Source: Methanococcus vannielii SB
GTDB taxonomy: Archaea > AGJL01 > Methanococci > Methanococcales > Methanococcaceae
Reading direction: 5' to 3'
Length of the DNA stretch: 64,000 bases
NCBI RefSeq assembly: GCF_000017165.1
Contig: NC_009634.1
Location: 758,249-822,248, forward strand
A program made the translations under genes and the position numbers. The notes under the pieces are model-generated. The model was not told the origin of the DNA. It made no database searches and was given only the letters and a program-made list of their open reading frames with translations. Shown here one piece after another: positions 1 to 64,000 of the stretch (the stretch's first letter is position 1; each line of letters starts with the position of its first letter).

Positions 1-683
1 TCAGATAAATAATTATGTTTTTTACCGTTATAAACAATATTTGAATATATTTCGTCAGTTAAAATAAATAAATCATATTCATTTGCAATATCAACGATAT
101 TACTCAGTACTTTTTTCGAATAAACTGCACCAGTTGGATTTCCTGGATTTATAAGTAAAATTCCTGCAATTGAAGGATTATATTTTATTTTATTAGTAAG
201 GTCTTCAATATCCGGATTCCAGTTGTCATCTTTATTTAACTCATACATTACCGGATGACAGTTTGCATGAAGGCCTTCTGCAGAAGAATGTGTTGAATAA
301 GCAGGTTTTGGCCCGATTACACGACATTCTTTCCTTAAAAGTCCATATATATTTGTTATGGCATCTCCAAGGCCGTTAAAAAATAAAATATCTTCAGAAG
401 ATATATTCGCTCCATTTCTACTATTGTTTAAATCTGCTAAAAATTCACGTGTTTCAAGAAGGCCTTTTGTAGGGCAGTACCCGTATGAACTATCTTCCAT
501 TGCAGTTTCTGCGACAATTTCCTTTATCCAGTGTGGAAGCTTTTCCCCCTTGGCAATTGGATCCCCAATATTTTCCCAGACAATTTCCAATCCCGAATTT
601 TCGGCCCTTTTCGCCACCTTCACAATTTCCCTGATTTCATATGACAATTCTCCAACTCCCGAACTTACGATATCTGTTCTCAT
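1..683 (-). CDS. Class I/II PLP-dependent aminotransferase (3' end outside window)
   Basis: Fold-type I aminotransferase; about 227 N-terminal residues are present and the C-terminal half, with the PLP-binding lysine, lies outside the window. Visible motifs are NPGNPTG near residue 178 and TDEIYSNIVY near residue 210, the usual cofactor-binding region of aspartate/alanine-type aminotransferases. The ATG at 683 is preceded by a strong GGAGGT ribosome binding site at 691-696. It is transcribed divergently from smc across a long non-coding gap. The substrate cannot be decided: methanococci carry several paralogues (aspartate, alanine, LL-diaminopimelate, MfnC-type), and the diagnostic C-terminal half is missing. 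Confidence 0.85.
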   Translation of the reverse strand, partial: MRTDIVSSGVGELSYEIREIVKVAKRAENSGLEIVWENIGDPIAKGEKLPHWIKEIVAETAMEDSSYGYCPTKGLLETREFLADLNNSRNGANISSEDILFFNGLGDAITNIYGLLRKECRVIGPKPAYSTHSSAEGLHANCHPVMYELNKDDNWNPDIEDLTNKIKYNPSIAGILLINPGNPTGAVYSKKVLSNIVDIANEYDLFILTDEIYSNIVYNGKKHNYLS

Positions 684-720
684 TGCTTCCACCTCCAACT
701 GGGTTAAAACTTGAATTTTA

Positions 721-750
721 AGTGTTTTTAACTGTTTTTAAGTGTTTTAC
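721..750. repeat. Three 10-bp phased repeats upstream of the aminotransferase
   Basis: Three consecutive 10-bp units, AGTGTTTTTA, ACTGTTTTTA and AGTGTTTTAC, sit 38-67 bases upstream of the aminotransferase start. The period matches one helical turn, so the T-tracts are in phase, which could bend the DNA or present a repeated protein-binding face. This is seen directly; function is unknown. Confidence 0.5.
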
Positions 751-810
751 ATTTTTTTAAATTTTGATTCTAATACTTCGTATCAAATACTGGATTGAAA
801 TATTAAATTG

Positions 811-910
811 GGCTCTATTATATTATAGATACCATGCAAATAATGCGTAATTAGACTAGTTATAATTAATAATATATAAATATAACGATTTTTAATTTTA
901 TAATAGAGCC
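811..910. repeat. 100-bp element with perfect 12-bp terminal inverted repeats
   Basis: GGCTCTATTATA at 811-822 is the exact reverse complement of TATAATAGAGCC at 899-910, giving a 100-bp segment bounded by 12-bp inverted repeats with a 76-bp AT-rich interior and no coding potential. This resembles a MITE or the ends of a deleted insertion sequence, but it could also be an operator pair. No clear target-site duplication flanks it. The gap from 684 to 1123 (440 bp) between the aminotransferase and smc otherwise holds only AT-rich sequence with several weak TATA-like strings. Confidence 0.5.
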
Positions 911-1123
911 ATATTTATTAATATAATATATGAAGATATTGAAAGTTTCTTCAAGATTATGATTAAAAATTATGCCCTATAGCATATTACTTCAAAAACT
1001 AAAAGTTAATTTAATAAAAGTAACCCAACAATCAACAACCTAATATACCAGTACTCAAAAAATGTTAGCAATAATTAATTTTAATCTTGTTAAATTCTTC
1101 TTTCATGTTTATCGGTGAATAAA

Positions 1124-4100
1124 ATGGCTTCATTATCTGAAATCCATATGAAAAATTTTAAATCTTTTAAAAATGCAAAACTGAAAATTCAAAATGGTTT
1201 TACCGCAATACTTGGGCCTAATGGTTCAGGTAAATCAAATACTATTGACGGCATCTGTTTTGTTCTTGGAAAAACGTCTGCAAAATCCCTTCGTGCTGGC
1301 AAGTTTAATCAGCTTATAACGTACCATGGTGGAAAAAGGGAAACTTTTGCAGAAGTGACTCTTTATTTTAACAATAAAGACCGTAGAATGCCTGTAGACT
1401 CTGATAAGGTCGGAATTTCTAGAAAAGTAAAGATAAATGGGGATAATAACTACTATTTATTATGGGATGAAGAAAAAGAAGTGAAAGAAGGTGTAGTAAT
1501 TAAGCGAATTAAGGAAGAACAGCGTAAAAAAGTAAAAAAATCTGATATACTTGGTATTATTGGGAAAATATCTTTAAATGCAGATGGATTTAACATTATA
1601 CTCCAAGGAGATCTTATAAAAATAATAGACACGACTCCAAATGAAAGGAGAAAAATTATTGATGAAATCAGCGGTGTTGCAGAATTCGATGAAAAAGGGG
1701 AAAAAGCAACAAAAGAGCTTGAAAAAGCGAGAGAATTTATCGAAAAAATAGATATAAGAATTAATGAAGTTAAAAACAACCTTGAAAAGCTTAAACGGGA
1801 AAAAGAAGAAGCAGAAACATATGTAAAGTTAAATGCGGAGTTGAAAGCTACAAAATACATATTCACATCTAAAAGAATAGAATTTTTAAAAGGCATTTTA
1901 GATAAAACTGGAGAAGAAATAGAGGCATTAGTAGAAATGAAATCCTGTTTTATGAAAGAAATATCAGAATATGATGTAAAATCAAATGATATTAAAATTA
2001 AACTTCAAAATTTAATCAGTGAATTAACTGAAAAAGGAAATGAAGAAATAATGGAAATTCATAAATCCATTAAAGAAATGGAAGTAACTGTTGAAAATGA
2101 TAAAAAATCACTTAATAGGGGCCTTGATGATTTAAAAAATGTGAATTTAACGAGCGAATTAAAAAGTAAAGACCTAATTGAAACTAGAAATAAAATTGAA
2201 AATATAAGAATACAAACTCTTGAAAAAGAATCGGAAATCAACAATTTAAAGACTGAAATTGGAAACTTTGAGTTAGAAAAAGGAAAATTAAAGTCAAAAG
2301 TTGAAGAAAGTGAAACTCAGACTGAAATTTTAAAACAGCAGGAACGAAAACTATCTGAAAAGATAAACGAATTTCAGAATGAATTTTATTCTTTAAAAAG
2401 CGAAATGAATACTCTTGAAAATGAAATAAATAAAAAGTCTTTTGGATTAAATAAGAATGAAGAAATTATTCAAAGCTTAAAAAATGAACTTGAAGAAATG
2501 AAATCTAAAACTGAAGATACTAAACTACTTTATAAAGAACTCGAAGATGTTGCAGTTGAACTTGAATTTTCTAAAAAGCAGCATTTAAAACTGGAAAATG
2601 ATAAAAAAGAATACCAGTTGACGTTGGATAAAAATCATGCTGAATACATTAAAGAAAATGCAAGAATTAAAACAGTAAAAGACATGGAAGATTTCAGTCT
2701 TGATAGAGCAGTTAAAAACGTAATTGATGCAAAGCTTCCTGGGATAATTGATATTGCAGGAAATTTAGGAAAAACTGATGCAGAATATCGGGTTGCAGTT
2801 GAAAATGCAGGCGGAAACAGGTTAAACTATATAGTTGTAAAGAGAATGGATGACGGTGCAAGGGCAATACAGTATTTAAAAAGAAACAATCTTGGAAGAA
2901 CCACTTTTTTACCACTTGATAGAATCAACGGGCCTGATGCAATGTATTTAAATGAGGAAGGCGTAATTGGGCGGGCAATTGACCTTGTAGAATTTAATCC
3001 AGAATACGAATGCGTTTTCAAATATGTTTTTGGAAACACATTAATTGTAAAAGACCTCAACATTGCTAAAAAGCTTTCAAAAGAGCATAAGGCAAGGTTT
3101 GTAACTCTTGAAGGTGAAGTTATCGAGCCATCTGGTGCTATGATTGGTGGACATTCTAGAAAGAAATCCATTATAAAGGTAGATATTGATACAACAAAGC
3201 TTCAAAAACTTGCAGGAGAAATAACGGAACTTGAAAGTACGCTTTCAAATACCAAAGATGAAATTGAACGGCTTAACAGAAGTAATGCAACTTATTCGTC
3301 AAGAAAAATGGAACTTGAAAGTAGGTTAAAAGTTATTTTAGAAATGGAAAATAGAAAACAGATAGTCTTAAATAGTAACGGTACAAGAATAAAAGAGCTT
3401 GAACTTGAAAATAAAAAGTTTTCAGAAGATTTATACTATTTAAACGACTCTAAAGAAGAAATTAACCGAAAAATTGACGAAATATCTAAAAAAATAAGCA
3501 GCAGCACATCCCAAAGAGACAGGGTTTCTGAAGAGATACGTTCCTTTGAAAATTCAGAGTATTCTAAAAGAATTAGACGACTTGAAGAAAATATTATCGT
3601 TTTTGAAAAGAAAAAGAATGAACTTGAAAACGAAATAAAGAGGGATGTTATACTGATTAAAGAAGTGTTAATTCCTAAAATAAGTGAATTAAATACTACA
3701 ATAAAGGAATTAGGCGAAAAAAAGTCTATTTTAGAAAATAATATCCAATTTTATAAAGTAAATGTTGAAAAAAACTTTGAAATCCTTAAAAATAAAAGGG
3801 AAAGATATGAAGAATTGACTAAAGATTTAAGAGAGCTTACTGAAAAGAAAGAATGTTATGAAAATGAAATAGAAAAAATAAATATTGAAAAAAGAAAATT
3901 ATATAGCAAGATTAATCAAAACGAAACTCAAATTAATAGTTTATCTATTGATAGGGCAAAATATGAAACTAAATTTGAAGAAGAAGAGCGGAAACTCTAT
4001 ATATGTGAAAATATAGAACATATCTCAGAAGAAATAACTGAAAAAATTAACGGTTTTGATGTTGACACTCTTGAAAGGCATCAGATGAACCTAGAAAATA

Positions 4101-4693
4101 GTCTTAAAAAGTTAGAACCTGTAAATATGCGTGCAATTGAAGATTATCAATACATAGTAGATAGATACGAAGAATTATTCCAAAAAAGAGCAGATTACGA
4201 AAATGAAGAGAAAAAATATCTCCAATTAATTGAAGAAGTTGGAAAACGGAAAAAAGAAGTATTCATGGACACTTATTTAAGGATTGCAGAAAATTATGAA
4301 AAAATATACGGGGAAATTGGAGGAAGTGGTAAATTAAGCCTTGAAAACTATGAAGAACCTTTTTCAGGCGGCCTTTTAATTGATGCGTCCCCCATGAATA
4401 AAAAATTACAGAGTCTTGACGTGATGAGCGGAGGTGAAAAATCATTAACTGCGTTAGCATTTTTATTTGCAATTCAAAGGCTTACGCCTGCTCCATTTTA
4501 TGTACTCGATGAAGTTGATGCTGCACTTGACATGAAAAATGCAGCCCTTATCGGAGAAATGATTAAAAATGCATCTAAAAATTCACAGTTTATTGTAATT
4601 TCACACCGAGAACAGATGATAAGTAAATCTGACGTTATATATGGGGTTTGCATGGAACAAGGGTTAAGTAAAATCGTTGGATTAAAAATATAA
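1124..4693 (+). CDS. smc: Chromosome segregation ATPase Smc
   Basis: Structural maintenance of chromosomes protein, 1189 aa, the usual full length. Smc dimers compact and segregate the chromosome through ATP-driven DNA looping. Walker A is GPNGSGKS at residues 31-38. Two long glutamate/lysine-rich coiled coils flank a globular hinge at roughly 535-680, which contains the glycine-rich GGHSRK end. The C-terminal ABC signature SGGEKS is near 1102 and Walker B FYVLDEVDA near 1125. An in-frame GTG at 1115 is part of the GGTGA ribosome binding site, so the ATG at 1124 is preferred. It is followed at 19 bases by an M20 hydrolase in the same direction. ScpA/ScpB-type partner genes are not next to it here. 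Confidence 0.97.
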   Translation: MASLSEIHMKNFKSFKNAKLKIQNGFTAILGPNGSGKSNTIDGICFVLGKTSAKSLRAGKFNQLITYHGGKRETFAEVTLYFNNKDRRMPVDSDKVGISRKVKINGDNNYYLLWDEEKEVKEGVVIKRIKEEQRKKVKKSDILGIIGKISLNADGFNIILQGDLIKIIDTTPNERRKIIDEISGVAEFDEKGEKATKELEKAREFIEKIDIRINEVKNNLEKLKREKEEAETYVKLNAELKATKYIFTSKRIEFLKGILDKTGEEIEALVEMKSCFMKEISEYDVKSNDIKIKLQNLISELTEKGNEEIMEIHKSIKEMEVTVENDKKSLNRGLDDLKNVNLTSELKSKDLIETRNKIENIRIQTLEKESEINNLKTEIGNFELEKGKLKSKVEESETQTEILKQQERKLSEKINEFQNEFYSLKSEMNTLENEINKKSFGLNKNEEIIQSLKNELEEMKSKTEDTKLLYKELEDVAVELEFSKKQHLKLENDKKEYQLTLDKNHAEYIKENARIKTVKDMEDFSLDRAVKNVIDAKLPGIIDIAGNLGKTDAEYRVAVENAGGNRLNYIVVKRMDDGARAIQYLKRNNLGRTTFLPLDRINGPDAMYLNEEGVIGRAIDLVEFNPEYECVFKYVFGNTLIVKDLNIAKKLSKEHKARFVTLEGEVIEPSGAMIGGHSRKKSIIKVDIDTTKLQKLAGEITELESTLSNTKDEIERLNRSNATYSSRKMELESRLKVILEMENRKQIVLNSNGTRIKELELENKKFSEDLYYLNDSKEEINRKIDEISKKISSSTSQRDRVSEEIRSFENSEYSKRIRRLEENIIVFEKKKNELENEIKRDVILIKEVLIPKISELNTTIKELGEKKSILENNIQFYKVNVEKNFEILKNKRERYEELTKDLRELTEKKECYENEIEKINIEKRKLYSKINQNETQINSLSIDRAKYETKFEEEERKLYICENIEHISEEITEKINGFDVDTLERHQMNLENSLKKLEPVNMRAIEDYQYIVDRYEELFQKRADYENEEKKYLQLIEEVGKRKKEVFMDTYLRIAENYEKIYGEIGGSGKLSLENYEEPFSGGLLIDASPMNKKLQSLDVMSGGEKSLTALAFLFAIQRLTPAPFYVLDEVDAALDMKNAALIGEMIKNASKNSQFIVISHREQMISKSDVIYGVCMEQGLSKIVGLKI

Positions 4694-4712
4694 TTTAAAA
4701 TTGGTGAATTTT

Positions 4713-5960
4713 ATGAAAAGTATTTTTGACGAAACAGTTGATATTTCTTCAAACCTTATAAAAATAAATTCGGTAAATCCTAGTTTTGAAGGGCCTGGAG
4801 AAGAAGAAAAGACAAAATACATAAAAAACAAACTTGAAGAATACGTAAAAAAATATGGTATCGATAATTTCCAGATTTTAAATTATAATATAAAAGATGA
4901 AAATAACATTTTAAGACCAAATATCGTTTCAAAATTTAATTTTTCAAAAGATAAGACACTAACAATAATATCACATACTGATGTTGTTCCAATCGGGGAT
5001 ATTGGCCTTTGGGATACAGATCCATTTGAACCAATTATTTCAGATAACGTCATCTATGGTCGAGGCTGTGAAGATAACCATAAGGGAATTGTTTCGTCTT
5101 TTTTACTTTTAAAAATGATTTTTGAGGAACAAATTGACCCTAAATATAATTTAAATTTGATTTTTGTGTCTGATGAAGAAAATGGCAGTAAATACGGGCT
5201 TTCATACTTAGTCGATAACTTTGAAAAGGAACTTTTTAATAAAGACGATTTAATAATTGTTCCAGATTTTGGAGTTTTTGATGGAAATTTGATTGAAATT
5301 GCTGAAAAGAAAATTATGTGGATTAAATTTAAAATAAAAGGAAAGCAGTGTCATGGAAGTACTCCAGAAAACGGCCTAAATGCTGATGTTTTAGCATTTA
5401 AATTTGGAGAGGGACTATACTGCAAACTATACAAAAAATACAATAATATCAATTCGATATTTACGCCTCCATTTTCAACATTTGAGCCAACTATGTTAAA
5501 AAATAATGTTGAAAATACAAATACGATACCAGGATATGTAGAACTAAATTTTGACTGTAGAATTCTTCCAGAATATGATATAAATGATGTTCTTGCCGAT
5601 ATAGATGAATATATCAAATTATTTAAAAATGAATTTGAAAAATACCTCTTCCACTATGATTTAAAGGAAAAAGATAATTTAGAAATTACCTATGATATCT
5701 TAAAAATAGAAACTTCAACCCCTACAAAACCCGAATCAAAAATAGTAACAAAATTAGAATCTGCAATTAAAACGGTGCTTAAAAAAGAGCCAAAAGTATG
5801 TGGAATGGGAGGGGGAACTGTTGCTGCATTTTTAAGGGAAAAAGGTTATCCTGTTGCAGTATGGGGGATAGGGTATGAAACCGCACACCAACCAAATGAA
5901 CATATTAAAGTAGAACAGTTAATAGATATGGCAAAAGTCTATCTTGATATAATGAAATAG
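4713..5960 (+). CDS. M20-family metallohydrolase (ArgE/DapE/ACY1 type)
   Basis: Zinc-dependent amidohydrolase of the M20 family, 415 aa. The expected metal and catalytic motifs are present: SHTDVVP (His and Asp) near residue 87, GRGCEDNHKG (bridging Asp) near 120 and SDEENGS (catalytic Glu pair) near 158, with HQPNEH near the C-terminus supplying a late His ligand. Family members remove acetyl, succinyl or aminoacyl groups from amino acids (acetylornithine, succinyl-diaminopimelate, dipeptides). Methanococci are reported to make lysine through the DapL aminotransferase route, so a DapE role is not assured and the substrate is open. The start is the ATG after GGTGA at 4703-4707; the upstream TTG and GTG in frame are unlikely. 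Probable operon smc-M20-mfnE. Confidence 0.85.
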   Translation: MKSIFDETVDISSNLIKINSVNPSFEGPGEEEKTKYIKNKLEEYVKKYGIDNFQILNYNIKDENNILRPNIVSKFNFSKDKTLTIISHTDVVPIGDIGLWDTDPFEPIISDNVIYGRGCEDNHKGIVSSFLLLKMIFEEQIDPKYNLNLIFVSDEENGSKYGLSYLVDNFEKELFNKDDLIIVPDFGVFDGNLIEIAEKKIMWIKFKIKGKQCHGSTPENGLNADVLAFKFGEGLYCKLYKKYNNINSIFTPPFSTFEPTMLKNNVENTNTIPGYVELNFDCRILPEYDINDVLADIDEYIKLFKNEFEKYLFHYDLKEKDNLEITYDILKIETSTPTKPESKIVTKLESAIKTVLKKEPKVCGMGGGTVAAFLREKGYPVAVWGIGYETAHQPNEHIKVEQLIDMAKVYLDIMK

Positions 5961-5968
5961 TTGAGATA

Positions 5969-6598
5969 ATGCACGTTATAAAAATTGGCGGAAGTTTAAC
6001 CTTTAACTCAAAAAATCTCCTTTCAAAGCTAATTGAATTAAATAAAAAAATAGTTTTAGTTCCAGGCGGGGGAAATTTTGCAGATTCTGTCCGAGAACTT
6101 TATGACAGAACAGATTTAGGGGAGTTAGGGGCCCATAAGATTGCCACGATATGTACTGACATTACTGGAATTTATTTTTCAGAAATTTCCGGAATAAAGA
6201 CTGCAAATAATCTTTTTGATGCAAAAAAAATCCTTGAAAACGAAAACATTGTTATAATACTTCCTTCAAAGATAATACTTAGTACTGATGAACTTCCGTG
6301 TTCTTGGAGTGTTACTTCTGATTCGTTTGCAGCATACATTGCAAAATTATTAAAATCCAAAGTGTTAATTATCGCAACAGATGTCGACGGAATTTATGAT
6401 AAATATCCGGAAGGAAAACTATTAAATACAATAAATACAAAAACGATTAAAGGTTTTACATCTGTGGATAAACACCTACCAAAACTTATATCCGAATACG
6501 GCATCGAGTGCTTCGTTGTTAACGGAAATCATCCTGAGAGAATAAAAAACATTTTGAACGACGTTTCAGATACATATACGAAAATAACACTAGAATAA
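5969..6598 (+). CDS. mfnE: [5-(Aminomethyl)furan-3-yl]methyl phosphate kinase MfnE
   Basis: Amino-acid-kinase-fold enzyme, 209 aa. In Methanocaldococcus, MfnE phosphorylates the furan phosphate F1-P to its diphosphate for coupling to gamma-glutamyltyramine during methanofuran synthesis. The sequence starts with the characteristic [11 protein letters not shown] nucleotide loop, followed by VPGGGNFAD near residue 31 and the acidic [16 protein letters not shown] segment near 136. The neighbours agree: from memory the M. jannaschii homologue MJ0458 is also adjacent to aEF-1beta. It starts 8 bases after the M20 gene. The family was once proposed to be an archaeal adenylate kinase, which is the main alternative. 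Confidence 0.88.
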
Positions 6599-6615
6599 AC
6601 ACTACGGTGAGAAAC

Positions 6616-6780
6616 ATGAAACAAAAATGTACTACATGCAATACCGAAATTGCTCCAAGAGAAAATGCTGCAAAATTCTTATGCCCTAACTGTGGAAAAG
6701 CAGAACTTGTAAGGTGCGAAAAGTGCAGAAAATTAAGTAACGTCTACAACTGCCCAGTATGTGGATACGAAGGCCCTTAA
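6616..6780 (+). CDS. Small HVO_2753-type zinc-ribbon protein
   Basis: A 54-aa protein with four CxxC pairs: C5-C8, C24-C27, C35-C38 and C45-C48, enough for two zinc sites. This matches the small archaeal zinc-finger family (HVO_2753-like) often located next to the aEF-1beta gene. The ATG follows GGTGA at 6606-6610. It lies between mfnE and aEF-1beta with short gaps (17 and 29 bases), so co-transcription is likely. The family is thought to bind nucleic acid or ribosomes, but its molecular role here is not established. Confidence 0.88.
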
Positions 6781-6809
6781 ATTAATAAATGATATTTGGA
6801 TGTGAAAAA

Positions 6810-7079
6810 ATGGCAACAGTTATCGCTAAAATAAAGGCAATGCCTACAAGCCCTGAAATAAATAAAGAAACTTTAAAAGAATCTTTAAAAGAACTTGTTG
6901 AAAAATTTGGTGCAAAGTGTAGGGGAGTTATTGACGAACCGCTCGCATTTGGACTATACTCAGTATTTATAATGGTTGAAATGGAAGAACAAGAAGGCGG
7001 AATGGATCCTATTGAGGAAGCTATGAATGCTTTAGATGACGTAGAAAGTGCTGAAGTTGTAGAACTTTCACTCGTATAA
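6810..7079 (+). CDS. ef1b: Translation elongation factor 1 beta (aEF-1beta)
   Basis: Archaeal nucleotide exchange factor for EF-1alpha, 89 aa, the normal archaeal length (it lacks the long N-terminal part of the eukaryotic protein). Diagnostic segments are MATVIAKIKAMPTSPE at the N-terminus and EEAMNALDDVESAEVVELSLV-type sequence at the end. An in-frame ATG at 6789 would add seven residues (MIFGCEK), but the GGATGTGA just before 6810 acts as the ribosome binding site, and the protein family starts at MATVI. A T-run at 7090-7101 follows the gene. Confidence 0.95.
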   Translation: MATVIAKIKAMPTSPEINKETLKESLKELVEKFGAKCRGVIDEPLAFGLYSVFIMVEMEEQEGGMDPIEEAMNALDDVESAEVVELSLV

Positions 7080-7089
7080 TTTTAACTGT

Positions 7090-7101
7090 TAAATTTTTTT
7101 A
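7090..7101 (+). terminator. T-rich terminator after aEF-1beta
   Basis: The sequence AAATTTTTTTAA lies just after the aEF-1beta stop and before a new TATA box at 7124. Archaeal RNA polymerase stops at T-runs, so this probably separates the two transcription units. Confidence 0.5.
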
Positions 7102-7123
7102 AGTAGTGAAGAAGCGCCTGATA

Positions 7124-7132
7124 GAATATAAA
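7124..7132 (+). promoter_or_regulatory. Probable promoter of the ribosomal cluster
   Basis: GAATATAAAA resembles an archaeal TATA element and lies about 45 bases upstream of the ATG at 7172. It would give a leader of about 20 bases ending in the GGGAG ribosome binding site at 7163-7167. It is likely to drive the 69-aa gene and L22 onward. Confidence 0.5.
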
Positions 7133-7171
7133 ACCTCGTTTTGAGTTTTGATTTATAATTATGGGAGTATT

Positions 7172-7381
7172 ATGACAAACTATATAAATAAGTTGAAGCA
7201 AATTAAAACGGCTATTGAATACATGGAAGATAGAGGATACTCTATCAACGTAACACATAATACTGACCCCATTTTACAGATTGGAAATCAAAAGGCCAAT
7301 TTTATAATAAAAAACACGATCGGAAACGTGAAGGTTCACTACATTAACACAGCAAAACTACTGTTAAAGATGAGAGACTAA
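7172..7381 (+). CDS. Conserved small protein of unknown function ahead of L22
   Basis: A 69-aa soluble, basic protein beginning MTNYINKLKQIKTAIEYM, with no membrane segment and no recognisable catalytic motif. The ATG at 7172 follows GGGAG with good spacing; the upstream in-frame TTG at 7148 has no binding site. The gene is followed 20 bases later by the L22 gene with GAGGTGA between, so it appears to be the first gene of the ribosomal operon. I do not recognise the family. Its position where S19 or L2 would stand in a complete S10 cluster suggests a link to translation, but that is only inferred from context. Confidence 0.75.
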   Translation: MTNYINKLKQIKTAIEYMEDRGYSINVTHNTDPILQIGNQKANFIIKNTIGNVKVHYINTAKLLLKMRD

Positions 7382-7401
7382 CTCAAATTTGAGGTGAAGA
7401 C

Positions 7402-7863
7402 ATGGCAAAATTAGGATATAAAGTTGAAGCAGACCCTTCAAAAACTGCAAAAGCTATGGGCAGAACTTTAAGAATTTCAAAAAAACACGCACTTGAAATT
7501 TGTAGAGAAATTAACGGAATGAAATTAGAGACAGCTGTTTCATTCTTAAATAGAGTTCTTGCATTAGAAACTCCAGTCCCATTTAAAGTACACAATAAGG
7601 ATGTTCCACACAGAAAAGGAAAAATTGGAACTCATGCAGGTAGATTTCCACAGAAAGCTACTGAAGAAATATTAAAAGTGTTAGATAACGCTAAGAAAAA
7701 CGCTGAATACAAAGGATTAAACACAGAAAAGTTAAGGATTAAACACATTTCTTCAAATAAAGGATTTATAATAAAAAGATTCATGCCTAGAGCGTTTGGT
7801 AGAGCAAGTCCTAAATACCAAGAAACAATCCACATTCAAGTAATTCTTGAAGAATTCTACTAA
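7402..7863 (+). CDS. rpl22: Large-subunit ribosomal protein L22 (uL22)
   Basis: uL22, 153 aa, with the archaeal/eukaryotic-type long form. The segments [22 protein letters not shown] and the C-terminal hook [25 protein letters not shown] are typical of the protein that lines the peptide exit tunnel. It is the first recognisable ribosomal gene here: L3, L4, L23, L2 and S19, which usually precede it, are not upstream. The ATG is preceded by GAGGTGA. The S3 gene starts 10 bases after its stop. Confidence 0.97.
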
Positions 7864-7873
7864 CGGTGAAACA

Positions 7874-8509
7874 ATGATTGAAAGAACATTTATCGCAGAG
7901 AATGTTTCCGAAACATTAATTGACGAGTATTTTAAAGGTAAACTCGTAAGAGCTGGTTACAGTCACTTAGAACTTAAAAAAACGCCAATCGGAACAAGAA
8001 TAACAGTTTTTGCTGAAAAACCTGGTTTTGTTATTGGTAGAAAAGGTAAAATGGTTAAAGAATTAACCGATACACTTACTGAAGTTTACAAAGTGGAAAA
8101 TCCACAAATTGAAGTAAAACCTCTTGAAACTCCAGATTTAGACCCTGCAATTGTGGGACACAAAATTGCAGCTTCATTAGAAAAAGGAATGCATTTTAGA
8201 AAAACAGCTCACTCTGCCGTAAGGAGAGTTATGGCTGCAGGCGCTAAAGGAGTTGCAATTATTATATCCGGAAAACTATCTGGAGAAAGGTCAAGAACCG
8301 AAAAATTCATGGATGGATACATGAAACACTGTGGTGAACCTGCAGAAGAGCTCGTTATCAAGTCACACCAGTTAGCTAAATTAAAACTCGGTATCGTTGG
8401 AGTTACCGTAAAAATAATGAGGCCAGATGTATCATTACCTGATGAAATAATAATATTATCTGGCGAAATTAAAGAAGTTACTGAATTTAGTGAAGTATCC
8501 CAAGAATAA
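7874..8509 (+). CDS. rps3: Small-subunit ribosomal protein S3 (uS3)
   Basis: uS3, 211 aa. The KH domain [14 protein letters not shown] near residue 55 and the C-terminal domain with [20 protein letters not shown] are diagnostic; the protein sits at the mRNA entry site of the 30S subunit. The ATG at 7874 has GGTGA four bases upstream; an in-frame ATG at 7847 would overlap L22 and lacks a binding site. Confidence 0.97.
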
Positions 8510-8518
8510 GGTGAAAGT

Positions 8519-8734
8519 ATGGCAATCTTAAAAGCTAGCGAGATCAGGGAATTTTCAATTGATGAAATGAATGAAAAAATCGCTGAATTAAAAAGGGAAT
8601 TGATGAAAGAAGGGGTAAACAAGTCAACAGGCGGCGCACCTTCAAATCCTGGTAAGATAAAAGAAATTAAAAAGACCATTGCAAGAATTTTAACTATTAT
8701 TAATGAAAAAGAAGCTAAAGCATTAAATGCTTAA
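8519..8734 (+). CDS. rpl29: Large-subunit ribosomal protein L29 (uL29)
   Basis: uL29, 71 aa, two-helix protein near the exit tunnel. It starts [17 protein letters not shown] and contains the family core [14 protein letters not shown]-like helix and [15 protein letters not shown]. It lies 9 bases downstream of S3 with GGTGA before the ATG. An 82-base gap follows, containing a TTTTAAATA string (8742-8750) and a short TCTAT-CGT-ATAGA dyad (8765-8777), before the SUI1 gene. Confidence 0.95.
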
Positions 8735-8816
8735 GCATAATTTTAAATACCATTAACCAGTATGTCTATCGTATAGATTTTAACAAAAAAGTTTTATCAA
8801 AATGAGAGGTGCATTA

Positions 8817-9125
8817 ATGCCAGAGATTTGTCCTATATGTGGTTTACCGAAAGATTTGTGTGTTTGTGAAGAAATCGCAAAAGAAGAACAAAAAATTAAA
8901 GTTTACGTGACTAAAAGAAGGTTTGGTAAGCTAATGACAGTTGTCGATGGCTTTGATGCTGACTTGATTGATGTAAAAGATTTAGCTAAAAAGTTAAAAG
9001 ATATATGTGCTTGTGGCGGAACCGTAAAGAAAGATTCAATCGAATTACAAGGGGACCACAGGAAAAAAGCTGAAGAAATCCTGATAAAAATGGGTTTCTC
9101 AAAAGACATGATTGATGTCAGATAA
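8817..9125 (+). CDS. Translation initiation factor aIF1 (SUI1 family)
   Basis: SUI1/eIF1 homologue, 102 aa, which monitors start-codon selection on the 30S subunit. It has an N-terminal zinc knuckle [13 protein letters not shown] at about residues 5-17 and the SUI1 core [15 protein letters not shown], followed by [18 protein letters not shown], the classic family signature. The ATG at 8817 follows GAGGTG at 8805-8810; the frame also opens at an ATG at 8802, but that one overlaps the binding site. It lies between L29 and Rpp29, the standard archaeal arrangement. Confidence 0.95.
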
Positions 9126-9193
9126 TTACCAATTCATAGAGAGTATGTGGATACATAAATGTACACCCTGTGCTCTAAAGGGTAGGGACACCC

Positions 9194-9493
9194 ATGAAAT
9201 TCTCACAAAATATATTGAGACATGAACTAGTTGGATTAAATCTTGAAATTGTAAATTCTACAGATAAAAGATTAATTTCAACAAAAGGGAGAGTAATAAA
9301 CGAAACCAGAAATATGCTGGTTATCGAAAAAAATAATGGTAAGGAAATTACCGTTCCAAAAGAAATTTCGATATTTCGATTTGAATTTTCAGATTTGGAT
9401 ACCCCTAAAAAGGTAGATATTGATGGAAGACTTCTTATTGGAAGGCCTGAAGACAGGCTAAAAAGGAAAATAAAACAACTCTACCCATACTAG
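9194..9493 (+). CDS. rnp1: Ribonuclease P protein component 1 (Rpp29/Pop4 homologue)
   Basis: Protein subunit of the RNA-containing RNase P, 99 aa, which matures the 5' ends of tRNAs. The fold core is an Sm-like barrel; visible family segments are LRHELVGLNLEIVNSTDK near residue 9 and the glycine-rich GRLLIGRPEDRLKRKIK close to the C-terminus. It sits in the usual place between SUI1 and S17. The upstream leader contains ACCCT and AGGGT (9162-9183) that could pair in a small hairpin just before the start. A protein-only RNase P (HARP) is also encoded in this window at 54438-55109. Confidence 0.95.
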   Translation: MKFSQNILRHELVGLNLEIVNSTDKRLISTKGRVINETRNMLVIEKNNGKEITVPKEISIFRFEFSDLDTPKKVDIDGRLLIGRPEDRLKRKIKQLYPY

Positions 9494-9557
9494 GCTTCTC
9501 AGCTATTTTAAAGTCCCAACTTCAAAAACAAAATTCAAAATTTAGTTCTAAAGAGTC

Positions 9558-9592
9558 CTACAGATGTCTATATTAAACTTATATACCTGTAG
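9558..9592 (+). promoter_or_regulatory. S17 promoter flanked by CTACAG/CTGTAG inverted repeats
   Basis: TTATATAC at 9579-9586 is a good archaeal TATA box. It is flanked by CTACAG (9558-9563) and CTGTAG (9587-9592), which are reverse complements, so a dimeric protein could bind across the promoter. Initiation would fall near 9610, giving a leader of about 45 bases ending in the strong AGGAGGT at 9643-9649. Confidence 0.55.
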
Positions 9593-9655
9593 TTCGTATT
9601 AAATCTGGAACTTTAAAATCGACATTAAACACTCTACCTATTAGGAGGTATACAC

Positions 9656-9985
9656 ATGTCAAACATTGGAATCGATGTAAAAGCTCCTGAAAATGTTTGT
9701 GAAGATGTAAACTGTCCATTCCACGGAACTTTATCCGTAAGGGGACAAATCTTTGAAGGTGTCGTTTCAGGCGACAAAGGTCACAACACTATTGTGATAA
9801 AAAGAGAAGTAACTGGATACATCTCAAAATATGAAAGATATGAAAAAAGAACAACTTCGTTGGTTGCGCACAACCCGCCATGTATCAATGCAAAAACTGG
9901 CGATGTTGTGAAAGTTATGGAATGCAGGCCAGTCAGTAAAACAAAATCATTTGTTGTTATTGAAAAAACTGAAAACCTGGAATAA
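9656..9985 (+). CDS. rps17: Small-subunit ribosomal protein S17 (uS17)
   Basis: uS17, 109 aa. The segments CPFHGTLSVRGQIFEGVVSGDKGHNTIVIKRE and RTTSLVAHNPPCINAKTGDVVKVMECRPVSKTKSFVV-like sequence are typical of the archaeal OB-fold protein that binds 16S rRNA. The ATG has a strong AGGAGGT site. A 162-base gap with its own TATA box precedes it, so this gene probably heads a second ribosomal transcription unit. Confidence 0.96.
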   Translation: MSNIGIDVKAPENVCEDVNCPFHGTLSVRGQIFEGVVSGDKGHNTIVIKREVTGYISKYERYEKRTTSLVAHNPPCINAKTGDVVKVMECRPVSKTKSFVVIEKTENLE

Positions 9986-10005
9986 TCCTTTAAAAGGTGA
10001 ATATT

Positions 10006-10404
10006 ATGAAAGGACTAGGTTCAACAATCGTAAGATCATTACCAAACGGAGCAAGACTCGTCTGTGCAGACAACACAGGTGCAAAAGAGCTTGAAGTAAT
10101 TGCAGTTAAAAACTACTCAGGTACGGTAAGGAGATTGCCTTCTGCAGGAGTAGGCCAAATTGTTTTCGTTTCAGTTAAAAAAGGTACTCCTGAAATGAGA
10201 AAACAGGTATTGCCTGCAATTATTATCCGACAGAAAAAGGAATACAAAAGAGCTGACGGTACAAGAGTTAAATTCGAAGATAACGCAGCTGTTATTGTAA
10301 CTCCAGAAGGAACGCCAAAAGGTTCAGACATCAAAGGCCCTGTTTCAAAAGAAGCTGCTGAAAGATGGCCAGGTGTTTCAAGATTAGCTAAAATTATTCA
10401 CTAA
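10006..10404 (+). CDS. rpl14: Large-subunit ribosomal protein L14 (uL14)
   Basis: uL14, 132 aa, beta-barrel protein at the subunit interface. Recognised by [20 protein letters not shown] near the N-terminus and by the invariant [30 protein letters not shown] stretch. The start is the ATG following AAGGTGA; the GTG at 9997 belongs to the binding site. It follows S17 with a 20-base gap. Confidence 0.97.
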
Positions 10405-10424
10405 TTAGGCATGTGGGTGAAATT

Positions 10425-10784
10425 ATGGTTTTGACAAACTCAAAACAGCCAAGAAAACAAAGAAAAGCACTCTACAACGCACCATTACATTTAAGAAATA
10501 GCGTTATGTCTGCAATGTTATCAAAAGCATTAAAAGAAAAATACGGTAAAAACGCCCTACCTGTGAAAAAAGGAGATACTGTAAAAGTTCTTCGTGGAAG
10601 TTTCAAAGGAATTGAAGGCGAAGTTTCAAAAGTCAACTATTCAGGATACAAAATTATTGTTGAAGGAGTAGTTAACAAAAAGCAGGATGGAAAAGAAACG
10701 CCGTACCCAATTCATCCATCAAACGTTATGATTACAAAAATGGAAGATTCAGACGAAAAGAGATTTAAAACATCAAATAAATAA
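10425..10784 (+). CDS. rpl24: Large-subunit ribosomal protein L24 (uL24)
   Basis: uL24 of the archaeal/eukaryotic L26e type, 119 aa. It has a KOW motif, [20 protein letters not shown] near residue 47, and the typical N-terminus [19 protein letters not shown]. It nucleates 50S assembly near the exit tunnel. ATG 10425 lies after GGGTGA; the in-frame GTG at 10413 is too far upstream. Confidence 0.96.
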
Positions 10785-10795
10785 GAGGTGCGAGC

Positions 10796-11530
10796 ATGGC
10801 AATTAAAGGACCTAGAAAACATCTTAAAAGATTGGCTGCTCCAGCAAATTGGCAACTTCCTAGAAAAGAAAGAACATTTACTGTGAGACCATCACCTGGA
10901 CCACATTCAATGGACAAATCCTTGCCGTTATTATTAATTGTAAGAGATACTTTAAAATGTGCTGATAATGCAAGAGAAGCTAAAAAAATTATCCAAATGG
11001 GCAAAATTTTAATTGACGGCGTCAAGAGAAAAGAATACAAACACCCTGTAGGATTAATGGATGTTTTATCAATTCCTGAACTTAACGAAAATTACCTTGT
11101 ATTATTTGACGAAAATGGAAGAATCAGTTTGAAAAAGACTGAAAAAACCGGCGTAAAATTGTGCAAAATCGTGAATAAAACTGTTATTAAAGGTGGCCAT
11201 ATCCAGTTGAACCTTCACGATGGTAGAAACCAAATTGTAAAAGTTGCAAATGCTTTAAAAGCAGAAGAAGACATTTACAAAACTGGAGATAGCGTTTTAG
11301 TTTCATTACCTGAACAAGCAGTTGTAGGACATGTTGAATTTAACGAAGGGAAGTTAGCATACATCACTGGCGGTAAACACGTAGGAGAATTTGCTAAAGT
11401 CGTTGAAGTTGAAAAAAGAACATTGTACTCTGACATCGTAACCTTAGAAAATAAGGACGGAGAAAAATTCAAAACAATTAAACCTTATGTGTTCATTGTA
11501 GGTCAGGATGAACCCGTAATCTCAATGTAA
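10796..11530 (+). CDS. rps4e: Small-subunit ribosomal protein S4e (eS4)
   Basis: eS4, 244 aa, archaeal/eukaryotic-specific 30S protein. Domains in order: the N-terminal basic segment GPRKHLKRLAAPANW, an S4-like RNA-binding domain around residues 40-105 and a KOW-type C-terminal domain with AYITGGKHVGEFAKVVEVEK. It is in the usual archaeal position after L24. AGAGGTG precedes the ATG by a few bases. Confidence 0.97.
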   Translation: MAIKGPRKHLKRLAAPANWQLPRKERTFTVRPSPGPHSMDKSLPLLLIVRDTLKCADNAREAKKIIQMGKILIDGVKRKEYKHPVGLMDVLSIPELNENYLVLFDENGRISLKKTEKTGVKLCKIVNKTVIKGGHIQLNLHDGRNQIVKVANALKAEEDIYKTGDSVLVSLPEQAVVGHVEFNEGKLAYITGGKHVGEFAKVVEVEKRTLYSDIVTLENKDGEKFKTIKPYVFIVGQDEPVISM

Positions 11531-11558
11531 TACCCATAAAATTAGAGGAGGACGAAAC

Positions 11559-12104
11559 ATGTCATTCCAAGAAGTTTGGGAAAAAGAGCCTATGAAAAAA
11601 CCAAGAATTCAGAAAGTTACAGTTAACTTCGGTGTTGGAGAGGCTGGCGATAGGTTAACAATAGGTGCGAAAGTTATTGAAACATTAACCGGCCAAGCAC
11701 CAGTAAGAACTTTGGCAAAACAAACAAACCCTGCATTTGGCATCAGAAAAAAGTTACCTATTGGATTGAAAGTTACCTTAAGAGGTAAAAATGCGGAAGA
11801 ATTCCTTGAAAATGCATTTGTTGCATTCAAAGTGTCAGGAAAAGTTCTTTATGCATCCTCATTTGACAAAGTAGGAAACTTCTCATTCGGTGTTCCAGAA
11901 CACATCGACTTTCCAGGTCAAAAATATGACCCTACAGTTGGAATCTATGGTATGGACATTTGTGTAACCTTTGAAAAACCAGGGTACAGAGTAAAGTCTA
12001 GAAAGTTAAAAAGAAGCCACATTCCAGCGAAACACTTGGTTAAAAAAGAAGAAGCTATCGAGTACATCGAGAAGAAATTCGGTGCTGAAGTAGTTATGGA
12101 ATAG
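11559..12104 (+). CDS. rpl5: Large-subunit ribosomal protein L5 (uL5)
   Basis: uL5, 181 aa, 5S rRNA-binding protein of the central protuberance. Typical segments are [15 protein letters not shown] near residue 20, [25 protein letters not shown], and [20 protein letters not shown] near the C-terminus. The ATG follows AGAGGAGG, one of the strongest ribosome binding sites in the cluster. Confidence 0.97.
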
Positions 12105-12112
12105 GTGAAAAA

Positions 12113-12274
12113 ATGACAAAAGAACCATTTAAGACGAAATATGGCCAAGGTTCAAAAGTTTGCAAAAGATGCGGAAGAAAAGGGCCAGGAATCATCAGAA
12201 AATACGGATTAGACTTATGCAGACAATGCTTCAGAGAATTAGCACCAAAATTAGGATTTAAAAAGTACGACTAA
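12113..12274 (+). CDS. rps14: Small-subunit ribosomal protein S14 (uS14, zinc form)
   Basis: uS14, 53 aa, the short zinc-binding archaeal form. CKRCGRKG and LCRQCF supply four cysteines for one zinc. It starts [15 protein letters not shown] after AGGTGAAAAA, with the binding site overlapping the L5 stop region (8 bases between genes). It binds the 3' major domain of 16S rRNA. Confidence 0.96.
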
Positions 12275-12292
12275 GGACAAGGAGGTAACAAT

Positions 12293-12685
12293 ATGAGTTT
12301 AATGGACCCTCTTGCAAACGCATTAAACCACGTATCCAACTGCGAAGGTGTGGGTAAAAACGTAGCTTACTTAAAACCTGCTTCAAAATTAATTGGGAGA
12401 GTTTTAAAAGTTATGCAGGATCAAGGATACATTGGAAACTTCGAATACATTGAAGATGGTAAAGCAGGCGTCTACAAAGTTGATTTAATCGGACAAATCA
12501 ACAAATGTGGTGCTGTAAAGCCAAGATACGCAGTTAAGTACCAAGAATTCGAAAAATTCGAAAAGAGATACTTGCCAGCTAAAGGTTTCGGATTATTAAT
12601 CGTAAGTACTCCAAAAGGATTAATGACACATGACGAAGCTAGAACTGCTGGAGTAGGCGGAAGATTAATTTCCTACGTATACTAA
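12293..12685 (+). CDS. rps8: Small-subunit ribosomal protein S8 (uS8)
   Basis: uS8, 130 aa. [15 protein letters not shown] at the start and the C-terminal [19 protein letters not shown], with [10 protein letters not shown] at the very end, are typical archaeal uS8 features; the protein binds helix 21 of 16S rRNA and in methanococci is known as a possible autoregulator of its operon. Preceded by AAGGAGGT. Confidence 0.97.
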
Positions 12686-12706
12686 GGACTAATTGGAGGT
12701 ATTCTT

Positions 12707-13255
12707 ATGCCAGTTGCAGCTTTAATAAGGGAAGAAATCGAAATTCCTGGAAACGTCAGTGTTGAAGTTAATGGCAGCGAAGTTGTTGTTAAATCAGGTG
12801 CGAAAGTACTTAAAAGAGAATTGGCTTTCCCTGGAATCGAAATAAAAATGGAAAATGAAAAAGTTGTAGTTGAAAGTACGTTCCCTAAAAAAAATCAAAC
12901 CGCAATGGTTGGAACATACAGGTCACACATTCAAAACATGATAAAAGGAGTAAGTGAAGGGTTTGAATACAAATTAGTAATCAGATACGCTCACTTCCCA
13001 ATGAAAGTTACATTTAAAGGAAACACGGTAATTATCGACAACTTCTTAGGGGAAAAATATCCTAGAACCGCAAAAGTCATGGAAGGCGTTACTGTAAAAG
13101 TAAACGGTGAAGAAGTTATTGTAAGTGGCACTAACAAAGAGTTTGTTGGTCAAACTGCTGCAAATATCGAGCAAGCTACCAAAGTTAAAGGAAGAGACAC
13201 AAGAATTTTCCAAGATGGTATCTACATTGTAGAAAAAGCAGGAAAAGTATTGTAA
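12707..13255 (+). CDS. rpl6: Large-subunit ribosomal protein L6 (uL6)
   Basis: uL6, 182 aa, two duplicated alpha/beta domains near the sarcin-ricin loop. Segments [41 protein letters not shown] and the C-terminal [21 protein letters not shown] are diagnostic. The ATG follows TTGGAGGT; 21 bases separate it from S8. Confidence 0.97.
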
Positions 13256-13264
13256 GGTGATCTC

Positions 13265-13672
13265 ATGAGTGAATTCAAAAGATTAATGAGATTAAAACTC
13301 AAAATGAAACAAAAAAGACCTGAATTCAAAAGACAGGACTCACATAGATTCCAAAGAATTGGAACCATGTGGAGAAGACCTACTGGACATCACAGTGGAC
13401 AGAGAATTCAAGTTACATACAGGCTTTCCCCTGTAAAAATAGGTTTTAGAGGGCCTGCTTTAGTTAGGGGGTTACACCCATCAGGATTAGAAGACATTAT
13501 TGTTAACAACGTAAAACAGTTAGCTGCTTTAAACCCTAAAACTCAAGGTGCAAGAATTGCATCTGCAGTTGGTACAAGAAAAAGAATAGAAATTGTTAAA
13601 AAAGCTAACGAACTCGGAATCAGAGTATTCAACGTATCCAAACAAAAACAGGGAGAATTCTTAAGTTTATAA
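13265..13672 (+). CDS. rpl32e: Large-subunit ribosomal protein L32e (eL32)
   Basis: eL32, 135 aa, archaeal/eukaryotic-specific 50S protein. The core FKRQDSHRFQRIGTMWRRPTGHHSG, followed by KIGFRGPALVRGLHPSG, identifies the family. It follows L6 by 9 bases with AAGGTGA before the ATG, as in other archaeal spc clusters. Confidence 0.96.
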   Translation: MSEFKRLMRLKLKMKQKRPEFKRQDSHRFQRIGTMWRRPTGHHSGQRIQVTYRLSPVKIGFRGPALVRGLHPSGLEDIIVNNVKQLAALNPKTQGARIASAVGTRKRIEIVKKANELGIRVFNVSKQKQGEFLSL

Positions 13673-13698
13673 TTTCGCTTAAGATTTAAGGTGATATT

Positions 13699-14148
13699 AT
13701 GGATGTATCTACCCAAAGAAGAATCGCTGCAGCTGTTTTGGACTGCGGTATTGATAGAGTATGGGTTGATCCTGAAAACTTGGAAAAAGTCAAAATGGCA
13801 ATCACAAAAGATGACATAAGACTTTTAATTAACGATGGAATCATTGTTAAAAAACAAGAAAAAGGTATCAGCAGCGCTAGAAAAAAGGAAGTCCAAGAGC
13901 AGAAGCGAAAGGGGAAGAGAAAAGGACCTGGCTCTAGAAGAGGAGCTAAAGGTGCAAGAACACCTAAAAAAGAAAAGTGGATGAACACAATTCGGCCATT
14001 AAGAACCCTTCTCAAAGAATTAAGAGAAAATGAGAAAATTGAAAGGTCTTCATACAGAAAATTATACAGAATGGCCAAAGGTGGCGCATTCAGAAGCAGA
14101 AACCACATGAAATTATACATGAAAGAACATGGAATTTTAGCTGAATAA
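13699..14148 (+). CDS. rpl19e: Large-subunit ribosomal protein L19e (eL19)
   Basis: eL19, 149 aa. Starts MDVSTQRRIAAAVLDCG; then VWVDPENLEKVKMAITKDDIR and a very basic central stretch (KKEVQEQKRKGKRKGPGSRR) that threads into rRNA. The archaeal protein bridges 50S and 30S subunits. AAGGTGA lies before the ATG. Confidence 0.96.
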   Translation: MDVSTQRRIAAAVLDCGIDRVWVDPENLEKVKMAITKDDIRLLINDGIIVKKQEKGISSARKKEVQEQKRKGKRKGPGSRRGAKGARTPKKEKWMNTIRPLRTLLKELRENEKIERSSYRKLYRMAKGGAFRSRNHMKLYMKEHGILAE

Positions 14149-14170
14149 TTCAATTTAAGGAGGAATGATT

Positions 14171-14752
14171 ATGGCACAGAACGCCAAACATAGAGTTCCT
14201 TTTAGAAGAAGAAGAGAAGGAAAAACCGACTTCAGACAAAGATTGGGATTACTCTTATCTGGAAAACCAAGATTAGTTGCTAGAAAATCCTTAAATAACA
14301 TCATTGCTCAGCTCATGGCATACGATGAAAAAGGAGACATCGTATTAGTTTCAGCACATTCAAGAGAACTCGTTAAAATGGGTTACAAAGGACACTGCGG
14401 AAACTTGCCTGCAGCATACTTAACTGGTTTATTGTTAGGTAAAAAAGCAGTTGAAGAAGGACTTGAAGAAGCAATTTTGGACAAAGGTCTTCATAGGGCT
14501 ACGAAAGGAGCAGCAATTTTTGCTGTTTTAAAAGGTGCACTCGACGCAGGTATGGATATTCCATGCGGTGAAGAGATCATTGCTGATGAAGAAAGGTTAA
14601 ACGGAACACATATCAAACAATACGCAGAACTCTTAAAAGAAGATGAAGAAGCGTACAAAAAACAGTTCTCAAAATATTTAGAAAAAGGATTAAATCCAGA
14701 AGACTTGCCAGAACACTTTGAAGAACTGAAAGGAAAAATCCTTAACTTATAA
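14171..14752 (+). CDS. rpl18: Large-subunit ribosomal protein L18 (uL18)
   Basis: uL18, 193 aa, 5S rRNA-binding protein in its long archaeal form. Recognised by [19 protein letters not shown] and [16 protein letters not shown] near the N-terminus and [20 protein letters not shown]. Two in-frame ATGs lie at 14165 and 14171; AAGGAGGA ends at 14164, so the second ATG has the better spacing and is chosen. Confidence 0.96.
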
Positions 14753-14763
14753 GGTGATATTAC

Positions 14764-15441
14764 ATGGCTGAAAAAAGAGCTGAAAAAAGAAAATTCAATA
14801 CCGATTCTTGGGAGCCAAAAACCCAAGTTGGTAGAATGGTTAAGGAAGGAACAATTTCAGACATTAGCTACATTATGGACAAAGGTCTTCCATTATTAGA
14901 ACCTGAAATTGTAGATGTACTTTTACCCGACTTAGAAGAGCAAGTTTTGGACGTTAAATTAGTTCAAAGAATGCACAAGTCAGGAAGAAGGGCAAGATAC
15001 AGAGCAACCGTTGTTGTAGGTAACAAAAACGGTTATGTTGGAGTAGGCATGGGCAAATCAAAAGAAGTAGGTCCTGCAATTAGAAAAGCAATTGCTCAAG
15101 CAAAATTATCATTAATTAAAGTAAGAGTAGGTTGCGGTTCATGGGAATGTGGTTGCGGATCCCCTCACTCAATTCCATTCACAGCTAAAGGAACATGCGG
15201 TAGTGTTAAGGTTGAATTACTCCCTGCACCAAGGGGTGTAGGTTTAGTTGCAGGTAACGTTGCAAAAGCAGTTCTAGGCCTTGCAGGTGTAAAGGATGCA
15301 TGGACAACAACTTACGGAGACACAAGAACAACCTACAACTTTGCAGAAGCAACATTTGATGCATTAAACAACTTAAACTTCGTAAGATGCCTACCTGAAC
15401 AAAAAGCAAAATTAGGCCTTACAGAAGGTAGGGTACTCTAA
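14764..15441 (+). CDS. rps5: Small-subunit ribosomal protein S5 (uS5)
   Basis: uS5, 225 aa, central to decoding accuracy. The N-terminal dsRNA-binding-like domain carries [31 protein letters not shown], and the C-terminal domain carries [28 protein letters not shown] glycine/cysteine stretch CGSWECGCG near residue 123 is typical of archaeal uS5. AAGGTGA precedes the ATG. Confidence 0.97.
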
Positions 15442-15475
15442 TTTATTACTTTTTAAGAAAAAAGGTGATTAAAAC

Positions 15476-15940
15476 ATGGCTTACGCAGTTGTAAGAGTCA
15501 GAGGAAGCGTAGGTGTAAGAGGAGACATCGCTGATACCATGAAGATGTTAAGATTACACCGAGTAAACCACTGTGTTGTTATCCCTGAAAACGATCACTA
15601 CACAGGAATGATTAAAAAAGTTAAAGACTATGTAACCTACGGGGAAATCGATAAAGAAACCCTCGTAAGTTTAATTTTAAAAAGAGGTAGGCTCGCTGGA
15701 AATAAAAGATTAAGCGAAGAACTCTTAAAAGAATTAGTAGAACTCCCAGTTGACGCATTAGCTGAAAAAGTACTTGCTGGAGAAATTAAATTAAAAGACA
15801 CACCAATCAAACCAGTATTCAGGTTGCATCCTCCAAGAAGGGGATACGACAGAGGGGGAATTAAAAAAGGATTCTCCATTGGTGGTGCCTTAGGTTACAG
15901 AGCTGGTAAAATCAACGATTTATTGAATAAAATGATGTAA
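15476..15940 (+). CDS. rpl30: Large-subunit ribosomal protein L30 (uL30)
   Basis: uL30, 154 aa, the long archaeal form (bacterial L30 is about 60 aa). [34 protein letters not shown] at the N-terminus and [26 protein letters not shown] at the end identify it. The ATG follows AAGGTGA; a 34-base gap separates it from S5. Confidence 0.96.
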
Positions 15941-15954
15941 TTTAAGGTGATTTG

Positions 15955-16386
15955 ATGATTAGAAAAAGCAAAAAAATCACGAAACAAAGAGGCTCAAGAA
16001 CCTGCGGGTACGGAGAAGCTAAAAAGCACAGAGGTGCTGGCCACAGGGGTGGTAGAGGTAACGCAGGTCACCAAAAACACAAATGGCTATCAGTCTGTAA
16101 ATTTAATCCTGAATACTTCGGTAAATACGGATTTAATAGAAACCCTTGCCTCATTAAAAAATTAGAAACTATCAATGTAGGGGAATTAGAAGAATACGTT
16201 TTAAAATACAAAGACGCATTCAAATTAAAAGACGGTAAAGTTGTAGTTAATGCTACAGAAATCGGATTTGAAAAGATTCTCGGAAAAGGAAGAATATCAA
16301 CCGCAATGGTTGTAAAAGCAGTCGAATTCTCTGAAGGTGCTAAAGAAAAAATTGAGGCTGCCGGTGGAGAATTTGTTGAATTATAA
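15955..16386 (+). CDS. rpl15: Large-subunit ribosomal protein L15 (uL15)
   Basis: uL15, 143 aa. The basic glycine-rich N-terminus, KKITKQRGSRTCGYGEAKKHRGAGHRGGRGNAGHQKHKW-like, is the family hallmark, inserted deep in the 23S rRNA. The ATG at 15955 is chosen; a TTG directly upstream at 15952 is in frame but too near the AAGGTGA site. It is the last ribosomal gene of the cluster. Confidence 0.96.
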   Translation: MIRKSKKITKQRGSRTCGYGEAKKHRGAGHRGGRGNAGHQKHKWLSVCKFNPEYFGKYGFNRNPCLIKKLETINVGELEEYVLKYKDAFKLKDGKVVVNATEIGFEKILGKGRISTAMVVKAVEFSEGAKEKIEAAGGEFVEL

Positions 16387-16414
16387 TTCCATAAAAAGTC
16401 ATTTAATTCATGTA

Positions 16415-16440
16415 ATTCTGCTTTTTCTTATTTTTGATAG
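16415..16440 (+). terminator. T-rich terminator after the ribosomal cluster
   Basis: Beginning about 30 bases after the L15 stop, the sequence TGCTTTTTCTTATTTTTGAT contains two T-runs. With a separate TATA box later in the 234-base gap (16387-16620), it probably ends the ribosomal transcript. Confidence 0.5.
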
Positions 16441-16569
16441 TGGATACCCTATTCCACTTTTAACTACCAATCACGAGATAATTCTTTTTTTAAATAGTCC
16501 GTTAAATAGTATACCGTTTACAAGTTTTTCCAAAAATTATTGCCATTATTGTTATGTTTGATACACCGG

Positions 16570-16577
16570 TATATATA
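16570..16577 (+). promoter_or_regulatory. secY promoter TATA box
   Basis: TATATATA about 50 bases upstream of the secY TTG start. Initiation near 16602 would give a leader of roughly 20 bases carrying AAGGTGA. In many archaea secY is co-transcribed with L15; here it appears to have its own promoter. Confidence 0.6.
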
Positions 16578-16620
16578 TGGCTTAATTTAAAATTATATTG
16601 TTATTCCATAAGGTGATAAT

Positions 16621-17952
16621 TTGGAAAGTTTCTTAATGAAAATAAAACCAATCCTTGAGCTAATTCCAGAAGTAAAAAGACCATTAAAAGGGGTTAGCTT
16701 TAAAGAAAAAATCCAGTGGACGGGTTTAGTATTAATTTTGTACTTTATATTGGGTACTATTGATATATATATGGGCGGTGCAGAAATGCCTGCAATGTTC
16801 GCATTTTGGCAGACCGTTACTGCATCAAAAATGGGTACATTAATCACGCTTGGTATCGGGCCAATTGTTACTGCCGGTATTATAATGCAGCTTTTAGTCG
16901 GATCTGAACTTATAAGTCTTGACCTTTCAAAACCAATGAATAGGGCACTTTTTCAAGGACTTCAAAAGCTTTTCGGAATATTTTTGTGTTTCCTCGAAGC
17001 CGTGATGTTTGTTGGAGCAGGGGCATTTGGAGTGGTTAATTCAACTTTAGCACTTATTTTAGTGTTACAGCTTGCACTTGGTGCGATTCTTGTTATATAT
17101 CTTGATGAAATTGTTTCAAGATATGGTATAGGTTCAGGTATAGGGTTATTCATTGCAGCAGGGGTTGCCCAAACAATTTTTGTTGGTGCATTTGGTGCAG
17201 AAGGGTACCTATGGAAATTCTTTAGTGCAATGAGTGTTGGAAGTTTAGGCATTGCCTTTGAATATATATTACCCATACTGAGTACACTCTTCGTGTTCTT
17301 AGTTGTAGTTTACGTTGAAAGTATCCGGGTTGAAATTCCTCTAGCGCACGGGAGGGTTAAAGGTGCAGTTGGAAAATATCCAATAAAATTTATTTATGTT
17401 TCAAACTTACCAGTAATTTTAGCAGCGGCACTTTTTGCAAATATCCAACTTTGGGGGATGTTCTTAGATAGAATGGGCTACCCAATATTAGGTCAGTATT
17501 CAAACGGTACAGCAGTCAGTGGAATTGCGTATTACTTCTCAACACCGTACGGAATTTCAAACATAATTTCAGACCCGCTTCATGCGATATTTTACACATT
17601 GATGATGGTAATCTTTTGTATATTATTTGGTCTGTTCTGGGTTGAAACCTCAGGTCTTGATGCAAAATCAATGGCTAAAAAACTTGGAAATTTAGACATG
17701 GCAATTAAAGGATTTAGAAAGAGCCAAAAATCAATTGAACAGAGATTAAAAAGATATATCAAACCAATCACAGTAATGGGTTCTGCATTTGTAGGATTTT
17801 TAGCTGCTGCAGCAGACTTTACAGGTGCACTTGGAGGGGGTACCGGGGTTTTACTTACAGTATCAATCGTATACAGACTTTATGAACAATTGGTTCAAGA
17901 ACAACTATCTGAACTTCACCCTGCAGTTGCGAAGTTTGTAGGTAAAAGGTAA
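16621..17952 (+). CDS. secY: Protein translocase subunit SecY (Sec61 alpha)
   Basis: Channel-forming subunit of the SecYEbeta translocon, 443 aa with about ten membrane segments. Residues 1-60 include the amphipathic start IPEVKRPLKGVSFKEKIQWTG, and the plug region GGAEMPAMFAFWQTVTASKMGTLITLGIGPIVTAGIIMQLL is clear; the cytoplasmic loop holds YVESIRVEIPLAHGRVKGAVGKYP. The start is a TTG at 16621, six bases after AAGGTGAT; the next Met (residue 6) has no binding site. The other translocon genes, sec61-beta (24265) and secE (29670), are in the same window but not adjacent. Confidence 0.97.
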   Translation: MESFLMKIKPILELIPEVKRPLKGVSFKEKIQWTGLVLILYFILGTIDIYMGGAEMPAMFAFWQTVTASKMGTLITLGIGPIVTAGIIMQLLVGSELISLDLSKPMNRALFQGLQKLFGIFLCFLEAVMFVGAGAFGVVNSTLALILVLQLALGAILVIYLDEIVSRYGIGSGIGLFIAAGVAQTIFVGAFGAEGYLWKFFSAMSVGSLGIAFEYILPILSTLFVFLVVVYVESIRVEIPLAHGRVKGAVGKYPIKFIYVSNLPVILAAALFANIQLWGMFLDRMGYPILGQYSNGTAVSGIAYYFSTPYGISNIISDPLHAIFYTLMMVIFCILFGLFWVETSGLDAKSMAKKLGNLDMAIKGFRKSQKSIEQRLKRYIKPITVMGSAFVGFLAAAADFTGALGGGTGVLLTVSIVYRLYEQLVQEQLSELHPAVAKFVGKR

Positions 17953-17954
17953 TT

Positions 17955-17995
17955 TTGTGTAATAAATAAAAATTCTTTTTTTATTATTTTTTAAA
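17955..17995. terminator. Convergent T/A-rich terminator between secY and the aglH-like gene
   Basis: The short space between the two convergent stops carries AAATTCTTTTTTTATTATTTTTT on the plus strand, a long T-run for secY, and an A-rich start that reads as T-rich on the minus strand. Confidence 0.55.
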
Positions 17996-17996
17996 A

Positions 17997-18902
17997 CTAT
18001 GCAAAAATTTTAAAATCAATGTATATGGTATAAGCCATACTCAAAATTCCAAAAAATACCCCGATTAACCATAATACAACTACTATTTTGCATTCATTCA
18101 TGGGCTTTCTTTTCAGTATCAGCCTCGGAAGTGAAAGATAACCACTTTTCACATGAAGTTTCCCCTCTTTTCCAATAGTTGTTGGAGTATATACTTCATC
18201 CTTTTTAGTAACCCCTGCAGTTACTTGTTTTAAAAACGCATCAATAACATAAGGAAACATTAAAATTCCAAATTCAATTATAAAACCCCTAGATACTGCA
18301 ATAGTTGCTAAAAATGCCCCTATTGGAAGGGTTCCCGTATCTCCAGGAAAAACCCTTGCTGGAAACTTGTTGTAGTACAATAGACCTAAGTAAGATACTA
18401 AAAACAGTGACACTATTTTAAAACCAGTAATATCGCCGTTTATAAATAAAATAGCAGCCATGAAAAAACATAATATTATTCCAAGTCCTATTTCGAGTCC
18501 ATTAAATCCTGCAAGCATATTTGTAAAGTTTGAAGATAAAAAAATCCCAAATAAAAGTAAAATTGAAGGAATAATTGATAGTTGTAGTAGTAAAACAGTA
18601 GGTAGCCCCATTAAAAAGGTAAGGGTAATTTTTTCTCTTGCATTTAATCTTGAAATATCGTCAATTACGCCTACAAAACCTGAAAGCATTATCAAAATTG
18701 AAATAGCAGGATTAAATAACGAAATAATTGAAGAACTTATTATAACTGGGGAAATTCCTCCCATTTCCGAAACTTTATCCTTATTTTTTTTGTGTAAGTC
18801 ATAACCGTATTTTATATTTGCCATTTTTTTAATTATAAACTTTGTAAGAAAAACAGACCCTAAAAATGAAATCATTAAAAGTCCAAGAAAATACAAATCC
18901 AT
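17997..18902 (-). CDS. aglH: MraY/WecA-type phospho-sugar transferase, AglH-like
   Basis: Polytopic membrane glycosyltransferase of family GT4, 301 aa, about ten membrane helices. The family transfers a sugar phosphate from a UDP-sugar to a polyprenyl/dolichyl phosphate. Visible active-site features are NFTNMLAGFNGLE near residue 130 and the FPARVFPGDTGTLPIGA loop near 185. The start is an ATG at 18902 with GAAGGTG just upstream (18907-18913); the longer frame to 18938 is not needed. It is divergent from aglB, the oligosaccharyltransferase. In Methanococcus voltae AglH is reported to start N-glycan assembly by adding GlcNAc-1-P to dolichyl phosphate, so this is the likely first step of the same pathway. 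Confidence 0.82.
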   Translation of the reverse strand: MDLYFLGLLMISFLGSVFLTKFIIKKMANIKYGYDLHKKNKDKVSEMGGISPVIISSSIISLFNPAISILIMLSGFVGVIDDISRLNAREKITLTFLMGLPTVLLLQLSIIPSILLLFGIFLSSNFTNMLAGFNGLEIGLGIILCFFMAAILFINGDITGFKIVSLFLVSYLGLLYYNKFPARVFPGDTGTLPIGAFLATIAVSRGFIIEFGILMFPYVIDAFLKQVTAGVTKKDEVYTPTTIGKEGKLHVKSGYLSLPRLILKRKPMNECKIVVVLWLIGVFFGILSMAYTIYIDFKIFA

Positions 18903-18948
18903 GTTAACACCTTCTAAAAATACAAAATTATAAATCATTAATAAAATA

Positions 18949-18958
18949 TTTATATATA
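18949..18958. promoter_or_regulatory. TATA element between divergent aglH-like and aglB genes
   Basis: TTTATATATA lies 43 bases upstream of the aglB start and 47 upstream of the aglH-like start. Being nearly symmetric, it can be read as a TATA box on both strands and would give short leaders ending at GAGGAGGA (aglB) and GAAGGTG (aglH-like). Confidence 0.55.
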
Positions 18959-19000
18959 CATTATGGATTTATTTTTAATAAAAACTTTTAGAGGAGGAAT

Positions 19001-21562
19001 ATGGGAGAATTAACAGACAAAATATCAAATTTTTTCAAAAAAAATGAAAAAATAAAACTCTTTCTAATAATACTATTTATTGGACTCATGAGTTTTCAGA
19101 TTCGTGCCCAAACTGCCGATATGGAATTTACTGAAAGTAGCTACTTAAAAGAAATGTTTTCCGATGAAAACGGTAGAATGTATTTAACCGGACTTGACCC
19201 TTATTACTACCTAAGGCAGTCTGAAAATTATTTAAATAGTGGATACTCCCACGTTGGAGAAACAATGTTGGAAGTTGATGGAAAAAAGGTTCCCTATGAT
19301 ACAATTCAATATGCTCCACCAGGGCGTTCTGTAGGGCCTGCTTCAATACTTTCTGTTGTAACTGTTATCGTTTATTCAATATGGAATTCAATAGACCCAA
19401 CAGTTACCATGTTAAATGCGGCATTTTGGGTTTCACCACTAACGAGCATTTTAATTGGAATTCCTGTATTTTTCATTATAAGAAGAAATACATTAAGTAA
19501 TATTGGGGGACTTACTGGGGCATTCCTTATTATAACTAGCCCAAGTCTTTTATATAAAACATCGGGGGGATTTGCAGACACAAACGTATTTGAGATACTC
19601 CCGTTGCTCTTTATAGTATGGATGATAATGGAAGCAATACATGCACAGAATAATTTAAAAAAATCTATTGTATTTGGAAGTCTTGCAGCATTGTTTGTAG
19701 GGATTTATCCTTTAATGTGGAGTGGATGGTGGTATGCATTCGATATTACTGCAAGCTTTTTAGTGCTTTACACGATATACGAATACATTATAAAGTCAAA
19801 AAATTTAAAAAATGTATCATTGACTTCAGGAATATTTCTTATTTTGGGAACGGCCCTTGTTTCAGTAACTACCGGAATAAGCGGATTTTTTAATGGGATT
19901 TTATCGCCAATAGGATTTACCAAAATAACCGAGTCAGCACATGCCGTCGGATGGCCAAACGTATTTACTACAGTTTCAGAACTTGCAGTTCCAACTGTAA
20001 ATGAAATTATAGTTAATTCCGTTGGAGATATATGGCTATTTCTTGCAGGAATTTTTGGATTAATACTATCATTTGTATCATTTAGACGCCATAAAAAAGA
20101 GTACGATATTAAGTATGCTCTTTATTTGACACTTTGGGTATTAGCAACATTTTATGCGTCAACTAAAGGGATAAGATTCGTTGCATTATTAACTCCGCCA
20201 CTTGCAATAGGAATAGGCATTTTTGTTGGCCAAATTGAAAATATTTTAAGAAGATACGAGAAGAAAATTGAATATATATTTTATCCAATAATTGGGATTT
20301 TATCCGTACTGACGCTAATTAAGTTTGGTTCGGAAATTCCAGATATAATACTTCCTACAACCTATGTCCCGATTGCAGTTTACCTGTCAATTATTTCAGG
20401 ATTATTGCTTTTAGTATACAAACTATCTGACATAATATCTGAAAAAGACCATAGAGTTAAAAAAATATTTGCAGTACTTCTTTCAGTTGTAATTGTAATG
20501 CCCTCACTAGCTGCTTCAGTTCCATTTTATGTGGCACCTACAATGAATAACGGCTGGAAGGAAAGTTTAGACTGGATAGGCTCTGAAACTCCTGAAAATG
20601 CAGTCGTAACTTGTTGGTGGGATAACGGACACATTTACACATGGGCTACAAGAAAAATGGTAACCTTTGATGGAGGTTCACAAAATACTCCAAGAGCCTA
20701 CTTTGTAGGAAGAGCATTTTCAACTTCAGATGAAAAATTAGCAACTGGAATATTTAGAATGCTTTCTACTAGCGGGGATAGTGCATTTGATAGAAATAGT
20801 ACACTATTCAAAAAAACAGGTACTGTAAAAGATACTGTTTTAATTTTAGATGAAATACTTCCACTAAATAAGTCAGATGCTAATAAGGTATTAATTAATA
20901 CTTACGGATTAACAGAATCTGAGTCAGAAGAAGTTTTGAGTTTAACTCACCCTAAAACAACCAACAGTAACTATTTAATTACATATAACAGAATGACCGA
21001 CATTGCCCCTGTATGGAGCATGTTTGGAAACTGGGACTTTAACCTTCCAAATTCAACAGAAAATAGCATGCGTGAAATGGGTGCTTATCAAAAATTAAGC
21101 GGTAGTGCAGAAGTTGTAAATGGGACTACTGTAATATATGTTCCGTTACAGACAACTTCTGAATACAGCGTTATAAACGTTGTAGAGCTGACAAATAATG
21201 AAATTAGGACTGCAAACGTTGTATTAGATAGTAAAGGGCAGATGTTACAGATGCAAAATTCAACTTTCCACAAACTTATTTTAAAAGTGGATGATAAAAT
21301 TTATGAAAATGAAATAGATAGTAAGGGAGATTACAGTTTAATATTAAGGCTTGAAAAGTTCTCCGAATATAATTACCAAGTATATGCAGTGGTTTCAAGT
21401 AAAAATCTTGAAAATAGCGTGTATACAAAACTACACTTCCTTGATGGTTACGGCTTAGATAATATTAAGCTTGAAAAAGCATCAATTGATCCAACAAATA
21501 GTGGGGTTCAGCCTGGATTTAAAGTATACAGTGTAGACTTTGGAGAATCTTACCTCAATTAA
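19001..21562 (+). CDS. aglB: Oligosaccharyltransferase AglB (STT3 family)
   Basis: Catalytic oligosaccharyltransferase, 853 aa, that transfers the lipid-linked glycan to Asn-X-Ser/Thr in S-layer proteins and archaellins outside the membrane. Order: N-terminal helix, first external loop with the acidic motif DPYYYLRQ near residue 66, about a dozen membrane segments to roughly residue 510, then a soluble C-terminal domain. The acceptor-binding motif is WWDNG at residues 539-543, the WWDxG form with Asn in the variable position, followed by FDGGSQ. The ATG has GAGGAGGA eight bases upstream. It is divergent from the AglH-like gene that probably starts the same pathway. Confidence 0.96.
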   Translation: MGELTDKISNFFKKNEKIKLFLIILFIGLMSFQIRAQTADMEFTESSYLKEMFSDENGRMYLTGLDPYYYLRQSENYLNSGYSHVGETMLEVDGKKVPYDTIQYAPPGRSVGPASILSVVTVIVYSIWNSIDPTVTMLNAAFWVSPLTSILIGIPVFFIIRRNTLSNIGGLTGAFLIITSPSLLYKTSGGFADTNVFEILPLLFIVWMIMEAIHAQNNLKKSIVFGSLAALFVGIYPLMWSGWWYAFDITASFLVLYTIYEYIIKSKNLKNVSLTSGIFLILGTALVSVTTGISGFFNGILSPIGFTKITESAHAVGWPNVFTTVSELAVPTVNEIIVNSVGDIWLFLAGIFGLILSFVSFRRHKKEYDIKYALYLTLWVLATFYASTKGIRFVALLTPPLAIGIGIFVGQIENILRRYEKKIEYIFYPIIGILSVLTLIKFGSEIPDIILPTTYVPIAVYLSIISGLLLLVYKLSDIISEKDHRVKKIFAVLLSVVIVMPSLAASVPFYVAPTMNNGWKESLDWIGSETPENAVVTCWWDNGHIYTWATRKMVTFDGGSQNTPRAYFVGRAFSTSDEKLATGIFRMLSTSGDSAFDRNSTLFKKTGTVKDTVLILDEILPLNKSDANKVLINTYGLTESESEEVLSLTHPKTTNSNYLITYNRMTDIAPVWSMFGNWDFNLPNSTENSMREMGAYQKLSGSAEVVNGTTVIYVPLQTTSEYSVINVVELTNNEIRTANVVLDSKGQMLQMQNSTFHKLILKVDDKIYENEIDSKGDYSLILRLEKFSEYNYQVYAVVSSKNLENSVYTKLHFLDGYGLDNIKLEKASIDPTNSGVQPGFKVYSVDFGESYLN

Positions 21563-21641
21563 TTTTAAATATAAACTTTTTTAATATTTTTTGAAAACTT
21601 ATAAAATCGTTTTTTAAAATTTTTAAATTTATGGTGATTTT

Positions 21642-22184
21642 ATGCATATTGAAATCCTCAGGCTCGGCCACAGGGGAGAAAGGGATAAAAGAATATCTAC
21701 TCATGTAGCCCTTACATCAAGAGCCATCGGGGCTAAAAAAATACTATTTACTGAAGAAGATAAGCATGTAAGAGAAAGTGTTGAAAGAATAGTTAAGTCA
21801 TGGGGCGGAGAATTTAAATTTGAAGTTTTGAATTCATGGAAAAGCTACGTAAAAAAATTTAAAGATGAAGGAATAGTAATTCATCTAACAATGTATGGGG
21901 AAAATATTAATAACGTAATGACAGATGTTAAAAAAGAACTTGCAAAAAATAGTAAGCCCGTTTTAGTAATAATAGGTGCTGAAAAAGTACCAAGAGAAGC
22001 TTACGATCTTGCAGATTACAATTTATCTGTTGGAAACCAACCTCATTCTGAAGTTGCAGCACTTGCAATATTTTTAGACCGATTAACAGGGGGAACCGCA
22101 CTATATTCGGAATATAATGATGCAAAAATAGCAGTTACTCCATCAAAATTTGAAAAGTGTGTTTCAGTTGAAAAGGGCAAATGA
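21642..22184 (+). CDS. trm56: tRNA (cytidine(56)-2'-O)-methyltransferase aTrm56
   Basis: SPOUT-class methyltransferase, 180 aa, which methylates the ribose of C56 in the T-loop of archaeal tRNAs. The family signature runs EILRLGHRGERDKRISTHVALTSRA at the N-terminus and VIIGAEKVPREAYDLADYNLSVGNQPHSEVAALAIFLDR near residue 105, the SAM-binding trefoil knot. AUG follows ATGGTGATTTT. It heads a tight group with dcd and the UPF0210 gene (gaps of 17 and 2 bases). Confidence 0.93.
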   Translation: MHIEILRLGHRGERDKRISTHVALTSRAIGAKKILFTEEDKHVRESVERIVKSWGGEFKFEVLNSWKSYVKKFKDEGIVIHLTMYGENINNVMTDVKKELAKNSKPVLVIIGAEKVPREAYDLADYNLSVGNQPHSEVAALAIFLDRLTGGTALYSEYNDAKIAVTPSKFEKCVSVEKGK

Positions 22185-22201
22185 TTTAACGTGGTGAAAT
22201 A

Positions 22202-24201
<2,000 letters not shown>

Positions 24202-24214
24202 GTTAAATAAATTA

Positions 24215-24233
24215 GAAAGTTTTATAAACTTTC
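24215..24233 (+). promoter_or_regulatory. Perfect palindrome enclosing the sec61-beta TATA box
   Basis: GAAAGTTTTATAAACTTTC is an 8-bp perfect inverted repeat with a 3-base centre, and the TATA-like TTTTATAAA forms its middle. It lies 32 bases before the sec61-beta start, so initiation would fall around 24250. Confidence 0.6.
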
Positions 24234-24264
24234 AAAACAGATAATTTTTGATTCAGGTGATAGT

Positions 24265-24426
24265 ATGGCTAAAAATTCAGATGCAGGACTAAGTACAAGT
24301 GCCGGCCTTGTAAGATACATGGATGAGGATGTCTCAAAAATAAAAGTAGCTCCAGAAAAAGTTATCGGAATAACTGTATCAATAATAATAATTGAAGCTG
24401 TTTTGAACTATGGAATTTTATTATAA
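24265..24426 (+). CDS. secG: Preprotein translocase Sec61-beta subunit
   Basis: Small tail-anchored translocon subunit, 53 aa. The N-terminal half ([19 protein letters not shown]) is soluble, with the typical family motif GLVRY, and the C-terminal half ([21 protein letters not shown]-like) is one membrane helix. This is the normal archaeal size. AGGTGA lies four bases ahead of the ATG. It is convergent with the TFS gene. Confidence 0.93.
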
Positions 24427-24481
24427 AAAAGAATTTTATTTTTTAAAATTTAATTTAAGCTTAAAAAATTATTAAATATAG
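24427..24481. terminator. Convergent terminator region between sec61-beta and TFS
   Basis: AAAAAAGAATTTTATTTTTTAAAATTTAATTT follows the sec61-beta stop directly. T-runs are present on both strands in this 55-base space between convergent genes. Confidence 0.5.
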
Positions 24482-24799
24482 TTAATCATATTCTCTCCAG
24501 GTGTGACTACATTTTTTACACTTGTAAAATCGAGTTTCTGGTTCATCTGCACATCTTGTCTGCTGTAACCACCAGAAAGCTTCCATGTTTCCACAGGAAG
24601 GACATTCTATTCTTGTTATAGGCATTGTATCGATATTTTCAATAACCGTTACTTCCTGCTTTTTTGTTTCTATTTTTTCTTTTAGTTCGTAGGATTTGTT
24701 TGCATCACCAATATCTTCTTCGTGTTTGCATACAACACATTTTAACTTTCCATTTTTTGGAAGCATGATATTGTTACACTTTGGACAAAATTCGACCAT
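24482..24799 (-). CDS. tfs: Transcription factor S (TFS/TFIIS-like cleavage factor)
   Basis: 105-aa factor that rescues backtracked RNA polymerase by stimulating transcript cleavage. Two zinc ribbons: CPKCN...CVVC at residues 5-24, related to subunit RPB9, and CPSCG...CKKC near 67-97. The C-terminal ribbon carries the catalytic hairpin CADEPETRF with the Asp-Glu pair that completes the polymerase active site, so it is predicted to be cleavage-active. Normal length for archaeal TFS. The ATG follows a GGTGGG site on the minus strand. Confidence 0.95.
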   Translation of the reverse strand: MVEFCPKCNNIMLPKNGKLKCVVCKHEEDIGDANKSYELKEKIETKKQEVTVIENIDTMPITRIECPSCGNMEAFWWLQQTRCADEPETRFYKCKKCSHTWREYD

Positions 24800-24863
24800 A
24801 AACCCACCTTTTTTGTCTATCGGGATTAAAATAAATACAATTCAACTTAAAGAGGTTAAATTA

Positions 24864-26306
24864 TTATTTATAACTTTCGATTTCTTTAAAGTTCTTATCT
24901 TTTTTCACGCTTTTTAACCTCATATAAAGCGGTAAGATTATTAAGACATATATTGGAATAATTTCAAGCCTTCCAACCCACATTGAGAAAATACCAAGGA
25001 TTTTTGCAATTGGATGCATTGAATGACTTACTATGCCAACAGAAAGCCCTATGTTTGCTACAAGAGACACCGCCTCAAATATTGACAAATACGGATCATA
25101 ACCAAGTGCAATTAAACTTAATGCTGAAAAAATGTAGTGTAACATATAGCCAAAACTTATCAAAAATGCATCTAAAATTAAAGAATCTTCAAGAATATTA
25201 TTTCCAATTTTTTTGGAAATTATGGAATTACTTGGTGAAACTGCTTCTTTTAATCGGTAATAAAATCCTTTTATCATTATATATAGACGTACTAACTTAA
25301 TGCCTCCCGTAGTAGTACCTGTTGCCCCCCCTACGGCCATTATAAATATTAAAAGTGCAATTGAAATGTTTGTAAGATTTGAAGTGCTCGTAGTTAAAAA
25401 TCCAGTACTCGTCATTGCAGAAACTACGGTAAATAGGGAATCTAATGGATCAACTCCAGAAGTTATTGAAATTACAAATGCTGAAAAAAATAGTATTGGA
25501 ATTGAAATTTTTGTTTGGATGTCATTAACTTTTCTCCCAGTAAGAACGTTATGGTGTACCGAAAAAGAAACAACGCCTCCAAGATACATTATTGCTATTA
25601 TTATTATTTTTGCAAAGTTATTATATGGAAAACCTGCATTACTTATGCTCATTCCACCAGTTGAAATGCCACAAAGAATAACATTTAAAGTAGTCCATAA
25701 ATCTAAGCCACTTAAATATAATAAGCATATTCCAAGTATTGTATATAATAAATAAATATGCCATATTTTTTTAATGGTACCAAGTGTGCTCGGCATTATC
25801 TTTTCTTCCCTTGCCTCCGCACGGTAGTATGCAGAAGCTCCCGCTTTTGAAAGAATTGATATAACCATTGCAAGTACTCCAACTCCCCCTATCCACTGTT
25901 CAAGGCTCCGCCATATTTGAATTGATTTTGGAAGAACTTCTACGTCATTAATAATGGTAAATCCAGTTGTGGTCCATGCAGACATACTTTCAAAAACGCC
26001 GTCAATATAACCAAAATAAGGTATTCCAAAGTAGAACGGAATTGCACCAATAAATGATGCTGTAAGCCATGCCAATGCTGAAATAACCATTGCATGCTTT
26101 AATTTAATTGAAATCGGTTTTGTAACCCGATTCAATAAAAAACCGAAAATTATAAAGAAGATTGAAGGATACAAAAAATAATAAAATGGTTCATTAAAGT
26201 ATATTGCTATAAATGAAGGCATTATCATTATAAGGCCAATTGTTGAAATTAATATCCCTAGCTCATGTAAAATCCCAAGGATGTCATTTTTTTTAAAAAT
26301 TTTCAT
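24864..26306 (-). CDS. trkH: TrkH-family potassium uptake channel subunit
   Basis: Membrane K+ transporter subunit, 480 aa, with the fourfold repeated M1-P-M2 arrangement of TrkH/KtrB. Selectivity-filter-like segments are TTTGFTI near residue 112, STGGMSI near 220, TSTGFLT near 293 and ANIGLSVG near 417, each with the conserved glycine. The start follows GGGGGAG. A TrkA partner gene is not adjacent here. It lies 14 bases after the 2-phosphoglycerate kinase stop in the same direction. K+ and cyclic 2,3-diphosphoglycerate are known companion ions in methanogens, so the pairing is meaningful; the window also encodes a c-di-AMP cyclase (61933). Confidence 0.9.
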   Translation of the reverse strand: MKIFKKNDILGILHELGILISTIGLIMIMPSFIAIYFNEPFYYFLYPSIFFIIFGFLLNRVTKPISIKLKHAMVISALAWLTASFIGAIPFYFGIPYFGYIDGVFESMSAWTTTGFTIINDVEVLPKSIQIWRSLEQWIGGVGVLAMVISILSKAGASAYYRAEAREEKIMPSTLGTIKKIWHIYLLYTILGICLLYLSGLDLWTTLNVILCGISTGGMSISNAGFPYNNFAKIIIIAIMYLGGVVSFSVHHNVLTGRKVNDIQTKISIPILFFSAFVISITSGVDPLDSLFTVVSAMTSTGFLTTSTSNLTNISIALLIFIMAVGGATGTTTGGIKLVRLYIMIKGFYYRLKEAVSPSNSIISKKIGNNILEDSLILDAFLISFGYMLHYIFSALSLIALGYDPYLSIFEAVSLVANIGLSVGIVSHSMHPIAKILGIFSMWVGRLEIIPIYVLIILPLYMRLKSVKKDKNFKEIESYK

Positions 26307-26320
26307 GCTCCCCCAAAAAA

Positions 26321-27262
26321 TTAGTATATCTCAGAATCGGCTTCAGATTCTTCGTTTAAGTCAACAAACCTATCTGTAACTATTTCCAAACACTTTTGAA
26401 CTGTTTCACTAATTGAAACGTTTTCTATAACTGGAACTTTATTTTCTCGTGATTTTTTAACGATATATTCATTTATCTCTTTTATTATTTCAAAATTACT
26501 TAAATACCGTTCAAGAGGCCTATCACTAACCTTTGCACGTGCTACAAACCGTTGTTTATGTATTTCTTCGGAACTTAGTGTAAGATTTAAAATAATAACG
26601 TTTTGCATTGAATGATACTTCTCACCAAGAAGCCCCGGAACTATGTGGGTACCTTCTAAGATTACGCTCATACCCTCGGTTAAACTTCTATCAATAATAC
26701 TTTCGATTCCAATTAAAACTGGTTCAACATGCCGTTCAAATCCCAATAAGTGCATTTCTTTTGTATCATATTCTTCAGCTGAAGAGTGCCTTAATGCTTT
26801 CCACGCAGTATAGGATGATTCATAAAGCATTGGAACTAAATCTTTTGAAATGCTTCGCCTCATTACTTCCCGTATTGAGTCAGTACCAATAACACTTGGA
26901 ATACCTAGTCTTGATGCAAGTTCAAATGCAATCGTCGATGTTCCAACACCACTTGCACCGCCGACAAGAATTATTATTGAGTGTTTTTTTAAAACCCTTC
27001 TCCAAAGAAGATACTTTTCTGCAATATCTTCGTAATCCCGATTTATTAACGCATAATATACTCTTCGTCTTAATTCATCTTTTGAAATCTTTCTTAAACC
27101 CTGATCTGTTAAATCTCGCTCAATTTCTCTCGCTAAAATATACGACTCGCTAGGTTTCATTCCTGCAGCAGTCAGGGACCTCGTTAAAAGACCTTTTGAA
27201 AACGGCATTTCATAGTCTTTATCTTTTACAAGTATTTTATTAGTTATTTCTTCAAATGTCAT
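26321..27262 (-). CDS. pgk2: 2-Phosphoglycerate kinase
   Basis: 313-aa kinase making 2,3-bisphosphoglycerate, the precursor of the cyclic 2,3-diphosphoglycerate solute of methanogens. The N-terminal 90 residues form an ATP-cone-like regulatory domain ([21 protein letters not shown]). The kinase domain starts with the P-loop [12 protein letters not shown] near residue 100, then [11 protein letters not shown] near 127 and [11 protein letters not shown] near 205. It precedes trkH in an apparent two-gene unit. The gap upstream of it (27263-27357) is AT-rich with no gene. Confidence 0.93.
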
Positions 27263-27357
27263 CGTATCCCTACCAATCTAAAAACGTAGAATAACGTGAT
27301 AATAATTATAATCATAAAAAAGTAATCATTTAAAATTATTATAGTTATGTATTTTTA

Positions 27358-28374
27358 TTATTTATTTCTAATATCAATCGTCTGGCTAAGTTCGGGCCCT
27401 GTTGATATAATGGTTACCCTAACCCCAACTTTCTCTTCTACTTCTTTAATGAATGCCTTTCCTTTTTCGGAAAGTTCATTATAGTCAATTATACCATAGC
27501 ATAGTGGGTCGTATTTGTCAAGGCACGTTATTGCAATTTGAGTTGCACCATTTAGCTTACAAACTTTTTTAGCAAGTTCAAAGTCAAAGTATCCAACCCG
27601 TCTTCTCCTGCCTGTAACTGTACCATATTCAACTACACCTAATTTTTCGGCTTCTTCTAATGACATTTCTGTTGGAAATGGCCCTTCACCAACCCTTGTT
27701 GGGTATGATTTGAAAACAGCTACTACTTCATCAATTTTTGTAGGGCCTAAACCAACATCTGCTGCAAATGATGCTGCATTCGTGTCTTTAGATGTAACGT
27801 AAGGATAACTTCCGTAGTAAAGTGAAAGAAGTGAACCTTGTGTCCCTTCAATAATTACATTATCTCCGGATTCAATTGCATTATTTACTGCTTCTGAAAC
27901 GTCCCCCAAATATTTAGAAAGCTCTGAAACATCTTTTGCTAATTTTAACGTCCTCATTGCCCTATCAACATTTGCGGGGCCGCATCCGGTTCCAGTTGAC
28001 CCAATTTCTTTTGAAAGGTGTTCATTTGATTTATCAAGATCCCTGTGCTTTGATTCAATTACTCCACACCGGTAGTCTATAATTATTCTTTCTCCAACGT
28101 TAAACTTTTGAAGTTTTTCAATTTCCCTAACAAGTACTTCAGGGTCAGTCAAAACTCCTGCACCAACTGCAAGTTTTGCGTTAACATTTGGAAAACCGGT
28201 TGGAACCATTCTAATTCCATATTTTTCTCCGTCTACTTCAACAGTATGTCCTGCATTAGGGCCAACGCCCCCCCTTGCAATAATTGAAGGGTTGTCTTTT
28301 TTACAAAGGTAGCTTATAACTTTTCCTTTACCTTCGTCGCCCCATTGGCCACCAACAATTATGGTACATGTCAT
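27358..28374 (-). CDS. purA: Adenylosuccinate synthetase
   Basis: Purine biosynthesis enzyme that joins IMP and aspartate using GTP to form adenylosuccinate. 338 aa, the short archaeal form (bacterial enzymes are about 430). The P-loop-like [11 protein letters not shown] is at residues 8-18; [15 protein letters not shown] near 35, [16 protein letters not shown] near 125 and [10 protein letters not shown] near 256 match the IMP and GTP sites. The ATG follows TGGAGGT on the minus strand. The 99-base gap to L11 (28375-28473) contains no gene. Confidence 0.95.
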
Positions 28375-28473
28375 TTACAGAACCTCCATTTAAATCCTCA
28401 AAACTATTCGGAGGAGTTTAACCCTACTAATATCTGAATAAATAGATGTGAATTCCTAAAAAAAGAAAATTAA

Positions 28474-28953
28474 TTAGTTAAAGTAGCTGTCAAATTCTCC
28501 AGCGTCAACTGCTTTTTGTGCTTCTTTTGGAGTTTTTCCTTCAACATTTACTCCAACTGAAACACATGTTCCAATAACTTCTTTAGCGGCACTTTTTAAT
28601 GTGTACGCTAACATTGCATCTTGTTTCATTTTTGCTATTTTTACAATTTTTTCCATTGTAATGTTTCCTGCAACTTTGTGCTTTGGTTCTTGTGAACCGC
28701 TTTCAAGCCCTAATTCCTTTTTAATTAAAGCTGATGCTGGAGGAATACCCACTTCTACTTCGAATGTCCGTTTGGTTGTTTCAACAATAACCTTAACTGG
28801 AACACTCATTCCTTCGTAGTCTTTTGTTTTTGTGTTAATCATTTGGACTACTTGCATAATATTTACACCTAGTGGTCCAATTGCAGGCCCTAATGGAGGC
28901 CCTGCGGTAGCCTTACCACCAGTTACTAGAATCTCTACAACTTGTTCTGCCAT
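28474..28953 (-). CDS. rpl11: Large-subunit ribosomal protein L11 (uL11)
   Basis: uL11, 159 aa, part of the GTPase-associated centre. Recognised by the proline-rich N-terminus [25 protein letters not shown] and by the C-terminal rRNA-binding domain ending [28 protein letters not shown]. The ATG at 28953 has GAGGTGA six bases upstream; an in-frame ATG three codons earlier is ignored. It follows Spt5 on the minus strand with a 105-base gap, as in many archaea. Confidence 0.97.
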
Positions 28954-29058
28954 ATAATTCACCTCAGATGAAATCGTGTTTAGTATCGCAATAATACTAT
29001 CATAAACTCCTTATTGATATTTATGTGTATCCTATTTAAAATTTACCATGTATTTAAA

Positions 29059-29499
29059 CTATTTTTGTTTTGCTACTATTTTTACCTGCTCAACCCCAAC
29101 TGTTATTGGAATTGGAACTGCTGCATCTATCAATTCAAGAGTAATTTCTTCTTTGTTTTTGTCAACCCTAGTAACTCTTGCTCTTTCGCCCTTAAATGGC
29201 CCTCCAACAAGCTCTACAACATCTCCTTTGTCGATGTTTTCAATTATCTTTGTAGGGGTCAAAAGGTGATCTAATTCATTTACGGTAGTTTCTCCGGGAA
29301 CTATCCCCTTTACCTTAAAGCTTTTCCTAACAAGTTCGTCTAAAGCCCCTTTGTTTGCAGCTTCAACTAATATATAACCTTTTAAATCTTCTGTTGCAAG
29401 TATTGAAAATACTTCCAAATTTTCTTTTTCTGCTTTTGTAGCCAAGGCCTCTGCAACGTTTTTTTCCTGGCCGTTAGTAGTTCGTACTGCAAAAATCAT
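29059..29499 (-). CDS. spt5: Transcription elongation factor Spt5 (NusG)
   Basis: 146-aa elongation factor with an N-terminal NGN domain (IFAVRTTNGQEKNVAEALATKA at the start), which binds the RNA polymerase clamp, and a C-terminal KOW domain (GDVVELVGGPFKGERARVTRVDK near residue 91). It pairs with Spt4, which is elsewhere. GGTGA precedes the ATG. It lies between secE and L11 in the secE-spt5-L11 order conserved across archaea and bacteria. Confidence 0.96.
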   Translation of the reverse strand: MIFAVRTTNGQEKNVAEALATKAEKENLEVFSILATEDLKGYILVEAANKGALDELVRKSFKVKGIVPGETTVNELDHLLTPTKIIENIDKGDVVELVGGPFKGERARVTRVDKNKEEITLELIDAAVPIPITVGVEQVKIVAKQK

Positions 29500-29585
29500 A
29501 ATCTCACCAAAAATGGATAAAATTTTTAAAAATTGTTTAAATCTAAAAATAGTCTTAAAATAACTGAAAATATTATAGATTTATA

Positions 29586-29595
29586 GTATATATTT
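29586..29595 (-). promoter_or_regulatory. Probable promoter for spt5
   Basis: On the minus strand AAATATATAC forms a TATA-like element about 87 bases upstream of the spt5 start, inside the 170-base gap between secE and spt5 (29500-29669). The rest of that gap is AT-rich with no gene. Confidence 0.4.
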
Positions 29596-29669
29596 ATTGT
29601 GATAAGTACTACTAAATAAATAATGTAAGTTTTTAAAACAAAATAAATATAAATTTGACTATTTCCGTT

Positions 29670-29906
29670 TTAGGGCAGTATAAGGGTTTTGAGGTAAGTA
29701 ACTGGAACGTGGATGAAGAATCCAATTATTCCAAGAAGACATATTCCAATCCCGGTAACTTTAGAAATTGTTAAGTATTCTTCCCTATTTGGTTTTCTTG
29801 AAATCATTAGTACTCTTTTGCACTGTTGTAAAAAATCTTTTAGATTATTTACCATTGATTTTGAATCAATTTTCGGCATATCTATTGAAGGCTTTTCAAT
29901 TGCCAA
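29670..29906 (-). CDS. secE: Protein translocase subunit SecE (Sec61 gamma)
   Basis: 78-aa single-span subunit that clamps SecY. Features: an amphipathic surface helix DFLQQCKRVLMISRKPNREEYL around residues 23-44 and one membrane helix near 49-70. The open frame begins with TTG at 29906, six bases after GGATGTGAT; no in-frame ATG is available upstream, so a TTG start is likely. It lies 23 bases after ftsZ in the same direction. Confidence 0.92.
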   Translation of the reverse strand: MAIEKPSIDMPKIDSKSMVNNLKDFLQQCKRVLMISRKPNREEYLTISKVTGIGICLLGIIGFFIHVPVTYLKTLILP

Positions 29907-29929
29907 AATATCACATCCATTTTAAACTG

Positions 29930-31012
29930 TTAAATCTTTGGAATATCTATTAAATATCTCTTTTTAGTAGTATCTATTGCGTAATTTCCTGTTGATTTTG
30001 TTCCGGTAACGATAAGTAAAACCCTTAATGAATTTTCTAGTGTTTCATCTATTGTTGTACCCCAGATAATTGTTGCCTTATCATCGAGCCTATCTGAAAC
30101 AGTTGAAACTATCTCTTTTGCTTCATCTAAGCTCATATCTTCAGGTCCAGTTATGTGGATTAATGCACCAGTTGCACCATCTACATCAACACATAGAAGA
30201 GGACTATTTAATGCAATTTGTATTGCTTCTCTTGCTCTTTTTTCAGAATCACTTTCACCAATACCCATCATTGCAATTCCACCATTATTCATTACGGCCC
30301 TAACATCTGCAAAGTCCACGTGGATATCGCCTGCATTGTTTACAAGTTCAACCATTCCCCTAACTGAATTCATCAAAACTTCATCAGCCACTTTAAAAGC
30401 AGTTCTTAAGGGAACGTTATGAACAATCTCTAACAGCTTATCGTTAGGAATAATAACAATAGTATCCGCAATTTCTTTTAACTTGTTAAGTCCGGCTAGT
30501 GCATTTGACATTCTAACTTTTCCTTCCATTGAAAACGGTAGTGTTACAACTGCAACAGTTAGTGCTCCTATCTTTTTAGAAATTTCTGCTACAACCGGAG
30601 CTGAACCTGTACCGGTTCCACCACCAAGCCCGCAGGTGATAAACACGAGGTCTGAATCTTGAATTGATTTTTTAATTTCTTCTGCATTTTCTTTTGCTGA
30701 TTCTTCGCCTTTAACAGGGTTTCCACCTGCACCCAGTCCTTTTGTAAGATTTTTTCCAATTAAAACTTTATGATCAGCATGTGTTTTTACAAGTTGTTGT
30801 GCATCGGTGTTTATCGCAATAACTCTTGCCCCACTAATACTCTCTGCGAGAAGCCTATTAATAGCGTTATTTCCTGCCCCCCCACAGCCTATAACAGTAA
30901 TCCGAGCTTTTGATTGCTCTATTAATTCTAATAACTCCCTGTCAATATCAGAAATTTGTTCTGGAGCTGCGTCTAAAAAGTCAGTTTGTGCAATGTTTTT
31001 TAAAAATTTCAA
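29930..31012 (-). CDS. ftsZ: Cell division protein FtsZ
   Basis: Tubulin-like GTPase forming the division ring, 360 aa. N-terminal GTP-binding loop [13 protein letters not shown] near residue 42, the tubulin signature [10 protein letters not shown] near 129 and the T7 synergy loop [11 protein letters not shown]-type near 240 are all intact. The start is a TTG at 31012 with GGAGGT 7 bases upstream. The ftsZ-secE-spt5-L11 order seems to form a division, secretion and translation operon. A second FtsZ paralogue is usual in methanococci but is not in this window. Confidence 0.96.
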
Positions 31013-31080
31013 AATTATTACCTCCTCATAAGTAGTGGTGCCCTGAGCCCTGATTGTGCGGGTTTTAAATAATTATTGGA

Positions 31081-31090
31081 AATATATAAC
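31081..31090 (-). promoter_or_regulatory. ftsZ promoter TATA box
   Basis: GTTATATATT on the minus strand lies about 70 bases upstream of the ftsZ start. Initiation would be near 31062, giving a leader of about 50 bases with a GGAGGT site. Confidence 0.5.
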
Positions 31091-31117
31091 TTACAAGATT
31101 TATATCTTTTCATTGAA

Positions 31118-31125
31118 TTTATATA
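31118..31125 (+). promoter_or_regulatory. top6A promoter TATA box
   Basis: TTTATATA is a consensus archaeal box A. Initiation near 31148 would give a leader of about 100 bases before the GTG at 31252. A short GCC-TTTTTA-GGC dyad (31140-31151) lies at the predicted start site. Confidence 0.55.
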
Positions 31126-31251
31126 GATAATATAATATCGCCTTTTTAGGCTAATGTTATCAACTTAGTATATAATGGAGCCATCACTCTGTAATGATTT
31201 CATTTAATGAATTCATATTTATATTATTTTCGATTAGAATCCGGTGAAACT

Positions 31252-32349
31252 GTGATAACGTCTAAAGAAAGAGATTTAGCAGCTCAAAAAATATTAAAAC
31301 TTGCAAATGAAATGTATAATGATATATTACATGGCAAAAGGCCAAAAATTACATTTCCAATAAGGAGCCTTGCAAATGCAAAGTTTGACGTTGACAAAGG
31401 AACTTTTGCAATACTTGGAAAAGAAAAAGATAGGACATTAACGGTAAATCAAGCCAAAATATTTGCTCAAACCATTAAAATGATGGAATTTTCAAAAAGT
31501 TTGTTAGATACTAATGACTTTTCAACCCTAAGGGAAGCGTATTATGTTTCTAAAAATTGGGGTGAAGCAAGATTTGACGACCAACAACCTTCAAATGGCG
31601 TTATTGAAGATATTGAAGCAGCATCAGAACATTTAAGGGAGGATTTAGGATTTATTCCCGAAGAAGACGGTGCAGCAGTTGTAGGCCCGTTAAAAATACG
31701 GGATAGAACCGCAGATGGCGAAGAAATTAGGATAGATTGTGCAAAATTAGGTAGTGGTGCATACAGTATACCAAACGATGTTACAAAACTAGAATTTGAT
31801 ACAAAAGCAGAATTTATTTTAGCAATAGAGACCGCAGGTATGTTTGCAAGGCTTAATGCAGAAGGATTTTGGAATAAACATAATTGCATATTAATATCAT
31901 TAAAAGGAGTCCCTGCAAGGGCAACGAGAAGATTTATAAAAAGATTAAATGAAGAACATAAACTTCCAATTCTGGTATTTACGGATGGTGACCCTTATGG
32001 GTACCTAAACATTTATAGGACCCTAAAAGTAGGAAGTGGTAAAGCCGTTCACCTCGCAGATAAATTAGCAATTCCTGATGCAAGATTAATCGGCGTAACT
32101 CCTCAGGATATTTTAGATTACGACCTTCCAACGCATCCTTTAAAAGACCATGATATTAAAAGATTAAAAGATGGCCTTAAAAATGATGATTTTGTCCGTT
32201 CATTTCCTGAGTGGCAGAAAGCACTAAACCAGATGGCTGACGGTAAAGTAAGGGCAGAACAGCAGTCTTTAGCAAAATACGGTTTAAAATACGTTGTTGA
32301 AGAATACCTTCCTACAAAAGTTGAAGACCAAAGTACTTGGCTCCCGTAA
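31252..32349 (+). CDS. top6A: DNA topoisomerase VI subunit A
   Basis: Catalytic subunit of the type IIB topoisomerase, a relative of Spo11, 365 aa. The catalytic tyrosine lies in the LREAYYVSKNWG segment near residue 107 and the metal-binding Toprim motif is FTDGDPYGYLNIY near 246. The open frame extends to an ATG at 31207 that has no binding site; the GTG at 31252 has GGTGA at the normal four-base spacing and is preferred. Subunit B is not in this window. Divergent from ftsZ. Confidence 0.95.
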   Translation: MITSKERDLAAQKILKLANEMYNDILHGKRPKITFPIRSLANAKFDVDKGTFAILGKEKDRTLTVNQAKIFAQTIKMMEFSKSLLDTNDFSTLREAYYVSKNWGEARFDDQQPSNGVIEDIEAASEHLREDLGFIPEEDGAAVVGPLKIRDRTADGEEIRIDCAKLGSGAYSIPNDVTKLEFDTKAEFILAIETAGMFARLNAEGFWNKHNCILISLKGVPARATRRFIKRLNEEHKLPILVFTDGDPYGYLNIYRTLKVGSGKAVHLADKLAIPDARLIGVTPQDILDYDLPTHPLKDHDIKRLKDGLKNDDFVRSFPEWQKALNQMADGKVRAEQQSLAKYGLKYVVEEYLPTKVEDQSTWLP

Positions 32350-32404
32350 CCTTGATACAATTGTTAAAAACACTTTTTAAGTACAATATAAAATCTTAAA
32401 ATAT

Positions 32405-32413
32405 CTTTTTTTA
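32405..32413 (+). terminator. T-run after top6A
   Basis: CTTTTTTTAAG lies about 55 bases after the top6A stop and before the promoter of the next gene. Confidence 0.4.
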
Positions 32414-32420
32414 AGCTAAA

Positions 32421-32463
32421 ATCGGCCGATATTAAGTCAAAATTTTTCGAAAACGATATAAAT
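32421..32463 (+). promoter_or_regulatory. Promoter of the secreted CAP protein with nearby palindrome
   Basis: GATATAAAT at 32455-32463 is a TATA-like box placed about 65 bases before the ATG. Just upstream, ATCGGCCGAT at 32421-32430 is a perfect GC-rich 10-bp palindrome, conspicuous in such AT-rich DNA, and could be an activator or repressor site. Confidence 0.45.
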
Positions 32464-32526
32464 GAGCCCATTCAATATTTCATGGGTAATCCCCCAATAC
32501 TATACAAATTTAACGGAGACTAAACT

Positions 32527-33594
32527 ATGAATTGGCTCTCAAAGGTTTTTACATTAACGGTAATTACCATATCTCTTTTAACGTCCCTCAGTGCTGAATT
32601 AAGCCCGATTGGATGTGAAAACATATTTAACAACTTAGCATGCCAAAATTTTAACGAAAATCATAATAATTTACTAAATAACCGCCAAGTTACCAATTTT
32701 CAACTAACAAGTATATTGAATAAAAACATAGCATATCAAACATATGAAGTCAGGTCTTTTGCACCGTTAAAAAGAGAGTCTTCAAAAACAGTGCTTATAA
32801 AGTCAAGACAAATTTCAATAAATCAGGAAACTAGTCCTGAAGTAAATACTGGAACTAACACCGGAAATACTGGAACTAACACCGGAAATACTGGAACTAA
32901 CACCGGAAATTCGGAAGTTAAAGATAATTCCGAAAATGTTCAAGCACATGGGTCGACAATAGTTGTTGTCAGAAGGACTACTTCAAATACTCCTAAAGTA
33001 GAAGAACCTAAAGTAGAAGAACCTAAAGTAGAAGAACCTAAAGTAGAAGAACCTAAAGTAGAAGAACCTAAAGTAGAAGAACCTAAAGTAGAAGAACCTA
33101 AAGTAGAAGAACCTAAAGTAGAAGAACCGATAACTGACATGAATGCCCAGATTGGACATTATATATTAATATATACCAATAGAGAACGTGCTTCTCACGG
33201 GCTTAATGCGTTTATATTAGATGAAAGGCTAAACAAAATCGCACAAGATCATAGTAATGACATGGTCAAAAATAATTACTTTTCACATACTAGTTTAGAT
33301 GGAAAATCCCCGACCGATAGGGCCGTATCCGCAGGTTACGACGTTAAAAAATCCCTTGGAAACGGCTATTTTGCAATAGGTATTGGTGAAAACATAGCTA
33401 AAATGCCAACAGGAAACGTGCTTGGTATAGGCCATGTTTCAAACGATGCACAAAGTGTTGCAAAAGCCACCGTTGATGCATGGATGAATAGTCCGGGACA
33501 TCGTGCAAATATATTAAGTTCAAGATATACTAGAATAGGAATAGGCGTAGCATTTGATGGCAGGTTCTACGTTGAAACTCAGAACTTCTTTTAA
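32527..33594 (+). CDS. Secreted CAP/SCP-domain protein with tandem repeats
   Basis: 355-aa exported protein. Residues 1-24 are a signal peptide (LSKVFTLTVITISLLTSLSA). A low-complexity linker follows: three copies of NTGTNTG near 107-127 and nine copies of PKVEE at 156-200. The C-terminal 150 residues form a CAP (SCP/PR-1, YkwD-like) domain with NRERASHGLNAFILDERLNKIAQDHSNDM, HTSLDGKSPTDRA, GIGENIA and the hallmark WMNSPGHRANIL. CAP domains act outside the cell, some as proteases or lipid binders; the role here is unknown. The PKVEE linker is likely a rod that spans the surface layer. No membrane anchor follows, so attachment would be non-covalent or absent. Confidence 0.9.
   Translation: MNWLSKVFTLTVITISLLTSLSAELSPIGCENIFNNLACQNFNENHNNLLNNRQVTNFQLTSILNKNIAYQTYEVRSFAPLKRESSKTVLIKSRQISINQETSPEVNTGTNTGNTGTNTGNTGTNTGNSEVKDNSENVQAHGSTIVVVRRTTSNTPKVEEPKVEEPKVEEPKVEEPKVEEPKVEEPKVEEPKVEEPKVEEPITDMNAQIGHYILIYTNRERASHGLNAFILDERLNKIAQDHSNDMVKNNYFSHTSLDGKSPTDRAVSAGYDVKKSLGNGYFAIGIGENIAKMPTGNVLGIGHVSNDAQSVAKATVDAWMNSPGHRANILSSRYTRIGIGVAFDGRFYVETQNFF
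32845..32907 (+). repeat. Three 21-bp tandem repeats coding NTGTNTG
   Basis: The 21-bp unit beginning AATACTGGAACTAACACCGG is present three times in a row without mismatch, inside the linker of the CAP-domain protein. Confidence 0.9.
32992..33126 (+). repeat. Nine perfect 15-bp tandem repeats coding PKVEE
   Basis: CCTAAAGTAGAAGAA occurs nine times head to tail with no mismatch (135 bp), followed by CCGATAACT, which breaks the pattern. Perfect identity at every wobble position suggests recent expansion by slippage. Each gain or loss of one unit keeps the reading frame. Confidence 0.97.
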
Positions 33595-33598
33595 AAAT

Positions 33599-33620
33599 TT
33601 CTATTTTTTTCTTTTTTCAT
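33599..33620 (+). terminator. T-rich terminator after the CAP-domain gene
   Basis: TTCTATTTTTTTCTTTTTTCAT follows the CAP-domain gene stop within 10 bases. The remaining gap to 33747 contains a perfect 16-bp AT palindrome TTTATAAATTTATAAA (33644-33659), which may be the phosphoglycerate mutase promoter. Confidence 0.55.
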
Positions 33621-33747
33621 ATTTTCAATCGAAATTTAAAGTTTTTATAAATTTATAAAGTTTTCTTGAACCCCGTACCAAAAAATATTAATAAACTTAA
33701 AGAATATAGCAAATACTACCACTAATACGTGATTTTATGGTGAATTT

Positions 33748-34968
33748 ATGAAAGCAGTTATTTTTGTTATAGATGGACTTGGGGATAGGCCCGATGAATT
33801 TGGCAATACACCTTTAAAAGAAGCAAATACTCATACAATGGATAAAATAGCAAAAGAAGGGATTTGTGGGATAATGAATGCAATTGATATTGGAGTAAGG
33901 CCGGGAAGTGATACTGCACATCTTGCACTATTAGGATATGACCCTTATGAAACATACACTGGAAGGGGACCATTTGAAGCTTGTGGTGTCGGAATTACAG
34001 TAAAACCTGGAGACATTGCATTTAGGTGCAACTTTTCATCAGTTGACAAAGAATTCATCGTCACAGATAGAAGAGCAGGAAGAATTGAAGATACAAGTTT
34101 GCTAGAAAAAGAACTTGATGGATTAAAAATTGATGATGTAGAAGTAATTTTTAAAGAATCTGGCGGATACAGAGCAGCACTTTTATTGAGGGGCCCTAAT
34201 TTAAGTGATAAAATAAGTGATGCAGACCCTAAAAAAGAAGGGAAAAAGGTAAAGGAAATAATTCCATTAGATGATTCAAAAGAAGCAGAAAAAACTGCAA
34301 ACATATTGAATAGACTTTTAAAAGTTGCTTACGAAAAGTTAGATGGTCATCCAGTAAATCAGAAGAGAAGAACTAACAATTTGCCTGTTGCAAACATGAT
34401 AATTCCAAGAGGAGTTGGGAAAGTTCCTGAAATTATACCATTTGATAAAAAATACGGTTTAAAAGGTGCTTGTATTGCTGGAACGGGCCTTATAAAAGGA
34501 ATTGCTAAAATGGTAAATCTTGACGTTATTGAAGTTAAGGGTGCTACCGGAACTCCAGATTCTAACTTTATGGCAAAAGCTAAAGCTCTCGTTGAAACAT
34601 TGAAAACTCACGATTTCGTACTCATAAATGTAAAAGGTGCTGATGAAGCAGGACATGACGGAAATTACGAAGTTAAAAAACAGGTTATCGAAAAAATCGA
34701 TGAAATGTTAACCTACATTATGGAAAATATTGATAGAAAAGATGTCTATTTTGTATTAACTGGAGACCATTCTACACCCATTGAAGAAATGGATCACTCT
34801 GCAGACCCACTTCCAATTGTAATATGGGGAAAAAGTGTAAGGGTTGACGATGTCGAAAAATTTGACGAATTTTCAACATGTAAAGGTGGCCTTAATTGGA
34901 TAAAAGGAAAAAATATCATGCCAATTTTAATCGATTTAATGGGGCTTTCAAAAAAGTATGGGGCATAA
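33748..34968 (+). CDS. apgM: Cofactor-independent phosphoglycerate mutase, archaeal type
   Basis: 406-aa enzyme of the alkaline phosphatase superfamily that interconverts 3- and 2-phosphoglycerate. Metal and catalytic motifs: VIDGLGDRP at residues 7-15, GSDTAHLALLGYDP with the catalytic serine near 52, KGADEAGHDGN near 298 and GDHSTPIEEMDHSADPLPI near 341. Normal length for the archaeal ApgM family. ATG follows ATGGTGA. Its product feeds enolase and also the 2-phosphoglycerate kinase encoded at 26321. Confidence 0.94.
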   Translation: MKAVIFVIDGLGDRPDEFGNTPLKEANTHTMDKIAKEGICGIMNAIDIGVRPGSDTAHLALLGYDPYETYTGRGPFEACGVGITVKPGDIAFRCNFSSVDKEFIVTDRRAGRIEDTSLLEKELDGLKIDDVEVIFKESGGYRAALLLRGPNLSDKISDADPKKEGKKVKEIIPLDDSKEAEKTANILNRLLKVAYEKLDGHPVNQKRRTNNLPVANMIIPRGVGKVPEIIPFDKKYGLKGACIAGTGLIKGIAKMVNLDVIEVKGATGTPDSNFMAKAKALVETLKTHDFVLINVKGADEAGHDGNYEVKKQVIEKIDEMLTYIMENIDRKDVYFVLTGDHSTPIEEMDHSADPLPIVIWGKSVRVDDVEKFDEFSTCKGGLNWIKGKNIMPILIDLMGLSKKYGA

Positions 34969-34989
34969 TTTAAAAATTTAATAAATTAT

Positions 34990-35931
34990 TTAGAATCCAA
35001 AGTCAATTTTTGGATTTAATTTCTTGTCTTTATTTGAAAGCAATACTACTCTACTTTCAAATGAATCATTAGTAATTTCAAAACTACTATTTTTTTCTAA
35101 ATTTTCGCACATTCTTAAAAGCTCTTCATGCTTTAACATGTCTGAAAGTTCGAGTCTTTTTCTTGAATATCCTACGTTCATGTATGACTTTATCTCTATA
35201 AAATTTGCGTTTGACCTACTATAAAGCTCTTTAAATTTTAAAAGGTCGTCATTTATATTTCTAATAACTGTAGTGCGTATGCATGACCTTTTTTTATTCT
35301 TTAAAATATCTAATGTGTTTAGTATATTTTCCCAATCTTTTTCGGTTCCGTTGCAGATTTTTTTATAGCTTTCAAGGTCGTAAGCATCAAGGGAGATATA
35401 TAGTTGAGTTGGATTTACTTTTTCAATTATTTCAGTTAATATTCCATTTGAAACCAAAAAAGTTGACATTCCTAAATTATGGAATATTTCTATTAATTCT
35501 GCAAGGTATGGATACATTGTAGGCTCCCCAGAAAGCGATAGGGCAATGTGTTTTGGAGTCATTGCTTCATTAAATTTTTCTTCACCAATTCGATTTAAAA
35601 TTCCTTTATACCCCATTAAAATTGTCCTGTGCATTTTTAAAATGTCTTCTGCAACATTTTCAGGATTTTTCCATTCGGGAAGAGAATATGGCTTAGTATT
35701 TAAATCACTAGGGAGTATTCTCCAGCAAAACATACATTCTTGCTGACACCAAGCTACAGAAGGCGTACTTTGAATACATCTATGTGTATTTATCCCATAA
35801 AATTTCGATTTGTAACATTCGTTTCCATCTAAAAAGGATTTTCGAACCCATCCACAAAGTTTGACAGAACTGTGGCCTTTAATTTGGTAGTGCTGTTTTC
35901 TTAAGACATTGTATATTTCATCAGGTATCAA
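34990..35931 (-). CDS. taw1: 4-Demethylwyosine synthase Taw1 (TYW1)
   Basis: Radical-SAM enzyme, 313 aa, forming the tricyclic base from N1-methylguanosine-37 in tRNA-Phe with pyruvate. The radical-SAM cluster motif is CQQECMFC near residue 62 (Cx3Cx2C), preceded by HRCIQSTPSVAW, which contributes to the second cluster; SLSGEPTMYPYL near 134 is the SAM-binding GGE-like region. The start is a TTG at 35931 after GGTGATATT. It is convergent with apgM (21-base space). Confidence 0.93.
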   Translation of the reverse strand: MIPDEIYNVLRKQHYQIKGHSSVKLCGWVRKSFLDGNECYKSKFYGINTHRCIQSTPSVAWCQQECMFCWRILPSDLNTKPYSLPEWKNPENVAEDILKMHRTILMGYKGILNRIGEEKFNEAMTPKHIALSLSGEPTMYPYLAELIEIFHNLGMSTFLVSNGILTEIIEKVNPTQLYISLDAYDLESYKKICNGTEKDWENILNTLDILKNKKRSCIRTTVIRNINDDLLKFKELYSRSNANFIEIKSYMNVGYSRKRLELSDMLKHEELLRMCENLEKNSSFEITNDSFESRVVLLSNKDKKLNPKIDFGF

Positions 35932-36022
35932 AATATCACCAAAAATTAAAGTTATTCTTGTAATTTACAACTGTTAATTTTTAAACTATACTATTTTTAT
36001 AACATTTGAGTATATAATAAAA

Positions 36023-36034
36023 TTTAAATATATG
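36023..36034 (+). promoter_or_regulatory. Promoter of the MobB-like gene giving a near-leaderless mRNA
   Basis: TTTAAATATATG lies only 22-33 bases before the ATG at 36056. With initiation about 25 bases downstream of TATA, the transcript would begin within a few bases of the start codon, and no spaced ribosome binding site is present. Confidence 0.45.
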
Positions 36035-36055
36035 ATAAAACACTATATTTAGGGT

Positions 36056-36751
36056 ATGACAAGAGTAATTGGAGTAATTGGAAGAAAGGATACTGGAAAA
36101 ACTAACCTAATTGCCGATATCCTCAAGAATCTGAAAAGCGAAAATTTGAGCTTTGCAACTGTTAAAAACTCCCATATGGACATTGAAGTAGATGTTTTGG
36201 GAACCGACTCACACAATTTAAAAAAGTTGTCTGAAGTTTCAGTTTTTGTTACTAAAAAAGGTTCTGCTTTTTATTATGATAATATGAACCTTAAAAATAT
36301 CCTTGCAAAAATCGACTGCGATATTCTAATAGTTGAAGGTTTTAAAGAGGAATTAATAGAACTAAATATCCCAAAAATTCTTGTTACAAGGGACGGCAAG
36401 GGTACAGAATTAGAAGACCTTCAAACAGTAATGAGAGTAGACGATTTTAAATACGATATTGATGAAGTTAAAAATAAAGTCCTTGAAAAGGCAGTTGTTC
36501 CAACATACAACCTAAACTGCGGGTATTGTGGACATAACTGTAAGATATTTACTGAAAAAGTTGTAGCAGGAGTAATTAAATGGGATAGTTGTGTTATGGC
36601 AACAGGACTTAAGTTGGTAGTAGATGGTAAAACTATTCCATTAAACCCTTTTGTTTCGGAAATTATTCAAAACACTTTAAAAGGGATGATAGGTACCTTA
36701 AAATGTGCTAAAAATCCAAAAAATATTTCAATTAAAATTGAAAAGAAATAA
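36056..36751 (+). CDS. mobB: MobB-like P-loop GTPase with C-terminal cysteine domain
   Basis: 231-aa protein. Residues 1-150 match MobB, the GTP-binding accessory of molybdopterin guanine dinucleotide synthesis: P-loop GVIGRKDTGKTNLIADIL at the start and DILIVEGFKEELIELNIPKILV near residue 92. The last 80 residues carry an additional cysteine motif, CGYCGHNCKIF near 160 and WDSCVMATGL, ending KCAKNPKN; this looks like an iron-sulfur or zinc site and is not part of bacterial MobB. The cofactor fits the molybdenum/tungsten formylmethanofuran and formate dehydrogenases of methanogens. No other mob genes adjoin it. Confidence 0.82.
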   Translation: MTRVIGVIGRKDTGKTNLIADILKNLKSENLSFATVKNSHMDIEVDVLGTDSHNLKKLSEVSVFVTKKGSAFYYDNMNLKNILAKIDCDILIVEGFKEELIELNIPKILVTRDGKGTELEDLQTVMRVDDFKYDIDEVKNKVLEKAVVPTYNLNCGYCGHNCKIFTEKVVAGVIKWDSCVMATGLKLVVDGKTIPLNPFVSEIIQNTLKGMIGTLKCAKNPKNISIKIEKK

Positions 36752-36766
36752 CCTTTTTTTTTATTA
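36752..36766 (+). terminator. T-run after the MobB-like gene
   Basis: CCTTTTTTTTTATTAAAA begins directly after the stop codon, a strong archaeal terminator candidate. Confidence 0.55.
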
Positions 36767-36808
36767 AAAAGCCATTGTTGAATAGTATGGACTTTTTAAT
36801 ATCTTAAA

Positions 36809-36833
36809 ATATTCAAATATAAGAATATAAATA
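36809..36833 (+). promoter_or_regulatory. ArsR-gene promoter with overlapping dyad
   Basis: ATATTCAAATATAAGAATAT at 36809-36828 is an inverted repeat with ATATTC/GAATAT arms and 8 of 10 matching positions per arm. It overlaps the TATA-like AATATAAATATT and lies about 48 bases before the regulator's ATG, the expected place for an autoregulatory ArsR operator. Confidence 0.55.
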
Positions 36834-36875
36834 TTAGAACAGGTAAAAGATATATTGCGATTATTTGGTGATATT

Positions 36876-37163
36876 ATGGTAATGGATGAATACAAGTACG
36901 AGTATATGGCAGAAGTGTTTAAGGCGTTTGCTGACCCAACAAGATTAATGATTTTGGAACTTTTAAGTGAAAACGAAAGTATGTGTGTTTGTAAGATTAT
37001 TGAAGAATTAAAAAAACCACAACCTACAATTTCTCACCATTTGAACATCTTAAAAAAATCAGGAATCATTAAGGCAAGAAAAGAAGGAACTTGGAATCAC
37101 TATTATATTGTAAACCCCAAGGTAAGAGAAATGATATCGATAATTAGGGGAATCGTTGATTAA
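36876..37163 (+). CDS. ArsR-family winged-helix repressor
   Basis: 95-aa winged-helix regulator: KAFADPTRLMILELLSENESMCVCKIIEELKKPQPTISHHLNILKKSGIIKARKEGTWNHYYI covers the whole HTH fold. The MCVCKI at the start of the recognition region resembles the ELCVC metal-binding motif of arsenic/cadmium-sensing ArsR proteins, so it may respond to metal or thiol chemistry. ATG 36876 follows TTGGTGATATT; the ATG at 36855 lacks a binding site. No transporter is next to it. The only non-regulatory neighbour in the same direction is the MobB-like gene upstream. Confidence 0.9.
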   Translation: MVMDEYKYEYMAEVFKAFADPTRLMILELLSENESMCVCKIIEELKKPQPTISHHLNILKKSGIIKARKEGTWNHYYIVNPKVREMISIIRGIVD

Positions 37164-37196
37164 GCAGTTTAAACTTAATTAACTATTATAGATAAT

Positions 37197-37242
37197 TTTA
37201 TATATTATACATCACTATTCATGAGTAATTTAGGTGATGTAT
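37197..37242 (+). promoter_or_regulatory. Promoter with a 9-bp dyad spanning the predicted start site
   Basis: TTTATATA at 37197-37204 is a consensus box A. ATACATCAC (37207-37215) and GTGATGTAT (37234-37242) are perfect reverse complements separated by 18 bases, centred near the predicted initiation point (about 37226). This fits an operator better than an RNA hairpin because only the right half would be transcribed. Confidence 0.55.
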
Positions 37243-37261
37243 GAGATTAAGGAATAAATAA
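37241..37261 (+). CDS. Candidate six-codon leader peptide
   Basis: GGTGA at 37233-37237 is followed by an ATG at 37241 and six codons (MRLRNK) before TAA. The site has normal promoter and ribosome-binding features, but the frame is too short to judge. A weak hairpin and T-run follow at once. It may be a leader peptide, a start of a small RNA, or chance. Confidence 0.25.
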   Translation: MRLRNK

Positions 37262-37279
37262 AACACAAATCTCTTTTTT
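37243..37279 (+). terminator. Hairpin plus T-run
   Basis: GAGATT (37243-37248) can pair with AATCTC (37268-37273), followed immediately by TTTTTT. It would end a short transcript from the TATA box at 37197. The DRG GTPase gene starts 60 bases later. Confidence 0.4.
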
Positions 37280-37338
37280 ATTTAAAATTAAACTTATTTT
37301 GTCCAATTTAACAAATTTACAATCGGTGCTGTGAGATT

Positions 37339-38448
37339 ATGGGCGTTCAGGAAGAAATAAAGAAGCTTGAAGACGAATTATTACATACTCAATATAATAA
37401 AGCTACTCAAAAGCATATTGGAAGACTTAAAGCAAAGCTTGCCAAATTAAGAGATGAGCAGCAAAACCCTAAAGGTTCCGGTGGTGCATCCGGCCCATCT
37501 TATGCAGTTAGAAAAACAGGAGATGCAACTGTTGCATTTGTTGGTTTTCCATCTGTTGGTAAGTCTACTTTATTAAACAAAATTACCAATGCAAATTCGG
37601 AAGTTGGAGCATATGCATTTACAACTTTAACAATTATTCCCGGACTAATGGAACATAAGGGTGCAAAAATCCAGGTTCTTGATGCACCGGGGATTATTTC
37701 AGGTGCTTCATTTGGTAGAGGTAGGGGTAGCGAAGTACTTGCTGCAGTTAGAAACGTTGACCTTGTAATGCTTGTTGTAGACGTATTCTCACCAGAACAT
37801 ATACCGATACTTGAAAAGGAACTTAGTAATGTAGGAATCAGACTTGACCAAGAGAAACCTGATGTAAAAATTGAAAAACACGATAGAGGCGGACTTTCAA
37901 TTAATACTACAGTCCCCTTAACAAAAATAGATGATGAAACAATTGCCGCAATTTTAGGGGAACATAGGATTCATAACGCAGGCGTTTTAATTCGTGACGA
38001 TATAGATGCAGACCAATTAATAGACGTTGTGCTTGACAGCAGATCATATATCCCAACGCTTGTAATTGTTAATAAAATTGACCTTGCGGATGAACCAAAT
38101 TTAAAAAAGACAGAAGTTGCAATTGGAAATAGGCCTCATGTGTTTGTATCTGGCCATAAAGAAATTAATCTTGAAGAATTAAAAGATAAGATTTTTGAAA
38201 CTTTGGGTTTTATTAAATTATACTTAAAACCGCAAGGTAAAAAGGCAGATGTTGAAGAACCGTTGATTATTTTAAAAAATTCAACTGTGGAAGATGTTTG
38301 TAATAGGCTACATAGAGATTTTGTTAAAAATTTTAGATACGCGCTTGTTTGGGGAAATTCTGCAAAGCACCCCGGACAGAGAGTCGGCCTTGACCATGTT
38401 TTAAAAGATGAAGATATTTTAACAATCGTTGTTAAAAGGTCACTTTAA
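37339..38448 (+). CDS. DRG-family (Obg-like) GTPase
   Basis: 369-aa GTPase of the developmentally regulated GTP-binding family, linked to ribosomes in eukaryotes. An N-terminal helical region (residues 1-60) is followed by the G domain: G1 GFPSVGKST near 69, TTLTIIPG near 93, DAPGIISGAS near 114, NKID near 236. A C-terminal TGS domain (FIKLYLKPQGKKADVEEPLIIL onward) is typical. A stop-start spacing of 9 bases to the methionine aminopeptidase gene indicates an operon. Confidence 0.95.
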   Translation: MGVQEEIKKLEDELLHTQYNKATQKHIGRLKAKLAKLRDEQQNPKGSGGASGPSYAVRKTGDATVAFVGFPSVGKSTLLNKITNANSEVGAYAFTTLTIIPGLMEHKGAKIQVLDAPGIISGASFGRGRGSEVLAAVRNVDLVMLVVDVFSPEHIPILEKELSNVGIRLDQEKPDVKIEKHDRGGLSINTTVPLTKIDDETIAAILGEHRIHNAGVLIRDDIDADQLIDVVLDSRSYIPTLVIVNKIDLADEPNLKKTEVAIGNRPHVFVSGHKEINLEELKDKIFETLGFIKLYLKPQGKKADVEEPLIILKNSTVEDVCNRLHRDFVKNFRYALVWGNSAKHPGQRVGLDHVLKDEDILTIVVKRSL

Positions 38449-38457
38449 GGCGATAAT

Positions 38458-39345
38458 ATGAATGAAGAGGAATATAAAAAAATTATAAAAGCAGGGGAAA
38501 TAATTTCAAAAGTTCGAAGTGAAGCTTTGAAAATGATAAAACCCGGCAATAAATTATACGATGTTGCAGAATTTGTTGAAAATAGAGTTAGAGAACTTGG
38601 TGGAAACATTGGATTTCCATGCAATATTTCTTTAAATGATATTGCTGCACATTATACTCCCTATTTTGGAGATGAAAGTACTTTTTCAGAAAATGATGTT
38701 GTAAAACTGGACTTGGGAGCACATGTTGACGGATTTATTGCAGATACTGCCGTTACTGTTGATTTGTCTGGAAAATATTCAGACTTAAAAAAAGCATCGG
38801 AAGATGCATTAAATACAGTTATAAAAGAGATTGTCCCCCCAATGAACGTAGGGGAAATGGGAAAAATAATTCAGGAAGTAATTGAAAGTTATGGATATAA
38901 ACCAATTTCAAACCTTTCTGGACACGTAATGCACCAATATTCATTGCATTCGGGAGTAAGTATTCCAAACGTCTTTGAAAAAACTAGTAGTACTATTGAT
39001 GTTGGGGATGTTGTTGCAATTGAACCTTTCGCAACAACTGGTTTTGGACAAGTCGTGGATGGAAAAGACCGATTTATCTTCAAATATTTAAAGTCAAGAC
39101 CGGTAAGGCTTCAGGCAGCTCGAAATATTTTAAAAGAAATCGAACAAAACCATGCATACCTTCCATTTTCAGAGCGAGATATGGCAAAAATTGACCCAAT
39201 GTATAAAACTGCGATTAAAAACCTTTTGATATCTGGAATTTTATACGGGTACCCGACATTAGTTGAAAGAAATCAGGGAATTGTAGCTCAGAGCGAGCAT
39301 ACAATTGTTATTACAGAAAATGGTGTTGAAATTACCACAAAATAG
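38458..39345 (+). CDS. map: Methionine aminopeptidase, type II
   Basis: 295-aa dinuclear metalloenzyme removing the initiator methionine. Pita-bread-fold metal ligands: LDLGAHVDGFIADTAVTV (two Asp) near residue 83, SGHVMHQYSLHSG (His) near 155, AIEPFATTG (Glu) near 187 and AQSEHTIVI (Glu) near 280. The helical insert expected for type II enzymes is present around 200-260. Cotranslated partner genes are DRG (upstream) and guaA subunit A (25 bases downstream). Confidence 0.96.
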   Translation: MNEEEYKKIIKAGEIISKVRSEALKMIKPGNKLYDVAEFVENRVRELGGNIGFPCNISLNDIAAHYTPYFGDESTFSENDVVKLDLGAHVDGFIADTAVTVDLSGKYSDLKKASEDALNTVIKEIVPPMNVGEMGKIIQEVIESYGYKPISNLSGHVMHQYSLHSGVSIPNVFEKTSSTIDVGDVVAIEPFATTGFGQVVDGKDRFIFKYLKSRPVRLQAARNILKEIEQNHAYLPFSERDMAKIDPMYKTAIKNLLISGILYGYPTLVERNQGIVAQSEHTIVITENGVEITTK

Positions 39346-39370
39346 TTAAAAATGGCAGAACGGTGAAAAA

Positions 39371-39940
39371 ATGATAGTCATTTTAAACAACGGCGGACAG
39401 TACGTGCATAGAATTCAGAGGAGCTTAAAATATATTGGAGTACCTGCAAAAATTGTTTTAAATTCCACTAACCTTGAAGAGATAGAAAAAAATCCGGAAA
39501 TAAAAGGAATAATTCTAAGCGGCGGCCCAGATATTACAAAAGCTACAAACTGTGAAAACATTGCATTGAATTCAAAACTTCCTGTTTTAGGAATATGTCT
39601 TGGACATCAATTAATTTCAAAGGCATATGGTGGAAAGGTTAAAAGAGCAGAATCTGAAGAATATGCAAGTATTAAAATCCATGTAAAATATGAAAATGAT
39701 ATATTCAAAAATGTTCCAAACGAATTTACCGCATGGGCTTCACATATGGATGAGGTTAAAGAAATTCCAGATTGTCTTGAAGTTTTAGCGTTTTCTGAAA
39801 TTTGTGGAGTAGAAGCATTTAAACATAAGGAAAAATTAGTTTATGGGGTGCAATTTCACCCTGAAGTTTCGCATACTGAACATGGCGAACTAATCCTTAA
39901 AAATTTTTGTAAAGTATGCGGTTTTAAATTTAATGAATAG
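39371..39940 (+). CDS. guaAA: GMP synthase glutamine amidotransferase subunit A
   Basis: 189-aa class I glutaminase that delivers ammonia to the separate PP-ATPase subunit for XMP to GMP conversion; the two are split in methanogens. Catalytic cysteine in LGICLGHQLISKAYGG near residue 74, with His-Glu in VQFHPEVSHTEHG near 164. The N-terminus MIVILNNGGQYVHRIQRSLKYI is typical. GGTGAAAAA precedes the ATG. Subunit B is not in the window. Confidence 0.95.
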   Translation: MIVILNNGGQYVHRIQRSLKYIGVPAKIVLNSTNLEEIEKNPEIKGIILSGGPDITKATNCENIALNSKLPVLGICLGHQLISKAYGGKVKRAESEEYASIKIHVKYENDIFKNVPNEFTAWASHMDEVKEIPDCLEVLAFSEICGVEAFKHKEKLVYGVQFHPEVSHTEHGELILKNFCKVCGFKFNE

Positions 39941-39946
39941 TTTTTT

Positions 39947-40534
39947 TTAAATTAAAGAATTTGAAGAATCAATTATAACAACGTTTCCTGAAAGGACTTC
40001 TATTTCTTCAGTTGTTAATAATTCTTCTTTTACATTGTCTCCAATTATTGCACTATGTCCAAGTGGATCTTCAATTATTAAAGTTATTTTTTCTTTTCCA
40101 AGTTTTACATTTTCAAGTTTTTCTATTAACGTTTTTGCCCGTTTTTTTTCTTCTTCAGTTTCAAGCCAGCTAATAAGTGTAATAAGTGCCTCTTCCATTC
40201 TTATTATGACCCCTTCAACGTTTGAAACGTAAGCTTCAGATGCAGGCCCAGGTGACATTTCAAAGCCCAATTCAGGTATTTTTACATGTCCTGAAGAGCC
40301 CCTTATAACCCGTTTATTTAAATCATATTCTTCTAAAACTGGCAATATATACCGTTTAGGTTCTTTAACTTCTGATGGGAATATATCACTTTTTTTATAT
40401 TTACAAGCTTCACAAAAAATTGTTGTTTCAATCACTTTTCCAAAATACGGTATTTCAAGTTCCTGTGTTACTATTTTTAATGACTCTTCCTTCCCACATA
40501 TTGGGCAATCAATTAAATTCACCATATTTTCCAT
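39947..40534 (-). CDS. ZPR1-type zinc-finger protein
   Basis: 195-aa protein with one ZPR1 module: a Cx2C-x(~28)-Cx2C zinc ribbon (CPICG near residue 10, CEACK near 41), followed by the ZPR1 A/B homology domain with LGFEMSPGPASEAYVSNVEGVIIR near 88. Archaeal homologues carry a single copy where eukaryotic ZPR1 has two; eukaryotic ZPR1 binds and helps fold EF-1alpha, and the archaeal role is inferred to be similar. ATG follows AAGGTGA on the minus strand. Convergent with guaAA (6-base space). Confidence 0.9.
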   Translation of the reverse strand: MENMVNLIDCPICGKEESLKIVTQELEIPYFGKVIETTIFCEACKYKKSDIFPSEVKEPKRYILPVLEEYDLNKRVIRGSSGHVKIPELGFEMSPGPASEAYVSNVEGVIIRMEEALITLISWLETEEEKKRAKTLIEKLENVKLGKEKITLIIEDPLGHSAIIGDNVKEELLTTEEIEVLSGNVVIIDSSNSLI

Positions 40535-40566
40535 AAAAAATCACCTTAATCAAATTTTGAAAATGC

Positions 40567-40580
40567 TACTTACCTAAGTA
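40567..40580. promoter_or_regulatory. TACTTA-CC-TAAGTA palindrome upstream of the ZPR1 gene
   Basis: Perfect 6-bp inverted repeat with a 2-base centre, 33-46 bases from the ZPR1 start. A minus-strand TATA-like TATAAATT near 40607-40614 would place initiation close to this palindrome. Confidence 0.4.
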
Positions 40581-40647
40581 AAAGACTATGTTCTCATAAC
40601 ATAAAAAAATTTATACATATCTTAATTTTCGACTTGAACCAAGTAAT

Positions 40648-40688
40648 AAAATATATATACAAAATCCCTCAAGAATAATGTTATTCTT
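40648..40688 (+). promoter_or_regulatory. Promoter and probable operator of the HTH regulator and Eha operon
   Basis: AAAATATATATAC (40648-40660) is a strong TATA box. AAGAATAATGTTATTCTT (40671-40688) is a perfect 8-bp inverted repeat with a 2-base centre covering the predicted initiation site near 40681. A repressor bound there would block initiation of the regulator and, through it, the eha genes. Confidence 0.65.
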
Positions 40689-40728
40689 ATGAAATAATTT
40701 AAAGTCTTGTAGACTAAATCGTGGTAAA

Positions 40729-41367
40729 ATGTACGACAAATTAAAGATTATTGAAAGGGCAATTCTTTTAAACCCGGAACATATCAAGGTTTTTCGTGAA
40801 AAGCTCAAAATTACCCAGTCAAAACTTGCTGAAGAAAGTGGTGTAAGTCAATCACACCTAAGTATGCTTGAAAAGGGTAAACGGGATACTGGAGAAGCTC
40901 ATGCTGCCGCAATAACACTTGGAATGCTTAAATGTAGTAATGCATGGGATAAAGAAGACCCAATACTATATCTTTTAGACGTTTTATCGCTTACAAAGTT
41001 AGAAAGCGCCATTGTATCGTTTATAAGAGATTTGACTACAACAAACAGTATTCTTTACAGGAGATTTATTGAAGGGCATCCTGTATATATTGTAGATATA
41101 AACCAATTTTCTGAAGAAATTAAAAAGAGACTAAAAGTAATGAATATCGAAGAAGTATCCTTTTTTAGGGGCCGGATGGAAATTAAAGGAATACATTTGG
41201 ATAATAAAACAGTAGTAATAAGTTTGGATTGCTCAGATATTCGTAGACTTGAAAAAAAGGTCTCTGATGTACTTTCAAATAATACGATAATACAGATATT
41301 TCCAAAAGACGAAATTCCCCCAATATATTCTATTAAAAAAGAATGTATGATTGTACACTGCTGGTGA
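40729..41367 (+). CDS. XRE-type HTH transcriptional regulator ahead of the Eha operon
   Basis: 212-aa protein. The helix-turn-helix lies around residues 22-60 (FREKLKITQSKLAEESGVSQSHLSMLEKGKR), followed by a 130-residue domain that I do not recognise, containing FFRGRMEIKGIHLDNKTVVISLDCSDI. It lies only 5 bases before ehaA and is transcribed from the palindromic promoter, so it is the first gene of the operon and a likely autoregulator. No metal or ligand motif is obvious. Confidence 0.85.
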   Translation: MYDKLKIIERAILLNPEHIKVFREKLKITQSKLAEESGVSQSHLSMLEKGKRDTGEAHAAAITLGMLKCSNAWDKEDPILYLLDVLSLTKLESAIVSFIRDLTTTNSILYRRFIEGHPVYIVDINQFSEEIKKRLKVMNIEEVSFFRGRMEIKGIHLDNKTVVISLDCSDIRRLEKKVSDVLSNNTIIQIFPKDEIPPIYSIKKECMIVHCW

Positions 41368-41372
41368 TATTA

Positions 41373-41636
41373 ATGGTGCTACTTTATTACTGCATAGCCG
41401 TAATCTCCGCAACATTATTTGGAGCATTGATCGGCCTTAAATTATCGTTTGATATGGATTCATTTGAAAGTTCGCTTTTATTCCCGACCCCAATTGTAGC
41501 TTTAGGACTTACTGCAATTTTTGGATATCTTTTTAGTTTGGATATTATTTCAAGCGTAGCTATCGGGATTTTTGCAAGTATTTTCTCAAAATGTGCAAAT
41601 AAAATATTTCCGGGTGTTTTAGATGGTAATAATTGA
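41373..41636 (+). CDS. ehaA: Eha hydrogenase membrane subunit EhaA
   Basis: 87-aa protein with three predicted membrane segments (starting [18 protein letters not shown]). First subunit of the energy-converting hydrogenase A, which uses the ion gradient to drive reduction of ferredoxin with H2 for methanogenesis. Assigned by size and order in the 20-gene eha operon. The ATG follows CTGGTGATATTA; a frame extending back to 41343 overlaps the regulator gene and is rejected. Confidence 0.85.
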
Positions 41637-42114
41637 AATTTTAAAGGTTATAATCGCATTTTTAATATGCTTTCTTAACTTTATTATTGTCGATACGTAC
41701 TTTGGGCTTCCAAAAAAACCCGGAGTTCTTGGTGCAAAAGTAATTGGGCAAAAAATAGAGAATATCGGCGGTAATTTAAATGGAGGATACTTTATGGGAA
41801 ACATTGTCTGTTCCCCTGATGCATCAGCAGGTACGCTTATGGCATCGATATTTTACTACCTTTTAGGTGTTGAAGGTGGATTAATTGCTTCTTTATTTAT
41901 CTACATTGGAAACAGACTCTGTAACGATACAGGATATGCTGGAACAATTGGAACAATTACTGCAACGGTATTGATTTATTTATTAAATGGATTTATTTTA
42001 CCAGAATACTTTATTGCAGGAATGGTAGTTGCAATATTTGTAATTCAGGGATTGAATCATGAATTTGCCTCTAAAATTCTTGGAACCGTTGCTAGGAAAA
42101 TGGGGATGATATAA
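41623..42114 (+). CDS. ehaB: Eha hydrogenase membrane subunit EhaB
   Basis: 163-aa polytopic protein, about four membrane segments, with a conserved loop [30 protein letters not shown]. Its start overlaps the end of ehaA by 14 bases, indicating translational coupling. Function within the membrane arm is not defined. Named from position and length. Confidence 0.85.
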
Positions 42115-42383
42115 TGGAGTCTTCAGTAATTACAATTACAATTGGAATAGTTGGACTGATTTCGGTTGTTAAATTATTTTTAACGAAAAGTAGGGCCCTA
42201 AAGCTCCCTCTGCTATGCTGCATAAACTTTTGTATTGCAGCACTAATTGCGTTACATATAAAAAGTCCAGCTGCTGCAGTTGCAGCTGCAATTTACTTTA
42301 TATCATCTACAGTTTCAAGTAACGCCATAGCCCATACGATAGGGGAACTTGATAAAATAGAAAAGTTTGAGAGGAAAAGGTGA
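42114..42383 (+). CDS. ehaC: Eha hydrogenase membrane subunit EhaC
   Basis: 89-aa protein with two or three membrane segments (SVITITIGIVGLISVVKLF; AAAVAAAIYFISSTVSS). Start and ehaB stop overlap in TAATG. MnhF/MrpF-like size. Named by order. Confidence 0.82.
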   Translation: MESSVITITIGIVGLISVVKLFLTKSRALKLPLLCCINFCIAALIALHIKSPAAAVAAAIYFISSTVSSNAIAHTIGELDKIEKFERKR

Positions 42384-42387
42384 TTTA

Positions 42388-42666
42388 ATGGAATTTTTAC
42401 CAATAGTTGCCGCAGGATGCTGTATTCTTGGAGGAATAGGTACTATTACCCATACTCACAATATCAATAAAATAATAATGTTCGCACTCCTTGAAAGTGG
42501 ATTAATAGGACTTATTGCATCATTTTACTACCTTGATGTTGCAATAGTATCTTCGATACTTGAACCTATTGCAACGTTAATTTTGCTTTTGGGGGTTTTA
42601 AAATACGAATACGCCTTAAAAACAAAGAAAAAATACAGTACGGAAGTTCCTGTGCTTACTAAATAG
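42388..42666 (+). CDS. ehaD: Eha hydrogenase membrane subunit EhaD
   Basis: 92-aa protein with three membrane helices, beginning EFLPIVAAGCCILGGIGTI. AAGGTGA precedes the ATG at 42388; the upstream frame to 42367 overlaps ehaC and is rejected. Comparable to the small MrpG/MrpF-like subunits. Confidence 0.82.
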   Translation: MEFLPIVAAGCCILGGIGTITHTHNINKIIMFALLESGLIGLIASFYYLDVAIVSSILEPIATLILLLGVLKYEYALKTKKKYSTEVPVLTK

Positions 42667-42674
42667 GTGATAAA

Positions 42675-42929
42675 ATGGATTTAATTACCCTAACAATGTA
42701 TACAGGATACTTTTTATTAATATTGGGAACGGTTGGCGCAGTTATCGGCCCAATGACAAAAGACCCATTTAAAAGGCTTTTAAATATAGAAGTTCCATCA
42801 ATTGGGGTTTGTCTTGTATTTTTAGCGTACAATCAAACCCTTGCATTGATGACATTTCTTGGAGTAAATGCGATATTAACGTTAATTTTAGTTAGGGCCA
42901 TTCTAAAAAACGTAGAGCTGGAGGAATAA
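42675..42929 (+). CDS. ehaE: Eha hydrogenase membrane subunit EhaE
   Basis: 84-aa protein with three membrane helices and a conserved cytoplasmic loop [23 protein letters not shown] after AGGTGATAAA. Named from order and length. Confidence 0.82.
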
Positions 42930-42930
42930 T

Positions 42931-43404
42931 ATGAAAAGAATAAATGAAGCCTGGAATTATATTTCTAAGCCCAGTGCAGTCTCCAGATTATTCTCGGTAT
43001 TTATCTGCATTTTTTTATTTATAGGAATATTCTTACCAACTACGTTTAATGAAAATCAGCTTTATCCAAAAGACAGTATTCAAGGACAGGTATTAATAAC
43101 ACCTTTGGCACCTTACGACAGGGGCGGAATTTCCTTTGAAGAAGCAGCAGATGTAAAATCTCAGTATCCTGAGTACCAACCATTAAGGGGGCATATTACT
43201 GCATACCTGTCACCAATTGCAGTATTTATCAGTCAAAATACTATGTACTTTGGAACTACAATCGTATCGACCCCTGGCGGAATTTTAGATGAGATACTTT
43301 ACTATACTAGAGGTTTTGATACAGTACTTGAATCATTAACGTTATTACTCTCATTTACAATATTTGGCTGGCTGTTTCTTAATCGAAACAATAAGGTGGA
43401 ATAA
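42931..43404 (+). CDS. ehaF: Eha hydrogenase subunit EhaF
   Basis: 157-aa protein anchored by an N-terminal helix ([19 protein letters not shown]) and a C-terminal helix, with a 75-residue extracytoplasmic domain between them carrying [19 protein letters not shown]. It starts 1 base after ehaE, with GGAGGA inside the preceding gene. The external domain is unusual among hydrogenase subunits. Confidence 0.83.
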
Positions 43405-44090
43405 TGGACTACGTAAGTTTAATGTTTAGTAAAACTGTTGGAGTCGGGTTAATCGTAGGTATATTATCCCTTTATACAATATCTCGCCAAAAATCAGATT
43501 TAAACATGATTTTACTAACTGATCTTGTAGAATTTGCAATGCTCGTAATAATTGCCGCAGTTGGAACAGACCTTGCAGAAGCCTTAATTCTTCCAGGGCT
43601 TGTTGTTGGAATGGCTGAACTATTGGCAGTTTCAGAAATATTCGTATCTAGAAATGAACTGAAAAAAACTGGTAAAAAGAAAAAGTCGAAATTATTAGAA
43701 GAATTTACAATTAAGGAAACTCCAAATCTTAATATACGGTTTAACAAAATGGAAGTACTTTATACTACTCCAAAATTCTTTGCATTCATTTTAGTGGTTT
43801 ATGGTGCAATTTTAAGTGGATTTACTGGCGGTGCAATTATTGCTAGCGGTCTTTTATTCTACATACTAGCTAAAAGAGCTACTGGTAAAAAAATACTTTC
43901 AAAAGAGTTAAAAGTATCATTTGAAGGAATTTCCGGACTTTCCGGAATATTCTGGACTCTTTGGATATTGGGCTATATTGGACTATTCCTGTTCCCAGAT
44001 AGGTGGTTATACTTCTTAATTATGGCTGGATTTGGACTTTCTTTAAAAGTGGGTTCAAAACTTGGACTAATCGGGGAGTTGTTAGAATAA
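43404..44090 (+). CDS. ehaG: Eha hydrogenase membrane subunit EhaG
   Basis: 228-aa polytopic protein with about six membrane segments and a lysine-rich cytoplasmic loop ([15 protein letters not shown]) near residue 91. Overlaps ehaF by one base. Conserved in methanogen Eha operons; no sequence relation to known complex I subunits that I can identify. Confidence 0.83.
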
Positions 44091-44111
44091 TTTTGACCAA
44101 AGGTGATTAAA

Positions 44112-44774
44112 ATGCTTTTTGAATCGATTGCAGGAAACTTTTATGGCATAATTCCTTTGGGCGACATTATATTTTATTTAACAGATTTTTCGCTTATAGG
44201 ATTTGTTGTAGCGATGTTTTTCACATGTGTAGTTTATCTTACAAAACCTGAAAAACAGCTTGAAGCACAGATGTACGAGTTTGGTGATAAATTTAACCAC
44301 GTAACGGCTGAGGAATTAAGGGTAAGAAAATTCATGTCCATAGTATGCGGAGTTGCAACTGCATTCTCAATGCTTACTGGGGACCTTTTTAATTTTGCAC
44401 TATTTCTTGCGGTAATCGGTATTTCAAATATAGGAATTGTCTCAGCAGTTAAAAAAGAATGGGTTTTAAATGCTGCATTCCATTATGGAATTATCGCAAT
44501 GATATCTTCACTTCCGTTATTTGGTGCAGCCGCCTTAATTTTGGGTAAAACGGGAACTCTTTCGATATTTGAACTTTCAAAAATGTCTCATGATTTATTA
44601 TATCTAAAAATACTTTATGCAATTGGAATGATTGGTGAAACGGGCGTTGCTCCATTTTACGCTGCAAAAGCAGAAATGTTTCGAGCCCCAGGTGCCCCGT
44701 ACATTTTAATGATACACCTCTCATCGCTACTTGTAATTGTAAGAACTGTAGAAATTCTGCTTACAATATCCTAA
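44112..44774 (+). CDS. ehaH: Eha hydrogenase proton/ion-pump-like subunit EhaH
   Basis: 220-aa membrane protein related to a truncated part of the antiporter-like subunits of complex I and Ech (EchA/NuoL family): AMISSLPLFGAAALILGKTG and IGMIGETGVAPFYAAKAEMFRAPGAPY are the recognisable core, with a membrane lysine. The ATG follows AGGTGATTAA; the GTG at 44103 is part of that site. Likely involved in ion translocation. Confidence 0.85.
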   Translation: MLFESIAGNFYGIIPLGDIIFYLTDFSLIGFVVAMFFTCVVYLTKPEKQLEAQMYEFGDKFNHVTAEELRVRKFMSIVCGVATAFSMLTGDLFNFALFLAVIGISNIGIVSAVKKEWVLNAAFHYGIIAMISSLPLFGAAALILGKTGTLSIFELSKMSHDLLYLKILYAIGMIGETGVAPFYAAKAEMFRAPGAPYILMIHLSSLLVIVRTVEILLTIS

Positions 44775-44783
44775 GGTGGAAAA

Positions 44784-44993
44784 ATGAGTCCTGAAAAAAA
44801 AAGCGGGTACTTTGCAATGTTGATTGGAATTTTAGGGTATATTGGAATATTATATTTAAATCCTAAAAATGATATGGTCACTTACCTTTCAACAGCAGTA
44901 TTTACCCCATTTATTATTTATGCCGTTTCAATATTTCTAGGCCCTAAATCAAGGCGGGAAAAAATAGGCCAAATTCCGTTTAGAGGGTGGTAA
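44784..44993 (+). CDS. ehaI: Eha hydrogenase small membrane subunit EhaI
   Basis: 69-aa protein with two membrane helices (YFAMLIGILGYIGILYL; FTPFIIYAVSIFLG) and a basic tail. GGTGGAAAAA precedes the ATG; the ribosome binding site of ehaJ (GGGTGG) lies in its final codons. Confidence 0.8.
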   Translation: MSPEKKSGYFAMLIGILGYIGILYLNPKNDMVTYLSTAVFTPFIIYAVSIFLGPKSRREKIGQIPFRGW

Positions 44994-44994
44994 T

Positions 44995-45873
44995 TTGAGT
45001 GCAGTACCAAGCATTGTTAACGGACTTTTATATGCACTTTACGCATTTTTAGTCGGGGGAATCTTATTGGGATTCCATAGGAAACTTATGGCAAGAATTC
45101 AAGGAAGACCTGGGCCTCCAATTATACAATATTTAATACATACCTTTAAATTTTACTTTAAAGAAATAACCTTCCCAATTTCTGCGGGAAATCCGCTTTA
45201 CGTGTTCGTATCACTCATGGATATTATGGTGTGGATGAGTGCACTGTTTATTGGAATCGTATTTGAATCATCTTTATTAATTCTTATTGGACTATACATC
45301 CTTCAAAAAATCGTCGAGCACGGCTGTGGATTAAGTAGTGGTTCTCCATATGGTAAAATTGGTGGTGTTAGAAGTGTCTTTTCAGCAGCAGCAGAGGTTC
45401 CATTGTTTGCTGCAGCAGGAATTATTTACGTTGTAACCGATTCTTTAATAATTAAAGACATATTGTCCTACCAAATAGCAAATGGGCCATTAATATTTCA
45501 ATTACCAATGAGTGCATTTGCAATCTTCGTGCTTTTAGTTTCAAAAGCCCCTTTTAGCCCTTTTGGAATCGTTAAAGCAAAAGACATTGTAAGTGGATAT
45601 ATAACCGAGCACTACGGCCCCCTTGAATCAATTATAATGATTGGAGACGCAATAGCGTGGTTTGTACTCTTATGGTTATTCATGGCATTATTCTTAGGGC
45701 CAATATTTGCACTAAATCCAGTACTTACGCTTATAGGGATGCTTGTGCTTACGGTAGTCATAACATTTATATGTGCCCTAACACCACTTCTTGCACCAAA
45801 TCATTCAGTAATGCTCCAGATAACGATTGCATCACTTACGTTAATCGATCTGGCATACAGAATTACCCATTAG
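44995..45873 (+). CDS. ehaJ: Eha hydrogenase membrane subunit EhaJ (NuoH/EchB family)
   Basis: 292-aa protein with about eight membrane helices, homologous to NuoH/HycD/EchB, the conserved connector between the hydrogenase module and the ion channel. The signature HRKLMARIQGRPGPP near residue 27 and APFSPFGIVKAKDIVSGYITEHYGPLE near 183 correspond to the quinone-site-like region. The start is a TTG one base after ehaI, with GGGTGGTAAT upstream. Confidence 0.9.
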   Translation: MSAVPSIVNGLLYALYAFLVGGILLGFHRKLMARIQGRPGPPIIQYLIHTFKFYFKEITFPISAGNPLYVFVSLMDIMVWMSALFIGIVFESSLLILIGLYILQKIVEHGCGLSSGSPYGKIGGVRSVFSAAAEVPLFAAAGIIYVVTDSLIIKDILSYQIANGPLIFQLPMSAFAIFVLLVSKAPFSPFGIVKAKDIVSGYITEHYGPLESIIMIGDAIAWFVLLWLFMALFLGPIFALNPVLTLIGMLVLTVVITFICALTPLLAPNHSVMLQITIASLTLIDLAYRITH

Positions 45874-45882
45874 GTGGTAAAA

Positions 45883-46134
45883 ATGAAACAGTACATCCAA
45901 TTACTTTCAATTGCGGGAATTGTAACACTTGGAATGATTGCTTTAATCAGCATATTGCAAAAGCCCGTAAATCCAATTTTAGGCATTTTTATAATACTAA
46001 TAGCCGGAATTTTAGTTTTAACTATGAAAAGTAAAAAAATAGTCCATTTAATAGAAACTACCGAACACCTAATGATGCTTCTAGTACTAGTGGCATTTAT
46101 ATACTTAGGATATTTCGCATTTATTTCAGGGTGA
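45883..46134 (+). CDS. ehaK: Eha hydrogenase membrane subunit EhaK
   Basis: 83-aa protein with three membrane helices (LLSIAGIVTLGMIALISIL; ILGIFIILIAGILVL; LMMLLVLVAFIYLGYF). ATG after TAGGTGGTAAAA. Named from order. Confidence 0.8.
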   Translation: MKQYIQLLSIAGIVTLGMIALISILQKPVNPILGIFIILIAGILVLTMKSKKIVHLIETTEHLMMLLVLVAFIYLGYFAFISG

Positions 46135-46139
46135 TTTTC

Positions 46140-46436
46140 ATGAACGAAGTTCCGTTTACACTACTAATAAGTGCACTTACCTTCATTTTGGGTTCTTCGC
46201 TTGGCTTATCATATAGCTACAAAAAATACAAAAAGCCATATATTGAAAGAAGTCTTGATATAGCCGCTCTTGCTTCAGCAGTTATTGGAGGTCTTGCATT
46301 TACAGTTAATTTACCTATCTCAATACTATTTCTTGCATTTCCATTAGGAATGAGGCCCGGATACGGCCATGCAGAATTCAGTCTTGGAGTAATACTTGCA
46401 GTTATTGGATTTATATTAACATTAGGGCTGTTCTAG
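46140..46436 (+). CDS. ehaL: Eha hydrogenase membrane subunit EhaL
   Basis: 98-aa protein with three membrane helices and the conserved loop [19 protein letters not shown] after GGGTGATTTTC, five bases past the ehaK stop. Named from order. Confidence 0.8.
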
Positions 46437-46453
46437 CAATAAAGGTGAAAAAT

Positions 46454-46864
46454 ATGCTAGAAGATATTGATAAAAACTACAAAGATTCGAGTTTAAAACA
46501 AAAATATAATATTATAAAAGGAAACCGCTACATCATGGAAGAAGCGATTGTTCCAATTTCAAAAGCATTGAAACTTCCAATGGATGACGTTGTAGATATA
46601 TTTGTCAAAATTTACGATAGTGCATCGCTTTACGAATCACATGCCTACGTTGAACAGGCAAAAATGGGGTGCCTTGGAAGAAGAGTCGATATTGACCTTG
46701 GACTTTGCTGGATAGCGGATTTTTTCGGGCTTATTTCTAAAAATGATGCCGATTTGATACGAAAAAAAGTTGTTGAAGATACGATTATTCGAAAAAAGCC
46801 CTATAATGAATCTCTTGAAGAAGGGCGGGCCCTTGCAGTCAAAATTTTAAAAGGAGAAGAATAA
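46454..46864 (+). CDS. ehaM: Eha hydrogenase soluble subunit EhaM
   Basis: 136-aa soluble, helical protein without cysteine motifs of the CxxC type, beginning [20 protein letters not shown]. It comes directly before the small hydrogenase subunit and is conserved there in methanogens. Its role, perhaps assembly or a cytoplasmic clamp, is not established. ATG after AAAGGTGAAA. Confidence 0.82.
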
Positions 46865-46882
46865 TTCGTAGAGATGATTATC

Positions 46883-47353
46883 ATGATTAAAGATTTTGTA
46901 AGAAAAAGATCCATTAATGTCTGTATCGTTAACACCGGCGGTTGTAACGGTTGCGATATTGAAATTGTATCTACACTTGCTCCAAGGTACGATATAGAAC
47001 AATACGGGATTTACGTGCATAATAATCCTAGAGAAGCTGATGTTTTAGTTGTTACTGGCCCAGTAACTGGAGCTTGGGAAAAAAGACTTCTTGAACTTTA
47101 TGAAAAAACTCCAGAACCTAAAATAGTAGTTTCAATCGGGGCATGTGCATTAAGTGGCGGAATATTTAAAGAAGGCCATATTTTTGGGCCCGTTGATAAA
47201 ATAATACCTGTTGATGCAAAGCTTCCAGGATGCCCTCCAAGGCCTTCAGAAATAATTTCAGCAATTGTTTCAATTGCACCGGAGGCACTTGCTGCAAAAG
47301 AAAAGATTATGAATCAAAAACTAAAAGAAGAAAAAAATAAAACCAAAGCTTGA
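46883..47353 (+). CDS. ehaN: Eha hydrogenase small subunit EhaN
   Basis: 156-aa [NiFe]-hydrogenase small subunit of the complex-I-like type (NuoB/EchC). Ligands of the proximal [4Fe-4S] cluster: [12 protein letters not shown] (two Cys) near residue 17, [10 protein letters not shown] near 82 and PGCPPRP near 114. ATG 46883 after GAGATGATT is chosen over the one at 46874. It carries electrons from the Ni-Fe site to the polyferredoxin subunits downstream. Confidence 0.92.
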
Positions 47354-47370
47354 ATTTAGAGATGATATTT

Positions 47371-48498
47371 ATGAATGTAGTGCCAATTGGGCCTATTCAC
47401 CCAGTACTAAAAGAGCCCATCCGTATAAAACTCCTTGTCGAAGGAGAAAACGTAAAAGGTGCAGAGTTAGATATGGGTTACGTACATAGGGGTATTGAGC
47501 GAATAATGGAAGGAAAACATTATTTAAAAGGAATTCACCTAGCTGAACGTGTTTGTGGAATTTGCTCATATATTCATACACAAACATTTGCGGAATGTAT
47601 TGAAAATATGTGTAATATAAAAGCACCTGAGAAGGCAGAATACTTAAGGGTGGTTACATGTGAACTTGAAAGATTACACAGTCACTTAATTGCAGCAGCA
47701 GTCTATAATCTTGCAATTGAACATGAAACTATTGGAATATGGATGCTAAATGCAAGGGAAACCATCATGGATTTACTCGAATCTATTACGGGAAATAGGG
47801 TAAACATGGGTTTTAACGTCGTTGGTGGAGTCAGATTAGATTTAAATAAAGAGCTTTTAGATTCAATTTATAAAAAACTAGATGAGTTTGAAGATGACAT
47901 TGTAAACATTGTAGAAGCATTCCAAAACGGGCCCCTTATTGGAATGAGGAGTAAACATATAGGAACTATAGGGTATAAAGAAATAATGAAAACCCGTGCG
48001 GCAGGGCCTGTTGCAAGAGCATCTGGAATTCCTGAAAGCGATTGGAGACTTAGACATGAAACTTATCAGGCTTTAAACTTTAAGCCAGATTGGAGAAATG
48101 AAGGAGACAATTACGCTAGAATGATGGTAAGGCATGACGAAATGATTACAAGTATTAAGCTTATTAGAAGAGCACTTGAGCTTTATTCAGAATGCTCCGG
48201 CCACGTGAGAACTAAAGCAGAAATTAAAGGTTCTGAAGGTGAATGGAAAAATGAAGCGCATAGGGGTGAAGTATACTACAAAATAGCAATTACTGATGGA
48301 GGACTCATAAAAAGAATAATAATAAGGACCCCAACAGTAATGAACTTAGAAGCTTATAAGTACATGCTAAAAACGTGTCCAACTATTTCAGATGCTGTTG
48401 CAACATATACTTCAATCGACCCTTGCGTATCCTGTACTGAGCGAACAATTGAATTAAAAGATACAATTACGGGAAAAAGTAGTAATTACAAGTTTTAA
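47371..48498 (+). CDS. ehaO: Eha hydrogenase large (Ni-Fe) subunit EhaO
   Basis: 375-aa catalytic subunit of group 4 [NiFe] hydrogenase. Nickel ligands are in the N-terminal motif [12 protein letters not shown] near residue 62 and the C-terminal DPCVSCTER near 353; all four cysteines are present. The protein continues 20 residues past the last motif, so proteolytic maturation cannot be decided from sequence. Conserved [17 protein letters not shown] and GGVRLD segments are present. It splits H2 to reduce ferredoxin, anaplerotic for the methanogenesis cycle. Confidence 0.94.
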
Positions 48499-48525
48499 TA
48501 ATTAAACTGATTACAGGAGGGTATT

Positions 48526-49710
48526 ATGTCATCATCTATTTGGTACCTTTACGAGTTCGTAAGAAAGAAGTGGTTTAAAAAGTTTACGAACGCTAAATCT
48601 GAAAAAGAAAGCTATATTGAACCCGAAAGATTTAGAAAAATTCCTGTAACTGTAGATTTTCCAGAAAAATGTATAAGTTGCAGTGCATGTGCCGAATCAT
48701 GTCCTTCGGATGCAATTTTAATGAAACATAATGAAGAATACAATAGAATAATGCCTGATTTTGACGACGGTTCATGCATAAATTGCGGAAATTGTGTTGA
48801 ATCGTGCCCCACAGAAGTTTTAGAAATGGGGACATTAAGAAAAGAAGCTTCAGGACTTAGTTGGAATGTTCCAAAAAAAATAAACCTTGTAATAGATAGC
48901 GAAGTTTGTGTAAGTTGCAGTTCTTGTGAAAAAGTCTGTCCTGTAGATGCAATATCCCATAATAGATTTTCAATTTATAAAATTGACGTTAATAGCTGTG
49001 TAAGTTGTAAAAAATGTATAGATAGTTGTCCAGTTGAAAATGCAATTCTAACTTATGATGAATTATCACTATCTAATAAAATAGATGTTTCGCAATACAA
49101 GAAGTTTGACCGTGAAAGACTCGGGATGAATTTTAAAGTTGAAATGGACATAATACCTGAAATTCCAAGAATTGTTCCAGAACTTTGTATAAATTGCAAA
49201 AACTGTGTTGACGTATGCCCCGGTTTAATTGATATCGAAAAATTAACCGTAGTAACCTGTGTAAAATGTGGACATTGTCTTTCAGTGTGCCCTACAAGCG
49301 CAATTAGAACTGGAACACTTGCAAAAATTACAAAAAATACTAAAAAATGCCATACTATAAACGATAAAAAATGTATCGGTTGTAGAATTTGTTATAAGTC
49401 TTGTAACGTGCCTAATGCATTGAATATTTCAAAAGAAACTAATTTGCCATATATTGACCCAATTTACTGTGTAAGATGTGGAATTTGCGAAAACGTATGT
49501 CCCGTAGATGCAGTTGATATTTTAAAAACAGATGTTTCACTTGATATAAGTCTGAAACAAAAAGTAAGAGATGAATTTGGGAATATTCTTCAAAAAGACC
49601 TTGAAGAATTCACCAAAAGCTACGTGCTTTTAAAAGAAGAAATAAAAGAAAAAGGTAAAAAAATTATATCTGATACCAAAATACCTGAAAAAAACAAGAA
49701 GGGTGATTAA
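48526..49710 (+). CDS. ehaP: Eha polyferredoxin with eight cubane motifs (EhaP position)
   Basis: 394-aa polyferredoxin. Eight CxxCxxCxxxC motifs are visible, from CISCSACAESC near residue 49 through CINCGNC, CVSCSSC, CVSCKKC, CINCKNC, CVKCGHC and CIGCRIC to CVRCGICENVC near 315, enough for eight [4Fe-4S] clusters. It likely relays electrons between EhaNO and ferredoxin or a partner enzyme. The seventh motif has CN in place of the usual CP. AGGAGGGT precedes the ATG. The letter is assigned by order and may differ from the Methanothermobacter naming. Confidence 0.85.
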   Translation: MSSSIWYLYEFVRKKWFKKFTNAKSEKESYIEPERFRKIPVTVDFPEKCISCSACAESCPSDAILMKHNEEYNRIMPDFDDGSCINCGNCVESCPTEVLEMGTLRKEASGLSWNVPKKINLVIDSEVCVSCSSCEKVCPVDAISHNRFSIYKIDVNSCVSCKKCIDSCPVENAILTYDELSLSNKIDVSQYKKFDRERLGMNFKVEMDIIPEIPRIVPELCINCKNCVDVCPGLIDIEKLTVVTCVKCGHCLSVCPTSAIRTGTLAKITKNTKKCHTINDKKCIGCRICYKSCNVPNALNISKETNLPYIDPIYCVRCGICENVCPVDAVDILKTDVSLDISLKQKVRDEFGNILQKDLEEFTKSYVLLKEEIKEKGKKIISDTKIPEKNKKGD

Positions 49711-49711
49711 C

Positions 49712-50188
49712 ATGGTATCAGAATTAGTTAAAAAATATTTTGATGATTTAAATGTTACCTTAGAACTTGAAAGTCAGTTGATAAGTAATAAGATTGAAAT
49801 AAATCCCGAAACTTGCATATTATGCAATAAATGCGTTGATATATGCCCCGTTTCTGCAATGAATTCTAAATATCCAGATATTCCAAACATAAATAAATCT
49901 TGCGTTTACTGTGGAAATTGCGTTGATATATGCCCCGTTTCTGCAATAAAAATTACAAAAGCACGAGTAAAAGTTGTTGATGGGGATATTGTAGTTGAAA
50001 AAAATCATTGTAAAAATAAAAAAATAATGTACGATAGAAAAAAATGTGTAATGTGTATCGTATGTATTAAAAACTGTCCTTTTGGTGCAATAGATGAATT
50101 AAAATCAGGAATTAAATTTAATGAAAAATGTGTGCTTTGTGGACATTGCGAAAGAATATGCCCTGCAGATGCCATTGAATTAGAATAA
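49712..50188 (+). CDS. ehaQ: Eha-associated polyferredoxin with four cubane motifs
   Basis: 158-aa ferredoxin. Four motifs: CILCNKCVDICP, CVYCGNCVDICP, CVMCIVCIKNCP and CVLCGHCERICP. A 29-bp stretch of the first two motifs is identical at DNA level, 87 bp apart, suggesting recent duplication or gene conversion. ATG 49712 follows GGGTGATTAAC. In the Eha complex it is part of the electron-exit module. Confidence 0.82.
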   Translation: MVSELVKKYFDDLNVTLELESQLISNKIEINPETCILCNKCVDICPVSAMNSKYPDIPNINKSCVYCGNCVDICPVSAIKITKARVKVVDGDIVVEKNHCKNKKIMYDRKKCVMCIVCIKNCPFGAIDELKSGIKFNEKCVLCGHCERICPADAIELE

Positions 50189-50210
50189 TTAGGATTTTCA
50201 AGGTGTTTGG

Positions 50211-50972
50211 ATGATAACTATAAAAAAACCAGTTGGAAAAATTATTTCAAGTATTTCGGAAAAATTAGGCGTAAGCTACGAAGAAGTTGAAAAAAAACTT
50301 ACTGGTTCGTTTTTACCTGTTGAAAAGAACCTTTACGTTGAATCCAGTAAATGTATTCGTTGTAACTTGTGTTTTGAAGAGTGCCCCGTTTCTGCAATAA
50401 AAAAACCTTCAGTTAAAAATCCTGCTGAAATAATTCCTGAAAATTGTGTAAAGTGTGAAATATGTGCAAAAACATGCCCAGTTAGTGCAATAAATGTTTT
50501 AGAAGGAAAAGCAGAATTAAAGGGCGATACAGTAATATACGAATTAAATGAAGTTCCAGTAGCCCATAGAAAAATACGCTTAAAAGAACATTGCATTGAT
50601 ATGGATTCGTGCATAAAATGTGGAATCTGTGAAAAATTCTGCCCAACAGATGCAATAACTGTTGAAAGAAAAAATAGTATAGATATCAATCTTAACTTAT
50701 GTATGGGATGTACTGCATGTGAAAAAGTCTGTCCAAAAAAATCAATAAAAGTTGAAAATGAAATGGGTAAAATAGATTTTAAAAAGTCCATTTTCTTAGA
50801 TAATGAAAAATGCGTAGATTGTATGGTTTGTAGCGAAATTTGTCCCGTTTCTGCAATAACTTATGAAAATGGGAAAATGGTAGTTTCAAAGCCAGTTTGC
50901 ATATTTTGTGGAAAATGCGAAAAAAATTGCCCTGTAACTGCAATATCTATTGAAAATGTGATGGAAAAATAA
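50211..50972 (+). CDS. ehaR: Eha-associated polyferredoxin with six cubane motifs
   Basis: 253-aa polyferredoxin with six CxxCxxCxxxCP motifs: CIRCNLC, CVKCEIC, CIKCGIC, CMGCTAC, CVDCMVC and CIFCGKC. A CPVSAI motif tail occurs after four of them. The first 40 residues (TIKKPVGKIISSISEKLGVSYEEVEKK) are free of cysteine. AAGGTG precedes the ATG. The letter is positional. Confidence 0.82.
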   Translation: MITIKKPVGKIISSISEKLGVSYEEVEKKLTGSFLPVEKNLYVESSKCIRCNLCFEECPVSAIKKPSVKNPAEIIPENCVKCEICAKTCPVSAINVLEGKAELKGDTVIYELNEVPVAHRKIRLKEHCIDMDSCIKCGICEKFCPTDAITVERKNSIDINLNLCMGCTACEKVCPKKSIKVENEMGKIDFKKSIFLDNEKCVDCMVCSEICPVSAITYENGKMVVSKPVCIFCGKCEKNCPVTAISIENVMEK

Positions 50973-50991
50973 AAAAGGGTTGGGAAAAATT

Positions 50992-51633
50992 ATGAAAGTA
51001 AAAAGCCTGATGGATACGAAATTTCTAAAAATATATCCTGAATATTCAATAGAATACACTGCCGAACTTATGAATAAAACTAAAAGATTTAGTACTCCAG
51101 TTATTAATAAAGATGAAAAATTAATCGGCTGGATAAATTCAATAGACATTATGGTAATTTCAGATAAGTCTAAACCAGTAAGTTCAATAATGAGTCCGGT
51201 AGAAGACGTAATTTTATTAAATGAAGAAGATCCTGCAAGTGACGCTGTTAAAAAAATTGTAGAATATAAAGTTGTGAGTATGCCTGTTTTGGATAGCGAA
51301 AAAAGAATTGTTGGACTAGTTAGAAACTGTGACATTACAAAAACTTTATCTAAAATGTATGATATTCCAGTATATAACATTTTTAAATCACTAATGGGTG
51401 AATTAAAAGGAATATCCTGGGATGAATTAATGGAATCGGCTGCAATTGTAACTAAACAAACTACCGGCGAAGAAATAACGGGGAAAGAATATGAAGTAAG
51501 GATTAAAAATTCAACATTTGGTCAGGCAATATGGTCTTGTGGGGGACTTGAAAAATTCTTTACTGGGCTCATAAAAATTGGTGAAGTTGCAATTGCAAGG
51601 AAAGTAAGCTGTAAAAATGTAATTAAAAAATAA
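50992..51633 (+). CDS. CBS-domain protein in the Eha operon
   Basis: 213-aa soluble protein. Residues 1-120 are a CBS pair (VKSLMDTKFLKIYPEYSIEYTAELM; SSIMSPVEDVILLNEEDPASDAVKKIVEYKVVSMPVLDSE), which usually binds adenylate nucleotides. The remaining 90 residues, with FGQAIWSCGGLEKFFTGLIKIGEVAIARKVSC, form a second domain that I do not recognise and may be a sensor. Being co-transcribed with the hydrogenase, it may report energy charge to Eha. ATG after GGGTTGGGAAAAA; sometimes labelled EhaS. Confidence 0.8.
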   Translation: MKVKSLMDTKFLKIYPEYSIEYTAELMNKTKRFSTPVINKDEKLIGWINSIDIMVISDKSKPVSSIMSPVEDVILLNEEDPASDAVKKIVEYKVVSMPVLDSEKRIVGLVRNCDITKTLSKMYDIPVYNIFKSLMGELKGISWDELMESAAIVTKQTTGEEITGKEYEVRIKNSTFGQAIWSCGGLEKFFTGLIKIGEVAIARKVSCKNVIKK

Positions 51634-51650
51634 TTAATTAAGGTGTCTAA

Positions 51651-52049
51651 ATGTCAGATAAGCTAAATATTCACAAATTATCTAGAAAAATTGATTTCTG
51701 GACATTTCTTGAAAGGGCTTTTGAAAAAAATGTCAAAATAGACATTGGACACTTCAAAATTATAAGCATATTTCTTGATGTCATGGAATTTTATGAAAGT
51801 TTAAGTAAAGATATTTCAAAAAAAGAGGCAAGAAAAACCCTTGAAAAAGAAGGAATTTTTTCTAAAAATTCAGAGTATATTTCAGGCGAATATTTAAAAA
51901 ATCATATTGATAGGGACAGTCGAGTTGCTGTTCACAATAGAATTAACGACTTAAGAAAACTTGAATTTGTAATTGAGACAAAACCTGGGCCACTTGGAGG
52001 TTACAAACTATTAAAAACTCCAAAATGGTTTTTAAGTGAAAATAGTTAA
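51651..52049 (+). CDS. Winged-helix-like protein ending the Eha operon
   Basis: 132-aa soluble basic protein. The C-terminal half, with RVAVHNRINDLRKLEFVIETKPGPLGGYKLL, resembles a winged-helix domain, while the N-terminal half is helical. It starts 17 bases after the CBS protein, so it is likely the last eha gene (the position of EhaT). A regulatory role is possible but unproven; no catalytic motif is visible. Confidence 0.7.
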   Translation: MSDKLNIHKLSRKIDFWTFLERAFEKNVKIDIGHFKIISIFLDVMEFYESLSKDISKKEARKTLEKEGIFSKNSEYISGEYLKNHIDRDSRVAVHNRINDLRKLEFVIETKPGPLGGYKLLKTPKWFLSENS

Positions 52050-52077
52050 AATCTAAAAACATAATAATAAAACCATA
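52050..52077. terminator. Convergent region at the end of the Eha operon
   Basis: The 28-base space between the last eha gene and the converging ehbA stop is AT-rich without a strong T-run, so separation of the two transcripts may be imperfect. Confidence 0.3.
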
Positions 52078-52380
52078 TTAATTAAACATCTTTTTTATAT
52101 ATGGTTCAAATGGGATAATTTCATCTTTTGTTCTAGGGCTTATAGATGCCACCTTTAATGTCTTTTTTTCGGAATCAAGGTCGATAGTAAGTGTTCCGGG
52201 CGTTAAAGTAATACTTGATGCAAGAAGTACTTGACCTTTGAAGCTTTCAATATCCGTACTTATTTCAATAATTTCAGGGTCAATTTTTCCATCGATACTT
52301 CTCTTTACAACATCCACCCATGCTTCGCCTAATGCTTTTAAAAAAACAATAATATACCCAAAAAGTCCAAAAAGGTTCAT
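52078..52380 (-). CDS. ehbA: MrpE-like EhbA subunit of energy-converting hydrogenase B
   Basis: 100-aa membrane protein of the MnhE/MrpE family: one or two N-terminal helices (FGLFGYIIVFLKALGEAW), then the typical domain with VVKRSIDGKIDPEIIEIST, LLASSITLTPGTLTIDL and ISPRT. In methanococci ehb genes are known to be scattered, and one encodes this antiporter-E-like subunit. It stands opposite the eha operon rather than within it. The alternative is a subunit of an Mrp-type Na+/H+ antiporter; no other mrp genes are near. Confidence 0.8.
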   Translation of the reverse strand: MNLFGLFGYIIVFLKALGEAWVDVVKRSIDGKIDPEIIEISTDIESFKGQVLLASSITLTPGTLTIDLDSEKKTLKVASISPRTKDEIIPFEPYIKKMFN

Positions 52381-52550
52381 AGTTACACCGTATATAATCT
52401 GAGCTATTAGTAATTATTAATAATGATAAATAGATATATATAATTATCGTAACTATAAAAATATAAAAAGACACAGTTTACTTGTAAAATCTAAACACGG
52501 CATAACTAAATAAGTTTATCGTGTTATAAAAACTAGGCAATGGTGACAGA

Positions 52551-52991
52551 ATGAATGAAGAACTTCAAAACCAATTTATGGCACTTGACGTGTACAATCA
52601 GCAAGTTCAAAAACTTCAAGAAGAGCTTTCAAATATTGATTTAATGATAATGGAACTTGTAAGGGCTATCGAGTCCATGGAAAGTTTAAAAACGTCTGGC
52701 GAAATAATGTTACCCCTTGGAGCGGGTTCTTTTGTTAAAGCGGATGTTAAAAACCCTGAAAAAATAATACTTTCAGTAGGTGTTGACGTATTGCTTGAAA
52801 AAGATGTAGAAGAGGTAATTTTAGATTTCAAAAATAGTTTAGATGAGCTTGAAAAAACAAAAGAATTAATAACAACTCAAATCCAAAAAACATCAAAAGA
52901 AGTAACAAGAATACGTGGCGAACTTGAAAAAAGGGCGGCTGCAATTGAAAAACAGTCCCAAACTAAAAGAGGACATTCTGGTTCAAATTAA
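52551..52991 (+). CDS. pfdA: Prefoldin alpha subunit
   Basis: 146-aa chaperone subunit; two alpha and four beta subunits form a hexamer that hands unfolded proteins to the thermosome. Two long coiled coils (residues 1-45 and 90-135) flank a beta-hairpin region containing [33 protein letters not shown], the alpha-type hallmark. GGTGA lies four bases before the ATG. The 170-base divergent gap to ehbA (52381-52550) holds promoter-like TATA strings but no gene. Confidence 0.93.
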
Positions 52992-53171
52992 ACTATAATA
53001 AATTCTAAAAAATAAACTTTTAATTTTTTAAAGAATTAATCAAATTTTTAATACTAGAAAAAGTCTAAATTTTAATTTTAAGTTTAATTTAAAAACTAAT
53101 TTTAAAATTTAAAATTTCTAAAATTTAAAAACATTTAAATATATCGATACATATGCTCAAAATTAAAATAG

Positions 53172-53245
53172 TGGACCCAGCCGGATTCGAACCGGCGACC
53201 CTCGCCTTGTAAGGGCGATGTCATAGCCAACTAGACCATGAGTCC
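53172..53245 (-). tRNA. tRNA-Val (anticodon TAC)
   Basis: A full 74-base cloverleaf on the minus strand. The acceptor GGACTCA pairs with TGGGTCC (one G-T), the T arm is GCCGG-TTCGAAT-CCGGC, and the anticodon stem TCGCC/GGCGA encloses CTTACAA with anticodon TAC (reads GUA/GUG, valine). The discriminator is A; the terminal CCA is not encoded in the DNA. No intron. The gap 52992-53171 between prefoldin and this gene is low-complexity A/T-rich with nothing recognisable. Confidence 0.96.
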
Positions 53246-53274
53246 TATTTGCTTACATTAACTCCCTACTGAGA

Positions 53275-53306
53275 GCAAACTAAACATAGTATTCATGATA
53301 TATAAA
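53275..53306 (-). promoter_or_regulatory. tRNA-Val promoter (box A and start)
   Basis: On the minus strand TTTATATA (53299-53306) is a perfect stable-RNA box A, followed 20 bases later by TTTGC (53275-53279), a likely initiation box B. This gives a 5' leader of about 30 bases to be removed by RNase P. Confidence 0.75.
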
Positions 53307-53370
53307 CTTTTCGGTGCATACCGTATATGAAAAATGCATAAATAAAACATGCTATAATATAGGAGACATG

Positions 53371-54399
53371 ATGATTGAAAAGTTCCTTATAGACCGAAAA
53401 AATATTATAGAAGATTCTAAGCGTTCAAAAAATATTTTAGACGTTCAAAAAATTATTAATAATATAAAAGAAGAAAAAAATACTGAAAAAATAGTGATAG
53501 ACTTTACAGAATATAATCCGTTACATAATGGGCATAAGTACTGCTTGGATTTTGGTAAAAACCATGGAATATTTATAAGCGTAATACCTGGCCCCCTTGA
53601 AAGAAGTGGAAGAGGCGTACCATACTTAGTTGACAGGCATGTCAGGGCCGAAATGGCCGTTCGGGCTGGTGCAGATATTGTAGTTGAAGGGCCCCCAATG
53701 GGAATTATGGGTTCTGGACAATACATGCAGTGCTTAATAAAAATGTTTTATTCATTAAATGGGGACATAATTCCAAGGGGATATATAAAAGAAGGAATCA
53801 TGGAAAAAGTAATAAACTCAATAAATTCCAAAAATCATATCAAAATAAAACCGTACAATATTTCATGTATTGAATCGGGCGAAAAACTTGGAGAAAAGCT
53901 CGAAATTGATAATTACGTTATTGCATCGATGTCCTATACAATGTATAAATTAAAAGAAAAACTAAAAAATTGGGGCCCTGAATTTAAATTTATCGAAAGA
54001 ATTGAAGGAATAAGTGGGACAAAAATTAGGCAAGGCGTTATGAGCGGAAATTTTGACTCAATTAAACACATGCTTCCAGAAACTACGTTAGAAATTTTTA
54101 AATCTTTTGGAACTGATATATTGGATTTTGTTCTTGAAAGAAACGAACATAGAGTACTTGAAACAGTTAATAGCCACAATTTAGAAGACTATGTTTCAAA
54201 AAATATTGCGGAAAGGTTAAACGAAAAAGAACACTATAATTCCATTTCAGAAGTAAAATTACAAATACCAATAGGTTTTTCAAAAAACCATATCGAGAGA
54301 ACCATATCAAAACTTGAAGCGAGAATTGATAGGGATACCGTATCAAGATATATCGAAAACTACCCTTCAAAAATACGAATTTTAAAAATTAAAGAATAA
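53371..54399 (+). CDS. TmcAL-like nucleotidyltransferase (UPF0348-type)
   Basis: 342-aa protein with the HIGH-family nucleotidyltransferase motif [13 protein letters not shown] near residue 52 and, as in bacterial TmcAL (tRNA-Met cytidine acetate ligase), the [38 protein letters not shown] stretch near 73-110; ISGTKIRQG near 215 is the second ATP-binding signature. TmcAL activates acetate to modify the tRNA-Met wobble base; whether the archaeal protein does so is unknown. AGGAGA ends five bases before the ATG at 53371; the longer frame to 53314 is unlikely. It stands between tRNA-Val and protein-only RNase P. Confidence 0.8.
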
Positions 54400-54437
54400 T
54401 TAGTACAAATATGTATTAATTTCAGGGGGAGATTATA

Positions 54438-55109
54438 TTGCAAAAACAACGGTTTTGCTTAGATACAACTGCAATTACAGATAGCGGGGTTAGAAAATCC
54501 CTCGGTGCCACAAATATTTCCGAATCTGCAGAAAAAATCATGGACATAATATCTAAAGCAAGGGTTAAACTCGATATTTCTTGCCATATCCCGTATAACA
54601 CCGTTTATAATGAATTAATAGGTTTTTTAAATCGGGAAGGTTGTAAAAACGAAATTATAATCAAAGTAGATACATGGCTCGTTAAAAAAACGCCTAATAG
54701 GTATGAAATAAAAATTCCATCAGAAATCCTATATGAGTATATAAAAGATTTAAGGGAAAGAATAAATAAAGGAATGAGGATAAGTGAAAACGCTATGTAT
54801 GAAACAGCCCTTGAAGCATACATACTTAAAAAACCTGAAGAAAAGAATAAAGATGACGTTTTAAACGAAGTACTTTCTAAAACAGTCAATAATTTTAGGG
54901 ATAAATATAGAAATGCCCTTAGAGGGGGTACATTAGATAGTGCTCCTGATTTAGATGTATTATTACTTGCAAAAGAATTAGATGCAGCAGTAGTTGCAAA
55001 TGATGAAGGCATAGAAAAATGGGCCCAAAGGCTTGGACTCAGGTTTGTTAATGCAAAAGATTTCCCATTTATTCTTCAAGAATACCTTGATATGTGGGGT
55101 AAAAAGTAA
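54438..55109 (+). CDS. RNA-free ribonuclease P (HARP, PIN domain)
   Basis: 223-aa PIN-domain nuclease of the HARP family (homologue of Aquifex RNase P), formerly UPF0278 or RNA ligase partner. Acidic metal ligands are visible: FCLDTTAITDSG at residues 6-17, ISCHIPYNTVYNEL near 47, then DSAPDLDVLLLAKELDAAVVANDEGIEKWAQRLG near 166-200. The Aquifex homologue alone matures tRNA 5' ends; archaeal homologues show similar activity, while the main activity in archaea is the RNA-based enzyme. Start TTG after GGGGGA. It is flanked by a TmcAL-like gene and a DUF356 gene. Confidence 0.88.
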   Translation: MQKQRFCLDTTAITDSGVRKSLGATNISESAEKIMDIISKARVKLDISCHIPYNTVYNELIGFLNREGCKNEIIIKVDTWLVKKTPNRYEIKIPSEILYEYIKDLRERINKGMRISENAMYETALEAYILKKPEEKNKDDVLNEVLSKTVNNFRDKYRNALRGGTLDSAPDLDVLLLAKELDAAVVANDEGIEKWAQRLGLRFVNAKDFPFILQEYLDMWGKK

Positions 55110-55150
55110 TTTATTACTTTAAAATTTTAAAATTAAAACACGGTGAAAAC

Positions 55151-55537
55151 ATGGTACTCTTGATAATTCGGGGCGATAGCTATGAAAAAATTAAAAATGC
55201 AATAGCTGACGTCCACCGACATGCAAAATTAACAATTCTCGGAAAACCAAGGATAATGGTTCCAGAAGCTGCGGACGAAATTTTAGAACATATCGTTGGA
55301 GATATTAAAAAACCATGTAAGAAAGCCTGCCTAGTCAGAATTGAAGAAAATGCTCCAAGGGCAATAGACAGAATCAGGAAAATTCACCCGCCTGCACACA
55401 TCGTAATTGTCAGTGAACGGCATGAACCGTACTTTTATTTATTAGAAGACCTTCCAAAAATGCCACTTTTAAAGGGATACTATAAAAGTAAAAACCTTGA
55501 CAATTCAGAAGAAGATGCAGAAGACATTAAGAGTTAA
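55151..55537 (+). CDS. DUF356 family protein
   Basis: 128-aa soluble protein found in methanogens (DUF356), beginning MVLLIIRGDSYEKIKNAIADVHRHAKL, with LGKPRIMVPEAADEILEHIVGDIKKPCKKACLVRI in the middle and an acidic tail. No known function. It lies between HARP and ileS, 41 and 60 bases from its neighbours, in the same direction. CGGTGA precedes the ATG. A link to tRNA metabolism is only suggested by position. Confidence 0.78.
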   Translation: MVLLIIRGDSYEKIKNAIADVHRHAKLTILGKPRIMVPEAADEILEHIVGDIKKPCKKACLVRIEENAPRAIDRIRKIHPPAHIVIVSERHEPYFYLLEDLPKMPLLKGYYKSKNLDNSEEDAEDIKS

Positions 55538-55597
55538 AAATTAAAAATTTATAAAATAAACACAAACCTTAGAAAATCATCATATCGGGGTGAATAT

Positions 55598-58500
55598 ATG
55601 AAACAAGTCAAAGGAGTTAATTTTAGAGAACTCGATAAAAATATAAAGAATTATTGGAAAGAAAATAACACCTATGAAAAAGTAAAATCGTTAAATGAAT
55701 ATGGGCCAGATTATTATTTTGTTGATGGCCCACCTTATTGTTCAGGTGCAATCCACCTTGGAACTGCATGGAATAAAATCATTAAAGATACTGTTTTAAG
55801 ATTTAAACGAATTCAAGGATATAATGTTCTCGATAAAGCTGGTTGGGATATGCACGGCCTTCCTATCGAAGTTAAAGTTGAAAATGAATTTAACATAGGT
55901 TCTAAAAAAGATATTGAAACTAAAATAGGTACACAAGTTTTTATTGATAAATGTAAAGAATTTGCACTAAATCACCTTTCAAACATGGAAAAACAGTTCA
56001 AAAATTTAGGGATATGGTTAGATTTTGAAAACGCATACATGCCAATTAAAAACGATTACATAGAAATGGGTTGGTGGACGCTTAAAAAAGCACATGAAAA
56101 GGATTTACTTACAAAAGATTTAAGGTCAGGATACTGGTGTCCACGATGTGAAACCTCACTTGCTGAACATGAAGTTAGGGGGGAATATAAAGAAGTACTT
56201 GACCCTTCAGTTTACGTCAAATTTAAATTAAAAGACAGCAACGAATTTATAACAATCTGGACAACGACGCCTTGGACGCTTCCTTCAAACATGCTCGTTT
56301 GTATTAATCCGGAATTTGATTACGCTTATGTTAATGTTGAATTTAACGGTAAAAATGAAACTTGGATTATTGCAGAAAAATTGGTTCCAGAAGTAATGAA
56401 AAAGGGCGAAAAGCAAAATCCGGATTTAAAGTTCCATATTTCTAAAACCGTTAAAGGTGAATCACTAATAGGTTTAAAGTACATTCACCCATTTTTAGAA
56501 GAAAATGAAAAACAGGGCGAATTTAGTTTATTAAAAAATGCTCATTCAATCGTTCCCGGAAACCACGTAACTCTTGAAGGCGGAACTGGACTCGTCCATA
56601 CTGCACCAGGATTTGGTGAAGACGATTTTAATGTTGGGAAAGAATATGGTATCCTTGCATATGCCCCTATTGACGATAACGGGAGATATATTGAAAGTAT
56701 TTGGAAAGGTTTATTTGTAAAGGAAATGGATAAACCAGTTATTGAAAGATTAATTGAGAAAAATCTTTTAATAAATTCTGGAAAAGTAAAACACACGTAT
56801 CCGCACTGCTGGAGATGTAAAACTCCCCTTTTATTTAGGGCAACTGAACAATGGTTCCTTTCAATTTCAAAAATAAAAGAAGGAATAATTGAACAAGGAA
56901 AAACAGTTGATTGGGTTCCCGACTGGGTTAAAACAAGATATGTAAATGGAGTAAGTTTTGTTGGAGACTGGAACATTTCAAGACAGAGATACTGGGGAAT
57001 TCCAATTCCAATCTGGACTTGTGACTGTTGCAAAAAGTATGAAGTAATTGGAGCTATTTCCGAATTAATAGATAAAGCCAATGAAAAGGACGTTGATTTA
57101 AGTGACCTTCATAAACCGACAGTTGATAAAATTACGCTAAAATGTTCATGTGGAGGCATAATGACTAGAACTCCTGACGTTTTGGACGTTTGGTATGATA
57201 GTGGTCTAGCACCTTATGCCTCAATTGGCTCAAAAGAACTTAAAAAGGCAGAATTTATTACTGAAGGGAACGATCAAGTAACAAAATGGTTCTATTCGCA
57301 GCATGCACTAAGTGCTGTTGTATTTAATGATACACCATACAAAAAGTGTATGATGCACGGTTTTACGCTTGATGAAACTGGAGAGAAAATGAGTAAATCA
57401 TTAGGAAACATTGTAAGTCCTGATGAAGTTACAGAAAAATATGGTGCAGATGTTTTAAGGTTCTACCTATTAAGTGCAAATAAAGCTTGGGAAGACCTTA
57501 GGTTTTCATATTCTGAAATGGATGAAGTAAGAAGCGCTTTAAACACGCTTTGGAATTCCTATGCATTTTCAACAAACTACATGGTACTAGATGAATTTAT
57601 TCCAAATAACGAATATTTCAAGCATTTAAAAGATGAAGACGCTTGGATTTTAAGTAGGGTAAATACGGTTTCAAAAGATGCAATTGAAGCTTTAGAAAAA
57701 CCCCATTTACACACATACACATGGATGATAAGGGATTTTATATTAAATGACCTTTCAAGATGGTATATTAAATTAATAAGGGATCGAACATGGATGGAAA
57801 AAAACGATGTTCAAAAGCTTTCTGCATACCAGACGCTTTACTACGTGATTATGAAGTTAATTATGATTATGTCTCCAGTAACACCCCATATTTCAGAAGA
57901 GATATACCAAAATTTAAAAACTGAAAATATGCCTGAAAGCGTTTTCATGAATAAATTAACCGTTGAAACAGAATTTATAAATTCTAAGCTTGAAGAAGAT
58001 ATTGAAATAGTAAGAGAAGTAGTTGATTCCATTTTAAAAGGAAGAGATAAGGTAAAATACACTTTAAGGTATCCTATTACAAAAATAACTCTTCCAGAAA
58101 ATATCAAAGAAACTGTTGAAAAATACGAATATTTGATAAAAGAACAGGGTAACGTAAAAAATATTGAATTAAAAGAATTTGAAGGAAATGTTACAGTAAA
58201 ACCAAATTTTAAGGAACTTGGAAAAATATTTAGAAGCAACGTTCCAAAAGTGGTTAGTGCAATAAATTCAGTAAATCCAAAAGAATTAAAAGAAAATTTA
58301 AAATCTGGAGAAATTGATATTTTAGGATTTACTATAAAGCCCGAATATGTTGAATTTAAAGTAGATATTCCTGAAAATATTGTTGGAATCGAATTTTCAA
58401 AAGGAAACGTTTACATGAATATAGATATGAACTGTGAAGTAATCATGGATGGGCTTAAAAGAGAAGTTATTCGAAGAATCCAGTCAATGAGAAAGGACAT

Positions 58501-58699
58501 GGATTTAGATATTAACGATAGAATTAACATAAGATTAGAAGGAATAGAATTTAGTGAAGAATCAATTTTCCACATTGCAAATGAGGTTAGAGGAAACTTT
58601 GTTAAAAATTTAAAATCAGAATACTCCCAAAATTGGAATATAAAAACTCCTAATGAAGAAAATTACGATATTTCGATTGAAATTGAAAAAATAAAATAA
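55598..58699 (+). CDS. ileS: Isoleucyl-tRNA synthetase
   Basis: Class I aminoacyl-tRNA synthetase, 1033 aa. The catalytic HIGH variant lies in PPYCSGAIHLGTAWNK near residue 46 and KMSKS in GEKMSKSLGN near 592. The editing (CP1) domain is between about 190 and 400, with WTTTPWTLPSN near 210 and GTGLVHTAPGFGEDD near 327. Zinc-binding CPRCETSLAEHE and HCWRCKTPLLF occur near 181 and 401. The C-terminal 200 residues match archaeal/eukaryotic IleRS. GGGGTGA precedes the ATG. The stop lies inside an ATAAA microsatellite. Confidence 0.97.
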   Translation: MKQVKGVNFRELDKNIKNYWKENNTYEKVKSLNEYGPDYYFVDGPPYCSGAIHLGTAWNKIIKDTVLRFKRIQGYNVLDKAGWDMHGLPIEVKVENEFNIGSKKDIETKIGTQVFIDKCKEFALNHLSNMEKQFKNLGIWLDFENAYMPIKNDYIEMGWWTLKKAHEKDLLTKDLRSGYWCPRCETSLAEHEVRGEYKEVLDPSVYVKFKLKDSNEFITIWTTTPWTLPSNMLVCINPEFDYAYVNVEFNGKNETWIIAEKLVPEVMKKGEKQNPDLKFHISKTVKGESLIGLKYIHPFLEENEKQGEFSLLKNAHSIVPGNHVTLEGGTGLVHTAPGFGEDDFNVGKEYGILAYAPIDDNGRYIESIWKGLFVKEMDKPVIERLIEKNLLINSGKVKHTYPHCWRCKTPLLFRATEQWFLSISKIKEGIIEQGKTVDWVPDWVKTRYVNGVSFVGDWNISRQRYWGIPIPIWTCDCCKKYEVIGAISELIDKANEKDVDLSDLHKPTVDKITLKCSCGGIMTRTPDVLDVWYDSGLAPYASIGSKELKKAEFITEGNDQVTKWFYSQHALSAVVFNDTPYKKCMMHGFTLDETGEKMSKSLGNIVSPDEVTEKYGADVLRFYLLSANKAWEDLRFSYSEMDEVRSALNTLWNSYAFSTNYMVLDEFIPNNEYFKHLKDEDAWILSRVNTVSKDAIEALEKPHLHTYTWMIRDFILNDLSRWYIKLIRDRTWMEKNDVQKLSAYQTLYYVIMKLIMIMSPVTPHISEEIYQNLKTENMPESVFMNKLTVETEFINSKLEEDIEIVREVVDSILKGRDKVKYTLRYPITKITLPENIKETVEKYEYLIKEQGNVKNIELKEFEGNVTVKPNFKELGKIFRSNVPKVVSAINSVNPKELKENLKSGEIDILGFTIKPEYVEFKVDIPENIVGIEFSKGNVYMNIDMNCEVIMDGLKREVIRRIQSMRKDMDLDINDRINIRLEGIEFSEESIFHIANEVRGNFVKNLKSEYSQNWNIKTPNEENYDISIEIEKIK

Positions 58700-58715
58700 A
58701 ATAAAATAAAATAAA
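58691..58715 (+). repeat. ATAAA x5 microsatellite over the ileS stop
   Basis: Five perfect ATAAA units run across the stop codon (58697-58699) of ileS and into the short intergenic space. A change of unit number could alter the final residues or the stop. Confidence 0.85.
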
Positions 58716-58740
58716 AAAATACATAACTTATTCTATTTTT

Positions 58741-59580
58741 TTACTGATAATTTAAGTAATAACTTTGAACATCTATGGCGTTTTTTGCATCGATTGGAAG
58801 TTCGATATTTTGAACTTTATTTATATCCTTAAAACTTAAAAAATACGTGTAATCAAAAGGAATACTTGATTCATCAGTCCCCTTAATTCTTACTGCAGTT
58901 TTGAGAATATATCCATTCGATTTATCAACATAATATGCGACATCAGCTACATCATATTTAACTACGTCCTCATTTCCAGCAATATTAGTTGCGGCCACGT
59001 TAGTATTTAGATAGTTTTTTACATTCATTTTTAGTTTATAGCACCTTATACCATTTACAGTTTCTTCACCAACTAACTCAAATTCACCGTTTTTAAGGCC
59101 ATATAATCCTTCATCGTATTTTGACATCATGTCATAATCTTCTTCAAAACTAGATTCCTCTGAAGGTATTTTCATCCAATTAGTTTCTCCACCACTTTTC
59201 GCTCCAAGGTAAACTGAATCTTCAAAATAATACGTTTCTAAAGACCCTGCTTCTGAAAACATTGTAATATAGGCTTTTTTATTTCTTGTATCGACTTTTC
59301 CAGAAATTTTAATTTCTGAAAGTTCATTATCGTATATCGATTCAACATTGTAGTCAAAGGCATAGCTCCATATTTCATTTTGAGATTTTATTAATTCCCT
59401 TATTTCAGAATTTTCATTAGAATACGTGTTAAAAGACTCTTGAAAGTCCATACTATTCCCTAAATCCTGAATTGAATCGTAATCCAATTCAAAATCGTCA
59501 ATATTTATACATCCGCATAAAAAAGCTACAACAGATAGTAAAAATACTATCTTTATCATAAAAAACTTTTTACAAATCAT
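58741..59580 (-). CDS. Putative lipoprotein of unknown function
   Basis: 279-aa exported protein. Residues 1-23 are a signal sequence (FFMIKIVFLLSVVAFLCGC) ending in a lipobox-like LCGC, so Cys23 is the probable lipid anchor. The mature part is acidic and soluble, with segments IRELIKSQNEIWSYAFDYN, MMSKYDEGLYGLKNGEFELVGEETVNGIRCYKL and a C-terminal LSFKDINKVQNIELP. The layout resembles LolA/LppX-like outer-surface lipoprotein folds, but I do not recognise the family with confidence. GGGGGAAAA precedes the ATG. It is followed on the minus strand upstream by the SpoIIM-like gene. Confidence 0.75.
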   Translation of the reverse strand: MICKKFFMIKIVFLLSVVAFLCGCINIDDFELDYDSIQDLGNSMDFQESFNTYSNENSEIRELIKSQNEIWSYAFDYNVESIYDNELSEIKISGKVDTRNKKAYITMFSEAGSLETYYFEDSVYLGAKSGGETNWMKIPSEESSFEEDYDMMSKYDEGLYGLKNGEFELVGEETVNGIRCYKLKMNVKNYLNTNVAATNIAGNEDVVKYDVADVAYYVDKSNGYILKTAVRIKGTDESSIPFDYTYFLSFKDINKVQNIELPIDAKNAIDVQSYYLNYQ

Positions 59581-59687
59581 TTTTCCCCCATATTATCCTT
59601 TTATTTGAATACATATAAAATCAAGAGTATATTAACATTTTTAAAATAGATTGTCTAAAATATGTTAAAATTAAAGATAAAAAGTAT

Positions 59688-60425
59688 CTATAAAATTATT
59701 GATTTTAAAATACTATAATATACGTTAAAAAATGTTTCAAGAATGGGTAGATTATTTTCTTTTGCATAATTTAATATTAACCAGTCAAGTGTTTCGGTAA
59801 ACCCTGAAATCAATATAAGTAAAGGTACGAGAATAAGTTTAATTAGGAATAAAATCTTTTTTTTGTTATCCCATGATTCAAACGGTTTTGAAATAGGAAG
59901 TTTATAAAGAGTATATTCAATTCCCAAAACTATTGAAAGTGAAAAGCCAGCATATTCAAAAATTCCATGGGGAATTACGGCTAAAAGATCTGAAAATGGT
60001 ATATTTACCCCTAAAACTCCAGTAAGTGGATTTATAACTACAATTACGTAAAAAAGCAGTATTGAATTAAAATAATCATTGAGTGTAGACTTTCCCTTTG
60101 AAATATCTTTCTTATAAAGGTATGAAAGAATTGAAAATGCTAAAAATATAGTTATGCATGCAAGGTAGTTACTTAAAAAATAAGAAATCCCTATTGAATA
60201 GTAGTTAATCCCCATTTGTGAAGAAACTGCACTTGAAATTGCTTCATATTTTACAACCGTAATTTTTCCAGCTGTTTCAACATTAAAAAGAGGTTTTAGC
60301 AATTTTGATACCGTTAAAGTTCCAAATAATCCCATCCAAGATAAAAAATAAGTTATAATAAATTTATTTGTAAAATTTAATGTTAAAAAACGTCCAAAAT
60401 GTTTTTTTAAAAATTCAAAGCTCAA
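59688..60425 (-). CDS. SpoIIM-like (DUF95) integral membrane protein
   Basis: 245-aa protein with about six membrane helices. The hallmark is VIPHGIFEYAGFSLS near residue 160, matching the PHGIxE motif of the stage II sporulation protein M / DUF95 family. In archaea the family has no role in sporulation and its function is unknown. The start is placed at a TTG (60425) after GGGGATGGAATT; a longer frame begins at 60452. It is upstream of the lipoprotein in the same direction with a 107-base gap (59581-59687) that is AT-rich and empty. Confidence 0.8.
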   Translation of the reverse strand: MSFEFLKKHFGRFLTLNFTNKFIITYFLSWMGLFGTLTVSKLLKPLFNVETAGKITVVKYEAISSAVSSQMGINYYSIGISYFLSNYLACITIFLAFSILSYLYKKDISKGKSTLNDYFNSILLFYVIVVINPLTGVLGVNIPFSDLLAVIPHGIFEYAGFSLSIVLGIEYTLYKLPISKPFESWDNKKKILFLIKLILVPLLILISGFTETLDWLILNYAKENNLPILETFFNVYYSILKSIIL

Positions 60426-60505
60426 AATTCCATCCCCTAAATAAAATATCAAAAATTTTTATGTTTTTAAAATATATTTAGTTTATGATTATTATATTAT
60501 TTAAT

Positions 60506-60530
60506 TAAATTAAATTAAATTAAATTAAAT
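60506..60530 (+). repeat. TAAAT x5 microsatellite
   Basis: Five perfect TAAAT units in the 152-base divergent gap (60426-60577) between the SpoIIM-like and cfbB genes. The unit is a rotation of that at 58691-58715 read on the other strand only loosely, so the two arose separately. Confidence 0.8.
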
Positions 60531-60577
60531 TATTAAACAATATCTAAAGACATTCTAAAAAAAAGTTAAGTGAAAAC

Positions 60578-61921
60578 ATGAAACGAGTCGTCATTGCAGG
60601 AACTTCATCAATGGTGGGAAAAACAACAATTTCAACAGGAATAATGAATGCACTATCTAAAAAAAATAACGTGCAGCCCTATAAAGTAGGGCCGGACTAT
60701 ATAGACCCCACATATCACACGAAAGCTACTGAAAACACATCAAGAAACCTAGATTCTTTTTTTATGGATGAAACCCAGATAAGGTCGTTATTTAAAAGAC
60801 ATTCCCAAAATAAAGATATAAGCATTATAGAAGGTGTTAGGGGATTATTTGAAGGCATATCCCCATATAATGACGTTGGAAGCACTGCATCGGTTGCAAA
60901 AACGATTGATTCGCCAATAATCTTATTAATGGATGCAAGAAGTCTGACTAGAAGTGCAGCTGCAATAATAAAAGGATTCAAATCGTTTGATTCTGAATTA
61001 AACATTAAGGGAGTAATTTTTAATAAAATTAGAGGGGATGGACATCTTAATAAACTAAAAGAAGCGGTAAAGTATTATGATGGCGAAATAGAAATAGTCG
61101 GTGCAATAAAAAGGGATGAAAATTTAGCAGTTGCAGAAAGGCATCTTGGATTAGTTCCAACGCCTGAAAAAACTGAAGAATTAGGTAAACAGATTGAATT
61201 TTGGGGCGATACCGTTTTAGAATGCCTTGATATCGATAAAATAATTGAAATTAGTGACGTAGATTTTGAAATTCCAGTAGACAATAAAAATAAAGATGAA
61301 ACCCTGTGGAAAGTAGATAAAAATAGTTCAAAAATTGCAATTGCTTTTGATGAGTCATTTAACTTTTATTATCACGATAATTTTGATGCATTAAAAGAAA
61401 ATGGGGCCAAATTGGAGTTTTTTAGCCCGATACACGACTTTGAAATTCCTAACTGTGACATCCTATACCTTGGGGGAGGCTATCCTGAAATATTTTCAAA
61501 AGAACTTTCTAAAAATACCTCAATGATTGAATCAATTAGGAATTTTGATGGAAAGATATATGGGGAATGTGGGGGACTTATGTACCTTACAAATTCAATT
61601 AATGGGGTAGATATGTTAAAATTAATCAATGCCGACTCAATAATGACTAAAAACGTTCAAGGTTTAAGCTATGTAATTGGTTCATTTAAAAAAGACTGTA
61701 TCATTGGAAAAGAAAAAGAAACTTTTAAGGCACATGAATTCCACTATTCCAAACTTATAAATATTAATGAAAATGATTTTTCATATGAAATAAATAGGGG
61801 TACCGGAATTATTGACAAACTAGATGGAATATCTATAAAAGATGGCAGAATCGTTGGAGGATATGCTCACCAACATGCCGTTGGAAATCCTTATTTTGCC
61901 TCATGCCTTTCAAAACTATAA
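60578..61921 (+). CDS. cfbB: Ni-sirohydrochlorin / cobyrinate a,c-diamide synthase
   Basis: 447-aa amidotransferase of the CbiA family. In methanogens CfbB amidates Ni-sirohydrochlorin on the route to coenzyme F430, and the same enzyme may act on cobyrinate for B12. N-terminal ATPase P-loop [16 protein letters not shown] at residues 8-23; [12 protein letters not shown] near 38; glutaminase cysteine in [14 protein letters not shown] near 331; HEFHYSK near 388 and [11 protein letters not shown] near 432. The ATG follows AAGTGAAAAC. It overlaps in expression with dacZ, which starts 12 bases later. Confidence 0.9.
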
Positions 61922-61932
61922 ATGGTGCACTG

Positions 61933-62865
61933 ATGGAAAAAGCTAAATTCCTAATAAAACACGGCTTTAATCTGGCTTTGGAAATAAATGCGGATGTACT
62001 CTTAATATTTACTGAAACAGGTAAAACTTACGACTATTATCGTGAACAAGAAGCTGTTCATAGGCGAGCTAGGAAACGAAAAGCATTAAATGATTTTAAA
62101 AATATTAAGGTAGTTGTAACTACGCCAAATGAGGAAACATTTCTAAGATTAAAAAACGAGCCAAAAATAATACCTATTTTGATGGCATATCGGAATAATG
62201 ACCGATCCTCCATGATAAAACAAGCGGTAACAACGCTATTTACAAATAATATCGTTAAAAAAGGAGATGTTGTAGTATCAATCCTTGGAATTCCAAAATT
62301 AACAGGCGGAACGGATACTATCTCCATTTTTGAAGTAAATGATTATCCTCAAATTTTAAAATTCTATGAATTCATATCGGGAATCGAAAAAACTAAAGGA
62401 AAAGTCATAAATGAAGTTTTAAACATTTGTATGGAACTTGCAGTTGAAGGGCGAGAAGGAACTCCTGTTGGTACTATTTTTATAATAGGGGATAGTGAAA
62501 AAGTGCTTAAAATGTCCTCACAACTGATTTTGAATCCGTTTGAAGGCCACAATTCAATTATATTTGATAAGCATGTTAAAGGAACGATAAAAGAACTTTC
62601 AACTATTGACGGGGCGTTTGTAATTAGCGAAAAGGGGGAAGTTTTATGTGCGGGGCGTTATATTAGTTGTAGTGGTGGAAATATTGAATTACCATTGGGG
62701 CTTGGAGCTAGGCATCATGCTGCTGCAACAATTTCACGGTATACTGGAGCAATTGCAATAACCGTTTCTGAAAGCGGAGGAATTATTAGAATATTTAAAA
62801 ATGGGGAAATATTATCTGAAATAAAGCCTAAAAAGATAACTAATGATTCCGAATACTCTTATTAG
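61933..62865 (+). CDS. dacZ: Archaeal diadenylate cyclase DacZ (c-di-AMP synthase)
   Basis: 310-aa enzyme that joins two ATP into c-di-AMP, a second messenger controlling osmolytes and K+. The DAC domain occupies the C-terminal half: DGAFVISEKGEVLCAGRYI near residue 228 carries the DGA motif, and GLGARHHAAATISRYTGAIAITVSES near 257 carries the nucleotide motif, here R-H-H instead of the R-H-R seen in bacterial DisA/CdaA. The N-terminal half is an archaeal-specific domain. The ATG at 61933 with GGTGCACTG upstream is preferred to 61903, which overlaps cfbB. From memory dacZ and aksD are also neighbours in M. jannaschii. Confidence 0.9.
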   Translation: MEKAKFLIKHGFNLALEINADVLLIFTETGKTYDYYREQEAVHRRARKRKALNDFKNIKVVVTTPNEETFLRLKNEPKIIPILMAYRNNDRSSMIKQAVTTLFTNNIVKKGDVVVSILGIPKLTGGTDTISIFEVNDYPQILKFYEFISGIEKTKGKVINEVLNICMELAVEGREGTPVGTIFIIGDSEKVLKMSSQLILNPFEGHNSIIFDKHVKGTIKELSTIDGAFVISEKGEVLCAGRYISCSGGNIELPLGLGARHHAAATISRYTGAIAITVSESGGIIRIFKNGEILSEIKPKKITNDSEYSY

Positions 62866-62967
62866 TATTTAAAGATTATGACATTATGAATAAATAAAAT
62901 GTAAGAATAGAATAAAATAACATTCAATACTATTTTAAAGATGTTATTTATCTTATGGTGAGAATTT

Positions 62968-64000
62968 ATGACACTTGCTGAAGCAATTCTTTCAAAAAAA
63001 CTTGGAAAAAATGTATATGCTAAAGATAGCGTTGAAATAGACGTCGACCTTGCAATGACCCATGATGGAACTACGCCATTGACTGTAAAAGCTTTCGAAG
63101 AAATTTCAGACAGGGTTTTTGATAATAAAAAAATAGTAATAGTTTTTGACCATAATATTCCAGCAAATACGTCAAAAGCAGCAAATATGCAGATTATAAC
63201 AAGAGACTTCATTAAAAAACACGACATTAAAAACTACTATCTTGATGGAGAAGGAATATGTCATCAAATACTTCCTGAAAAAGGCCATGTAAAGCCAAAC
63301 ATGGTAATCGTTGGTGCAGATAGCCATACCTGTACCCATGGGGCATTTGGGGCTTTTGCAACGGGTTTTGGTGCAAGCGACATGGGTTACGTTTATGCTA
63401 CTGGAAAAACATGGTTTAGAGTTCCTGAAACAATACGGGTGAATGTTACTGGTAAAAACGAAAATATTTCCGGAAAGGACATTGTTTTAAAAACCTGTAA
63501 AGAAGTTGGAAGAAGTGGTGCAACATATATGGCATTGGAATACGGAGGAAGTGCTGTAAAAGCCCTAAACATGGATGAAAGAATGGTTTTATGCAATATG
63601 GCAATTGAAATGGGCGGAAAAGTTGGATTAATTGAAGCAGACCATACAACTTACGATTACCTTAAAAATGCAGGCGTTTCCAATCAAGAAATAGCCGAAT
63701 TACAAAGAAACAAAATTTCAATTACTGAAAATGAAGAAACATACTTTAAAACTGTTGAATTTGATATAACTGACATGGAAGAACAAGTTGCATGCCCACA
63801 TCATCCCGATAATGTAAAAGGTATTTCTGAGGTTTTAGGTACTCCTATTGACCAAATATTTATCGGTTCTTGTACAAATGGGCATATAGGCGACCTTAGA
63901 ATTGCTGCAAAAATTTTAAAAGGAAAATCCATAAATAAAAATACAAGGCTTATAGTAATTCCTGCATCTAAATCGATACTTAAACAGGCCCTAAATGAAG
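62968..64000 (+). CDS. aksD: Homoaconitase large subunit AksD (3' end outside window)
   Basis: Aconitase-family large subunit; the first 344 residues are present and the C-terminus lies outside the window. Cluster and active-site features: FDHNIPANTS near residue 59, GADSHTCTHGAFGAFATGFGASDMG near 115 (first cluster Cys), and IGSCTNGHIGDLR near 300 (second cluster Cys). The family includes isopropylmalate isomerase (LeuC) and homoaconitase of 2-oxosuberate synthesis for coenzyme B. The dacZ neighbour and M. jannaschii order favour homoaconitase. ATG follows ATGGTGAGAATTT. The 102-base gap before it is AT-rich. Confidence 0.86.
   Translation, partial: MTLAEAILSKKLGKNVYAKDSVEIDVDLAMTHDGTTPLTVKAFEEISDRVFDNKKIVIVFDHNIPANTSKAANMQIITRDFIKKHDIKNYYLDGEGICHQILPEKGHVKPNMVIVGADSHTCTHGAFGAFATGFGASDMGYVYATGKTWFRVPETIRVNVTGKNENISGKDIVLKTCKEVGRSGATYMALEYGGSAVKALNMDERMVLCNMAIEMGGKVGLIEADHTTYDYLKNAGVSNQEIAELQRNKISITENEETYFKTVEFDITDMEEQVACPHHPDNVKGISEVLGTPIDQIFIGSCTNGHIGDLRIAAKILKGKSINKNTRLIVIPASKSILKQALNE

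Follow-up and report, generated by a model that had tools for sequence, protein, structure and literature searches.

The window, by which we mean the whole stretch of 64,000 nucleotides of Methanococcus vannielii SB DNA that was analyzed (contig NC_009634.1, positions 758,249 to 822,248), contains a tRNA gene and a string of four protein genes with the following layout:

53171/53172..53245, minus strand: tRNA-Val with anticodon UAC (ARAGORN; Rfam RF00005, 66.9 bits)
53246..53367, between the divergent genes: intergenic region holding a TATATAAA element at about 53299-53306
53368..54399, plus strand: TmcAL-like HIGH nucleotidyltransferase (UPF0348, MJ0951 orthologue; PF16581 plus N-terminal PF05636)
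54438..55109, plus strand: HARP-type PIN_5 nuclease (“RNA ligase partner”; PF08745, TIGR03875)
55151..55537, plus strand: DUF356 (PF04009), an alpha/beta domain of about 115 residues with a conserved HPPAH motif
55598..58699, plus strand: isoleucyl-tRNA synthetase IleS (TIGR00392)

The protein genes all run in the same direction and are separated by gaps of 38, 41 and 60 bp. A preliminary description of this DNA had grouped all five genes into one tRNA-themed block, and ARAGORN, Rfam and profile matches place each of them there. The tRNA gene is indeed adjacent, but it lies on the opposite strand and is divergent from the string; it is therefore not in the string's transcript and is a neighbor only. 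The four protein genes would form one transcript, with TATA-like stretches that precede DUF356 and IleS counted against co-transcription. Scans of the locus for sigma-70 promoters and terminators stayed at the level of shuffled sequence, and sigma-70 models are not applicable to archaeal promoters. IleS satisfies its equivalog model (TIGR00392, E 5e-299; 994.3 bits against a cut-off of 621.4) and would charge tRNA-Ile as usual. The parts of the locus come from known families, whose annotation suggests a translation theme.

Conservation was assessed in 36 Methanococci genomes, with a phylum-wide search returning the same 36 as the class search. The most durable link of the locus, not singled out in the preliminary description, is that between tRNA-Val(UAC) and the TmcAL-like gene. 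These two genes are divergent in 28 of the 29 Methanococci in which the arrangement could be resolved, a figure counted for this pairing alone, and they remain paired outside the string in five genomes (G034, G035, G029, G009 and G013). Beyond these genomes, two tRNA-Val genes lie about 0.8 kb from the TmcAL-like gene in G209/L124, while tRNA-Val is not near this gene in the remaining Methanobacteriales loci scanned. The intergenic element TATATAAA, which reads ACCGAAAAGTTTATATAT in the tRNA direction, is separated from the 5' end of the tRNA by 23-86 bp in all 28 Methanococci examined, and we infer that it is a TATA element with a putative promoter role. As the divergent gap is only about 60 bp in many Methanocaldococcus, a single element probably serves both directions. 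The tRNA folds as a cloverleaf. The leader ascribed to it in the preliminary description would be about 30 nt long when placed from the TATA element, and this segment is predicted to form a separate hairpin (z -3.1).

The string of protein genes, either complete or partial, is present in each of the five Methanococcales genera sampled, representing two families, and is co-directional wherever its members are adjacent. In the Methanococci sample the TmcAL-like and HARP genes are adjacent on the same strand (within 700 bp) in 21 genomes, HARP and DUF356 (within 300 bp) in 19, and DUF356 and IleS (within 900 bp) in 25. Thus, the linkage beyond Methanococcus that had been proposed as a check on the block does exist at the level of the order, and with the same gene order and direction repeated across Methanococcales, chance does not account for the arrangement. 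The conserved string is nevertheless confined to Methanococcales among the genomes sampled. HARP, TmcAL-like and IleS genes were absent within about 8 kb of DUF356 in 39 of 39 non-Methanococcales archaea. String junctions are also broken in several Methanococci lineages, with parts gained or lost separately, and the spread of the families differs among 297 archaea (DUF356 in 73, PF16581 in 52 and HARP in 98).

On balance, we think that the locus is probably a conserved translation-themed neighborhood of Methanococcales, in which members of known families each act on tRNA in their own right and not as a single new pathway. Within one archaeal order, genes that share no function can retain their arrangement through descent, and a reading in which the order is merely inherited and shared transcription is all that couples the genes is possible though doubtful. 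The free breakage of junctions in several lineages and the absence of the DUF356 links elsewhere are both consistent with such passive inheritance. However, order and strand have survived across two families despite many broken junctions, and the pairing of tRNA-Val with the TmcAL-like gene is missing just once in 29.

The HARP gene product matches PF08745 (E 1.9e-86; profile positions 1-204 of 205, a full-length PIN_5 domain) and TIGR03875 (E 2.6e-87), as well as HARPs in the PDB with E values down to 2e-31. Its residues D9, D167, D171 and D189 are invariant in 14 homologues and, as read from alignments to solved HARPs, correspond to the catalytic aspartates D7, D138, D142 and D161 of Aq880 (PMC8266387), such that all four are retained. 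HARP is not the sole RNase P of the cell. Canonical RNase P RNA is encoded in 30 of the 36 Methanococci, which include the genome of the window (RF00373, G000:C1:1218465-1218704, E 4.5e-39) and three Methanococcus genomes that have no HARP (G018-G020), so that HARP is probably accessory. No phenotype was reported for HARP knockouts made in two archaea (PMC12153264, PMC10941002). The three HARP-less genomes also lack the RNA ligase Rnl3 while keeping the TmcAL-like-DUF356-IleS arrangement; a tblastn search of the gap for a HARP relic gave weak short matches, none of them clear (best E 0.22). The association of HARP with Rnl3 is significant by Fisher's test (p = 0.0014, 27 genomes at least 90% complete), a value that probably reflects one loss event. 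We propose that HARP would be an accessory endonuclease that acts with Rnl3 on a subset of RNAs, with RNA-based RNase P undertaking the bulk of tRNA 5' processing. Outside Methanococcales, HARP adjoins HisS in 6 of 18 archaea sampled (HARP then HisS), and its tie to tRNA charging could be more direct than assumed.

DUF356 matches PF04009 over its full length (E 4.1e-40; 136.8 bits against a cut-off of 29.9), and the HPPAH motif is conserved in an alignment of 42 sequences. A scan of genome contigs for DUF356 gave 11 loci, all apparently Methanococci. In archaea outside Methanococcales, DUF356 has aMBF1 as a neighbor at most about 3 kb away in 36 of 39 cases, often together with PAN. The predicted structure (pLDDT 87.2) returned nothing from Foldseek at E <= 0.001. 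Its best matches were mostly uS10/NusE with TM 0.28-0.39 by query, which is a weak hint only. A 38-residue PDB sequence match (E 0.005) with an effector from Legionella was dismissed as chance. One paper gives the function of PF04009 as “?”; we suggest that DUF356, a small protein, would have an accessory role related to translation.

The preliminary description had gone further and suggested one undescribed tRNA maturation or modification route, which can be formulated as HARP trimming pre-tRNA, the TmcAL-like protein modifying it with DUF356 as partner, and IleS charging it. The recurrence of the linkage over all five Methanococcales genera speaks for such a route, as do tRNA-Val beside the TmcAL-like gene (28 of 29) and HARP beside HisS outside the order. 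We nonetheless regard it as improbable. The string persists without HARP, which was lost with Rnl3 and not with the TmcAL-like protein or DUF356, the three families are unequally distributed among the 297 archaea, and DUF356 is unlinked to the other members outside the Methanococcales sample, where it stands by aMBF1 and PAN. Moreover, the neighboring tRNA is for valine while the synthetase is for isoleucine, and the presence of RNase P RNA and the phenotype-free HARP knockouts weaken the idea further.

The lead of the locus is the TmcAL-like protein, whose reading frame most probably opens at ATG 53368, preceded by an AGGAG site, rather than at GTG 53314. It matches PF16581 (E 3.9e-72) and PDB 3gmi (E 1.2e-133), with its PF05636 match limited to profile positions 8-78. 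The EYNPLHxGH motif is invariant, and HxGH and a GTKIR-type motif are conserved. The predicted structure (pLDDT 90.7) aligns by Foldseek with TmcAL 5y0t over its full length (E 5.8e-13, TM 0.65, 354 columns), in keeping with the HIGH nucleotidyltransferase fold and C-terminal architecture of TmcAL. At the sequence level the alignment to TmcAL is confined to the surroundings of the HIGH motif and a weak stretch at the C-terminus; in a comparison of ATP- and acetate-binding residues outside that motif, the middle region (profile positions about 115-219) did not align, and the protein falls below the curated TmcAL model NF010191 (66.9 bits against a cut-off of 360). By analogy it is probably a tRNA acyl-ligase that would bind ATP at the HIGH site and, by homology only, would form an acyl-adenylate, as TmcAL does from acetate, and use it to acylate a nucleobase in tRNA.

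A stronger claim, compatible with independently acting families, is that this protein is a new archaeal acyl-adenylate-forming tRNA base acetylase with targets that include valine tRNA (e.g. a putative N6-acetyladenosine 7). The divergent genes would then represent co-regulation of enzyme and substrate via a shared promoter in methanogens without TmcA. We consider this unlikely. In its favor are the persistence of the tRNA-Val pairing after the string breaks, the two tRNA-Val genes in G209/L124 and the lack of a TmcA match above cut-off in all 36 Methanococci. In addition, M. maripaludis tRNA-Val(GAC) carries A*7 of mass 309.1, for which the authors favor ac6A (PMC7668247), and the tRNA-Val of the window also has A7. 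However, that modification was observed in the GAC isoacceptor and has been identified tentatively, with m6,2Am having the same mass. According to citations in PMC3695527 and PMC7668247, ac6A was first reported from Methanopyrus kandleri; the presumed Methanopyrus genome (G066) holds only a divergent PF16581 paralogue, which weakens assignment of ac6A to this family. The Methanobacteriales loci without a nearby tRNA-Val also count against it, and gene neighbors are not necessarily enzyme and substrate.

There is likewise little likelihood that the protein is a functional TmcAL that forms ac4C34 on elongator tRNA-Met and so protects AUA/AUG decoding (a role summarized in PMC12514573), which would explain the IleS link directly: fold, motifs, missing TmcA matches and downstream IleS agree with it, but the NF010191 score and the confined alignment do not, and published M. 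maripaludis tRNA data, in which coverage of elongator tRNA-Met is uncertain, lend no support: M. maripaludis initiator tRNA-Met carries Cm34, and the sole wobble ac4C described belongs to P. furiosus, as ac4Cm34 of its tRNA-Gln (PMC7668247).

Archaeal HARP, TmcAL-like UPF0348 and DUF356 are three families without a settled role. Our comparison splits the block into HARP with Rnl3, DUF356 with aMBF1 (outside Methanococcales) and the TmcAL-like protein with tRNA-Val(UAC). Consequently, a vague tRNA block becomes three testable pairs in a genus that is genetically tractable.

For completeness, we compare the locus with known systems. UPF0348 protein MJ0951 (PDB 3gmi), on which a literature search found no paper, is an orthologue of the TmcAL-like protein with 60% identity, TM 0.94 and no notable difference. 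TmcAL (tRNA-Met cytidine acetate ligase; PF05636) shares with it the HIGH nucleotidyltransferase fold, the EYNPxHxGH motif and two domains, while the archaeal protein is set apart by an identity of 18% in the structural match, by its own C-terminal family PF16581 and by an N-terminal extension of about 40 residues. Similarly, the HARP product shares with RNA-free RNase P a full-length PIN_5 domain, four active-site aspartates and co-occurrence with Rnl3. It differs in that it is 223 aa long (solved examples are shorter), lies in the DUF356-IleS string and not next to Rnl3, and is accompanied by an encoded RNase P RNA. DUF356 has aMBF1 and PAN as neighbors in other archaea, in contrast to IleS in the Methanococcales string. 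Finally, the HARP-Rnl3 co-occurrence described by Seshadri & Gopalan 2025 (PMC12153264) is repeated here in nearly all near-complete genomes, and extends beyond that pattern to co-loss of HARP and Rnl3 inside Methanococcus with the flanking genes left in place.

The block is made of known families, and the evidence favours independent parts over the single tRNA maturation or modification route proposed in the preliminary description; what stands from that proposal is a tRNA-themed neighbourhood that is conserved within one order. All of the features it named were confirmed at the locus, which lies in a Methanococcus-like genome of 1,720,048 bp. The genes for the TmcAL-like protein, HARP, the DUF356 protein and IleS are all on the plus strand with intergenic gaps of 38, 41 and 60 bp, and the minus-strand tRNA-Val(UAC) gene is divergent from the TmcAL-like gene. 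Translation of the latter most likely begins at the ATG at 53368, judging from an upstream AGGAG and the agreement of homologues, and HARP starts with a TTG at 54438, the start type of most homologues in its family. Two polyferredoxin-like ORFs stand side by side upstream (49703-50972).

Positions of PF16581 (TmcAL-like), PF08745 (HARP), PF04009 (DUF356) and TIGR00392 (IleS) were compared across 36 Methanococci genomes. The complete string, in one direction, is found among members of the window's genus, genomes of the Methanocaldococcus type (g5) and members of genus g3. Genomes G034 and G035 keep HARP-DUF356-IleS with the TmcAL-like gene located elsewhere; in G021, G028 and G032 the TmcAL-like-HARP pair is intact, and DUF356 and IleS are at other positions. 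As the whole string occurs in several genera and partially in others, it is probably ancestral to the Methanococcales and was eroded lineage by lineage. The DUF356-IleS gap is wider in Methanocaldococcus-type loci; one of them holds an extra ORF of ~190 aa, coiled-coil-like (L070:8369-9088), and relatives of this genome have similar gaps.

Among 297 archaea searched, DUF356 was found in 73, PF16581 in 52 and HARP (E <= 1e-15) in 98. In the ~8 kb flanking DUF356 to either side, none of the 39 non-Methanococci genomes that encode it (L084-L122) has HARP, the TmcAL-like gene or IleS. An aMBF1 homologue instead lies within ~3 kb in 36 of them, mostly convergent (TIGR00270 confirmed the identity in four representatives), and 20 genomes have the proteasome ATPase PAN nearby. 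This recurrent aMBF1 neighbour leads us to a translation-related role for DUF356 as a working guess. Its model is a compact alpha/beta domain (pLDDT about 95 over the first 110 residues), for which fold comparison gave no significant match, the best weak ones being mostly uS10/NusE; R7, K13, D20, P33, I72, I78, H79, P80, P81 and H83 are invariant in 42 sequences.

HisS directly follows HARP (overlapping or within ~15 bp) in 6/18 loci sampled outside the order; these (L142, L144, L147, L148, L156 and L157) come from several lineages. At 12 of 14 Methanobacteriales TmcAL-like loci (L131, L132 and others were read), the gene shares 3-9 bp with an FKBP26-type peptidyl-prolyl isomerase gene downstream; on its other side is a dihydroorotase-like gene. 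At L138-L141, in Methanobacteriales and a presumed Methanopyrus genome, there is a second HIGH nucleotidyltransferase, divergent and ~430 aa long, that matches PF16581 in part. We take G066 to be Methanopyrus kandleri, G294 Methanothermobacter, G209 Methanothermus fervidus and G229 Thermococcus kodakarensis, as leads and not as tests.

Archaeal RNase P RNA was detected in 30/36 Methanococci genomes, including the window's own and three HARP-less members of its genus (G018, G019 and G020), and deletion of HARP is reported to cause no phenotype in Haloferax volcanii or Methanosarcina mazei (PMC12153264, PMC10941002), so HARP is here most likely an accessory enzyme. The aspartates of its active site are intact (reference residues in PMC8266387). 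The HARP-less loci (L002, L005 and L006) retain the flanking genes, with 331-439 bp between the TmcAL-like and DUF356 domain matches and no clear HARP relic found there. These genomes also lack the RNA ligase Rnl3 (TIGR01209), which is present in every other genome of at least 90% completeness (joint absence, Fisher p 0.0014). All three share a tandem tRNA-Val(UAC) duplication and probably represent one lineage, which makes a single co-loss event likely. The co-loss is in line with the HARP-Rnl3 co-occurrence described in PMC12153264.

The tRNA-Val(UAC) gene is divergent from the TmcAL-like gene at 28/29 resolvable Methanococci loci, a link to be read with caution. Only G003 departs from this arrangement; a contig end interrupts the locus in G032. 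The pairing holds even in G034, G035, G029, G009 and G013, in which the TmcAL-like gene lies away from the other string genes. A TATATAAA element lies between the two genes in 28/28, and because the gap is only ~60 bp in many Methanocaldococcus, one element probably serves both directions. The tRNA direction reads ACCGAAA, then TTTATATA, which resembles the Methanococcus stable-RNA promoter consensus. In G209 the TmcAL-like gene is preceded, ~0.8 kb upstream, by two tRNA-Val genes, and a single gene on the opposite strand separates them from it; this proximity may be chance.

The testable point at this locus is the target of the putative TmcAL-like enzyme, which is predicted, and likely, to form an acyl-adenylate. 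No TmcA match exceeded the cut-off in the 36 Methanococci genomes. For M. maripaludis, the available part of the published tRNA data does not report ac4C, gives Cm34 in initiator tRNA-Met, and places at position 7 of tRNA-Val(GAC) an adenosine derivative that its authors tentatively call ac6A (PMC7668247). Acylation of the adenine exocyclic amine by a TmcAL-type enzyme is chemically conceivable, and with the tRNA-Val neighbour it becomes a testable guess, no more. The nearest solved structure is that of the orthologue MJ0951 (3gmi). The AlphaFold model (pLDDT 90.7) matches TmcAL over its whole length (TM 0.65), followed at lower scores mainly by nucleotidyltransferase-type enzymes. By sequence, alignment with TmcAL covers the region of the HIGH motif and a weak stretch towards the C terminus but not the middle of the protein, and the protein falls far short of the curated TmcAL model. 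On these grounds, we place the protein in the TmcAL superfamily but outside TmcAL proper.
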